Shown here: piece by piece, positions 1 to 43,046 of the stretch
Position numbering within the stretch: position 1 is the stretch's first letter
How the letters are laid out: every line of letters starts with the position of its first letter
Assembly: GCA_021787845.1 (NCBI GenBank)
Contig: JAJYLH010000049.1
Location: 1 to 43,046, forward strand
Origin: Myxococcales bacterium
Lineage (GTDB): Bacteria > Myxococcota > Myxococcia > Myxococcales > JAJYLH01
Direction: 5' to 3'
Length of the DNA: 43,046 nt
Translations under genes and position numbers: made by a program
The notes under the pieces: generated by a model
The model's database searches: none
What the model was told of the DNA's origin: nothing
Seen by the model: only the letters and a program-made list of their open reading frames with translations

Positions 1-473
1 CCCGTCGAGCCCGTCGAGCCCGTCGAACCCGTCGAACCCGTCGAACCCGTCGAACCCGTCGAACCCGTCGAACCCGTCGAACCCGTCGAGCCCGTCGAGC
101 CCGTCGAACCCGTCGATCCCGTCGATCCGGTTGAACCCGTCGATCCGGTTGAACCCGTCGATCCGGTTGAACCCGTCGATCCGGTCGAGCCCGTCGAGCC
201 CGTCGAACCCGTCGAACCCGTCGAACCCGTCGAGCCAGTGGAACCCGTCGAACCCGTCGAACCTGTCGAACCCGTCGAACCTGTCGAACCTGTCGAACCC
301 GTCGAACCTGTCGATCCGGTTGAACCGGTGGAGCCCGTCGAGCCAGTCGAGCCAGTGGACCCCGTCGAACCTGTCGATCCGGTCGAGCCAGTGGAACCCG
401 TCGAGCCCGTCGAGCCCGTCGAACCCGTCGAACCCGTCGAACCCGTCGAGCCCGTCGAGCCCGTCGAGCCGGG
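1..473 (-). repeat. 9-bp tandem repeat encoding (Gly-Ser-Thr)n, about 52 units
   Basis: The unit on the minus strand is GGN TCN ACN and continues past the left edge. Unit variants (GGC/GGT/GGA, TCG/TCA/TCC, ACG/ACC/ACT) are all synonymous in the minus frame. The same changes give Glu/Asp replacements in the plus-strand Pro-Val-Glu reading. This supports translation of the minus strand. The array codes for the C-terminal tail of the tandem ALDH-like protein. Confidence 0.9.
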
Positions 474-3400
474 GATTTGAGCCGATGTCCGACCGCCCGT
501 GCCGGTCATCGGCGGTGGTCTGCCGGTCGTCGCGCCGGTCGGCGCCGGGGTGATTCCCGTCGTCCCCATGCCGGTCGTTCCCGGAACCTGTCCCGAGGTC
601 GCTCCTCCGGGCCCAGTGGTTCCCGGCACGCCCGTGGTCGCGCCGGTCGTGCCCGGTGGGACACCCGTTGTCGTGCCCGTTCCGGTCGTGCCTCCGGTGG
701 CGGGAATCGGCACCGCGGCCACGCCCGTCATTCCGGTAAGGCCGCCCGGAGCGCCAGTGGCCACGCCGGTGGGCGCCGGCGAGCCGGTCACCGGCAGCGC
801 TGTCGTCCCTCCTGGCGAACCGGAGCCCGGCGGCCCGACCGCCGTCATGCCGCCGGTTCCAGCCGGGGAGGTCCCGGTGGGGACCGGCCCGACCGAAGTC
901 TGGCCGCGCGACCCACCCGGGTCCGCAATCGGCAAGCCGGTGGTACCGGGGATGGCACCGGTCCCGGGATCCGCAATCGGGAGGCTCCCACCGGGAACGC
1001 CGCCGGAAGGCACCGGAATCGCCCCGCTCGTCCCGGCGCTCGCGCCCGTCGTTCCCGGAATCGCACCCGTCGTTCCCGGCATCGTGGGGCCCGCCGCTGG
1101 GCCCGCGAAACCCGGTCCCCGCCCGGGCATGCCCAGCGGAGACGCACCCCCGGGAACCGAAACGCCCGGACCCGCCGGCGAGAGGCTCGGAGCGCCCAGC
1201 GGATGCGCCGAGGGTGCGGCTACGCCACCGCTGGTCGGTAGCGGTGACGGTAGCCCGTGGCCCAATGGGAGAGCGGGACCGCTTCCACCCCCTCCAACGG
1301 CCGGAAGCGCCATCATCGCGAGCCCGGCCGCGCCCAGACCCCAGGGCGCGACCTTCTTCGCCGCGCTTCCCAGGGCGCCCCCCGCCGACGGCGCCAGCTC
1401 CGGCACCAGGGGAATCGGCGCCACCTTCGCGCCCTGCGGAATCCAGGTCGTCTTCGGCTCCGCCAGCGCCGCCGCCGCCTGCCGGCCGCCCAGCGCCACC
1501 CCGCCCACCCCGGGACCAAAGGGAATCGCTGGCTCCCACGGCTCCGCCCCGTTCACGAACACCGCGCTCACCGGCAGCCGGCGCGCCTCGTCGAGAATCG
1601 GGTTTCCCTTCTGCGCCCAGACCGCGATCGCCCGGCCGCGCGACAGCTCGAGCGCGCGCCCGAAGGCCTGCTCCGCGGCGACGAAGTGCTCGACCCACAC
1701 CGCCGGACCCGCCGCGTCCTCGCCCGGCGCGAGCCCCTGGGCGACGCCGATGATGGGCGAGAGCGCTTCCCCTCGGCTCTCGGTCACGCTCATCGCCTTG
1801 CCGAGGACCTGGACCCTCTTCACCGCGCGCCCGAGCGGGCCCTGCTGCGACTTGGGTCGCGGGCCGACGCCGGTCGCCCGGTCGAGCGGATCGCCCGCCT
1901 GCACCTTGAGCTCGGCGGTCAGCCGAGAGAGGAACGTGGCCTTCAGGTCCTTGTGCACGAGCACCCGGGTGCCGCTCGTGCCCAGCGCGCCGTTCGCGAA
2001 GAGGGCCGCCCGCGCGACCGCCTGCGCGGCCGGCTCGACCTGGTGCTCGTCGAAAACGAGGTGGGGCCAGCGCACGTCGTAGTCGGTCGCGACCGGCTTC
2101 ATCACCTGGCGGGCGAGGCCGGCGAGAGGCTCGAGCTTCTCCTTGGGACCGACCAGGCTCAGCCGGGCGACCAGCGGATGCGTGACGAGCGCTTGGGCGA
2201 GGGCGTCATCGTCGCCGGCGGCGAGCTGGACGAGGCCTGGAGAAAAGCCGCTCGCCTCGCAGGTCTCGACCAGCCGCTGGAGGGAGAGCGCGGCCTCGGC
2301 CCGCGGCCGGAGGATGGCCGGAGTCCCGACCGCGATCGACGCGGCGAGGTGGCGGACGGCCGGAAGCAGAGGGGAAGCGCACTCGAGGATCGCCGCGGAG
2401 GCGCCGGAGGGCTCGTACGACGTGACCGCCTGGCTCTTCTGTTCCCGGGAGACCGCCGCGGGCGAGAGGTCCCGCGCCGCCTTGGCGAAGACCCGCAGGC
2501 ATTTCACCGCGGCCGGGAGGACCTCGGTCTCGAGCTGGGTCCAGGGAACGCCGCCACCGCGCGCCTCCGCCTCGGCGAGAGCGTGAGCGCTCTTGCTTCC
2601 CAGGGCCGCGGCGAGCTTCTCCAACAGCTCCGCCCGGTCCTTCGGATCGAACAGGAGGCGGCCCGACTCGGCTCCCGACCGAGCCCGCGCGACCAGGCCG
2701 TCCACCTCGGTCGGGTCCGTCCGCGGCACCGCGGCAAAGACCTCGCCCGTCGCCAGATCGATCGCCGGGAGCGCGCCGCTTGGCACCGGCGTAGCCGCCG
2801 AGCGAGAGGGCTCTCCCAGGCCGACGGCATCCGGCTTCCCCGGACCCGCTTCTTCCCACACCGCCTTCAGCGTTCGCGCTCCGGCGAGACCGCTTTCTCC
2901 GAGGCCGAGGCTCGGGCGGATGACGCCGCGGGCGCGTCGCTGGGTCGCGGTGGAGAAGAACGGCGCGCGGTTGACGAAAACGGTTCCGACGGGCAGGAGC
3001 GCGGCAATCCGCCGGGCGACGTCGAGGTCGCGCCCGAACACCCCCGCGAAGTTGCGGGCGCCCAGGGCGTGAACCATCGCCGGCAAGTCGTCCGGGTCCT
3101 GGTAGACGACCACCGGCACCACCGGCCCCGGCCGAGCGACGGCGCGGGCCTGCGACACCTCGGGACAGAACAGGAGCGACGGGGGGACGAAAGCGCTCTT
3201 GCCCTCTCGGGCGTCGGGAAGGCCGCCCACCACCACCTGGGCGCCGCCCGCGAGCGCGTCCTCGACGGCGTGGATCGCCTCCTCCGCTCGGGCCGCCGAC
3301 AGGTATGGCCCGACCTCGACCCCCTCTTCCCGCGGGTTTCCGCTCTTCAAGTGCTCGACCCGGTCGCGCAGGTGGCCGAGCATCTCCGAGGAGCTCGCTT

Positions 3401-4259
3401 CCGGCAGGAAGAAGACGACCGCTTCGCGGCGGGCGTCGGCGGGCGGGAAGAACGCCGCCCGAATCAGCGGGTCGGCCACCTCGGCCGGCTTCGCGTCGGG
3501 CAGCACGATCTGCGGCGCGACCGTCGCCGGCTCGAGGCCGACCTCCCGCGCCGACCTGGCCGCGAGCGAAAGGGTCGCGAGGTCCTCGGTGCTGGCGACG
3601 AACAGTTCGACCGGCGCCCGCGCGAGCGCCTCTTGCGCCACCCGCCCGGGGACCGCGGTGACGCTCTCCACGTCGAGGCCCGCAGCGAGGGCGAGCTCGA
3701 GGGCCCGGGCGACGAGCGGCATCGCGCGGCTGTCGGGCGAGAGGACGAGACCGTCGCCCGCCATCGCGGCGGCCGCGACCAGCCGGACGAGGTCGACGAG
3801 CGGCGCGTCCTCCGAGACCGAGGCGGCGACGACGCCCAGCGGCGCGGGACCGAGCGCGGCCTTGCCGCGGGGGACGTCGAGGGCCTCCTCGCCCGCGGCT
3901 GGATGGCTCGTCGCGAAGGCCAGGGTCGTGAGGGCGGCGTGCACGTCCTCCCGGGCGAGCGCGAGCGGCCGGCCGGTGAGCGACACCTCGAGGTCGGCGA
4001 ACGCGGCCGCTTCGTTTTCGAGCGCTTGCGCCCATCGAGTGAGGGCGGCGGCGCGCTCTTTGGGCGCGACCGGCGGCTTGGCGAGGAACCGGCGGGCGGC
4101 CGAAACCGCCTCGACCACGTCGGCTTCGCTCGCCTCGGCGACCCGGGCGACCTGCTGCCGGTCGACAGGGCTCTCGATGTGCCGCACCGCTGCGCCCGAG
4201 CCGCCCTTCCCTCCGAGGAGGGGGGCGACCAGCGTCGTTTCCGTGTCTGGGGAGGCCAT
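1..4259 (-). CDS. Tandem ALDH-like (probably inactive) protein with Gly-Ser-Thr repeat tail, 3' end outside window
   Basis: The frame is open from ATG at 4259 (GGAG six bases upstream) to the left edge, at least 1,419 codons. Residues about 20-465 look like an aldehyde dehydrogenase fold (start [16 protein letters not shown], later [14 protein letters not shown] and VGTVFVNR). Residues about 489-940 are a second ALDH-like domain (start [18 protein letters not shown], later [14 protein letters not shown] and [12 protein letters not shown]). By my alignment by eye the catalytic Cys is lost in both: domain 2 has [10 protein letters not shown] where NxGQxCxAGSR is expected (Gly near residue 760), and domain 1 has PPADARRE. 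The Glu of ELGGK seems kept in domain 1 (LEPATVAP) and is Asp in domain 2. A hydrophobic stretch near 970-990 is followed by a Pro/Gly/Thr-rich region and then GST repeats. ALDH16 proteins and the extra inactive ALDH-fold domain of some PutA proteins are precedents for non-catalytic ALDH domains. Function unknown; a PAAR gene lies 119 bp upstream on the same strand. Confidence 0.85.
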
Positions 4260-4378
4260 CGCCGGCTCCGATCGCTCTGGGGCGCGCACCGGCTTGCGAC
4301 GCGCGCCGCCACGCTAGAGGCCTTGGCTCTCGACGACGAGCGGCTCCCCTCGAGCGAAAGCGCTCTCGGGAACCGCTC

Positions 4379-5530
4379 TCAACCCCCTTGGGGCGCGAAG
4401 GCCTTGACCTTGAACGTCTTCTTCAGCTCCGCCGGCGAGACCAGGGTCACCTGGACGTCGGCTTCCGCGTAGGCGGCGCCTGGCGCCGGCTGGTTCTTCG
4501 GCAGGTCGACCTTGGGCGGGATCACCGCGACGCCGTCGTCGTTGAACGTCACGTCGTGGTTCTTCCCGCCAATCTTCACCTGGGCCTTGACCGGGCCCTG
4601 GAGCTTCTTCTGTTGGAGGAGGTCCGCGGTCAGGCGCTGGGTGGTCTTCGGCCGCGTTCCGGTCGGCTCGGTCCCCTTGGGGTCCGGGTCGCCGGCGCCC
4701 AGGCCCTCGTCGAAGAGGAACAGGACGACACCGCTCTCGGTGACCACGCAGTCGCCGCTCTCGACCGGCGGGTCGTCGCCGTGCTTGGCGACGATGTGGA
4801 TGACCTTTCTCGTTTCCTTGTCGGCGAGCTTCGGCGCCTGGAAGCTGCCCTGGAGCACCTTCTTCTGCCCATCCGCGGTGACGCTCGTCTTCTTCACCGT
4901 CTTCGTCTCGTCGCCCGACTTCGCCACCACCTCGATTTGAACGGCGCCCTGGCAGCCCGCCTCGACGTCGATTTCGAACTGCACCTTCTCGCCCGGCGGC
5001 ACCGCCTGCTGGAGGAGCGACGCCTGGATGACGCGGGCCTTCGTCTTGTCCGCCTGATCCTTCGAGACGTCCCCGTCCTTCCCGGTGCCGTGCTTGTGCG
5101 TCCAGCCCGTCTTGTCCTTGTTCTTCTTCAGGTCGACCTTGCCGGTCGTCGCCTTGCCCGCGTCACCGTCCTGCGTCTTGGCGAGCTTGCCGCCCTGGGC
5201 CTTCCCCGCGCCGCCGTCGATGATCACGTTCGGCGAGCTCTTCACCGTCTTGCCGACGCCGCCGCAGTGGGTGGTCTGGTCGTGGTGGCGCACGAGAGGC
5301 TTGCCGTTGACGTAGACCGTCGGCGAGCCCTGCGCGGCCTTCCAGGTGTTGGGCCCGCAGCACGCCATGTGGATGCCCGGGTCGCCCAGGCGGATCGCCG
5401 GGAGGCTGTTGATGTAGACGTTGGTCGAGCCGCTCACCGCGGGACCCGCGACGTGGTGGGGGCAGGCCGGGCAGCCGTGGGCGTCGGCCTTGCACTCCGC
5501 GATGTCGCCAAGCCGCACCGCACCAGGCAT
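4379..5530 (-). CDS. PAAR-domain protein with Lys-rich linker and unknown C-terminal region
   Basis: 383 aa from ATG at 5530. Residues 1 to about 105 form a PAAR module: it opens PGAVRLGDIAECKADAHGC, followed by GSTNVYINSLPAIRLGD, GSPTVYVNGKPLVRHHD and SSPNVIIDGG, with Cys and His positioned to bind metal at the tip. PAAR proteins cap the VgrG spike of type VI or related contractile injection systems and often carry or recruit effectors. A Lys/Gly/Asp-rich linker (about 110-165) leads to a region of about 215 aa that looks beta-rich (KVQFEIDVEAGCQGAVQIEV, KAQVKIGGKNHDVTF) and that I do not recognise. No VgrG, Hcp or sheath gene is in the window, so the cognate machine is unseen. The tandem ALDH-like gene follows after 119 bp and may be cotranscribed. 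Confidence 0.85.
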   Translation of the reverse strand: MPGAVRLGDIAECKADAHGCPACPHHVAGPAVSGSTNVYINSLPAIRLGDPGIHMACCGPNTWKAAQGSPTVYVNGKPLVRHHDQTTHCGGVGKTVKSSPNVIIDGGAGKAQGGKLAKTQDGDAGKATTGKVDLKKNKDKTGWTHKHGTGKDGDVSKDQADKTKARVIQASLLQQAVPPGEKVQFEIDVEAGCQGAVQIEVVAKSGDETKTVKKTSVTADGQKKVLQGSFQAPKLADKETRKVIHIVAKHGDDPPVESGDCVVTESGVVLFLFDEGLGAGDPDPKGTEPTGTRPKTTQRLTADLLQQKKLQGPVKAQVKIGGKNHDVTFNDDGVAVIPPKVDLPKNQPAPGAAYAEADVQVTLVSPAELKKTFKVKAFAPQGG

Positions 5531-5733
5531 CGGACGCCTCGCCTTCGAGAAGACGGCGGCCGAAAAGCACCGCCTTCGAGTCGGTGGTCCTTCGGGGGCG
5601 CGCGGGAGCCCGTCGCACAAGTCACGGGAGCGTCCGCGCGTCGAGCCGATGGGGGCCGCCAGTCTACCTGAAAATCGCGCCTTCCACAACGGGAAAGGGA
5701 GCGGTCTCGGAGAACGGCGTTCACTTCCGCCGG

Positions 5734-6183
5734 TCAGGGGGCGGGCATCCTCGGGAAAAGGGACTCCGCGCGGGCCTTGAAGTGCTCCAAGAGCGCCGGC
5801 AGGGACTGGGCGGCGAGGCGGTCGGTGATCGCCCGGGGGACCGGGATGAACCCGCCGAACGCGAGCTCCAGGGAGTAGGTCGCCTTGGTGCGGCCGCCCT
5901 CCAGCGGCTCCAGGACCCAGGCGCCCTCGTTCTTCTTGAACAGCTCGCCCCGGACCAGGCTCCAGCGCGCCACGAGAGCGTCGGTGGTGACCCGCACCGC
6001 GTAGTGGATGCGCTTGATCACCTCGATCTCGTAGGTGAGCAGCGCGCTGTTCGCGGTCCGCTCGGAAACGGTGATTTTCTTCACCTCGGGAAGAAACTGC
6101 GGGTACCGCTCGTAATCGGAGATGACCTGCATGAGCTGGGCAGGCAGGACGTTGACCTCGACCGTGCGCGACGCCTGGGGCAT
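5734..6183 (-). CDS. SRPBCC / polyketide cyclase-like (COQ10/RatA-type) protein
   Basis: 149 aa. ATG at 6183 is preceded by AGGAGG four bases upstream, which decides the start over longer frames. The sequence fits the START-like SRPBCC fold of the Coq10/RatA type: TVEVNVLPAQLMQVISDYER, YPQFLPEVKKITVSE, a strand ending ARWSLVRGELFKKNEGAWVLEP, and a C-terminal helix (ALLEHFKARAESLF). Such proteins bind hydrophobic ligands in a deep pocket; no ligand can be inferred here. The start codon is only 25 bp from that of a divergent lipoprotein gene. The 203 bp downstream (5531-5733), before the PAAR gene, holds no other gene that I can see. Confidence 0.8.
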   Translation of the reverse strand: MPQASRTVEVNVLPAQLMQVISDYERYPQFLPEVKKITVSERTANSALLTYEIEVIKRIHYAVRVTTDALVARWSLVRGELFKKNEGAWVLEPLEGGRTKATYSLELAFGGFIPVPRAITDRLAAQSLPALLEHFKARAESLFPRMPAP

Positions 6184-6208
6184 GGGGCCTCCTGAGATCG
6201 AACGGGCG

Positions 6209-6778
6209 ATGAGAGCAGAAACCGTGCGCGCCCGCCAGCGGCGAGCCGGCTTTCTGCTCGTCGTCGCGCTGGCGTCGATCGGGTGCGCGCGGGTGAAGCC
6301 GGAGGTGGGGCCGCGCCTCGCTTTTCCGTTCTGGACGGTGACGAGCGCGAGCCCGCGGCAAGTCGGGTGCGCCCTTCTGACGGCGTGGATCTCGAAGACC
6401 GGCAAGGCGGGCCTGGGCTTGAGCCTGTCGGTGACGAGCCCGAAGGGCCCCTGCCAGGTGCGGCTCGAACGTGCCCGGCTCTTCGTCGGCGGCCGCGAGG
6501 TGGCCGACGCTGCCCCGCCGCCGCCGACGACCCTCGGCGAGAAGGAAGTCGTTCGGGACTATCTGCCGTTCTTCTTCGACAACAACCGCGCCTGGAACGA
6601 GCATCGCCGATCGGGAGAGCTCCTGCTCGCCATCTCGGCCGGCGGTGCGACCCAGACGCTGCACTACCGGCTCTACCAGCGCAACTATCCGTTCTTCGGG
6701 CCGCTGGCGGCGCCCGGGAGCGGCCCGGCGCGCAACGCTCCCCGAAAGCCGTCCCCCAAAGCCGGAGCGCAGCCGTGA
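6209..6778 (+). CDS. Predicted lipoprotein, unknown function
   Basis: 189 aa from ATG 6209; an in-frame GTG at 6224 is an alternative start, and neither has a clear ribosome-binding site. The N-terminus is a lipoprotein signal: basic RARQRRAG, hydrophobic FLLVVALASIG, then Cys (lipobox ASIGC). The mature part (about 165 aa) has no recognised motif; it contains LPFFFDNNRAWNEHRRSGEL and YRLYQRNYPFFGPL and ends in a Pro/Lys-rich tail. Its stop overlaps the GTG start of the next lipoprotein gene, so the two are probably translationally coupled. The divergent SRPBCC start is 25 bp away, leaving no room for a separate promoter unless it lies inside one of the genes. Confidence 0.7.
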   Translation: MRAETVRARQRRAGFLLVVALASIGCARVKPEVGPRLAFPFWTVTSASPRQVGCALLTAWISKTGKAGLGLSLSVTSPKGPCQVRLERARLFVGGREVADAAPPPPTTLGEKEVVRDYLPFFFDNNRAWNEHRRSGELLLAISAGGATQTLHYRLYQRNYPFFGPLAAPGSGPARNAPRKPSPKAGAQP

Positions 6779-7335
6779 AGCACTTCGCCGGTGTCGCCCT
6801 CGTCGCCTTGTGCGCGAGCTGCTACGCCCACCAGGAGCTCGACCGCAACGCGCCCGGCTACGCGAACCTGAACGTCGAGCCGGCGCGCCCGCTGGTGATG
6901 CCCCGGGACCAGGGGCTGCAAGGGGTGCTGCTCTCCGGCGGCGCTTTCGGGGCGGGCGGACCGGAGCTCGGCGGGCGGTCGCCGCACGCGGTGGGGACGG
7001 CAGGGCTGGAGCTGAGCGCGTCGTACTACACGAGCCCCATCGGCGTGTTCGACCCGAACCGGGTCCCGGCGCTCGACGGCTTGAACCTGGGCTACACCCT
7101 GTTCGGCCCGGACCGGGCGAAGGACCAGCTCTACCTGGAAGTCCAGCACGTCTACCGGCTCGCCGGCGCCGCCGCGGGCTGGAGCTGGGACCCTCTGACG
7201 AACACCAACGGCCCGCAGCTCACGCTCTTCTACGGCCTCTTGTACGCGCGGCTGAACTACGCCCTCGGCGGCGGCGGTGAGGCCCAGTTCGGGATCTTCC
7301 TGAAAGCGTTCGATCGGATCACCTGGTTTCGCTGA
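6775..7335 (+). CDS. Predicted lipoprotein, unknown function
   Basis: 186 aa from GTG 6775, which overlaps the stop of the previous gene and has GGAG seven bases upstream. The signal peptide KHFAGVALVALCASC carries a lipobox with the modified Cys at residue 14. The mature protein contains short aromatic stretches (LELSASYYTSPIGVFDP, LYLEVQHVYRLAGAAAGWSW, LTLFYGLLYARLNYALGGGG) that resemble amphipathic outer-membrane-associated strands, although 170 aa would be a small barrel. I recognise no family. Coupling with the preceding lipoprotein suggests that the two act together. Confidence 0.72.
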   Translation: MKHFAGVALVALCASCYAHQELDRNAPGYANLNVEPARPLVMPRDQGLQGVLLSGGAFGAGGPELGGRSPHAVGTAGLELSASYYTSPIGVFDPNRVPALDGLNLGYTLFGPDRAKDQLYLEVQHVYRLAGAAAGWSWDPLTNTNGPQLTLFYGLLYARLNYALGGGGEAQFGIFLKAFDRITWFR

Positions 7336-7364
7336 CCGCACGGCTTTGCGCGTAGCATCGGCCC

Positions 7365-8351
7365 ATGTTCGAGCTCCACGAGATCCCGGTGTCGAGCGCG
7401 CTCTTGCGCGGGAACGCGAGCGGTGACCCCGCCGAGCGGGCGCTCACCGTCCTGACGCCCCCCAAGACCGCTGCCGCCAAGCCGATGCCGGCGATCTGGA
7501 TGCTCTCCGGGTTCGGCAGCTCGGCGGGCAGCTTCCTCGCGAACGACCCGTGGAAAGAGGGCCTGGCGCAGCGAGCGCACCGGCTGTGGGCCCGGGGCGA
7601 CCTTCCCGACGTGCGCCTCGTCCTGCCAGACCTCTTCACCCGCTTCGGCGGCTCGCAGATGATCGACTCGACCGCGACCGGCCCCTACGAGCGCCACCTG
7701 TGGGAGGAGCTCCTGCCCCTCTTGGAAGCGACGTTCCAGACCAGCGCCCACGGCGCCTGCGGCCACTCGTCCGGCGGCTTCGGTGCCCTCGTCCAGGCGA
7801 TGCGCCACCCGGAAATCGTCCGCGCCGCCGCCTGCCACGCGGGCGACATGCTCTTCGAGCTCGCGTATCTGCCGGACTTTCCGAGAGCGGCAGCGCAACT
7901 GAAGAAGGAGGGCGGTGCCGCCAGGCTCCTGGACGCCTTCCTCGCTTCGCCCAACAAGCAGGACCGCCGGTGGATGTCGGCGATGAACGTGCTGGCGATG
8001 GCGGCCTGCTACTCGCCGAATCCGCGCTCGCCCCTCGGGCTCGACCTGCCCTTCGACGAGGAGACCTGCGAGCTCGAGGATTCTGTCTGGGCGCGCTGGC
8101 TCGCCTGGGATCCGGTCCGGATGATCGAACGGCCCGAGCCTCGGGAGGCGCTCTCGTCGCTCGCGCTCCTGTTCCTCGACGCGGGCACCCGGGACGAATG
8201 GAACCTCCAGTGGGGCGCCCGCGCGTTCGCCCGCAAGCTTAGAACCCACGGCATCGCCCACGTCTTCGAGGAGTTCGACGGCGGCCACACCGGCGCGACC
8301 TACCGCTTCGACCGTTCGCTGCCGCTCCTCGCGCGCGCGCTCGCGCGCTGA
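7365..8351 (+). CDS. Alpha/beta hydrolase, esterase D-like
   Basis: 328 aa, no signal peptide. The nucleophile elbow is GHSSGG near residues 132-137 (GxSxG). The acid is probably Asp in LLFLDAGTRDEW, and the histidine lies in EEFDGGHTG near the C-terminus. The order and the ending match the putative-esterase (PF00756, esterase D/enterochelin esterase) branch of the alpha/beta hydrolase fold. The substrate is unknown. The gene starts 29 bp after the lipoprotein pair and may be read with it. The ATG has no clear Shine-Dalgarno sequence. Confidence 0.85.
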   Translation: MFELHEIPVSSALLRGNASGDPAERALTVLTPPKTAAAKPMPAIWMLSGFGSSAGSFLANDPWKEGLAQRAHRLWARGDLPDVRLVLPDLFTRFGGSQMIDSTATGPYERHLWEELLPLLEATFQTSAHGACGHSSGGFGALVQAMRHPEIVRAAACHAGDMLFELAYLPDFPRAAAQLKKEGGAARLLDAFLASPNKQDRRWMSAMNVLAMAACYSPNPRSPLGLDLPFDEETCELEDSVWARWLAWDPVRMIERPEPREALSSLALLFLDAGTRDEWNLQWGARAFARKLRTHGIAHVFEEFDGGHTGATYRFDRSLPLLARALAR

Positions 8352-8382
8352 CCTCGGGGGTCCCTCCCACGGCGCCGACGAC

Positions 8383-8424
8383 GATCGGTCCGATCCGACC
8401 GATCCGACCGATCGGTCTGATCAG
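8383..8424. repeat. GATCGGTC-type iterated palindromic repeat
   Basis: The stretch is built from GATCGGTC and its complement GACCGATC in alternating orientation, and can fold on itself. It lies between the esterase and permease genes. A related block lies inside preT at 25312-25356. Confidence 0.75.
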
Positions 8425-8486
8425 TCCCTTCCCCGCGATCCGACAAGCAGGAGGGGTGCCGTCCCCACGTGAGATAGTGCGCCTCC

Positions 8487-9725
8487 GTGCAGGTCGCGCT
8501 GGTGGTGTTCGTCCTCTCGTACGCGCTCATCGCGGGAACCCGCCTGCCGGGAGTCCGGCTCGACCGCCCCGCGGGAGCGCTGGTGGGGGCCGTCGCGATG
8601 GTCGCCCTCGGCGTCCTGACGCCGGCCGAGGCCGTCCACGGCGTCAACGCCGACACGCTGCTCCTGCTCTTCGGGATGATGGTGGTCGGCGCCTTTCTGG
8701 TCGAGGCCCGGACGCTTCGTTGGGTGAGCTGGCTCACCTTGACTCGCGTCGCCTCGCCCCGCCGGCTCCTCGTCGCCGTGACGCTCGTCTCCGGCCTTCT
8801 CTCGGCGGTGCTCGTCAACGACACGATTTGCGTGATTCTGACGCCGCTCGTCCTCCAGCTCGCGCTCGACGCGGGGCTACCACCCAAACCGTTCCTTCTC
8901 GCGCTCGCCTTCGGCGCGAACGCCGGCTCCCTCGCGACGCCCACCGGCAACCCGCAAGACATGCTGATCGTGACACTCTCCCACCTGAGCTACCGGAGCT
9001 ACACGGGAGCGCTATTGCTCCCATCGATGGTGGCGCTCGCCTTGGTCGCGCTGGTGCTGGTCGTCGCCTTCCGCCGCGAGCTGCCAGACCGGGCCCTGGC
9101 TCGGCCGCGGCTGGAACGCCCGGAGCTGCATCCCGCGCTCGCCTCGCTGTGCGTTCTGACCCTCGCCGGGATGGTGGCGGCATTCTTCGCGGGTGCGCCG
9201 CTCTCCTGGACCGCGCTCTCTGGCGCCGCTCTCCTTCTGCTCTTGGGGCGCCGGGATCCTCGAGAGGTCTTCGAACAGGTCGACTTCGTCCTGCTCGTCT
9301 TCTTCGCGGCGCTCTTCGTCATCGTCGCCGGCGTCGGGCACGCCGGCCTCGCGCAGCGGATGTACGAAAGCTTGAAGCCTCTCTTCGGCCACACGGCGCG
9401 AGCACAAGCGCCGCTGTTCGGCGTCTTCACGGTGGTCGCCTCGCAAGTCGTCAGCAACGTTCCCTTCGTCCTGCTCGCCGCGCATTGGCTGCCGCGCTTC
9501 GCCGACCCGCGCTTCCTCTGGCTCTCCACCGCCCTCTTCTCGACGCTCGCCGGAAACCTCACCCTGGTCGGCTCGGTGGCGAACCTCATCGTCGTCGAAC
9601 GCGCGAAGGAGCGGGTCCGCTTCGGGTTCTTCGAGTTCCTCGAGGTCGGCGCGCTGGTGACCGTCGTCTCGGTTGCCGGCGCCTACGGCGTGCTCTGGGG
9701 CGAGCACCTGATCGGGCTTGCCTGA
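8487..9725 (+). CDS. SLC13/ArsB-type anion permease
   Basis: 412 aa from GTG 8487. The protein is mostly hydrophobic with about 11 membrane helices. Family hallmarks of the ion-transporter superfamily (ArsB, NhaD, SLC13) are the re-entrant motifs SAVLVNDTICVILTPLVLQ in the first half and SNVPFVLLAAHWLP in the second half, and AFGANAGSLATPTGNPQDML matching the SxxTxxGNPxN region. An ArsR-type regulator follows, but with its own promoter, so a link to arsenite is only suggestive; no arsC or arsA is present. Sodium-coupled dicarboxylate or sulfate transport is equally possible. Confidence 0.85.
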   Translation: MQVALVVFVLSYALIAGTRLPGVRLDRPAGALVGAVAMVALGVLTPAEAVHGVNADTLLLLFGMMVVGAFLVEARTLRWVSWLTLTRVASPRRLLVAVTLVSGLLSAVLVNDTICVILTPLVLQLALDAGLPPKPFLLALAFGANAGSLATPTGNPQDMLIVTLSHLSYRSYTGALLLPSMVALALVALVLVVAFRRELPDRALARPRLERPELHPALASLCVLTLAGMVAAFFAGAPLSWTALSGAALLLLLGRRDPREVFEQVDFVLLVFFAALFVIVAGVGHAGLAQRMYESLKPLFGHTARAQAPLFGVFTVVASQVVSNVPFVLLAAHWLPRFADPRFLWLSTALFSTLAGNLTLVGSVANLIVVERAKERVRFGFFEFLEVGALVTVVSVAGAYGVLWGEHLIGLA

Positions 9726-9742
9726 CCCGACGAAAATCAGCC

Positions 9743-9772
9743 TTGACTTATCTTCACGTCAGCTTATATAAG
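9743..9772 (+). promoter_or_regulatory. Promoter and possible ArsR operator
   Basis: TTGACT (9743-9748) and TATATA (9765-9770), 16 bp apart, form a sigma-70-like promoter in unusually AT-rich DNA for this window. CTTATATAAG (9763-9772) is a perfect 10-bp palindrome over the -10 element, a plausible autoregulatory site for the downstream ArsR protein. AAGGAGG at 9781-9787 is the ribosome-binding site for ATG 9796. Confidence 0.6.
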
Positions 9773-9795
9773 CCGTCACCAAGGAGGACGGTCCG

Positions 9796-10140
9796 ATGGA
9801 CGTGTTCGCGGCGGTGGCCGACCCGACCCGGCGCAAGGTGCTGGACCTGCTCCGGACCGGCGAGCGAGCGGCGGGGGACTTGTCGCGCGCATTTCCCCAC
9901 TTGAGCCAGCCGGCGATGTCGCAGCACCTGAAGGTCCTGCGGGAGACGGGGCTGGTCCGGGTCCGTCCCGAGCTGCAGAAGCGCATCTACTCCCTCGACC
10001 CGGGTGGCTTCGCCGAGCTCGACGCCTGGCTCGGGCGATACCGGGCGTTCTGGGAGCTGAACCTCGGCGCCCTGGAGCGCCACCTCGATCACCAGCACGG
10101 CCGCCGCGCTTCGCGGCCCAAGAGGAGAAACGACGGATGA
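9796..10140 (+). CDS. ArsR/SmtB-family transcriptional regulator
   Basis: 114 aa, winged helix-turn-helix: FAAVADPTRRKVLDLLRTGE (helices 1-2), then LSQPAMSQHLKVLRETGLV (recognition helix) and the wing VRPELQKRIYSL. There is no CxC metal site in the recognition-helix region, so it is probably not a classical arsenite sensor. It fits the subgroup found upstream of AHSA1/SRPBCC genes. ATG 9796 has AAGGAGG with 8-nt spacing. Its stop overlaps the next gene's ATG (ATGA), so the two are cotranscribed. Autoregulation through the palindrome at 9763-9772 is inferred. Confidence 0.92.
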   Translation: MDVFAAVADPTRRKVLDLLRTGERAAGDLSRAFPHLSQPAMSQHLKVLRETGLVRVRPELQKRIYSLDPGGFAELDAWLGRYRAFWELNLGALERHLDHQHGRRASRPKRRNDG

Positions 10141-10667
10141 ACGAGACAACGAAAGCCGGCCCTGCCGGGAAGATCGAGTTCGACGGCGACCACGCCTCCC
10201 TGGTGTTCGAACGGACGCTCCATCACCCCCCGGAAGCGGTCTGGGCGGCCTTGACCGATCCCGCTGAGATGCAGCGCTGGTTCATGACCACCGCTCGCAT
10301 CGACGGGCGCGCGGGCGGCTCGGTCGACATGGTTTCCGGGCCGGCGCGGTTCCATTGGACCGGGAAGATCCTGGCGTGGGACCCGCCGCGGGTGCTCGAG
10401 TACGAGTGGAACGTCGACCCGCGTCCGGAGCTGCCGCAAGGCGAGCAGACCGTGGTTCGATGGGAGCTGGAGCGCTCCGGCAATTCGACACGGCTCAAGC
10501 TCACCCATCGGCGCCTGACCCGGCCGACGGCGCTCGGGTTCGCGCCCGGCACCCACGCGTTCCTCGACCGGCTGGCGGCGCAGCTCGACGGGGCGCCGCT
10601 GCCCGACTGGATGCGGGTGTTCGGCGAGGTGCAGGAGAGCTATGCGGCAGCGGTGCCGGGCTGCTAA
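10137..10667 (+). CDS. SRPBCC/AHSA1-domain protein
   Basis: 176 aa, ATG overlapping the arsR stop. It matches the AHSA1 (activator of Hsp90 ATPase homologue) SRPBCC family: LVFERTLHHPPEAVWAALTD, then PAEMQRWFM, RAGGSVDM, HWTGKILAWDPPRVLEYEW, and a C-terminal helix. ArsR-AHSA1 pairs are widespread; the small ligand-binding protein is usually controlled by its partner regulator, but the substrate is rarely known. The TAA stop (10665-10667) overlaps the stop codon of the convergent membrane-protein gene, so there is no intergenic terminator between them. Confidence 0.88.
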   Translation: MNETTKAGPAGKIEFDGDHASLVFERTLHHPPEAVWAALTDPAEMQRWFMTTARIDGRAGGSVDMVSGPARFHWTGKILAWDPPRVLEYEWNVDPRPELPQGEQTVVRWELERSGNSTRLKLTHRRLTRPTALGFAPGTHAFLDRLAAQLDGAPLPDWMRVFGEVQESYAAAVPGC

Positions 10668-12217
10668 TCGCCGGAGGCGCCCCCGCGCGCGCGTCGGACG
10701 AGCTCGTTGAGCACGAGAGCGCCGGGATAGAAGTTCTCGGCGCTCGCCGGCAGCTCGAAAGCGACCGCCTCCTCGTCTTCCACCGTGAGCGCGAGCTTGG
10801 CGTTCGCCACTGTCGTCCGGAACGGCGCCGACCACGGCAGCGTCCGCAACTCGCCCTTGCCAAAGAGCTTCTTGGCATGGAATGTCAGGTGCTCCCGGGC
10901 GATGGACGCGCCGCCCCACGGCATTTCGGCGCCGCCCTCGACGCGCTGGAGCCATCGCGCCGCGACGATGTTCGACACCTGGTCCCGCAGGCGATCGAGG
11001 TCGGCGTCGCTCCCCTTGCTCGTGCTCGTCGATACCCGAATCGCCTTGCCCTGGCCGGGCTGGAACTTGAGCACGATGCTGGTGCCGGCGTAGGCGCCAT
11101 TGTGGTAGTAGTTCACCGACGAGAAGGAAAAGCGCTCTATCTCCTCGTAGCGCAAAACGCGCCGGCCGAAGAGCGACCGCTGCTCGACGCCGCGCTCGCG
11201 AGCTTCGAACCGGCTCGCCCAGAACCACAGACCACCGAAGGAGAAGAGGGTGCCACAGAGCAGGAGCCCGGCGCCGACGATCAGGTTCTCGGTCTCGGAG
11301 GCCATCACGAAGAGCGCGCCGACGGCGAGCATGGCGACGCCGAGAACCAAGGCGATGACGGCGAGCGCGCGAGAGACGGCGCGGTGGAACAGCACCCGGC
11401 CGAGCGACGACCGATCCTCCGCCCGCGGCCGAACCACCTTCGCGACGATTTCTTGGAGCACCCGGGCATTTCGCGCGGTGGCCGGGGTCGAGAAGAACGG
11501 GTCGTCCGCGCCCGGCTTCCAGAGCGAGACGCGCCCGTCGAACATCCCGACCGCGGCGAGGTCCGCGAGGGGCACCCGCTGGCCTTGAGCGCTGAAGGTG
11601 TCCACATCGAGCGACCACCGGTCGCCCTGTAGGGGCTCTCCTGCCTTGCGGCGGCGATCCAGGGAAGCGGTGGCGCCGTCGAGCACCGGCAGCACGAGCT
11701 CGCCGAAGCCGTCGGGCTTGCCCGCGAGGGCGACCGTGCGCACCTCGACCCGACCTGTGCGGCCCGCGACCGTCAGGAGCCGCCGGACGCCGATGCGCCG
11801 GCCGTTCGCGAGCACGTGCGCGTCGGCGTAGCGCACGTCGTCCGCGTCGTCGTAGGCGATCGCATCCACCCGGCCGCCGTGGGAGTACGCGATCCCGCGC
11901 TCGAACAGCTCGAGCTGGCCGCGCTTCCGGGCGCGCCGCCCGAGCAGCACCAGACCGCCGAAGAGCGCCAGCAGCGACAAGCCGCCAAAGAAGATGGCCG
12001 CCGCGAGGTCCGGGGGGCCGCCCGGCGCCGGTGACCGCGGCGCAACCTCGTAGAAGTAGTAGCCGCCGCCGGCCAGGCCGAGGCCGAGCACGACCAGCAG
12101 CGGCCCGCCCGCGGAGGTCCGCCAGGGCGGCGGCTCGATGGCGACCGGCCCTCGGACCACGGTCCCCAGCTCCGAAAGGCGCTCCATCCGCGCTGCTTCG
12201 AGGGCGAAGTCACTCAT
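10664..12217 (-). CDS. Membrane protein with two hairpin + PH-like units (DUF6585-like)
   Basis: 517 aa from ATG 12217 (GGAG seven bases upstream). A first pair of helices (about 38-58 and 72-92) is followed by a soluble unit starting RGQLELFERGIAYSHGGRVDAIAYDD. A second pair of helices (about 285-335, ALAVIALVLGVAMLAVGALF and VGAGLLLCGTLFSFGGLWFW) is followed by RFEARERGVEQRSLFGRRVLRYEEIERFSF in outline. The soluble units resemble bacterial PH-like domains, and the second half appears to duplicate the first. I suggest the DUF6585 family from memory of its layout. No catalytic motif is seen. It is divergent from the CNB gene across 78 bp. Confidence 0.75.
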   Translation of the reverse strand: MSDFALEAARMERLSELGTVVRGPVAIEPPPWRTSAGGPLLVVLGLGLAGGGYYFYEVAPRSPAPGGPPDLAAAIFFGGLSLLALFGGLVLLGRRARKRGQLELFERGIAYSHGGRVDAIAYDDADDVRYADAHVLANGRRIGVRRLLTVAGRTGRVEVRTVALAGKPDGFGELVLPVLDGATASLDRRRKAGEPLQGDRWSLDVDTFSAQGQRVPLADLAAVGMFDGRVSLWKPGADDPFFSTPATARNARVLQEIVAKVVRPRAEDRSSLGRVLFHRAVSRALAVIALVLGVAMLAVGALFVMASETENLIVGAGLLLCGTLFSFGGLWFWASRFEARERGVEQRSLFGRRVLRYEEIERFSFSSVNYYHNGAYAGTSIVLKFQPGQGKAIRVSTSTSKGSDADLDRLRDQVSNIVAARWLQRVEGGAEMPWGGASIAREHLTFHAKKLFGKGELRTLPWSAPFRTTVANAKLALTVEDEEAVAFELPASAENFYPGALVLNELVRRARGGASGD

Positions 12218-12295
12218 CCGACGGCTCCAAAGGTCCGAAAGACTACCCGAAATCGCCGCGGAAAGTCACCGATCGCACGAAACGCGCTTGCAGAA

Positions 12296-12829
12296 ATGAA
12301 ACCCGCGGTTACGATGGGCGACGTGAACCCATCCGAGATCATCAACCGAGTCGACCTGTTCACCTCGTTGTCCGCGGCCGAGCGGGCGCGGGTCGCGGAC
12401 GCTTGCGCGCGGCGGGTGTATCAGCCGGGAGAGGTCATCTGCCGGGAGGGCGACCACGGCACCACCGCCTACGTCGTGGGGAGCGGCGAGGTCGAGGTGG
12501 AAGCGGGAACGCCGCCGGTGCGCGTCGCGCGGATGGGGTCCGGCACCTACTTCGGCGAGATGTCGCTCTTGACCGGGATGCCCCGGACGGCGACGGTGCG
12601 CGCGCGCACTCTGTGCGAAATCCTGGAGCTCGGCCGGCCGGTGTTCATGCGCCTGTTCGCCACCAACGTCGCCCTGGCGGAGTCGATTTCACAGACCATC
12701 GCCGCCCGGAACTACGAGCGCACGACCATGCTCGAGCGGCGCCCGGTGACAGCAGAAGCGGTGCCGCCGCCCGAGTCCACCCCGCACGCCGATCTGTTCG
12801 CGCGCATCCGCAAGGTGTTCGGCCTCTAG
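12296..12829 (+). CDS. Cyclic-nucleotide-binding (CAP_ED) domain protein
   Basis: 177 aa. A single CNB domain (about 18-130): LFTSLSAAERARVADACARR, YQPGEVICREGDHG, and the phosphate-binding cassette TYFGEMSLLTGMPRTATVRA (Glu for ribose, Arg for phosphate). No DNA-binding helix-turn-helix follows; a short tail ends HADLFARIRKVFGL. It could be a stand-alone cAMP/cGMP sensor or a regulatory subunit. The start may be ATG 12296 or ATG 12314 (MGDVNP); neither has a strong ribosome-binding site. A 5-bp stem CGCCC/GGGCG with a TTTTC loop just after the stop is a weak terminator candidate. Confidence 0.87.
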   Translation: MKPAVTMGDVNPSEIINRVDLFTSLSAAERARVADACARRVYQPGEVICREGDHGTTAYVVGSGEVEVEAGTPPVRVARMGSGTYFGEMSLLTGMPRTATVRARTLCEILELGRPVFMRLFATNVALAESISQTIAARNYERTTMLERRPVTAEAVPPPESTPHADLFARIRKVFGL

Positions 12830-13057
12830 CGCCCTTTTCGGGCGGGGCCGACACGACGACGCCGACGTTCGCGGCGCGGGCGTTGTCGCCCGTCGACCCA
12901 CAGCGGTGGCCGCCTCGACGCGAGGACGGCCGGCGCCACGTGCCTCTTGCGAGACGCGTCGTCGTCGGGGTGCGAGAGCAGTTGCCACACCCGCCGCCGA
13001 TCGGCGATTCTCGAACTCGACGCGCCCGCTGCACAGGGCGATTCCCAGGAGGCCGCC

Positions 13058-14383
13058 CTGCGCAGACTCGCGATCATCCTTGTCTTTGCCGCTAGCCTTG
13101 CACGAGCGCAGCCGCCCACCGCCAACGGCGCGGCTTCCCGGAATCCCGGCGCGAATTCCCTCCCGCCCGCGGCCCGGTCGTCGGCCCGCGGCGCTCCTGA
13201 TTCGCGGTCGTCCCCGGCCGCCCCCGCGCGGGCCTTCAACGCGCGCGCGCCCGCGGCTCCCCGAGCGGCACCGCCTTCGCCCGTCGAGCCAGCCGCTGTC
13301 CCCAGCGCAGCCCAGAAGCGGACTCTGAAACCGGCACCGCCGCCGGTGAGCGCTTCGGCCGCCTCGTCGGCCCGCCCGGCGACCGAGCCCGCCGGCACCG
13401 TGCCCGCCTGGGTGCGTTACACGAAGGACCTGACCGACGAGCAGTTGGAGCGCCGCTGGAGAAAGGCACCGCAGACGCTCGGCTCGATGTCCATCGGCTT
13501 CCCTTTCGAGGGTCGCGTGATCAACGCGGTGACGTTCCCGAAAGGGGAGGCGTGGAAGGTGATCTCGCCCGCGCACTGCTGGGGGACGCAAGAGACCGTC
13601 GACTTCGTGATCACGGCGGCGAAGGCGGTCGCCCGGGAGTTTCCCGGGACGGACCCGCTGCGGGTGAACGCCGTCGGCGCGAAGGACGGCGGCTGGGTGC
13701 GGCCCCACGAGAGCCATCAGTCGGGCCGCGACGTGGACCTGGGCTTCTACGACAAGCCCGGCATGCGCTTCGGTCCCGGCTGGCGGGTGATGGACCTCGC
13801 GAAGAACTGGGCGCTCTTGAAGGCGCTCTTCACGAAGACCGACGTCCAGTTCGTCCTCACCGACTGGCGCAACAAGCGAAAGCTCTATAAATATGCATTG
13901 TCGATCGGAGAGAACAAGAGCTGGCTGGACTCGATCTTCTATCCGCGTCATGGCCGGCCGCTCATCAAGCATGCCCGCGGGCACCGCGACCATTTCCACG
14001 TCCGCTTCTACAACGCGAGGGCGCAGGAATTGGGCCGCCGCATCGAGCCACTCCTCGCCAAGCGTCCGGACCAGAACCTCGCGTTCCATCGAGTGCGGCG
14101 CGGCGACTGCCTGTCGCGGATCGCCCGCCGGCTCGGCTCCACCGTGGTGGCCATCCGGCGGGCGAACCACATGCGGTCGAACTTCCTGCGCCTCGGCCGG
14201 GTGTTGGTGGTCCCCTTGCGCGGTCCCTGCACCCGCTGCCCGATTCCCCCGGAGGTCATCGTGCCCCCGAGACGGCTGCCGCCCGCCGTGAGCCCTGTCG
14301 CTGGGCTCGCGCCGGAGCCGACCAGCGGCACTGCCGCCCCCCGAGTGACCGCCGCGGCCGCGCGGGTCTCGCGCGACCCCTGA
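13058..14383 (+). CDS. Secreted MepA-type murein endopeptidase with C-terminal LysM
   Basis: 441 aa if it starts at CTG 13058, which has a perfect AGGAGG (13047-13052) five bases upstream and begins a clean signal peptide (LRRLAIILVFAASLARA). A longer frame from TTG 12947 would put a non-signal stretch in front. A Pro/Ala-rich linker (about 20-110) precedes the penicillin-insensitive murein endopeptidase domain. Zinc motifs are HESHQSGRDVDLGFY near 216 (HxxGxxxD) and HRDHFHVRF near 308 (HxH). A LysM peptidoglycan-binding domain follows at about 344-387 (RVRRGDCLSRIARRLG, LRLGRVLVVP), then a Pro-rich tail. Function: cleavage of peptidoglycan cross-links in the periplasm or outside the cell. 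The LysM extension is not present in E. coli MepA. Confidence 0.88.
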   Translation: MRRLAIILVFAASLARAQPPTANGAASRNPGANSLPPAARSSARGAPDSRSSPAAPARAFNARAPAAPRAAPPSPVEPAAVPSAAQKRTLKPAPPPVSASAASSARPATEPAGTVPAWVRYTKDLTDEQLERRWRKAPQTLGSMSIGFPFEGRVINAVTFPKGEAWKVISPAHCWGTQETVDFVITAAKAVAREFPGTDPLRVNAVGAKDGGWVRPHESHQSGRDVDLGFYDKPGMRFGPGWRVMDLAKNWALLKALFTKTDVQFVLTDWRNKRKLYKYALSIGENKSWLDSIFYPRHGRPLIKHARGHRDHFHVRFYNARAQELGRRIEPLLAKRPDQNLAFHRVRRGDCLSRIARRLGSTVVAIRRANHMRSNFLRLGRVLVVPLRGPCTRCPIPPEVIVPPRRLPPAVSPVAGLAPEPTSGTAAPRVTAAAARVSRDP

Positions 14384-14560
14384 GCCGCCCTCGCGCTGCG
14401 CCAGCGTTCCTCTCGATTCGTTTCCCGACGCGCTCCGGGGCGCCGGGACCGATGCGATCGGCGGATCGACCGGCTGTCTCGCCGGTTGCCGAGCGGCCGG
14501 AGCCTGCCTACCTGACTCGAGGGGGCCGGCGCGAGCGACCGTCCGGGGGAGGCATCACGA

Positions 14561-15166
14561 ATGCGCGCGCGGCTCGCTCTATTCGCGCTCGTCGCCACGG
14601 CCTGCGCGACGACGCACCTGTCCGACACCTGGCGGGACGCAAGCTACCGCGGCCCACCGCTGCACCGGATCATCGTCTTCGGGATGAGCCGCGACCCGAC
14701 CGCGCGCCGCATCTTCGAGGACACCTTCGCCGCCGAGCTGGAGAGCAAGGGCGTCCTCGCGATTCGCTCCTACACGGTGCTTCCCGGCCAGGGCAAGCCC
14801 TCCGAAGCCGAGGTCCAGAACGCCGTCCATTCGTCCGGCGCCGACGGCGCGGTTCTGACGAACCTGGTCGGCATCACGCACCGGGCGACGGTGGTGCCCG
14901 GCTACGTGGGACCAGGACCGTTCCTGCTCGGCGGACCGTTCTGGCCCGACTACTACGGCACCTGGGGCTTCGTCTACGCGCCCGGCTACCTGCGGACGGA
15001 CACCGTGGTGCGGCTGTCGACCCGGCTCTACGCCGCGCACGGCAACGGGCGGCTCTTGTGGAGCGGCGACAGCGCGACGCTCAACCCGAGCTCGGTGCGG
15101 TCGCTGGCGATGGCGGTCATCGGCCGGGTGGTGGACCGGCTGCTCGACCACCATCTGATTGGGTGA
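14561..15166 (+). CDS. Predicted lipoprotein, unknown function
   Basis: 201 aa from ATG 14561 with GGGGAGG eight bases upstream. The signal peptide MRARLALFALVATAC has a lipobox with Cys at 15. The mature part contains RIIVFGMSRDPTARRIFEDT and LESKGVLAIRSYTVLP, then an aromatic/Gly/Pro segment (YVGPGPFLLGGPFWPDYY), and VRLSTRLYAAHGNGRLLWSG near the end. It resembles small envelope lipoproteins whose N-terminal half assembles a periplasmic alpha/beta fold, but I cannot assign a family. It converges on the carbamate kinase gene; the 177 bp upstream holds no gene. Confidence 0.75.
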   Translation: MRARLALFALVATACATTHLSDTWRDASYRGPPLHRIIVFGMSRDPTARRIFEDTFAAELESKGVLAIRSYTVLPGQGKPSEAEVQNAVHSSGADGAVLTNLVGITHRATVVPGYVGPGPFLLGGPFWPDYYGTWGFVYAPGYLRTDTVVRLSTRLYAAHGNGRLLWSGDSATLNPSSVRSLAMAVIGRVVDRLLDHHLIG

Positions 15167-15232
15167 CAGGAGAAGCGCTGCAGGCCAGCGTATGCGCTAC
15201 CATGCTCCGCCGGGCAATCGATCCGCTCGTCA

Positions 15233-15248
15233 CGCGACGTGTGTCGCG
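15233..15248. terminator. Possible hairpin between convergent genes
   Basis: CGCGAC/GTCGCG with a GTGT loop sits between the convergent lipoprotein and carbamate kinase genes. There is no T-run on either side, so it is a weak candidate for a bidirectional terminator. Confidence 0.25.
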
Positions 15249-15331
15249 CGAGGCGCCCGAAGCTCGTTGCGCGGCGCGTCTCGGATAGCAATGGCGCAAC
15301 CGCTGACCACACGGCGCCAGACGGATCCGCG

Positions 15332-16300
15332 TCACGTCGCGTCGGGCACCACGTGCGTCCCCTGCCCGTGCTCGACGGCGTCGAGAAGGTGCTCCGGGCT
15401 CGTGACGATGGCCTCCCGACCCCCTCCCTCCAGGAAGGCGACGATGGCGCGCATCTTCGGCCCCATCGAACCCGCGGGGAACTGACCTTCGGCCAGCAGC
15501 CGCTTGGCCTCGCTGAGGGTGAGCCGCGCCAGCGGGCGCTGAGTGGGTTTTCGAAAATCGAGGTAGACCGCGTCGACCGCGGTCGAGATGATGAAGAGGT
15601 CCGCGCCGAGCTGTTGCGCGAGCAGTGCCGAGGCGTCGTCCTTGTCGATCACCGCCGCGACGCCGCGCAGGTCGCCGTTCTCCTGGCGCACCACCGGAAT
15701 GCCGCCGCCGCCCGCGGCGATGACCGTGAAGCCCGAATCGACGAGCTGCCGAATCGCGTCGCGCTCGATGATCTCGCGCGGAAACGGCGAGGCGACCACC
15801 CGCCGCCAGCCGCGTCCCGCGTCCTCCCGCACCTGCCACCCCTCGTTCTCGGCGTGCTTCTTCGCAGTCTCCTCGTCCATGAACGACCCGATCGGCTTGG
15901 TCGGGCTCGCGAACGCCGGGTCGTCGGCGTCGACGCGCACCTGCGTCACCACCGTCACCGCCTCCCGGTCGACGCCACGGCGCTGGAACTCGTTCGCGAG
16001 CGACTGCTGAATCATGTAGCCGAGCGCACCCTGGGTATCGGCGCCGATGGAGTCCAGCGGCACCGGATGCAGCTCGTGCAGCGAAAGCTCGACCCGGCGG
16101 AGGATGAAGCCGACCTGCGGCCCGTTGCCGTGGGTGAGGACGACGCGCCAGCCGGCCTCGAGCAGCCGCTCGACGTGGGCGCAGGTCTCGCGCGCGACCT
16201 CGAATTGGCTGCTGACCCGCTGGTGCTGCGCGTCGCGGATGAGCGAGTTGCCCCCGATGGCGAGGACCGCGAGCCCTCGGTCGCGAGAGTCGTTGGACAT
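15332..16300 (-). CDS. arcC: Carbamate kinase (ArcC/YqeA type)
   Basis: 322 aa from ATG 16300. Amino-acid kinase signatures: LAVLAIGGNSLI at the N-terminus, VVLTHGNGPQVG, DTQGALGYMIQQSL, FTVIAAGGGGIPVV and VIDKDDASALLA. The length matches the family. It interconverts carbamoyl phosphate + ADP with ATP + CO2 + NH3. It lies 8 bp after ygeY and near ygeW, as the paralogue yqeA does in the E. coli purine/selenium cluster. The likely role is ATP recovery from carbamoyl phosphate made by the YgeW-type transcarbamylase; an arginine deiminase role is unlikely because arcA and arcB are absent. Confidence 0.93.
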   Translation of the reverse strand: MSNDSRDRGLAVLAIGGNSLIRDAQHQRVSSQFEVARETCAHVERLLEAGWRVVLTHGNGPQVGFILRRVELSLHELHPVPLDSIGADTQGALGYMIQQSLANEFQRRGVDREAVTVVTQVRVDADDPAFASPTKPIGSFMDEETAKKHAENEGWQVREDAGRGWRRVVASPFPREIIERDAIRQLVDSGFTVIAAGGGGIPVVRQENGDLRGVAAVIDKDDASALLAQQLGADLFIISTAVDAVYLDFRKPTQRPLARLTLSEAKRLLAEGQFPAGSMGPKMRAIVAFLEGGGREAIVTSPEHLLDAVEHGQGTHVVPDAT

Positions 16301-16308
16301 GACGTCAC

Positions 16309-17853
16309 CTAGGCTTTCGCTGCGCGCAAGAGCGACGGAAAGCGCGCATAGAACGCAATCACCACCGCGAGCTCCCGGTCGTCCACGCACTCGCCGACCT
16401 TGTGGGTGTTCTGCTCGATGCCGGGGCCGATGCCGAACATCGGCGGGTGCTTGAACCCGCCCGAGGTGACCCAGCGCTTCTCTTCCGGGACGGCGATGGA
16501 GTGGTCCTGCACCGGTACCGGGAAGCCCACGCCGTCCGTCGAGAAGACCCAGCGGGCGACCCGTGGCTCCTTGCGCAAGGCGCCAGCGGTGCCGTCCTGC
16601 CCGACGAGCGGCGAGGAGACCCGGCGGTAGCAGTCGACCGCCGCGGTGATGACCGGGTGATCTTCCGGGGTGATCCAGCCGGGATAGACCTGCGCGTTGT
16701 GCAGGACGAAACCGCTCCAGGTCGCCTCGTCGTAGGTCGGCACCCGCACCTGCACGTCCAAGCCCGCGTCGCGCGCGCGCGCGACCGACGCGAGCGACTC
16801 GACGTCCCGCACCGCCTGCTCCGGCGACTCGCCGACCGTCAGCCGCCGATCGAACCGCACCACCAGCCGCTCGGGGACAGCGCAGTCGCTCGGCGTGTCG
16901 AGGTGCGACCAGCTCGCGGTCCGGGTGCCATGGCCGAGGAACGGGTGGTCGAGGAAACCCTCCCGCGCGTCGTATTTCTGCGCAGCCTCGGCGACGATGG
17001 CGCCGCCGAACTCCAGCGGGTTGCGCCCTTCCCAGGGCATCGAGCCGTGGCAGCTCTTGCCGGTGACCACCAGCTCGATCTGCATCCGCCCGCGCTGGCC
17101 CCGGTAGATGCCGCAGGCGCCGTTCGTGCGGCAGCCGGTGCCTTCGCTCAGGATGACCGCGTCGGGCACCCGGTCGGCGCTCGCGCCGGGAAGCTCCTTG
17201 CGCACCACGTACATCGGGCCGCCGCCGTCGTTGTCCTCCTCGGACACGGTGCCATAGGCGCGTACGATGATGCCCTGGAGCGCTCCCGCTGAGCGCAGCT
17301 CCCGGGCGATCTTGGTGGCGAGGACCTGGCAGACGACGCCGGAAAGCTGGTCCGCCGAGCCGCGGCCGAAGACCAGGTGCTCCCACCCGTCGTCCGGCGG
17401 CAGATACCCGAGCTCGCGGCGGAGGAACGCGCGGTCGACCTTCGCGGAATCGACGAGGCCGTCGTAGGCGTCGATGCCGCCGATCGCCTCCCGCCAGCGG
17501 TTTCGCAGAGCTTTTACGGTGTCGGTGTGCCCGTCGAACCAGACCACCGTCTTCTCCGCCGCGGGGATGCCGTCGTCGGGGTCTTGCACCGTCCAGACCA
17601 GGTTCCCGAAGCCGTCGAAGAAGACGTCCTCCGCGCGGTCGACGGCGCCCAGCTCGACGATGCGCCGGCGCAACAGCTCGAGCCGCGGCCGTTCGTGGTT
17701 CGACAGGCCGCAGAGCGGGTCGCCGCCGGCCTCGACCGGGCGGTCGACGTAGTCCGCAGGGATGCGCACCACGTCCTTGAGGAGCTGCACCGCTAGCGGA
17801 AGGTATTCGCGCGCCAGCTCGCTGACGCGGGTGTCGAGGTCGATTGTGGTCAC
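16309..17853 (-). CDS. ygeY: YgeY-type M20 hydrolase (selenium/purine-cluster linked)
   Basis: 514 aa from GTG 17853, with GGGAG six bases upstream. M20 metallopeptidase layout: VVWFDGHTDTV near 100-110 (first metal ligands), GRGSADQLSGVV near 165 (bridging Asp), AYGTVSEEDNDGGG near 200 (general base Glu-Glu), a lid domain beginning near GKSCHGSMPW, and a late His ligand in EQNTHKVGE. Members linked to ygeW and ssnA are named YgeY; they are thought to hydrolyse an amide intermediate in purine or hydantoin breakdown. This copy is about 100 aa longer than typical YgeY, with additions in VDSAKVDRAFLRRELGYLPP and around VQDHSIAVPEEKRW. The carbamate kinase gene follows after 8 bp. Confidence 0.85.
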   Translation of the reverse strand: MTTIDLDTRVSELAREYLPLAVQLLKDVVRIPADYVDRPVEAGGDPLCGLSNHERPRLELLRRRIVELGAVDRAEDVFFDGFGNLVWTVQDPDDGIPAAEKTVVWFDGHTDTVKALRNRWREAIGGIDAYDGLVDSAKVDRAFLRRELGYLPPDDGWEHLVFGRGSADQLSGVVCQVLATKIARELRSAGALQGIIVRAYGTVSEEDNDGGGPMYVVRKELPGASADRVPDAVILSEGTGCRTNGACGIYRGQRGRMQIELVVTGKSCHGSMPWEGRNPLEFGGAIVAEAAQKYDAREGFLDHPFLGHGTRTASWSHLDTPSDCAVPERLVVRFDRRLTVGESPEQAVRDVESLASVARARDAGLDVQVRVPTYDEATWSGFVLHNAQVYPGWITPEDHPVITAAVDCYRRVSSPLVGQDGTAGALRKEPRVARWVFSTDGVGFPVPVQDHSIAVPEEKRWVTSGGFKHPPMFGIGPGIEQNTHKVGECVDDRELAVVIAFYARFPSLLRAAKA

Positions 17854-17877
17854 GATTCACTCCCGTCTCTCACGCCG

Positions 17878-17898
17878 GACCCCGAGGTTCTCGGGGTC
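17878..17898. repeat. Perfect 9-bp hairpin upstream of ygeY
   Basis: GACCCCGAG and CTCGGGGTC flank a 3-nt GTT loop. No T-run follows on the minus strand. It sits between ygeW and ygeY and could protect or end the ygeW transcript. Confidence 0.6.
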
Positions 17899-17907
17899 GC
17901 GCGAGAC

Positions 17908-17986
17908 CGCTCATCCTGAGCGTGGTCGAAGGATGAGCGCCACCAGAAGAACCCTCTCGCCCTTCGACTGCGCTCAGGGTGAGCGG
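17908..17986. repeat. Two copies of the TCATCCTGAG / CTCAGGGTGAGCG interspersed repeat
   Basis: Copy 1 (17908-17939) has the arms CGCTCATCCT and AGGATGAGCG around GAGCGTGGTCGA. Copy 2 (17956-17986) is in the opposite orientation and contains CTTCGACTGCGCTCAGGGTG. Related copies lie at 19211-19242, 22201-22254, 22269-22300, 25359-25390 and 38399-38430. Confidence 0.8.
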
Positions 17987-18019
17987 TAGGGGTGCTAGTA
18001 CCTGAAGACCCGGCAACCC

Positions 18020-19177
18020 TCATCCATTCACGAGCGCGAGGAGCTGCTCCTGGAGCGCCTTCGCCTTGGCCACCGCCAACAGCGCCATGATGACGTACAC
18101 CTTGCCGTTCGCCTCGCGGCCGACGTCGAGGCGCGCTTTCTCCATCACGCCGCGGCTCACCTCCGAGCCGATATCGGCGGGCAGGCAGTGCATGTAGAGC
18201 GCGTTCCCCTGATGGGTGAGCTGCATCCGCCGTTCGTCGCAAATCCAGTCGGTGTGCTGGGCGTTGCGTTCGAGGGCGCGCTTTTCCACCTCCTTGAGGC
18301 CCTCCTTGTCGCGCCGGCGGTTCGCCTCGACGCGATCGAGCATCAGGTCGAACGGGCCCCAGCTCTTGGGATAGACGACGTCCGCATCCTGGAACGCCTG
18401 GTCCATCTCGCCCGTCACCTGGAAGCTGCCGCCGCTGGCGCGCGCGAACTCGTGCGCCTGGGCGATGGTCTCCGGCATCAGGTCGTAGCCCTTCGGGTGC
18501 GCGAGCTCGACCTGGGCGCCGAACCGGGTCAAGAGCGTGATCAGCCCCTGGGGGACCGAGAGCGGTTTCGCATAGCTCGGCGAGTAGGCCCACGAGACCG
18601 CGATTTTCCGGCCGGCGATGCCGTCGGGGAACCGCTTCTTCAGCCAGAGCAGGTCGGCCAGGGTCTGGGTCGGGTGGTCGATGTCGCACTGGAGGTTGAC
18701 GATGGGCACCACCCGCTCGTCGCCGGTCGCGGCGAGGTAGCCGTCGATGCCCTGCTTCGCCGCTCGGAGGAAGCGGTTCCCCTCTCCGAGAATCAGGTCG
18801 TGGCGGATGCCCATCGCGTGCGCGTTCATCCCCAGCATCGCCCCGGTCTCCTCGGCGGTCTCGCCGTGCTCGACCTGGGTCGACGAGCCGTCGACGATCA
18901 CCGGCGAGCTGCCGAGCCTCGCCGCCGCTCCCGCCCAGCTCGACTTGGTGCGCGTCGAGTTGTCGAAGAACAGGGCATAGGCGAGCTCGTTCGGGAAGAG
19001 CGCCGCCGGGATGCGAGAGCGGTCCAGCAGCTCGAAGGCGCGCGCGACGCGCAGGAGCTCCTCCAGCTCGGCCGCCGACCACTCCGAGGTCAACAGGAGG
19101 CTGCGGCCACGCAAGCCGTCGAGCGTCGCCTCGTCGAGGCCGTCGAGCGTCGAACGAACAGTCTCCGCCAAGCTCAT
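18020..19177 (-). CDS. ygeW: Knotted carbamoyltransferase YgeW
   Basis: 385 aa from ATG 19177, preceded by GGAGGAG six bases upstream; an ATG five codons earlier lacks such a site. Transcarbamylase motifs: LFFDNSTRTKSSW near 70 (carbamoyl-phosphate loop), NLQCDIDHPTQTLADLLW near 160, AYSPSYAKPLSVPQG in the knot region, and MHCLPADI near 327. From memory these match E. coli YgeW closely. YgeW proteins transfer a carbamoyl group to or from a 2,3-diaminopropionate/oxamate-related substrate; the physiological substrate is uncertain. The gene sits between the PLP-enzyme genes and ygeY, with interspersed repeats on both sides. Confidence 0.93.
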   Translation of the reverse strand: MSLAETVRSTLDGLDEATLDGLRGRSLLLTSEWSAAELEELLRVARAFELLDRSRIPAALFPNELAYALFFDNSTRTKSSWAGAAARLGSSPVIVDGSSTQVEHGETAEETGAMLGMNAHAMGIRHDLILGEGNRFLRAAKQGIDGYLAATGDERVVPIVNLQCDIDHPTQTLADLLWLKKRFPDGIAGRKIAVSWAYSPSYAKPLSVPQGLITLLTRFGAQVELAHPKGYDLMPETIAQAHEFARASGGSFQVTGEMDQAFQDADVVYPKSWGPFDLMLDRVEANRRRDKEGLKEVEKRALERNAQHTDWICDERRMQLTHQGNALYMHCLPADIGSEVSRGVMEKARLDVGREANGKVYVIMALLAVAKAKALQEQLLALVNG

Positions 19178-19210
19178 GTCGAACTCCTCCAAGCCCTTGG
19201 GGCCAACGTC

Positions 19211-19242
19211 CGCTCATCCCGAGCGCAGTCGCGGGACGAGCG
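19211..19242. repeat. Interspersed palindromic repeat copy
   Basis: CGCTCATCCCGAGCGCAGTC followed by GCGGGACGAGCG; arms CGCTCATCCC and GGGACGAGCG pair imperfectly. It fills most of the gap between ygeW and the upstream PLP-enzyme gene. Confidence 0.75.
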
Positions 19243-19244
19243 TC

Positions 19245-20645
19245 TCAACGCACTGCCTCGCGCCGGCGGCCGGTGAAGAGCACCGCGACCTCCTCGTCCG
19301 CTCCGACCGCGCCGCGTGCGCGCAGCTCGAGGAGCCCGGCGAGCCCGGCGGTGCCGGTCCAGTCGACGTCGATGCCGGTCGCGCGCCGGCCGGTTTCGTT
19401 CGCCTCGAGGATGCGCGCCTCCGGCACCACCACCGGCCAGCCGCCCGTTTCCAGCATCGCCCGCACGTCGGCGACCCAGTCGTACGTCTCGTCGTCGAGG
19501 ATTCCAGAAGCGGCGCTGTGAGGCGTCTCGGCGACCGGACGCATGTAGCGAGAGCGGTGCTGGGCAGCGAAGCGGAGCGCGTCGTCGAGCTGCGTGCCAG
19601 TCGCGGTCGATCCGATCCACCGCCCCAGGGCAGCGTCGCTGATCTGCTCCAGCGGTTCCGGGGGGCGTTGGCCGCTCGTCGCCAGGCGCCGCGCAAGGTC
19701 GCGCGCAACTCCCCGCCACGCCGCGTCGAGCGGATGACCGCCTTCGGTCTGGACCGAGTGGATCCGCGGCATCGCGCTGACGGCGCCGGTTTCCTTCGCT
19801 ACCGCGGCCGCCTGCGCCATCGAGGCGAGCAGCGCGCCGCCGCCGACCTGGACGAAGAGGCGGTGCAGCGGCTTCCCGGTGCGCAGGTGCTGGCTGACGA
19901 TTTCGAACCCCAGCGTGCGGCCGCCGTCGAGCGCGAGACCGTTCTCGCTCCCCTGGCAGGTGAACGGGATCGCACCGCGCAGGACGCCCTCGCGGAAACG
20001 ATGGAAGCAGGGGTCGCCCGGCGGCAGCTCCGGTCGCCGTTCGCAGGGGACGATGCGCGCGTCCAGCTCCAGGAGCCGATCGAGGACCGCGGGGTTCGCC
20101 TCGGGCGGCACGTACACGTCGAGCGCGCGCCCGATGGCCTTCGCCACCACCGCCGCCGCCAGCGCCGCGTTCCCGCAGCTCGCGATCGCGAGATGTCCCT
20201 CGGGAGCGCTGCCGCCCGTCGCCTCGAGCACCTTCAGATGGAGCGCGAGCCCCATCAGGTGCCGGGCCTTATGCGAGCCGGCGATGTTGACCGTCTCGTT
20301 CTTCACCCACGCGTCGAGCTCGTCCGAACGCCCGTAGGGCGTCATCCGAAAGCCGGTGCCGTCGATCCTCGCGACCGCCTCGTCGATCGCGCGCATTAGG
20401 TCCACGAAAGCGCTGTCGCTCAGCCCGCGGCGACGGGCGACTGTCCACGCACTGAGAAGCCGGCGGTACCGGAGGAACGGGTTCGGGTCGCCGTCTTTCC
20501 TAAAGGGCTTCCCCTCTCCTGTACCGGACATGGTGAGCACGTGGTCGACGTCGTCGCCGGCGCGCGCGTTCGGGCAGCGGAAGGGCGCGGCGTCGGCAGG
20601 CGCCATATAGCCGCAACCGCTGCAACGCAAGCCAAGAGCGCTCAC
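19245..20645 (-). CDS. Threonine-synthase-like fold-II PLP enzyme with N-terminal zinc ribbon
   Basis: 466 aa from GTG 20645, which overlaps the stop of the upstream PLP gene. Cys residues in [19 protein letters not shown] suggest the small zinc ribbon seen in some threonine synthase-like proteins. The PLP lysine is probably in [12 protein letters not shown] (near 121). [11 protein letters not shown] (near 155) is the substrate/cofactor loop and [12 protein letters not shown] the PLP phosphate cup. Fold-type II enzymes include threonine synthase, cysteine synthase and diaminopropionate ammonia-lyase (YgeX). In this locus it occupies the place where ygeX is expected, but it is not an obvious YgeX orthologue. 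The reaction is unknown; an ammonia-lyase or beta-replacement on a diamino or hydroxy acid is a guess. Confidence 0.85.
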
Positions 20646-22141
20646 GCACCCACTCCGGTCTCGGCGTTGAACGCGTCGATCAGCGCGTCCCACTTCGGCA
20701 AGAGCGTCTCGAGCTCGCTCCAGAACGCCGGGTCGCGCCGCGCCTCGAAGGCGTCGAGGGGGATGCCCTGCTGCTCGACCCAGGTGAAGTAGCCCAAATT
20801 GAAGATGCGCCGCCGGTCGACCCGCGTCAGCTCGAGCACGTGAGCGGTCGAGGTGCCGGCGAGGTGCTGTCCGTAGACCCGAGCCGCCGCGGTCGCGCCG
20901 AAGCCGGCCGGGAAGTTCTTCGCCAGCGTCTTCTCCACCTCGGTCGCGTACATCTCCGCGCCGTCGGTCGCGATGGTGAAGATGGCGTCGTTCTTCCCGA
21001 GCCCGAGGGCCTTGGCCGTCTTGATCGAGGCGACGACGTTGCAGAGGCTGGAGAGTCCGAAATGGCGCATCGAGTCGATCAGCTCTGGCCCGAGGCCCCG
21101 CTCGTCGGCGAGCCAACGCCGGCCGGCACCGGTGTTGAAGAGCACGTTGAGCGAGTCGGTCGCGCGGTCGGAGACGCCGACCACGAGGTCGGTGTTCATC
21201 ACGTTGTGGATCAGCGGCACGTGCTTGTCGCCGATGCCCTGGATGTTGTGGTCACCGAAACCGTTGTAGAGGAGCGTCGGACACTCCAGCGCCTCCACGG
21301 CCGCGATGCGCGTGCCGTAGCGCTCCTTGAGGAGGTCCCCCGCGCCGATGGTGCCTGCCGAGCCGGTGGCGGAGACGAACGCCGCCGCGTGGAGGTCCGG
21401 CTGGCTCGCCCGCATCGTCTCGTAGATGTGCGAGAGCGCTTGCCCTGTGCAGGAGCGGTGCGCCAGGTGGTTACCGAGCTCGGAGAACTGGTTCAAGATG
21501 ACGTTGGTCGGGTCCGGCCGCAGCCGCGCGCACTCGTCGTAGATTTCCTTGACGTTGCTCTCGACGCCGTAGGTGCGGATGACGTCGGACGCGTCGACCG
21601 TCCATTCGCGTAGCCAGCGGAAGCGCTCCTGGCTCATTCCCTCCGGGAGGATGGCGACGCCCCGGCAGCCCATGATGCGCGAGATGGCGACGCCGCCACG
21701 GCAGTAGTTGCCGGTCGAGGGCCAGAGGGCGCGGTGGCGGGTGGGGTCGAAGCGGCCGGTGACGAGGCGCGGCGCGAGGCAGGCGTAGGCGGCCAGCACC
21801 TTGTGCGCGCGAATCATCGGGAAGCGGTCGCCCAGCGCCACCACGATGGGAGATGGGACGCCGGTCAGCGCCTCGGGCAGGATCACGTGGGCCGGCAGCG
21901 CTTGCGTTCCCCGTCGGTCCTCGGCGTTGTACCAGTGCACCCGAAAGAGGTTCAGCGGATGTGGAGAATCGGGGTCGACGTCCCGGAGGGCGACGCGGAT
22001 GCGCTCAGGAATCTTCGTCGGATCGGCGAGCTGGGCGAAGGTCGGCAACTCGATGAGCGCCTCGCGAAAGCGGCCGGTGGTGCGGCGCAGGAGCTCCTGG
22101 TCGGCGATATCGGTCTCGGTCCCCGGCAAGCGGCTGTTCAT
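20642..22141 (-). CDS. Fold-II PLP enzyme (cysteine-synthase-like), unknown substrate
   Basis: 499 aa from ATG 22141, with AAGGA upstream. Candidate PLP lysine in [14 protein letters not shown] (near 109); [19 protein letters not shown] (near 143) is the substrate/phosphate loop with an unusual Tyr-Cys; [20 protein letters not shown] may be the PLP phosphate cup. The C-terminal part contains [17 protein letters not shown]. It belongs to the tryptophan-synthase-beta/cysteine-synthase superfamily but is longer than usual (about 320 aa for cysteine synthase) at both ends. Overlap with the following PLP gene implies translational coupling, so the two may form a heteromer or act in sequence. This pair replaces the single YgeX seen in E. 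coli. Confidence 0.85.
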
Positions 22142-22200
22142 CGTGGCTGTCCTTTCTTGCTCCCGCCCAGCACAGCTTCCGTTGGCAGAGCGTTGGTCCC

Positions 22201-22300
22201 GCTCACCCTGAGCCTTTCGCTTGCTCAGGATGAACTTCGTCGAAGGGGCGAGCGGCGTTGCGCGGGGACGCTCGTCCTTCGACTGCGCCCAGGATGAGCG
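22201..22300. repeat. Compound cluster of interspersed repeats
   Basis: 22201-22254 reads through CTCACCCTGAG, TTGCTCAGGATGAACTTCG and CGAAGGGGCGAGCG; 22269-22300 contains CTCGTCCTTCGACTGCGCCC and AGGATGAGCG. They fill most of the 200-bp gap between ssnA and the PLP gene, and are the same family as 17908-17986. Confidence 0.75.
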
Positions 22301-22341
22301 GAAAGCCGCCCCCAGCGTGTCCCGAGCACCGGCGGTCCTCT

Positions 22342-23379
22342 CTACAGCTCGTTCATGCGCTTCCACAACAGCGGCGCCGCTTCGCGAGCGTGCGCGCGAA
22401 TCTCCTCGGCGTCGGCCCCCGCGAGGCGGCCGCTATCTACCACTTCGCGGCCGCCGATGGCGATTCGGCCGGGTTCGACCCGTGCGCTGAGGTCGGGGAA
22501 GAAGGCGGAAAAGAGATGGCGTCCGGCCGCGCGCCGCGAAACGACCGCCCTCGAGGGCTCCCCGTGCGCGCGGGCCTCGGCGAGGAGTGCGGCTTCCTCG
22601 GCCACCAGGTCGGAGGCGAACCCGTCGGTGCCCAGCGCGACCCGGGCGCTCGCCCCGAGGGAACGCGCCCAGCCGACACGGTTGTTCGCGTTCGAGCGGG
22701 GATTGTGGACGAGCCAGAGCCCTTCCGCTTCGCAGCGTCGCACCTGCTCCACGTCGAGGTGCACGCCATGCGCGACGATCGAGCCGGGCGGCAGCGCTCC
22801 CAGCTCGAGCAAGCGCTCCAGGGGACCGGCGAAACCGCGCTGGCGGGCGTCATCGACGTCGGCGCGATCTTCTGCCACGTGGACGTGCACGACCGTCTTC
22901 AGCTCCCGAGCGAGCTCGCCAGCCTCGCGCAGCGTCTCGTCGGAGACCGTGAACGAGGCGTGCAGGCCGACACCCCCCCGGACGAAGGGCCGCGTGTTGG
23001 CCTCGATGAACCGCCGGCATTCCCGGAGCCCTCGCCGAGCTTCTTCCCGGCCGCCATTGCGCTCGGTGGCGCCGTAGCAGACGACCGCCGGCAGCCCCAG
23101 CTCCTCGCAGGCATCGGCGATCACGTCCAGCGAGCCGTCGATGAAGCGCGGCGACTCGTGGTGGTCAACGAGACCGGTGGTGCCAGCCAGGAGCGCTTCC
23201 GCCACGTAGAACCGGGCGGAGGCCCGCAGCGTCGCCGGATCCAGCGCCCGGTCGAGCTTCCACCACACGCGTTCGAGGATTTCCGAGAAGTTGCGGGGCG
23301 GCGGGTCGGGCGCGGGGAGTCCCAAGGGAGCGAGACCGCTGTAGAGGTGCGTGTGGGCGTTGACGTCGCCGGAGCTCAT
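22342..23379 (-). CDS. ssnA: SsnA-like amidohydrolase lacking the beta-sandwich segments
   Basis: 345 aa from ATG 23379. The metal site is complete: [11 protein letters not shown] (residues 7-17, HxH), [23 protein letters not shown], and [59 protein letters not shown] and the C-terminal [10 protein letters not shown] match E. coli SsnA from memory. E. coli SsnA has about 60 N-terminal residues and a C-terminal strand segment forming a composite beta-sandwich. Here the protein begins almost at HxH, and the late segment is cut to [19 protein letters not shown]. Upstream codons in the frame do not look like the missing strands. Substrate unknown; purine or pterin-like ring deamination or hydrolysis is expected from the cluster. 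Confidence 0.88.
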
Positions 23380-23646
23380 GCGCGCGAATCTCGCACAGTT
23401 GATCGCGTCTGGACGAGAGCGCCGGCACAGGTCGGTGGTGGCGGGCCGGTGGCCGGCCGGAGATGCACCCTTGTCCCCACCTCGCGGCCCCGCGACCACC
23501 GAATCAGCGACCCGTTGGTGCGGTGAACCGGATATCGCGGTCAACGACCGTCGGGTCGGTCCGGGACGACGCGCTGGTGCGCGACCCAGCGGAGCAGTCC
23601 ACGCGATCCGTGATATTCCCAGGGTCCTCAGGCGCGAGGAGAACCG
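23380..23646. promoter_or_regulatory. Divergent regulatory region between ssnA and preA
   Basis: 267 bp between divergent start codons should hold promoters for both purine-catabolism gene sets. I could not identify a confident -35/-10 pair or a sigma-54 (GG-GC) site. GAGGAGAAC just before ATG 23647 gives a good ribosome-binding site for preA. No adjacent regulator gene is present. Confidence 0.45.
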
Positions 23647-24861
23647 ATGTCCGACCACGCCGACCCACTTCCGAAGGACACCTCGTGGCGGGTTCCGCTC
23701 CCGGTGACGCCGCCCCAGGCGCGGCAGGAGGTCGAGGTCCTGGGCCTCACCTTTCGCAGCCCGGTGATTCCGGCCGCGGGACCGAACGTGCGCGACGGCG
23801 CGGCGCTCGCGCGGGTCGCCGAGAACGGCGCCGGGGGCTTGCTCGCAAAGACCGTTTCGGTGAGGGCGGCGCCGGTGCCGAGGCCCAACATGGCGCAGTT
23901 CGGTCGCGCCGGGATGCTCAACACCGAGCTGTGGACCGAGCTGAGCCTGGACCAGTGGCTCGACCGCGAGTACGACGTCGGCCTCGCCGCCGCGAGAGCC
24001 GCGGGCATCCCGTTCATCGCCAGCGTCGGCTACACCGCGGACGAGCTCGAGCTCGTCGCGCCGAAGGTCGCCGCCAAGGGCGTCGACGCCCTCGAGTTCT
24101 CGATTCATTACGTCGGCACCTCCTTCGACGCGGTGGTCGACACCGCTCGTGCTCTACGTTCGGTGGTGGATCTGCCGATCATCGCCAAGCTGAGCCCGCA
24201 CTTCGGCGACCTGGGCGAGCTGGCGGCGGTGCTGGAGCCGCACGTCGACGCCTTCACCTGCATCAACAGCTTCGGGCCGACCCTCGCCATCGACATCGAG
24301 AGGGCGGAACCGGTGCTGGGGAGCCGCTACGGCTACGGCTGGCTTTCGGGGGAGCCCCTGCGGCCGCTGGCGGTGCGTTCGGTCTTCGAGGTCGCCCGGC
24401 GGGTGAAAAAGCCGGTCATCGGCGTCGGGGGGGTGTCGCGCGGCGAGGACGTGATCGAGTTCCTGATGGCGGGCGCGTCGCTGGTCGGCATCTGCACCCA
24501 GGCGATCTACGAAGGGCCGCAGGTGTACGAGCGGGTCGCGGTCGAGGCGGCGCACTGGCTCGACCGGCACGGGCGCCAGAGCTTCGCCGACGTCCAGGGC
24601 GCCTACGTCCGCCGGTTCGGCCAGGGCCAGCGCGTCCTCACGGAAAAAGAGGAAGCGCCCCGGCTCGACTCGGCGCTTTGCATCGGGTGCACCCGGTGCG
24701 GCGTCGTCTGCCAGTACGATGCGATGCACGCCGAGCCGTGGAAGACGCCGACGCTCGTCGAGGAGCGCTGCTTCCAGTGCGGCCTGTGCGTGAGCGCGTG
24801 CCCGGCGGGAGCGCTCTCGTTCAGCCCGCGCGCAGGCCGGACGGTCGCGGAGGCCGCATGA
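23647..24861 (+). CDS. preA: PreA-like dihydropyrimidine/dihydroorotate dehydrogenase with 2x[4Fe-4S]
   Basis: 404 aa. Residues 30-320 form the FMN-binding barrel of the dihydroorotate/dihydropyrimidine dehydrogenase family: LGLTFRSPVIPAAGPNVRDG, GLLAKTVS, LPIIAKLSPHFGD, INSFG, KPVIGVGGVSRGEDVIEFLM and GASLVGICTQ. The C-terminal ferredoxin part has two [4Fe-4S] motifs (CIGCTRCGVVC near 345 and CFQCGLCVSACP near 374). In E. coli, PreA pairs with PreT to reduce uracil and thymine with NADH. ATGA overlap with preT supports a complex. In this cluster the pair could instead occupy the place of the YgfK-type flavo/Fe-S subunit. Confidence 0.9.
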   Translation: MSDHADPLPKDTSWRVPLPVTPPQARQEVEVLGLTFRSPVIPAAGPNVRDGAALARVAENGAGGLLAKTVSVRAAPVPRPNMAQFGRAGMLNTELWTELSLDQWLDREYDVGLAAARAAGIPFIASVGYTADELELVAPKVAAKGVDALEFSIHYVGTSFDAVVDTARALRSVVDLPIIAKLSPHFGDLGELAAVLEPHVDAFTCINSFGPTLAIDIERAEPVLGSRYGYGWLSGEPLRPLAVRSVFEVARRVKKPVIGVGGVSRGEDVIEFLMAGASLVGICTQAIYEGPQVYERVAVEAAHWLDRHGRQSFADVQGAYVRRFGQGQRVLTEKEEAPRLDSALCIGCTRCGVVCQYDAMHAEPWKTPTLVEERCFQCGLCVSACPAGALSFSPRAGRTVAEAA

Positions 24862-26342
24862 GCCTGGCGTTGCGACTCGCGCGCCAGCAGCCCGCCTACC
24901 GGGACCCGCGCGCGCGCGCAAAAGACTTCGACGAAATCGACTCCGGCTTTACGTTCGAGCAGGCGCGGGTCGAGGCGGAGCGCTGCGTCCAATGTTCGAA
25001 GCCCGCCTGCGCCATCGAGGGATGCCCGCTCGGGAACGCCATCCCCCGCTGGATCGATCACGTGGTCCAGGGGCGCTTGCGCCAAGCGGCATGGGTGCTG
25101 GCCACCACGGCGCCGATGCCGGAGCTGTGCGGCAAGCTCTGCCCGCACGAACGGCTGTGCGAGAGCCGGTGCGTCCTCGGTCAGGCGTCGAAACCGGTCG
25201 CTATCGGGGCGCTGGAGGCGTTTGTCGGGCGGGTCGCGGAAGAGCGCGGGTGGTTCGCGCCTGCGCCTTCACGAATGCCCTCCGGTTTACCCGTGCGTTT
25301 CGCCGGCGCCGCCGATCGGACCGATCAGTCGGATCCGACCGATCGGTCCGATCGGCGCGGTCATCCCGAGCGCATTCGAGGGGCGAGTGGCCACGTTGCG
25401 ATCATCGGCAGCGGTCCTGCTGGGCTGGCAGCGGCGGACCGGCTCCTGGCGCTGGGCCACGCGGTGACGATGTTCGAGCGCGCACCGGTCGCGGGCGGCG
25501 TCCCCTCCTATGGGATTCCCTCCTTCAAGTACGCGAAGAGCCGGGTCGAGCGGCTAGTCGAACGGGTGCGGCGCAAGGGCGCGGCGATCTTCTGCGGCAT
25601 CGAGGTCGGCCGGGACGTGACGGTCCGCGAGCTCCGCAAGGATTTCGATGCGGTGCTGCTCGCCATCGGCGCTCCCCGGGGGCGACTACTCGACCTGCCC
25701 GGGTGCGGGCTGGAGGGCATCTACTCAGCGACAGGGTTCCTGGTGAACGGCAACGTTCCCGCTGAGTGCATCGACGAAGCCGATCGCCGGGAGATTCGGC
25801 GCGGCCGCCGGTGCGTCGTCATCGGCGGCGGCGACACCAGCGCCGACTGCGTGCGCACGGCCGTTCGTCTGGGTTTCGAGGAGGTGCGCTGCCTCTACCG
25901 CCGTTCGCTGGAGGAGATCACCGGCCGCCTGGCCGACCGCGGCTACGCCCAGGAGGAAGGCGTGGTCTACCAGTTCCTGACGAGCCCGACGCGGTTCGAG
26001 GGCTCGGGCCGAGTCGAGCGGGTGGTCTGCGAGCGGATGGCGCTCGGCGAGCCGGACGGGAGCGGTCGTGCTCGGCCGGTTCCCATTCCTGGTTCGGAAT
26101 ATGTCCTCGAGGCCGACGCGGTGGTGCTCTCGCTCGGCTACGACGTCGACCGCAAGCTCTTGGAGAGCGCGCGCTGCCAGCTCGGACCCGACGGCCTCGT
26201 CGTCGACGACAACCTGATGACCTCGCGGCGGGGCGTCTTCGCGGCGGGCGACGTGGTGCGCGGCGCCGACCTCATCGTCCACGCGGCCCGCGACGGACGC
26301 GACGCGGCGATGGCCATCGACCGATTCCTGCGGGAGGGGTAG
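24858..26342 (+). CDS. preT: PreT/GltD-like FAD-dependent NAD(P)H oxidoreductase, with repeat-derived linker
   Basis: 494 aa, ATG overlapping the preA stop. The N-terminal Fe-S helical domain has CVQCSKPACAIEGCP (43-57) and CGKLCPHERLCESRC (91-105). The FAD Rossmann motif IIGSGPAGLAAADRLLALGH begins near 182; the NAD(P)H site is CVVIGGGDTSADCVRTA near 323; the last FAD motif is GVFAAGDVVRG. This is the glutamate-synthase small-subunit/PreT family, which passes electrons from NAD(P)H to PreA. Residues about 152-177 (AADRTDQSDPTDRSDR, then HPERIRGAS) come from interspersed repeat DNA (25312-25390) inserted in frame into the linker. The stop is 3 bp from the next start. Confidence 0.9.
   Translation: MSLALRLARQQPAYRDPRARAKDFDEIDSGFTFEQARVEAERCVQCSKPACAIEGCPLGNAIPRWIDHVVQGRLRQAAWVLATTAPMPELCGKLCPHERLCESRCVLGQASKPVAIGALEAFVGRVAEERGWFAPAPSRMPSGLPVRFAGAADRTDQSDPTDRSDRRGHPERIRGASGHVAIIGSGPAGLAAADRLLALGHAVTMFERAPVAGGVPSYGIPSFKYAKSRVERLVERVRRKGAAIFCGIEVGRDVTVRELRKDFDAVLLAIGAPRGRLLDLPGCGLEGIYSATGFLVNGNVPAECIDEADRREIRRGRRCVVIGGGDTSADCVRTAVRLGFEEVRCLYRRSLEEITGRLADRGYAQEEGVVYQFLTSPTRFEGSGRVERVVCERMALGEPDGSGRARPVPIPGSEYVLEADAVVLSLGYDVDRKLLESARCQLGPDGLVVDDNLMTSRRGVFAAGDVVRGADLIVHAARDGRDAAMAIDRFLREG
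25312..25390. repeat. Compound repeat inserted in frame within preT
   Basis: 25312-25356 is made of CGATCGGACCGATC-type units like those at 8383-8424. 25359-25390 (TCATCCCGAGCGCATTCGAG and GGGCGAG) is the interspersed repeat of 19211 and 38399. Together they encode about 26 residues of low-complexity Asp/Arg/Thr/Ser linker between the Fe-S and FAD domains without breaking the frame. Confidence 0.8.
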
Positions 26343-26345
26343 GCG

Positions 26346-29300
26346 ATGATCGGCGAGCGGGTGGTGCGCGTCGACGGCTGGGAGAAGGTTACCGGCCGCG
26401 CGGTCTACGGCGACGACGTCGAGCTACCGGGCCTGTTGCACGCGGCTTGCCGCTATACCGACTACCCGAGCGCGCGCCTGACGCGGCTCGACCTGGACGC
26501 CGCGCGCCGTGCGCCGGGCGTCGTCGCCGTGGTGACCGGCAGCGATGTCCCTGGGCAGCGGCGCATCGGCCCTATTCGGCAGGATCATCTGCCCATCGTC
26601 GAAGACCGGGTCTTCTACGCCGGCGACGTGCTGTGCGTGGTCGCCGCGCGCACCCGGGCCCAGGCGCAGGCGGCGGCGGACCTCGTGCACGCGGAGTACG
26701 AGCAGCTTCCCGGCGTCTTCGACGTGCGCGAAGCGGCCCAGCCCGACGCGGCGCTCGTCCATCCGGAATACGGCACCAATCTCGTCGTTCACCACCCGCT
26801 GCGCCGAGGCAACGTCGAGGAGGGTTTCGCGCAGAGCGACGAGGTGCTCGAGCGCGAGTACCGCACCGGCTTCCACGAGCACGCCTACCTCGAGCCGGAG
26901 AGCGTCACCGCTGTCCCTGACCCCATCACCGGCGGCGTGCGCGTCCTCGGCTCGATTCAGAATCCGTACACGACGCGGGCGGCGGTCGCGCGCTACCTCG
27001 GCCTCAAGCTCGCGCGCGTGGAAGTGCTGCCCTCGACCATCGGCGGCTCGTTCGGCGGGAAGGACGACATCGTCAACGCGATGGCCTGCCGGGTCGCGCT
27101 GCTCGCGCGGATGACCGGCCGGCCGGTGAAGCTGACCAACACTCGCGAGCAGTCGCTGGTCGAGAGCTACAAGCGCCATCCGTACCTTTTGAAATACCGC
27201 GTCGGCTTTCGCCGCGACGGCCGGCTCGTCGCGATGAAAATCGAAATTCTCGCGGACTCCGGCGCATACCTGTCGATGAGCCCGTTCGTCACCTGGCGCT
27301 CGGTGGTGCAGGCGACGGGTCCGTACGAGGTGCCGAACGTCGAGACCGACGTGCGCGCGGTCTACACGAACAACAGCTACACCGGCGCGTTTCGCGGGTT
27401 CGGCTCACCGCAGATCGTCTTCGCGCAAGAATCGCTGATGGACGAAATCGCGGAGAAGTGCGGGCTGACGCCGCTGGAGGTGCGCCGGCTCAACGGTTAC
27501 CGGCAGGGCAGCAGCACAGCGAGCGGGCAGCTCTTGAGCGAGCACACCGTTTCGCTTCACCAGGTGATCGGCGAGGCGATCGCGCGCAGCGAGTACGAGG
27601 GCAGGCTGGCGCGATTTCGGGAAGAGAACGCCAAGGGCGGCCGCTTCCGCTACGGCATCGGGCTCGCGGCGAGCTATCGCGGCTGCTCGCTCGGCGGCGA
27701 AGGGACCGACGCGGTGGCGGCGACGGTAGCGCTCCAGCCGGACGGGAGCATCTACGTCTTCTGCGGCCTGCACGAGAACGGGCAGGGGCTGCGGACGACG
27801 TTCTGCCAAATCGCGGCGAGCATCCTCGGCGCGCGCTGGGAGGACGTGGTCTACCCGCAGCCGCAGACCTCGCAGGTGCAGGACAGCGGCGCGACGGTCG
27901 CCTCGCGCTCGACCTTGATGGGCGGCGGCGCGGTGGCCGAGGCGGCGAAGCAGGTGAAAGAGACGCTCTTCTCCCATGTCCGGGAGCGCTTCGGGGTAGC
28001 GGCAGCGCAAGAGCTGGAGTGGAGCGGTGGCGTCATCCGTCGCAAGGGACCGCCGACCGCCGTGACGCCGGGCATCGACCCGGTGGAGGAGATGGCGCTC
28101 GCTCAGGCCGCGCTCTCAGCGGCAGCGGCGGGGGAGAGCTTGAGCGGTCACGGTTGGTTTCGCGCGCCCAAGGTGAGCTGGGACGAGCACACCGGCCAGG
28201 GCGACGCGTATTTCACCTACGTCTACGGCTGCCAAATCGCCGAGGTCCGGGGGGACACGCACACCGGCAAGGTCGACGTGCTCAAGGTGACCGCGGCGCA
28301 CGACCTGGGGCGGGTCATCAATCGCCTGGGAGCGGAGGGGCAGGTCTACGGCGGCGTGACGCAGGGGATGGGTTACGCGCTCCTGGAGGATTTCAACATC
28401 CAGCGCGGGCAGGTGAAGAGCGACAACTTCGACCAGTACCTGATTCCGACCGCGCGCGAGATCGGCGGCATCGTGCCGGTGTTCGTGGAGAATCCCGATC
28501 GCTACGGCCCCTTCGGGGCGAAGTCGCTGGGCGAGCCGACGCTGGAGTTGACCGCGGCGGCCATCAACAACGCGGTGGCGTTCGCGACCGGAACGCGCTC
28601 GACCGAGATTCCGCTGACCCTGGAGAAAGTGTTTCTCGGGCGCCGGCTCGACAAGCCGGAGCGGCAGAGCGAAGTCGCGCACGCGAGCCGGAACCGGAGC
28701 GCGGCGCGCCTCGGCGAAGTGACGGTGGTGACGCCGAAGTCGCTCGAAGAAGCGCTCGAGCGGTTGGAGCGGGAGAAGCTGACGGTGCTCGCCGGCGGTT
28801 CCGACCTGCTCGTCACGCACCGCAAGTCACCGGACCCGGTGCGGTTCTTGAACGTGCTCGGGCTTCCCGAGCTGCGCGGCGTCACCGAGGACGACGAAGG
28901 ATTCCGCGTCGGCGCGGCGACCACCTTCAGCGAGCTGATCGAGAGCCCTCTCGCCAGGCACTATCCGGTCCTGACGCGCGCGGCGGCGCTCATCGGCTCG
29001 AAGCAGATTCGTAACCGCGCCACCATCGGCGGCAACGTCGTCAACGCGGCGCCCTGCGCCGACTCGGTGCCACCGCTCGTCCTCTACGGCGCGCGCGCGG
29101 AAATCGCCTCGAAGGCGGGAACCTGGTCGCTCGCGATCGAGGACTTGATCACCGGCAACTACAGGACAGCGCTCCTGCCCGGCGAGATGGTGGTCGCGTT
29201 TCGAATTCCGCCCCTGGCGCCCAGGCGCTGGGTCGATTCGTACTTCAAGCTCGGCCGCCGCAACGCGGTCAACATCACCCGGATGAGCCTGTCGATCCTG

Positions 29301-29573
29301 GCGGCGCTCGACGGCGAGCGGGTCGAGGAAATCCGCATCGTGCCCGGCTCGGTCTTCGCGCGAAACGAGCGGTTGGGCGAGATCGAACGGCGCCTCGTCG
29401 GGCGCAAGCTGGACGCCGAGACGCTGGCGTCGCTCGAACAGCCGCTGGCGGCGCTGCTCGAAGAGCGCATCGGCGGGCGCTGGTCGTCGGCCTACAAGGT
29501 GCCGGTGTTCGCCCACATGCTCAAGGACGGGCTCGAAGAGGTCCGCGTTCGGGCAGGGGAGCAGGAGCGATGA
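26346..29573 (+). CDS. Xanthine dehydrogenase-type subunit: molybdopterin domain fused to FAD domain
   Basis: 1,075 aa; GGAGGGG lies upstream of ATG 26346. Residues 1 to about 765 are a molybdenum hydroxylase large subunit: GWEKVTGRAVYGDDV at the N-terminus, TIGGSFGGKDD (Q/GGxFGGK class), TGAFRGFGSPQ, GLHENGQGL, and FGAKSLGEPTLEL carrying the catalytic Glu near 731. After a linker (about 765-795) comes a CO-dehydrogenase-medium-type FAD domain (about 796-1,070): LAGGSDLLV near 817, RNRATIGGNVVNAAPCADSV near 888. In eukaryotic XDH the order is FeS-FAD-Mo; in E. coli these are separate or FeS-Mo fused, so Mo-FAD is uncommon. The 2Fe-2S partner is the next gene (ATGA overlap). Substrate probably xanthine, hypoxanthine or a related purine. 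Confidence 0.92.
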   Translation: MIGERVVRVDGWEKVTGRAVYGDDVELPGLLHAACRYTDYPSARLTRLDLDAARRAPGVVAVVTGSDVPGQRRIGPIRQDHLPIVEDRVFYAGDVLCVVAARTRAQAQAAADLVHAEYEQLPGVFDVREAAQPDAALVHPEYGTNLVVHHPLRRGNVEEGFAQSDEVLEREYRTGFHEHAYLEPESVTAVPDPITGGVRVLGSIQNPYTTRAAVARYLGLKLARVEVLPSTIGGSFGGKDDIVNAMACRVALLARMTGRPVKLTNTREQSLVESYKRHPYLLKYRVGFRRDGRLVAMKIEILADSGAYLSMSPFVTWRSVVQATGPYEVPNVETDVRAVYTNNSYTGAFRGFGSPQIVFAQESLMDEIAEKCGLTPLEVRRLNGYRQGSSTASGQLLSEHTVSLHQVIGEAIARSEYEGRLARFREENAKGGRFRYGIGLAASYRGCSLGGEGTDAVAATVALQPDGSIYVFCGLHENGQGLRTTFCQIAASILGARWEDVVYPQPQTSQVQDSGATVASRSTLMGGGAVAEAAKQVKETLFSHVRERFGVAAAQELEWSGGVIRRKGPPTAVTPGIDPVEEMALAQAALSAAAAGESLSGHGWFRAPKVSWDEHTGQGDAYFTYVYGCQIAEVRGDTHTGKVDVLKVTAAHDLGRVINRLGAEGQVYGGVTQGMGYALLEDFNIQRGQVKSDNFDQYLIPTAREIGGIVPVFVENPDRYGPFGAKSLGEPTLELTAAAINNAVAFATGTRSTEIPLTLEKVFLGRRLDKPERQSEVAHASRNRSAARLGEVTVVTPKSLEEALERLEREKLTVLAGGSDLLVTHRKSPDPVRFLNVLGLPELRGVTEDDEGFRVGAATTFSELIESPLARHYPVLTRAAALIGSKQIRNRATIGGNVVNAAPCADSVPPLVLYGARAEIASKAGTWSLAIEDLITGNYRTALLPGEMVVAFRIPPLAPRRWVDSYFKLGRRNAVNITRMSLSILAALDGERVEEIRIVPGSVFARNERLGEIERRLVGRKLDAETLASLEQPLAALLEERIGGRWSSAYKVPVFAHMLKDGLEEVRVRAGEQER

Positions 29574-30043
29574 CGCACCTCGCCTTCGAGGTGAACGGCA
29601 AGCCGGTGGAGGTCGACGTCCCCGACTCGCGGCGGCTCCTCGATGTGCTGCGCGACGACCTGGGGCTCCAGGGCACCAAGGAGGGCTGCGCCATCGGCGA
29701 ATGCGGCGCGTGCACGGTGATTCTCGACGGCCGCGCGGTCAATTCGTGCCTGGTGCTCGCCGGCCAGGTCGAGGGCTCGCGCGTCGAGACCGTCGAGGGG
29801 CTCGACCGCGAGGGAGAGCTGTCGCGGCTGCAGCAGGCGTTCTTGGAGCACGGCGCGGTGCAGTGCGGCTTCTGCACGCCCGGGATGCTCTTGAGCGCCA
29901 AAGCCCTGCTGGACCGCTGCCCTGCACCGACACGGGACCAGGTCCTCGAAGCGATCGAGGGCAACCTCTGCCGGTGCACGGGCTACGTGCCGGTCGTGGA
30001 GTCGATCGAGGCGGCCAGCGAGGGAACGGACACGGGCCGGTGA
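29570..30043 (+). CDS. 2Fe-2S subunit of the xanthine dehydrogenase-type enzyme
   Basis: 157 aa, start overlapping the Mo-FAD gene. The plant-type ferredoxin cluster is GCAIGECGACTVI (near 39-51) with a further Cys in VNSCLVLA. The second, helical [2Fe-2S] cluster is VQCGFCTPGMLLSA (near 98) plus NLCRCTGYVPVVESI (near 133). Length and layout are typical of XdhC/CoxS small subunits. It carries electrons from the molybdenum site to the FAD of its partner. It is the last gene of the plus-strand set; 18 bp later the convergent DUF2283 gene ends. Confidence 0.95.
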   Translation: MTHLAFEVNGKPVEVDVPDSRRLLDVLRDDLGLQGTKEGCAIGECGACTVILDGRAVNSCLVLAGQVEGSRVETVEGLDREGELSRLQQAFLEHGAVQCGFCTPGMLLSAKALLDRCPAPTRDQVLEAIEGNLCRCTGYVPVVESIEAASEGTDTGR

Positions 30044-30061
30044 GCCCCCATCGACTGTCGT

Positions 30062-30328
30062 TCACGCGGCGAGCGGCGACCACTCCCGTGGCCGAAGGCG
30101 CGCGACGCCGAGCCGCTCGAGCACCGCATTGACGGCGGCGACGCCGACTTTCGAGGGCGCCGTGATTTCGACGCCGATCGGGCTGCCGCGGCTATCGAAG
30201 TCGACGAGCAGGCCGGGCGCCATCTCGGCCGTTCGGTGAACCTTGGCTCCGGCGACCCGAGGCAGATGGAGGTAGGCCGCCATCGCCGTGCCGTTCCGGT
30301 AGGTGACTTCGAGAAAGCGCGCGGTCAT
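30062..30328 (-). CDS. DUF2283-domain small protein
   Basis: 88 aa from ATG 30328, overlapping the end of the DUF4258 gene (ATGA). It matches the small DUF2283 fold: LEVTYRNGTAMAAYLHLPR and LLVDFDSRGSPIGVEITAPS. The C-terminus carries an extra helix (VAAVNAVLERLGVARLRP) that could bind a partner. DUF2283 genes often lie next to DUF4258 genes; an antitoxin-like role is inferred from that pairing and not shown by the sequence. Confidence 0.8.
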   Translation of the reverse strand: MTARFLEVTYRNGTAMAAYLHLPRVAGAKVHRTAEMAPGLLVDFDSRGSPIGVEITAPSKVGVAAVNAVLERLGVARLRPREWSPLAA

Positions 30329-30579
30329 CGCGACACCCGGTAGGTCGTGATCACGACAAGAGTTTGTTCCTCTTCGCTGGGCTCGACAACCACTTCCCAC
30401 CTCGCGCGCCGATGTCTCGTCGCGACGACGAACCGGCCGTCAACGATATCCCTGCGGAAGGATATTGCAGCGTGAAGCATCTCACGCAGATTGACCTCAG
30501 TGAAACCGCGATCCTCCATGCGACGCTCGATGTGCGGCGTCAGCTCGAGCTCCCACTCCCACCACGCGGGCCAATTCAC
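30325..30579 (-). CDS. DUF4258-domain small protein (possible RelE-like toxin fold)
   Basis: 84 aa from GTG 30579. The start of the domain reads LTPHIERRMEDRGFTEVNLREML, followed by FVVATRHRRARWEVVVEP and LVVITTYRVS. DUF4258 is placed in the BECR/RelE-like nuclease group, and the His/Arg-rich first helix and strand order fit. Coupled translation with DUF2283 suggests a two-gene toxin-antitoxin-type unit, although the DUF4258-first order and the lack of a DNA-binding antitoxin leave this open. No close ribosome-binding site is seen. Confidence 0.8.
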   Translation of the reverse strand: MNWPAWWEWELELTPHIERRMEDRGFTEVNLREMLHAAISFRRDIVDGRFVVATRHRRARWEVVVEPSEEEQTLVVITTYRVSR

Positions 30580-30643
30580 CGCGTCACCGCAGCTTTCCTC
30601 AGAACCGGCGATGCCGTTTTCGCGTCAGGTCTCACCGGTAGCG

Positions 30644-33517
30644 CTACTGTTTCTTGATTTCCAGCACGTACGCGCCGGGCGGCTCGCCTTGGGGCGTCGG
30701 GTCGCTGACTTGGACGACGTAGGTGCCGTCGGCAGGAGCGGTGTAGCTCACCGAGTCGTAGCTCTCGCTCTGCGCGCCAGCCGCGACCGGGTTGCCGTCG
30801 ACGAGAATCCGCACCGCGGTCTGCATCAGCGCTGCCGCTGAGCCGCACAGCGGCCGGGTGGTGACGGTGATCGCGTCGCCGGCTTTCAGCTCGACCGAGT
30901 AGTCGTCGACATCCGGCTGCCCGTTTTCTGGCACGAGCTTGCCGACGAGCTCGATCGGCAGCGGGCCCGTCAACGTCTGCGCCTGGAGGTCGTTGTCGTC
31001 GGGCTCGACCTCGGTCGGCATATCCGCGGGGACGCATTGGCCCTGGCTTCCGCAGACGAGGTCGCCGGTCGGGCAATCGCAGCTCGACCCCGGCGAGCAC
31101 GCCTCCGAGCAGAAGCCGTCGGCGCACAGGCCGGTCGTGCACTCGGAGCTCGCGCTGCAAAGCTCAGCGAGAGCGGCGCGGGGGACCGTGCAGAGCCCGC
31201 TCGGCTGGCCAGACGGAATCGTGCAGACCGGGCGCCGGCAGCTCGCCTCGTCCGGCAGGCAGTATTTCTGCGCGACGCCGCTGATGCTCCGGCACGAGAA
31301 TCCCTGGATCGGACAGGTGCCATCGGCGGCGCAGGGCTCGACGCAGGCGCTCTCGTAGTCGTCCGCGCGCAACATCTCGCACAGAGCGGCACCGCCGCCG
31401 CAGTCCTGGTCGGTCTGGCAGGCTTGGCAGTCGACGGCGGGCGGCGTCGGGCTCGGCGGGAATTTCTGGTTCGGGCAATCCGCGTCGCCGCCAGCGGCGT
31501 AGCAGACGCCGCCGCAGCGGCCGTCGACGCAGGAGAGGCTCTCCTGGCAGTCGCTGTTCAGGACGCAGTCGGCGTTGAACGGGGCGGATTGATCGCCGTC
31601 CGGCACGCAGCCCTGGACCGCTGCCGACTGGCCATTGCGCTGCACCTGGACGGACGTGCACTCGGTGGTGAACGGGCACGGCTCGGTCTGCGGGTCGTCG
31701 CACGGCTGGGAGCAGAACTGGGCGCCGCGGAAGGTGACGCAGAGGCCGCCCTTGCACTGGAAGCCGTAGACGCAGGCGGTGCCGTTCTTGTCCTGGCCCA
31801 CCGTCGAATCGAGGACGCAGGTGTGGTGGCTGCCCAAGTCGACGCAGGAGGCGCCGTCGCCGCAGTCGGCGTCGGTCGCGCAGCTCTTCCCGCACACGCC
31901 CAGGGCGGCCTCACAGAGGTCGGACGCGCAGTAGCCGTCGAAGTCGCAGGTGCCACCGAGAGCGGTCTTGCCGAGCTTGGCGTCCGGGAGGCAGGCGCTC
32001 GGGCCTCCAGGACCGGTCTCGAGGGTCGCCGCGACCGTGCTCGCCACGGTGAACTGGTAGTAGTCGACGTCGGCGGGCGTCCCGAAGTTGCCGGCGACGA
32101 CGACCGGAATCGAATCGAGCGGCTGCGCGGTCGCGGCCGAGTCGTTGCGGACGGAAGTCTCCGGGCTCTCGGTGGCGCTCGCCGGGGTCGCGCCGGAAAC
32201 GAGGATCGAGAGCTGGTAGCTGCCGACCGACTCGCTCAGGTCGGCGACCTTGACCCAGTAGCTGCCGGGCTCGAGGGTCAGGTGATCGATTTCGCTCCAG
32301 TGGTTGCCGCCCTGGAAGTCGATGTCGTCGTTGCGCGCGATCGGCGCGGTGCCCGCCGCGTTCGAGTCGAAGAGCGCGAGGCTCGTGTCGATGTCGATGG
32401 CGGCGCAGGTCGTGCCGGAGTCGCAGGCGGGCGTGCAGCTCCTCGTGCACACGCGCAGGCCGTAGGCGATGCCCCGGCAGAACAGACCGGCAGCGCAGTC
32501 GGAGTCCCCAGCGCAGGTGTCGCCATCCTCGGCCGCCGGCTGACAGGTGAGCTCGCCGCTCGATGCGTCAGTGGCGCAGCGCAGGCCGGCACCGCAGTCG
32601 GAGTTCGACTGGCAGCTCGCGCCGAGCGCGCCGGGCTTGACGCAGGTGGTGGTCCCGGTGCCGTGCGGGTCGGCGCAGACGTCGCCGGAGGCGCACTGAA
32701 AATCGAACTGGCACGGCGCTCCCTCCAAGGTTCCCCCGACCGCCGACGGCTCGACGCACAGCGACTGGTACGCGTTCGCGGTCTGGCACACGGTCCCGTC
32801 GGGGCATTGGATGCCGTTCACGCCGCCGCAGGCCTGGGTGCAGAAGCCCTGGCAGTCGAAGGTCTGGCAGTCGAGGTTCGTCGTACACGCCTCTCCGATG
32901 CCCTTCGGCCCCTTGGGAGCGCAGCCATACACCGGGTTCGAATTCTGGTCGTAGGCGAGCGCGAGGCACGAGCCGCACTGGCCGCAGGAATCGGCCGCCG
33001 ACGGATCGCAGGCGGGCGAGCAGAAGCTGACGGTGCCGTTCCGGTCGACCAGGTTCTGGCAGGTCGACCCCGAAGCGCAGTCGCGGTCGGCGTTGCACGG
33101 GTCGCCGAGCTTCCCGCTCTGGTCGTGAGGCAGGAGCGCGGTCCCGGGCGTCGGCGCGCACAGGTCCGGCGTCGCGCCCGCGCCGATGGCCTCGCAGGCG
33201 AACCCGGTCGGGCAGGTGGCATCGCCGATGGCGCAGGGCTCGGTGCAGTAGGAGCCGGCAACGCCGCTGTAGTCCACCGGCACGAAGCAGCGCCCGCTCG
33301 CGCAGTCGGCGCCGGCGTTGCAGGCCCATCCGACCGCGCGCGTACCGTCGCCCCCGAAGCGGCAGGCCGGTGAGCCACCGTCGGGCGAGCCCGCGTCGCC
33401 CCGCGCGCCGCCGTCGGGCGCCGGCGGTCCTCCGGCGTCAGAGGCCGGTGGATTGCTCGAACCGGAGCAGGCGACGAGCGCGGCGGCGAGGCAGGCGAGA
33501 GCGGTGCGGGAAGGCAT
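30644..33517 (-). CDS. Large Cys-rich lipoprotein with PPC-type domains
   Basis: 957 aa from ATG 33517. Signal peptide MPSRTALACLAAALVAC with a lipobox, then an Asp/Gly/Pro linker. Many repeats of the type CxxxxDCxxGxxCxxxxxxxxxxC (for example CNADRDCASGSTCQ, CQSNSDCGAGLRC, CAGDSDCAAGLFC, CATDADCGDGASC) cover most of the protein, giving tens of predicted disulfides. The PPC-like parts are a C-half (about 373-440, DTSLALFDSN to GSYQLSILVSG), an N-half (about 450-500, DVDYYQFTVAS) and a complete domain at the C-terminus (EVEPDDNDLQAQTL to GTYVVQVSDP). Such proteins are typical of myxobacterial cell surfaces; roles in adhesion or protein-protein contact are guesses. It is divergent from the CxxCH lipoprotein gene across 260 bp without another gene. 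Confidence 0.85.
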   Translation of the reverse strand: MPSRTALACLAAALVACSGSSNPPASDAGGPPAPDGGARGDAGSPDGGSPACRFGGDGTRAVGWACNAGADCASGRCFVPVDYSGVAGSYCTEPCAIGDATCPTGFACEAIGAGATPDLCAPTPGTALLPHDQSGKLGDPCNADRDCASGSTCQNLVDRNGTVSFCSPACDPSAADSCGQCGSCLALAYDQNSNPVYGCAPKGPKGIGEACTTNLDCQTFDCQGFCTQACGGVNGIQCPDGTVCQTANAYQSLCVEPSAVGGTLEGAPCQFDFQCASGDVCADPHGTGTTTCVKPGALGASCQSNSDCGAGLRCATDASSGELTCQPAAEDGDTCAGDSDCAAGLFCRGIAYGLRVCTRSCTPACDSGTTCAAIDIDTSLALFDSNAAGTAPIARNDDIDFQGGNHWSEIDHLTLEPGSYWVKVADLSESVGSYQLSILVSGATPASATESPETSVRNDSAATAQPLDSIPVVVAGNFGTPADVDYYQFTVASTVAATLETGPGGPSACLPDAKLGKTALGGTCDFDGYCASDLCEAALGVCGKSCATDADCGDGASCVDLGSHHTCVLDSTVGQDKNGTACVYGFQCKGGLCVTFRGAQFCSQPCDDPQTEPCPFTTECTSVQVQRNGQSAAVQGCVPDGDQSAPFNADCVLNSDCQESLSCVDGRCGGVCYAAGGDADCPNQKFPPSPTPPAVDCQACQTDQDCGGGAALCEMLRADDYESACVEPCAADGTCPIQGFSCRSISGVAQKYCLPDEASCRRPVCTIPSGQPSGLCTVPRAALAELCSASSECTTGLCADGFCSEACSPGSSCDCPTGDLVCGSQGQCVPADMPTEVEPDDNDLQAQTLTGPLPIELVGKLVPENGQPDVDDYSVELKAGDAITVTTRPLCGSAAALMQTAVRILVDGNPVAAGAQSESYDSVSYTAPADGTYVVQVSDPTPQGEPPGAYVLEIKKQ

Positions 33518-33777
33518 GGTGAATCCCTGCGGCGGCGGGGCTTTCCCGGACGGGCTTGGGTCGGCTCGGCGAAACAGGGAGGGCGCCCTGGGCGGCCCCC
33601 AACGTCGGAAATCGAGCGTAGCCCGAGGATTGCGAGGCGGGCAAGCGGCCGCCGGTCGACGTTCGGGGCCGATAAGACCGCTCACAAGAACGTCGGGGCG
33701 AGCGTGGTTATAGAGCCGAGCGCTCGACCATCTTCTGATTCGGTCGCCCCCCACATCATCGGTTCACGGAGTGACGG

Positions 33778-34755
33778 ATGCGCTGGCTTGCGATGCTCGG
33801 GATGTTCTTGTTCGTCGCGTGCGCAGGAGGGGCAGGACCGGTGTCGCAGGGCATCGGCGAGGCGGCCGGCTGCCAGCGGGACTCCGAGTGCCCGGCGGGC
33901 TACTACTGCGTTCGCGGAGGGTGCGAAGCGCTCCCGCAGTCCTGCACCACCAGCGCCGACTGCCAGGGCGGCGACGTCTGCCAGCAGGGCTACTGCTTGG
34001 TACCGAGTGGCTCCGCCGGGGGGACGAGCCCCGGGACCACGGGGGGCAGCAGCGCAACCGGGGGCACGGACAGCGGCGGCACGACGGGAAGCGGCGCCGG
34101 AACCTCGGGCGGGTCGAGCGGCGGCGGTTCGGGGTGGGGCGGTCTCGGCGGCGGCACTTCCGCCTCCTACTGCCAGTCGTGCACGAACAGCTCGCAGTGC
34201 GGCGGATCGGGAAACTTCTGCCTCCAGGATACCGGCGACAGCGGCACCTACTGTGGCGTCGCCTGCAACACCAACGCCGACTGCCCCGCCGGCGCGACGT
34301 GCTGGGCGATCACGGACAGCCAGACCGGGAGCACGGTGGGGCATGCGTGCTTCCCGACCGCGGGAAGCTGCCAGCAGGCGGGAGGCGGATCGACGACCGG
34401 CGGATCGACCGGCGGATCGACCACCGGCGGATCGGGCGCCGGGGGCTCGACCGGCGGCTCCGGGACGAGCGGCGGCGGCACCGGGACCGGCGGGGGGAGC
34501 GGCAGCGGTTCTACCGGGGGTTCGAGCGCCTGCACGACGGACACCTGGTCCAACTACGCGGGCGGGTTCTTCGACAACTACTGCGCGCAGTGCCACTCGG
34601 GCGAGTACGACTCGAACAACTACCAGAACGTCTCCGCCAACGAGAGCCGCATCGCGAGCTACATCTCCTCGGGCCGGATGCCGCAGGGCACCCGTTTGAG
34701 CTCGAGCGAGAAGAGCCGTATCCTCAAGTGGTTGTCGTGCGGAGCGCCTCAATGA
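33778..34755 (+). CDS. Lipoprotein with Cys-rich modules, Gly/Ser/Thr linkers and a CxxCH (cytochrome c-like) domain
   Basis: 325 aa from ATG 33778 (GGAG upstream). Signal MRWLAMLGMFLFVAC with a lipobox. Two short Cys-rich modules (CQRDSECPAGYYC, CTTSADCQGGDVC) resemble those of the divergent large lipoprotein. Gly/Ser/Thr linkers separate them from a second Cys block (CQSCTNSSQCGG; CNTNADCPAGATC) and from the C-terminal domain. The end has YCAQCHSGE (heme-binding CxxCH) and SSGRMPQGTRLSSSEKSRIL, whose Met may be the axial ligand, fitting a class I cytochrome c. ATGA overlap with the next gene suggests that the two act together in electron transfer at the cell surface or periplasm. Confidence 0.82.
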   Translation: MRWLAMLGMFLFVACAGGAGPVSQGIGEAAGCQRDSECPAGYYCVRGGCEALPQSCTTSADCQGGDVCQQGYCLVPSGSAGGTSPGTTGGSSATGGTDSGGTTGSGAGTSGGSSGGGSGWGGLGGGTSASYCQSCTNSSQCGGSGNFCLQDTGDSGTYCGVACNTNADCPAGATCWAITDSQTGSTVGHACFPTAGSCQQAGGGSTTGGSTGGSTTGGSGAGGSTGGSGTSGGGTGTGGGSGSGSTGGSSACTTDTWSNYAGGFFDNYCAQCHSGEYDSNNYQNVSANESRIASYISSGRMPQGTRLSSSEKSRILKWLSCGAPQ

Positions 34756-35183
34756 GATTGCAGCATCCCCTCCTCGTTCTCGCCCTCGCCGGGGCCACGG
34801 CCTGCGGGACACCGACCAACGGACCGCAGATGATGCCGGGCTCGAACTGCATGACCTGCCACGCCGAGGGCGGGACGTCGTCGCACGCCTGGACGGTGGC
34901 GGGGACGGTCTTCAACGGTCCGAAAGGTTCGTCAGCGCTCCTGGTCTACGGCGCGCAGGTGCAGGTGACCGACGCGAACGGCACCGAGCTCACGCTGGGC
35001 ACGAACGGCGCCGGAAACTTCTACACGGCGGAGCCGCTCGCCTTCCCGATTCAGGTGGCGGTGCAGTACGGCGACAAGGTGATGAAGATGCAGCAGGCGC
35101 CGCCCAACGGATCCTGCAACTCGTGCCACAGCGGCAACGGGCTCAACGGCGCCTCCGGAGAGCTCTACGTGCCGACGAACTGA
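34752..35183 (+). CDS. Lipoprotein with two CxxCH motifs (putative diheme cytochrome)
   Basis: 143 aa, ATG overlapping the stop of the preceding CxxCH gene. Signal MRLQHPLLVLALAGATAC with a lipobox. CMTCHAEGG (near 35) and CNSCHSGNG (near 122) flank a segment that looks like a beta-sandwich (WTVAGTVFNGPKGSSALLVY, VQVTDANGTELTLGTNGAGN). Heme attachment at both motifs is predicted, although the beta-rich middle is unusual for a small diheme cytochrome and one or both CxxCH could lie in a domain that binds no heme. Partner of the upstream cytochrome-like lipoprotein. Confidence 0.82.
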   Translation: MRLQHPLLVLALAGATACGTPTNGPQMMPGSNCMTCHAEGGTSSHAWTVAGTVFNGPKGSSALLVYGAQVQVTDANGTELTLGTNGAGNFYTAEPLAFPIQVAVQYGDKVMKMQQAPPNGSCNSCHSGNGLNGASGELYVPTN

Positions 35184-35254
35184 CCGCCCGATCGGGCTCG
35201 GCTCCGCGCAGGGACGCCGGGACGGGGTGTCGCCTTCGTTCAGGTCCCCTGGTC

Positions 35255-36691
35255 TCACCCCTCCAACTTTCGCCGCAGCACGTCGTTGACGACGCCCGGG
35301 TTTCCGCGGCCCTTCATGGCGCGCATCACCTGCCCGACGAAGAAGCCGATGACGTTCTTCTTGCCCGCGCGGTACTTCTCGACTTCGCTGGGATTCGCGG
35401 CGAGGACCTGGTCGACGGCGGCCTCCACGGCAGAAGCGTCCGACACCTGCGCGAGCCCCTTGCGTTCGACGATCTTCCGCGGCTCCTCGCCGGTCTCAAC
35501 CATCTCGGCGAAGACGTCTTTCGCGGCGCTGTTCGAAATCGTCCCGGCGTCGACCAGCTTCAGGAGCGCCGCGAGGTCGGCCGGCGAGAATTTCAATGTC
35601 GCGAGCGAGGTCACCTTCTCGTTCAGCACCCGCGCCAGCTCGCCGACAAACCACTTCCCGAGCCGCTTGCCGTCCCGATACGCCTCGAGGCACCGTTCGA
35701 AATACGCGGCGAACGCCGGGTCGCCCGCAATGATCACCGCGTCGGCCGCGGCCACCCCCTTCTCCTGCGCATACCGCTTCGCCTTGGCCCGCGGGAGCTC
35801 CGGCAGGGTCTCGCGCACCTTCGCGACCCGCGCCTCGGGCACCTCCAGTGGCAAGAGGTCCGGGTCCGGAAAGTAGCGATAGTCGTTCGCCTCTTCCTTG
35901 GTCCTGAGCGACCGCGTCTCGCCCTTGGCGGAATCCCAGAGGCGCGTCTCCTGAACGACGGCCTCGCCGTGTTCGTATGCGCTGGCCTGCCGCGCCGCCT
36001 CGTAATCGATCGCATCCTTCAAGAACTTGAACGAGTTCAGATTCTTCAGCTCGGCGCGCGTCCGCAGGTCCGTCTCCCCGCGCGGGCGCACGCTGACGTT
36101 GGCGTCGCACCGCAGCGAGCCCTCCTCCATGTTGCCATCGTTGATGCCCAGGTAGATCAGAATCGACCGCAGCGACTTGAAGTACTCCATCGCCTCGGCG
36201 CTCGAGCGCAGGTCGGGTTCGCTGACGATTTCGATCAGCGGCGTCCCGCCTCGATTGTAATCGATGACGCTGACCCCCTCCCCGACGCCGTGGAGGTTCT
36301 TTGCTGCGTCCTCCTCGATGTGGATGCGCCGGACTCTCACCGCTCTCATCTCGTCGCCGGTACCGATCTCGATCGTTCCCCACTCGCACAGCGGCAGGTC
36401 GTACTGCGAAATCTGGTAGCCCTTGGGCAGGTCCGGATAGAAGTAGTTCTTGCGCGCGAAGACGCTCTTCTCGTTGACCCGGCAGCCGAGGGCGAGCCCC
36501 GCCTTGATGGCGAAGTCGACCACCTGCGCGTTGAGGACCGGCAGCGCGCCCGGAAGCCCGAGGCAGACCGGGCAGGTCTGGGTGTTCGGCGGCGCGCCAA
36601 ATTCGGTCGAGCAGCCGCACCAGACTTTCGCCTTCGTCGCGAGCTGCGCGTGAACTTCCAGCCCGATGATCGTTTCCCAGCTCCGTTGCAT
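35255..36691 (-). CDS. gatB: Aspartyl/glutamyl-tRNA amidotransferase subunit B
   Basis: 478 aa from ATG 36691 (GAGGTGG upstream); a TTG two codons earlier is less likely. GatB signatures: IIGLEVHAQLATKAKVWCGC with Cys zinc ligands, CPVCLGLPGALPVLN, KNYFYPDLPKGYQISQYDLP, IDYNRGGTPLIEIVSEPD, and a C-terminal tail domain ending MRAMKGRGNPGVVNDVLRRK, which binds tRNA. The GatCAB complex amidates Glu-tRNA(Gln) and/or Asp-tRNA(Asn). The order gatC-gatA-gatB is kept, 18 bp after gatA. Confidence 0.97.
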   Translation of the reverse strand: MQRSWETIIGLEVHAQLATKAKVWCGCSTEFGAPPNTQTCPVCLGLPGALPVLNAQVVDFAIKAGLALGCRVNEKSVFARKNYFYPDLPKGYQISQYDLPLCEWGTIEIGTGDEMRAVRVRRIHIEEDAAKNLHGVGEGVSVIDYNRGGTPLIEIVSEPDLRSSAEAMEYFKSLRSILIYLGINDGNMEEGSLRCDANVSVRPRGETDLRTRAELKNLNSFKFLKDAIDYEAARQASAYEHGEAVVQETRLWDSAKGETRSLRTKEEANDYRYFPDPDLLPLEVPEARVAKVRETLPELPRAKAKRYAQEKGVAAADAVIIAGDPAFAAYFERCLEAYRDGKRLGKWFVGELARVLNEKVTSLATLKFSPADLAALLKLVDAGTISNSAAKDVFAEMVETGEEPRKIVERKGLAQVSDASAVEAAVDQVLAANPSEVEKYRAGKKNVIGFFVGQVMRAMKGRGNPGVVNDVLRRKLEG

Positions 36692-36709
36692 CTTCAAGCC
36701 ACCTCGAAA

Positions 36710-38182
<1,473 letters not shown>

Positions 38183-38229
38183 CTCGCCTCGGTCGGTGCG
38201 TCAAATGGGTTGGAGCTGCTCATCCGGTC

Positions 38230-38373
38230 ATTAATCGTTGCGAAAGTATCTGCACCTCGCATCATCAGTCGTGGCACGGGCGTCCCCGCCCGTGTAGCCT
38301 TCGTTGTGGCTTTCACAGGCGAGGACGCCTGTGCCACGAGACTCCGACTGCGACTACTTTCGCAACGATTAAT
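38230..38373. mobile_element. MITE-like element with 19-bp perfect terminal inverted repeats
   Basis: The 19-bp arm ATTAATCGTTGCGAAAGTA (38230-38248) is repeated exactly in inverse at 38355-38373. The 144-bp element holds two internal hairpin repeats: 38271-38294 (GTGGCACGGGCG...) and its inverse form at 38314-38337. The outer ATTAAT is itself a palindrome and may be a target duplication, leaving a 13-bp true arm. No coding sequence. A related internal hairpin lies at 42983-43006. Confidence 0.75.
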
Positions 38374-38398
38374 AACCCCACCGAATCGGTGGGCAACC

Positions 38399-38430
38399 CG
38401 CTCATGCCGAGCGCAGTCGAGGGACGAGCG
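38399..38430. repeat. Interspersed palindromic repeat copy, between gatC and gatA
   Basis: CTCATGCCGAGCGCAGTCGA followed by GGGACGAGCGG: the same family as 19211-19242. A further half-copy CTCGGGATGAGCGG lies at 38467-38480. Nothing else coding is seen in 38183-38550. Confidence 0.75.
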
Positions 38431-38550
38431 GTTCGGGAAGGCTCGCTTCATCCCAGTCACCACTGACTCGGGATGAGCGGTACGTGCGCAGGGCGCCGAG
38501 TGTTGTCCGACCCTAGACATGATTCACAGCATCGACCTGCGGAGGCATTG

Positions 38551-38838
38551 CTACTCGATGATCTTGGGAACCGCGACCCCTCCAGCGACCCGCGCGGGAG
38601 CGCCCCCGAGCACCTCTTCGCGCGGGAGGCTCTCGCGCACCTCGTCCGGCCGTTCCGGTCCCCGTAGCCGGACCGCGTGCGCCATCGGCTCGACGCCGGT
38701 CACGTCGAGCGTCTTCAGCCGCTCCATGTAGTCGAGAATCTGTCCGAGCTGGCGCGAGAACTTCTCCTCCTCGTCCGGCGACAGCTCGAGCCGCGCCAGG
38801 AGCGCGACGTGGCGCACCTCATCCTTCGACAGCGACAC
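38551..38838 (-). CDS. gatC: Aspartyl/glutamyl-tRNA amidotransferase subunit C
   Basis: 95 aa from GTG 38838, with GGAGG six bases upstream. Typical GatC: LSKDEVRHVALLARLELSPD, FSRQLGQILDYMERLKTLDV, and GVEPMAHAVRLRGPERPDEV. The small subunit stabilises GatA-GatB. It leads the gatCAB set but is separated from gatA by 368 bp of repeats, an atypically long gap for this operon. Confidence 0.95.
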   Translation of the reverse strand: MSLSKDEVRHVALLARLELSPDEEEKFSRQLGQILDYMERLKTLDVTGVEPMAHAVRLRGPERPDEVRESLPREEVLGGAPARVAGGVAVPKIIE

Positions 38839-38868
38839 CTAGAGCCTCCGCGGCGCATCGCACCGAGT

Positions 38869-38940
38869 GTAGGATGGGTGAAGCGAAGCGGAACCCATCA
38901 GCGACGGCCGCGGACGATGGGCTGTGCTCCACCCATCCCA
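38869..38940. repeat. GGATGGGT / ACCCATCC palindromic repeat
   Basis: AGGATGGGTGAAGC pairs with GCTCCACCCATCCC, and inner ACCCATC with GATGGGC, giving nested hairpins. It lies in the 384-bp gap upstream of gatC. It has the look of a widespread bacterial interspersed repeat. Confidence 0.7.
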
Positions 38941-39082
38941 CGATTCGGGTTGCGGGCGCGACACCCGCGCCAAACGAAGTCGCAGGCGTTCGCTCGTTCC
39001 TCTCTGACTCCGCTCCGCGCGCGGACTCGCGGGGGTTTCACCGGGCATCCTGAACCAGGGGCACGCCCCTACCATCGCGTGG

Positions 39083-39216
39083 ACCATGCCTACCGGTTGA
39101 CACACTTGCCCGACGTTGGAGCCGGGCACGTCAGTGCCCGGGTTGGCTCGGGACGCCGCATCCGACCCGGACACTGACGTGTCCGGCTCCAAGCGTGTCA
39201 ACCGGATAGGCATGGT
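39083..39216. repeat. Long imperfect inverted repeat next to the DsbA-like gene stop
   Basis: The left arm (39083-39143, ACCATGCC...CCGGTTGACACACTTG...GGGTT) matches the inverse of the right arm (39165-39216) over about 50 bp, with a short extra stretch (CCCGACG region) in the left arm. The loop is about 21 bp. It starts only 6 bp beyond the TAG/TGA stop of the gene ending at 39223, so it is a candidate terminator or 3'-stabilising structure as well as a mobile repeat. Confidence 0.75.
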
Positions 39217-39222
39217 GCGAAC

Positions 39223-40326
39223 CTACTTCGCCGCCAGCTCCGCGTCGATGATTTCCTTGAACGCGGAGAACGGTTGCGCGCCCGAGAGCGGCCGCCCGTT
39301 GATGAAGAAGGCCGGCGTCCCGTTGACGTGCGCCGCCTTGCCCGCGGCCAGATCCTTCTGCACGGTCGCCTTGGTCGCCTCGGAATCCAGGCACTTGTCG
39401 AACTTCGCGCCATCGAGCCCGGCCGCCCGCGCCTGCTTCTTCAATCCGGCCGGATCGAGCTGGTCCTGGTTCGCGAACATCGAGTCGTGCATCGCCCAGA
39501 ACTTCCCCTGCTGGTCGGCGCAGGCCCCGGCCTCGGCCGCCACCATCGCGTGCGAATGGAACGGCAGCGGGAAGTAGCGGTAGACGACTCGCACCTGGTT
39601 GCCGTACGCCTGTTCCACCTGCTTCACCGTTTCGGTCGCGCGCTGGCAGAACGGGCACTGGAAGTCCGAGAACTCGACGATGGTCACCTTCGCCGACTTC
39701 GGCCCCACCGCGGGGCCCGTCGCCGCCACCTCCACCCGCGGCACCTTCGCGAGCGGCAGCGAGGTTTTCACGTGGTACTTCGCCTTCAGCTCGTCGAGGA
39801 ACGCCTTCGCGCGGCGCTGCTCCTCTTCCTGCGTCAGCTCGTCGCTCAGCCGGGTCTTGACGTCCTCGAACTTCAGGTCCGGCCGCGACGGCTTGACGAT
39901 GGTGTCGAACGCCTGGCGCAGCTCCTGTTCGGACGGCGGCTTCACCTTGTCCTGGATTTCCTGCTTGATGAGCACCTTGCTGTCGATGCCGCGGGCCTTC
40001 GCCTCCATGTCGACCAGCCGTTCGTCGACCAGCTCCTCGAGCTCCTGCTCGCGCATGTCGTGGACCTTGTTCACGTAGTCCAAGGTCGCGCTGTCCATGT
40101 CGTCGCCGATCTTCTCGTCGACTTCGCCCGCGGTGATCGGGACGCCGTCGACGGTCGCCACGGTCAGCGCCGGGTCGAGGGACACGTCCGGTCCCGCCCC
40201 CCCGCTGGGCTTCGCCGGGACGGCACCGGACACGCTCGGCGAGACGGCGGTCTTGGGCTGATTCTTCGCGCAGGCAGCGGCGACCACGACGGTCGCGACG
40301 GCTAACGTACGGGTGAGCGTCTTCAT
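39223..40326 (-). CDS. Lipoprotein with SurA-N-like region and DsbA-type thioredoxin domain
   Basis: 367 aa from ATG 40326 (GAGGA upstream). Signal MKTLTRTLAVATVVVAAAC with a lipobox. Residues about 50-190 are helical and charged (TVDGVPITAGEVDEKIGDDM, EQELRQAFDTIVKPSRPDL), like the SurA N-terminal chaperone domain. Residues 205-365 are a DsbA/thioredoxin_4 fold: TIVEFSDFQCPFCQRATETV with the redox CPFC, the cis-Pro loop VNGTPAFFINGRPLSG, and C-terminal FKEIIDAELAAK. The DsbA part could make or reduce disulfides in the periplasm. It may serve the Cys-rich lipoproteins at 30644-34755 (inference only). Confidence 0.9.
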   Translation of the reverse strand: MKTLTRTLAVATVVVAAACAKNQPKTAVSPSVSGAVPAKPSGGAGPDVSLDPALTVATVDGVPITAGEVDEKIGDDMDSATLDYVNKVHDMREQELEELVDERLVDMEAKARGIDSKVLIKQEIQDKVKPPSEQELRQAFDTIVKPSRPDLKFEDVKTRLSDELTQEEEQRRAKAFLDELKAKYHVKTSLPLAKVPRVEVAATGPAVGPKSAKVTIVEFSDFQCPFCQRATETVKQVEQAYGNQVRVVYRYFPLPFHSHAMVAAEAGACADQQGKFWAMHDSMFANQDQLDPAGLKKQARAAGLDGAKFDKCLDSEATKATVQKDLAAGKAAHVNGTPAFFINGRPLSGAQPFSAFKEIIDAELAAK

Positions 40327-40447
40327 GGGTCCTCGAGCCCGGCTTCAGGCGGCGAGCGCCCGCTCCGGGAAAAAAGTCGCGGCAGGCTAGGCATGGGTTT
40401 CGCAACCCGTCAAGAGCTGCGCGCATTCCTCGGCACCGCGCCCAGGC

Positions 40448-41200
40448 CGCGCAGCTCCCGATCCGGGCCGCGCAGCTCCCGCTCGACTCCGCGCAGCTCC
40501 CGCTCGACTCCGCACAGCTCTCGATCCGCGCCGCGCAGCGCCCGCTCCACACCGCACAGCTCCCGATCCGCGCCGCGCAGCTCTCGATCCGCGCCGCGCA
40601 GCTCTCGATCCGCGTCGCGCAACTGCCGGTCCACGCCGCGTAGCTCTCGATCCGCGCCGCGTAGCGCCCGACCCACGGCGCACGCCTCCCGATCCACGCG
40701 GCGCAGCTCCCGGTCCACGTCGCCCAGCTCCCGGTCCACGCTGCACAGCTCCTGGTTCACTCCGCGCAGCTCGTGGTCGCTGTTGCGCAGTTAACGGTTC
40801 ACTCCGCGCAGTCAACAGTCCACCTCGCGCAGCTCACGGTCGCTGTTACGCAGTTAACAATCCACCTCGCGCAGCTCGTTGTCCGAGTCGCGCAGCTCAT
40901 GATTGCTGTTGCGCAGTTAACAATCCACCTCGCGCAGCTCATGATCGCTGTTGCGCAGTTAACGGTTCACTCCGCACAGCTCGTTGTCCGAGTCGCGCAG
41001 CTCATGATCGCTGTTGCGCAGTTAACGGTTCACTCCGCGCAGCTCGTTGTCCGAGTCGCGCAGCTCATGATCGCTGTTGCGCAGTTAACGGTTCACTCCG
41101 CGCAGCTCGTTGTCCGAGTCGCGCAGCTCATGATCGCTGTTGCGCAGTTAACGGTTCACTCCGCACAGCTCGTTGTCCGAGTCGCGCAGCTCCCGGTCCT
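40448..41200. repeat. 21-bp minisatellite encoding heptads, with a 63-bp higher-order unit
   Basis: About 36 units of 21 bp, each containing CGCAGCTC or CGCACAGCTC. On the minus strand the units read heptads such as RELRGVD, RELRGAD and RELCGVE, with Leu and Val/Ala at 3-4 spacing, a coiled-coil pattern. The right part (about 40790-41200) is a 63-bp higher-order repeat of three units (GAGCTGCGCGACTCGGACAA, then a HELRDSD-type unit, then GTGAACCGTTAACTGCGCAA). The GTTAAC unit puts TAA in the heptad frame at 40791, 40854, 40917, 40959, 41022, 41085 and 41148, all multiples of 21 apart. The remaining 40327-41283 contains no other gene. Confidence 0.85.
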
Positions 41201-41283
41201 GGATTCCTAGCTCTGGATCCCGGACGCACGCGAGCCGAGGCGTCGCTCGCAACGCCCCGGCCCGCCGCCTTGATCGTGCTGCG

Positions 41284-42585
41284 CTACTTCTTCTTCCTGT
41301 TCTTGCTGGGCTTCGCGGACGAGCCCGACGCCTTGCCGGGGTCGGCCTTTCCGGCGCTCGCGTCACCGGGCGCCGCAGGGGCCGAAGCGTTGTTCGCCTC
41401 AGCCGTCGTGTCTTCCAGGGCGTCGGCGTCGGCGTCTTCGCCGGTGCTCGTCGTGCCAGCCGCGGTTGGCGCGGTCTTGCCGCCGCTGCCCGCGGGAGGC
41501 GCTACTTCTTCGCCGCCACCGGCACTGCCCCCGCCGCCCGCGTTGCCACCGCCACCGCCGTTGCCACCGCCACCGCCGTTGCCCCCGCCGCCCGCGTTGC
41601 CACCGCCACCCGCGTTGCCACCGCCACCCCCACCGCCACCGCTGCCCCCGCCGCCACCACCACCGCCGTTGCCACCGCCGCCGCCCGACTTGGCGGCTTT
41701 CTTCGTGGGATGGAGTGGCTCCGGGATCCCGGACATGGCGAGCGTGAAACCAGCGTCGTCGTTGATCAGGCCCATCGTGGCGCGCGAGATGAAGACCTTG
41801 ATCCAGCGCAGCATCGAGAAGCCGCTGGCGCCGACGTTCTTGCTCTTGGTCCGCCGCGTCTGGACGCGCACGCGCTTCTTTCCGACGACACGCACGAGGC
41901 TCTTCTTCAGGGTGACCGCCTGGTCGATCTCTTCGGAAGAGACGCCGGCGAGGGTCAACAGCGACCCGCGCCCCGGCGCGGCGTTGGTCAGCTTCGTCAA
42001 CGCCGCTTTCACTCCGGTCGACGTGGTGAGGCTTCTCGAATACTTGACGAGCGCGTCGACATCCTTCTTGTTCGTGTCGTCCTCGAGACCGCGCAGCGCC
42101 TTGCGGACCGCTTCGAAGAGCTTGCCGCCCTGGCTGACGACCTGGCGATCGGCCGGCGTAAGGACTTCGGTCCCCGACGTCTCGAGCGGTCGGTCGCCGG
42201 CGGCTTCGTGATCCTGCACGAGGACCTGGCCGGCGGCGAAGAACCCCTGGTCGATTCCTTTCTCCTCCAGAACCGGACGGATGCGCTCGACCGTCGCCTT
42301 GTCGGCGTCGTTCTCTACGGGCCCCGTGAGAAGCACGATCACCGCACCGACCACCGTCGCCAGCATCGCCGGGTCGTCTCTCGACTTCCCGTTCTTCTTC
42401 TTCTTCCTCCTCTTCGTCGCCTCGGCGGCACCCCACTGCCGAAACTCGTCGACCCATTGCCCTTGCGTCTTCACGAACGGGTTCGCCGGCGCCGAACCCC
42501 TACGGGCCCGCGCCCCAGCCGGCGGGTCGTGCGAACCTCTCGGCCCTGATTCCCGACGGGGGCCACCGCCTCCGGTCTTCGCCAT
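41284..42585 (-). CDS. Unknown protein with Gly-rich low-complexity and acidic/Lys-rich tail
   Basis: 433 aa from ATG 42585, with GGAGGAG six bases upstream. A basic, disordered N-terminus (about 1-65) is followed by a region of about 200 aa with a hydrophobic segment (PAMLATVVGAVIVLLTGPV) and helices (FAAGQVLVQDHEAAGDRPL, TEVLTPADRQVVSQGGKLFE, ALVKYSRSLTTSTGVKAAL). Residues about 270-365 are polyglycine with Asn/Ala/Ser, then an Ala/Asp/Thr-rich segment and a Lys tail (KNRKKK). No recognised domain. The composition suggests a scaffold or assembly protein, but there is no direct evidence. It lies beside the 21-bp array. Confidence 0.75.
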   Translation of the reverse strand: MAKTGGGGPRRESGPRGSHDPPAGARARRGSAPANPFVKTQGQWVDEFRQWGAAEATKRRKKKKNGKSRDDPAMLATVVGAVIVLLTGPVENDADKATVERIRPVLEEKGIDQGFFAAGQVLVQDHEAAGDRPLETSGTEVLTPADRQVVSQGGKLFEAVRKALRGLEDDTNKKDVDALVKYSRSLTTSTGVKAALTKLTNAAPGRGSLLTLAGVSSEEIDQAVTLKKSLVRVVGKKRVRVQTRRTKSKNVGASGFSMLRWIKVFISRATMGLINDDAGFTLAMSGIPEPLHPTKKAAKSGGGGGNGGGGGGGGSGGGGGGGGNAGGGGNAGGGGNGGGGGNGGGGGNAGGGGSAGGGEEVAPPAGSGGKTAPTAAGTTSTGEDADADALEDTTAEANNASAPAAPGDASAGKADPGKASGSSAKPSKNRKKK

Positions 42586-42982
42586 GTGTCTCTCCTCCGT
42601 TGCGCTCCGTCGGCCTATTCCTCGGGAGGCGGACCGAATGCTACGCCGACGACACGAGCAGAGCAAGCAATCGAACGTTCTCCTGTCTTTACCGGCACTT
42701 TCCGCCGCCCGCCGCCCGGCATCGTGTTCGCAAACGCCGCGCGTCGGCCCGCCTCGGCACCGTCCCCACGCGCCCCGCGCTGGCTCCCGGCGCGCACCGC
42801 CGGACGCAGGGCTCCGCCGCTCCTGCCCCTCGTCAGCGCAGCCGAGGACGGAACGTGCGACGCGACTCCCATGCCGCTTAGCGGTAGCGGTTAGCCTTAG
42901 CGGGGCCGGAACCGACCGGGTACCGACACGCCGCACGTCGCCCGCCGCGCGTCCGCCTCCCCGACTGCTTGGCTCCTCATCA

Positions 42983-43006
42983 GTGGCACGGGCGTCCTCG
43001 CCCGTG
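42983..43006. repeat. Hairpin repeat GTGGCACGGGCG...
   Basis: CGGGCG-TCCT-CGCCCG stem-loop inside a 24-bp copy of the same motif found twice in the element at 38230-38373. It lies in 42586-43046, the right end, where I see no gene. Confidence 0.7.
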
Positions 43007-43046
43007 AGCGCTGGGTACCTGCCATGCCGGCGGATTCGGGCTGGGC

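Follow-up and report, generated by a model that had tools for sequence, protein, structure and literature searches.

A 21-bp non-coding tandem array in a Myxococcales genome and unit lengths close to whole DNA turns among intergenic repeats

Introduction

Small dispersed repeats of ca. 20 bp, possibly mobile, have reportedly been described in cyanobacteria by Elhai et al. The tandem array studied here can be likened to them by description only, in that units of ca. 20 bp occur at several loci of one genome; unlike those repeats, the loci of the present family are long arrays of 28 to 36 units. Bacterial intergenic minisatellites, or VNTR loci, also consist of ca. 20-bp head-to-tail units that lie between genes and are homogenised within an array (PMC2884548). 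The present array shares these features, being made of 36 head-to-tail units of 21 bp (thus longer than 9 bp) that are extragenic and free of coding constraint, although one of two automatic gene calls disagreed and scored its left half as coding. Whereas no rule of whole-turn units is known for minisatellites, many unrelated arrays obey such a rule here, and the family of this array occupies three loci with a 63-bp higher-order unit of its own.

The nearest described case is that of the archaeal Borg elements, whose genomes abound in tandem arrays, both within and between genes, the genic units being divisible by three and the intergenic ones mostly not (PMC9879509). Repeats in Borgs are near-perfect and A-rich, and seldom recur at another locus (PMC9879509), whereas the units of the present family are GC-rich and diverged (62 distinct units among 95 in the three arrays) and are common to three loci. 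The word 'helical' is absent from that paper (PMC9879509), and no helical rule is mentioned in it. In Myxococcus xanthus, the DNA-bending nucleoid protein CdbA has direct-repeat sites that are about one helical turn apart and enriched in intergenic regions (PMC7156744). When compared by layout, not by motif, these sites have two half-sites, whereas the arrays described here are long. CRISPR loci differ from the array in that its units are contiguous and its variable columns hold point changes and no unique spacers. Plasmid iterons lie beside a replication initiator, whereas the array here is flanked by a DsbA-like gene and an ORF of no known family, and the repeat family is found at three loci of one genome.

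Results and discussion

Structure of the array and its surroundings

The window, i.e. the whole stretch of 43,046 bp that was analysed, corresponds to an entire contig, C14, in a draft genome of 6.24 Mb and 98% completeness; in a draft assembly, the copy numbers of repeats may be compressed. The sequence read-out showed that positions 40437–41192 contain 36 units, each of 21 bp and free of indels, confirming the array reported in a preliminary description and showing it to be slightly larger. In minus orientation its consensus is GAGCTGCGCGGAGTGGACCGG, in which the CTGCGC core (columns 4–9 of the unit) is conserved and the flanking columns are variable. A decayed 37th unit, GAGCTAGGAATCCAGGACCGG, can be read at the right end of the array (41193–41213, minus strand).

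The preliminary description had divided the minus-strand heptad frame into an open left part and a right part interrupted by seven TAA stops at 63- or 42-bp steps, carried by a higher-order unit. The division was reproduced: in the ELRGVDR frame, the 16 units of the left part (40437–40772, minus strand) are stop-free and the 20 units of the right part (40773–41192, minus strand) are interrupted, but by eight stops, seven TAA and one TGA. TAA heads the units that start at 41150, 41087, 41024, 40961, 40919, 40856 and 40793, and TGA at 40814, so that the stop-to-stop steps are 63, 63, 63, 42, 63, 42 and 21 bp. The 63- and 42-bp steps were therefore correctly noted, while a 21-bp step at the TGA has to be added. 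The higher-order unit is real and is a 63-bp trimer, with a lag-63 identity of 0.86 over the right part. TRF scored 340 for 40442–40772 and 512 for 40930–41192, the latter with a period of 63 and 99% matches.

The array lies between two minus-strand genes. The start of a DsbA/Thioredoxin_4-like gene with a weak SurA_N-like segment (39223–40326) is separated by 110 bp from the array's left end; relatives of its product occur in Acidobacteria, Myxococcales and Bdellovibrio-like bacteria. On the other side, 92 bp beyond the right end, is the stop of an ORF of no known family with a Gly-rich tail (41284–42936), translation of which probably begins at an internal ATG. The Gly-rich tail contains 18- and 54-bp repeats (41502–41690). 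A promoter-like TTGACG was seen by eye on the minus strand at 40410–40415, between the array and the DsbA-like gene, and was not reported by a consensus scan. RNA folding of the array gave z values of −3.7 (minus strand) and −0.1 (plus strand), a weak signal given 20 shuffles and a repeated sequence, and the comparison with RNA families yielded a chance-level match at most.

Paralogous arrays in the same genome

Two paralogous arrays of the 21-bp family were found in the host genome, at positions 88052–88702 of contig C74 (31 units) and 7520–8107 of contig C146 (28 units). The register of the stops is common to the three arrays, which contain 8, 5 and 7 of them, and in 3/3 the stop-free run is at the low-coordinate end. 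The only 21-mer identical between loci is the TAA-bearing TAACTGCGCAACAGCGATCAT, with four copies in the C14 array (one of them at 40941–40961, minus strand) and seven in C146. The right ends of the C14 and C146 arrays are collinear over ca. 3 to 4 units, whereas the flanks of the three arrays showed no convincing homology, only GC-rich matches that were short (43 and 26 bp). The collinear right ends and the common TAA unit between dissimilar flanks thus indicate that array sequence has been copied between loci. Since the stops are in register and the identity across loci is a TAA unit, the stops are founder features of the family and not products of decay. The 63-bp trimer recurs in all three arrays with differing contents, 63 being the best lag in 4/6 segments.

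No match beyond the three arrays was obtained when a 92-base piece of the C14 array was compared with 195 genomes of the phylum, and neither the viral collection (searched by exact pattern) nor the phage collection contained a match to the family. The sole match of the plasmid search, in the Streptomyces plasmid CP109288, was compositional and was rejected as unrelated, being GC-simple sequence with periods of 28 and 130. Matches of a sparse CTGCGC pattern in other genomes were likewise set aside as differently composed repeats or single places outside this family.

Coding capacity of the array

The minus-strand frame had been described as coding for coiled-coil-like heptads. It can be read mechanically, and it contains an ORF of 116 aa with a GTG start (40410–40760), but no convincing protein-level constraint accompanies its eight stops. 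Constraint was evaluated by placing the changes among the 62 distinct units on a minimum spanning tree (84 changes, 46 edges) and comparing all six frames with random placement. The RELRGVD frame had 34 synonymous changes against 26.7 expected (z = 1.8), an excess no better than that in other frames, and in the CTGCGC core the wobble positions were conserved as much as the others. The sole frame that is stop-free in all three arrays is on the plus strand (offset 2) and differs from the heptad frame. It had 16 synonymous changes against 30.2 expected (z = −3.5), a deficit that runs counter to protein constraint. Since synonymous changes reached half of the expected number and the C14 array contains no start codon for it, this open frame was rejected as a real gene. 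The GC contents at the three codon positions of the array ORF were 0.90/0.52/0.83, compared with 0.67/0.42/0.94 for the neighbouring DsbA-like gene, and are unlike those of the genes of the host genome.

A translated search of the genome identified no intact RELRGVD-type repeat protein. It returned the three arrays, weak matches in other repeats and contig C121, where the only significant match in a long open frame was partial (41%) and lay in a different repeat. A minus-strand gene for a heptad coiled-coil protein, whether decaying or active, would account for the 16 open units on the left and for a stop-free run that each of the three arrays has on the same side. Nevertheless, it would have to accommodate stops that the family has in common and in register, a TAA unit as the one cross-locus identity, the unexceptional heptad-frame value and a GC pattern unlike genes, and we consider it very improbable. 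The array was judged to be a non-coding intergenic tandem array. Of the three readings in the preliminary description, a decayed repeat protein gains no support from the in-register stops, the TAA unit common to loci, the frame comparison or the search for an intact gene, no evidence was found for a source of expandable coding repeats, and only a non-coding structural array survives. Because a 21-bp unit is at once seven codons and two turns of the helix long, arrays of this kind are easily mistaken for heptad-repeat proteins, which is a warning for annotation.

Unit lengths of non-coding arrays in the order

Tandem repeats were scanned in 1.15 Mb of the host genome and ca. 0.9 Mb from seven other genomes of the order (ca. 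2 Mb in total), with home-made gene calls in which some genes were missed. In the 1.15 Mb of the host, the long non-coding arrays had periods of 21, 22, 41, 42 or 63 bp, with a single exception of 30 bp. Thirty-two non-coding arrays were available for a test of the period after exclusion of the window array and of all arrays chosen by sequence. Of these, 27 had a period that deviated by no more than 1.05 bp from a multiple of 10.5 bp (null expectation 0.24, p = 7e-13); the whole-turn periods seen were 21–22 and 41–43 bp, and also 31, 63 and 85 bp. When the pitch was fitted freely over 6–16 bp, the peak was at 10.2–10.55. Most of the 41–42-bp units lack strong 21-bp halves, and the rule is therefore not simple dimerisation. 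A 21-bp quantum and a 10.5-bp quantum are not separable with certainty because the periods pile up at 21 and 42. In a control made without gene calling and confined to periods not divisible by three, 12/14 fitted (p = 1e-5). Among the coding arrays, 38/39 had periods at multiples of three, without a helical signal.

The arrays came mostly from two genomes, G000 and G002; each other relative gave one or none, and G005, G007 and G024 gave no qualifying non-coding array. A sample of 80 diverse bacterial loci (750 kb) yielded only six arrays of similar size, and none of these had a period of 22 or 41–43 bp. Outside arrays, a 21-bp signal was masked by leftover codon periodicity, and no signal was present at 22, 41 or 43 bp. 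No motif common to the arrays of the class was found beyond chance. No description of a helical period rule was found in the literature searched, which covered few subscription papers and is thus weak evidence of novelty. Taken at its broadest, the rule could mean that a lineage within the order has a dedicated process or constraint by which intergenic arrays are made or kept only at whole, mostly even, helical turns whatever their sequence, i.e. a class based on geometry. We put this forward tentatively and would sooner doubt than accept it.

The period could also come solely from a duplication process that measures turns, in which case the array would be a neutral minisatellite and the neighbouring genes would be unaffected. 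That unrelated sequences follow one period rule agrees with such a process, as do the 63-bp trimers, which arose in each of the three arrays with its own content, and the 3/14 arrays located in convergent gaps, which have no promoters. On the other hand, coding arrays of the same genomes lack the 10.5-bp signal, although frame selection could hide one. On balance, purely neutral origin seems clearly unlikely.

A possible role of helical phase in the persistence of the array

Divergent gaps were enriched in arrays (7/14 compared with 41/189), but weakly, and dyad symmetry was weakly over-represented in the units of non-coding arrays (mean z of 0.71, compared with 0.05 in coding arrays). Both observations would suit a landing platform, on which sites on the same face of the helix receive a cooperative DNA-binding or DNA-bending protein, either a regulator or a CdbA-like nucleoid protein, that controls the neighbouring promoter or local folding. 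A conserved CTGCGC core between variable flanks at a two-turn spacing, a unit common to three loci and the myxobacterial precedent of CdbA as a helix-phased direct-repeat binder (PMC7156744) point in the same direction. Yet the arrays of the class have no common motif, the unit family is limited to three loci of one genome, and 28 to 36 sites per locus far exceed usual operators. A platform of this kind is a possibility that we rate as somewhat unlikely.

The reading that we prefer, with a probability of roughly 55%, is that the C14 array is an intergenic minisatellite, one of three paralogues, which belongs to a class of sequence-unrelated arrays with whole-turn units and is tolerated or favoured for its helical phase. 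The units of the class span about two (21–22 bp) or four (41–43 bp) turns of B-DNA. The array would gain and lose whole units and 63-bp trimers through slippage or unequal exchange, and each change in copy number would add whole helical turns, so that the flanking elements would keep the same face of the helix. An array could then persist upstream of a gene because the phase of the flanking DNA is preserved. Since the arrays of the class have no common motif, a dedicated binding protein is not needed. The enrichment in divergent gaps and the TTGACG are compatible with such phase keeping, both weakly.

Should complete genomes bear out the period rule, intergenic repeats of this lineage would record a physical constraint, the pitch of DNA, as genic repeats record the codon. 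It would then become possible to ask directly whether duplication measures turns or whether arrays survive by keeping promoters and upstream elements in phase.

Other repeats in the window and the genome

The first end of the contig (window positions 1–467) is filled by a 9-bp tandem array of CCCGTCGAA with ca. 52 copies. Nine-bp arrays of other sequence, e.g. TCGGTCCGA, are common in the sampled genome, and 39 of them were called non-coding. A second dispersed family has a 42-bp unit, which at L306:345–576 (C52) is the reverse complement of the unit at L301:1500–1601 (C68). A 27-unit 21-bp array of different sequence at C81:40151–40713 (L151:6152–6714) is flanked by an MscS-like gene and a divergent gene; it, too, lends itself to a heptad reading and is open in several frames, and the genes neighbouring it and those neighbouring the C14 array were compared and are unrelated. 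At L032:126–333 (C146), a 10-unit 21-bp array carries an AT-rich palindrome, TTCTAGAA, in this GC-rich genome.
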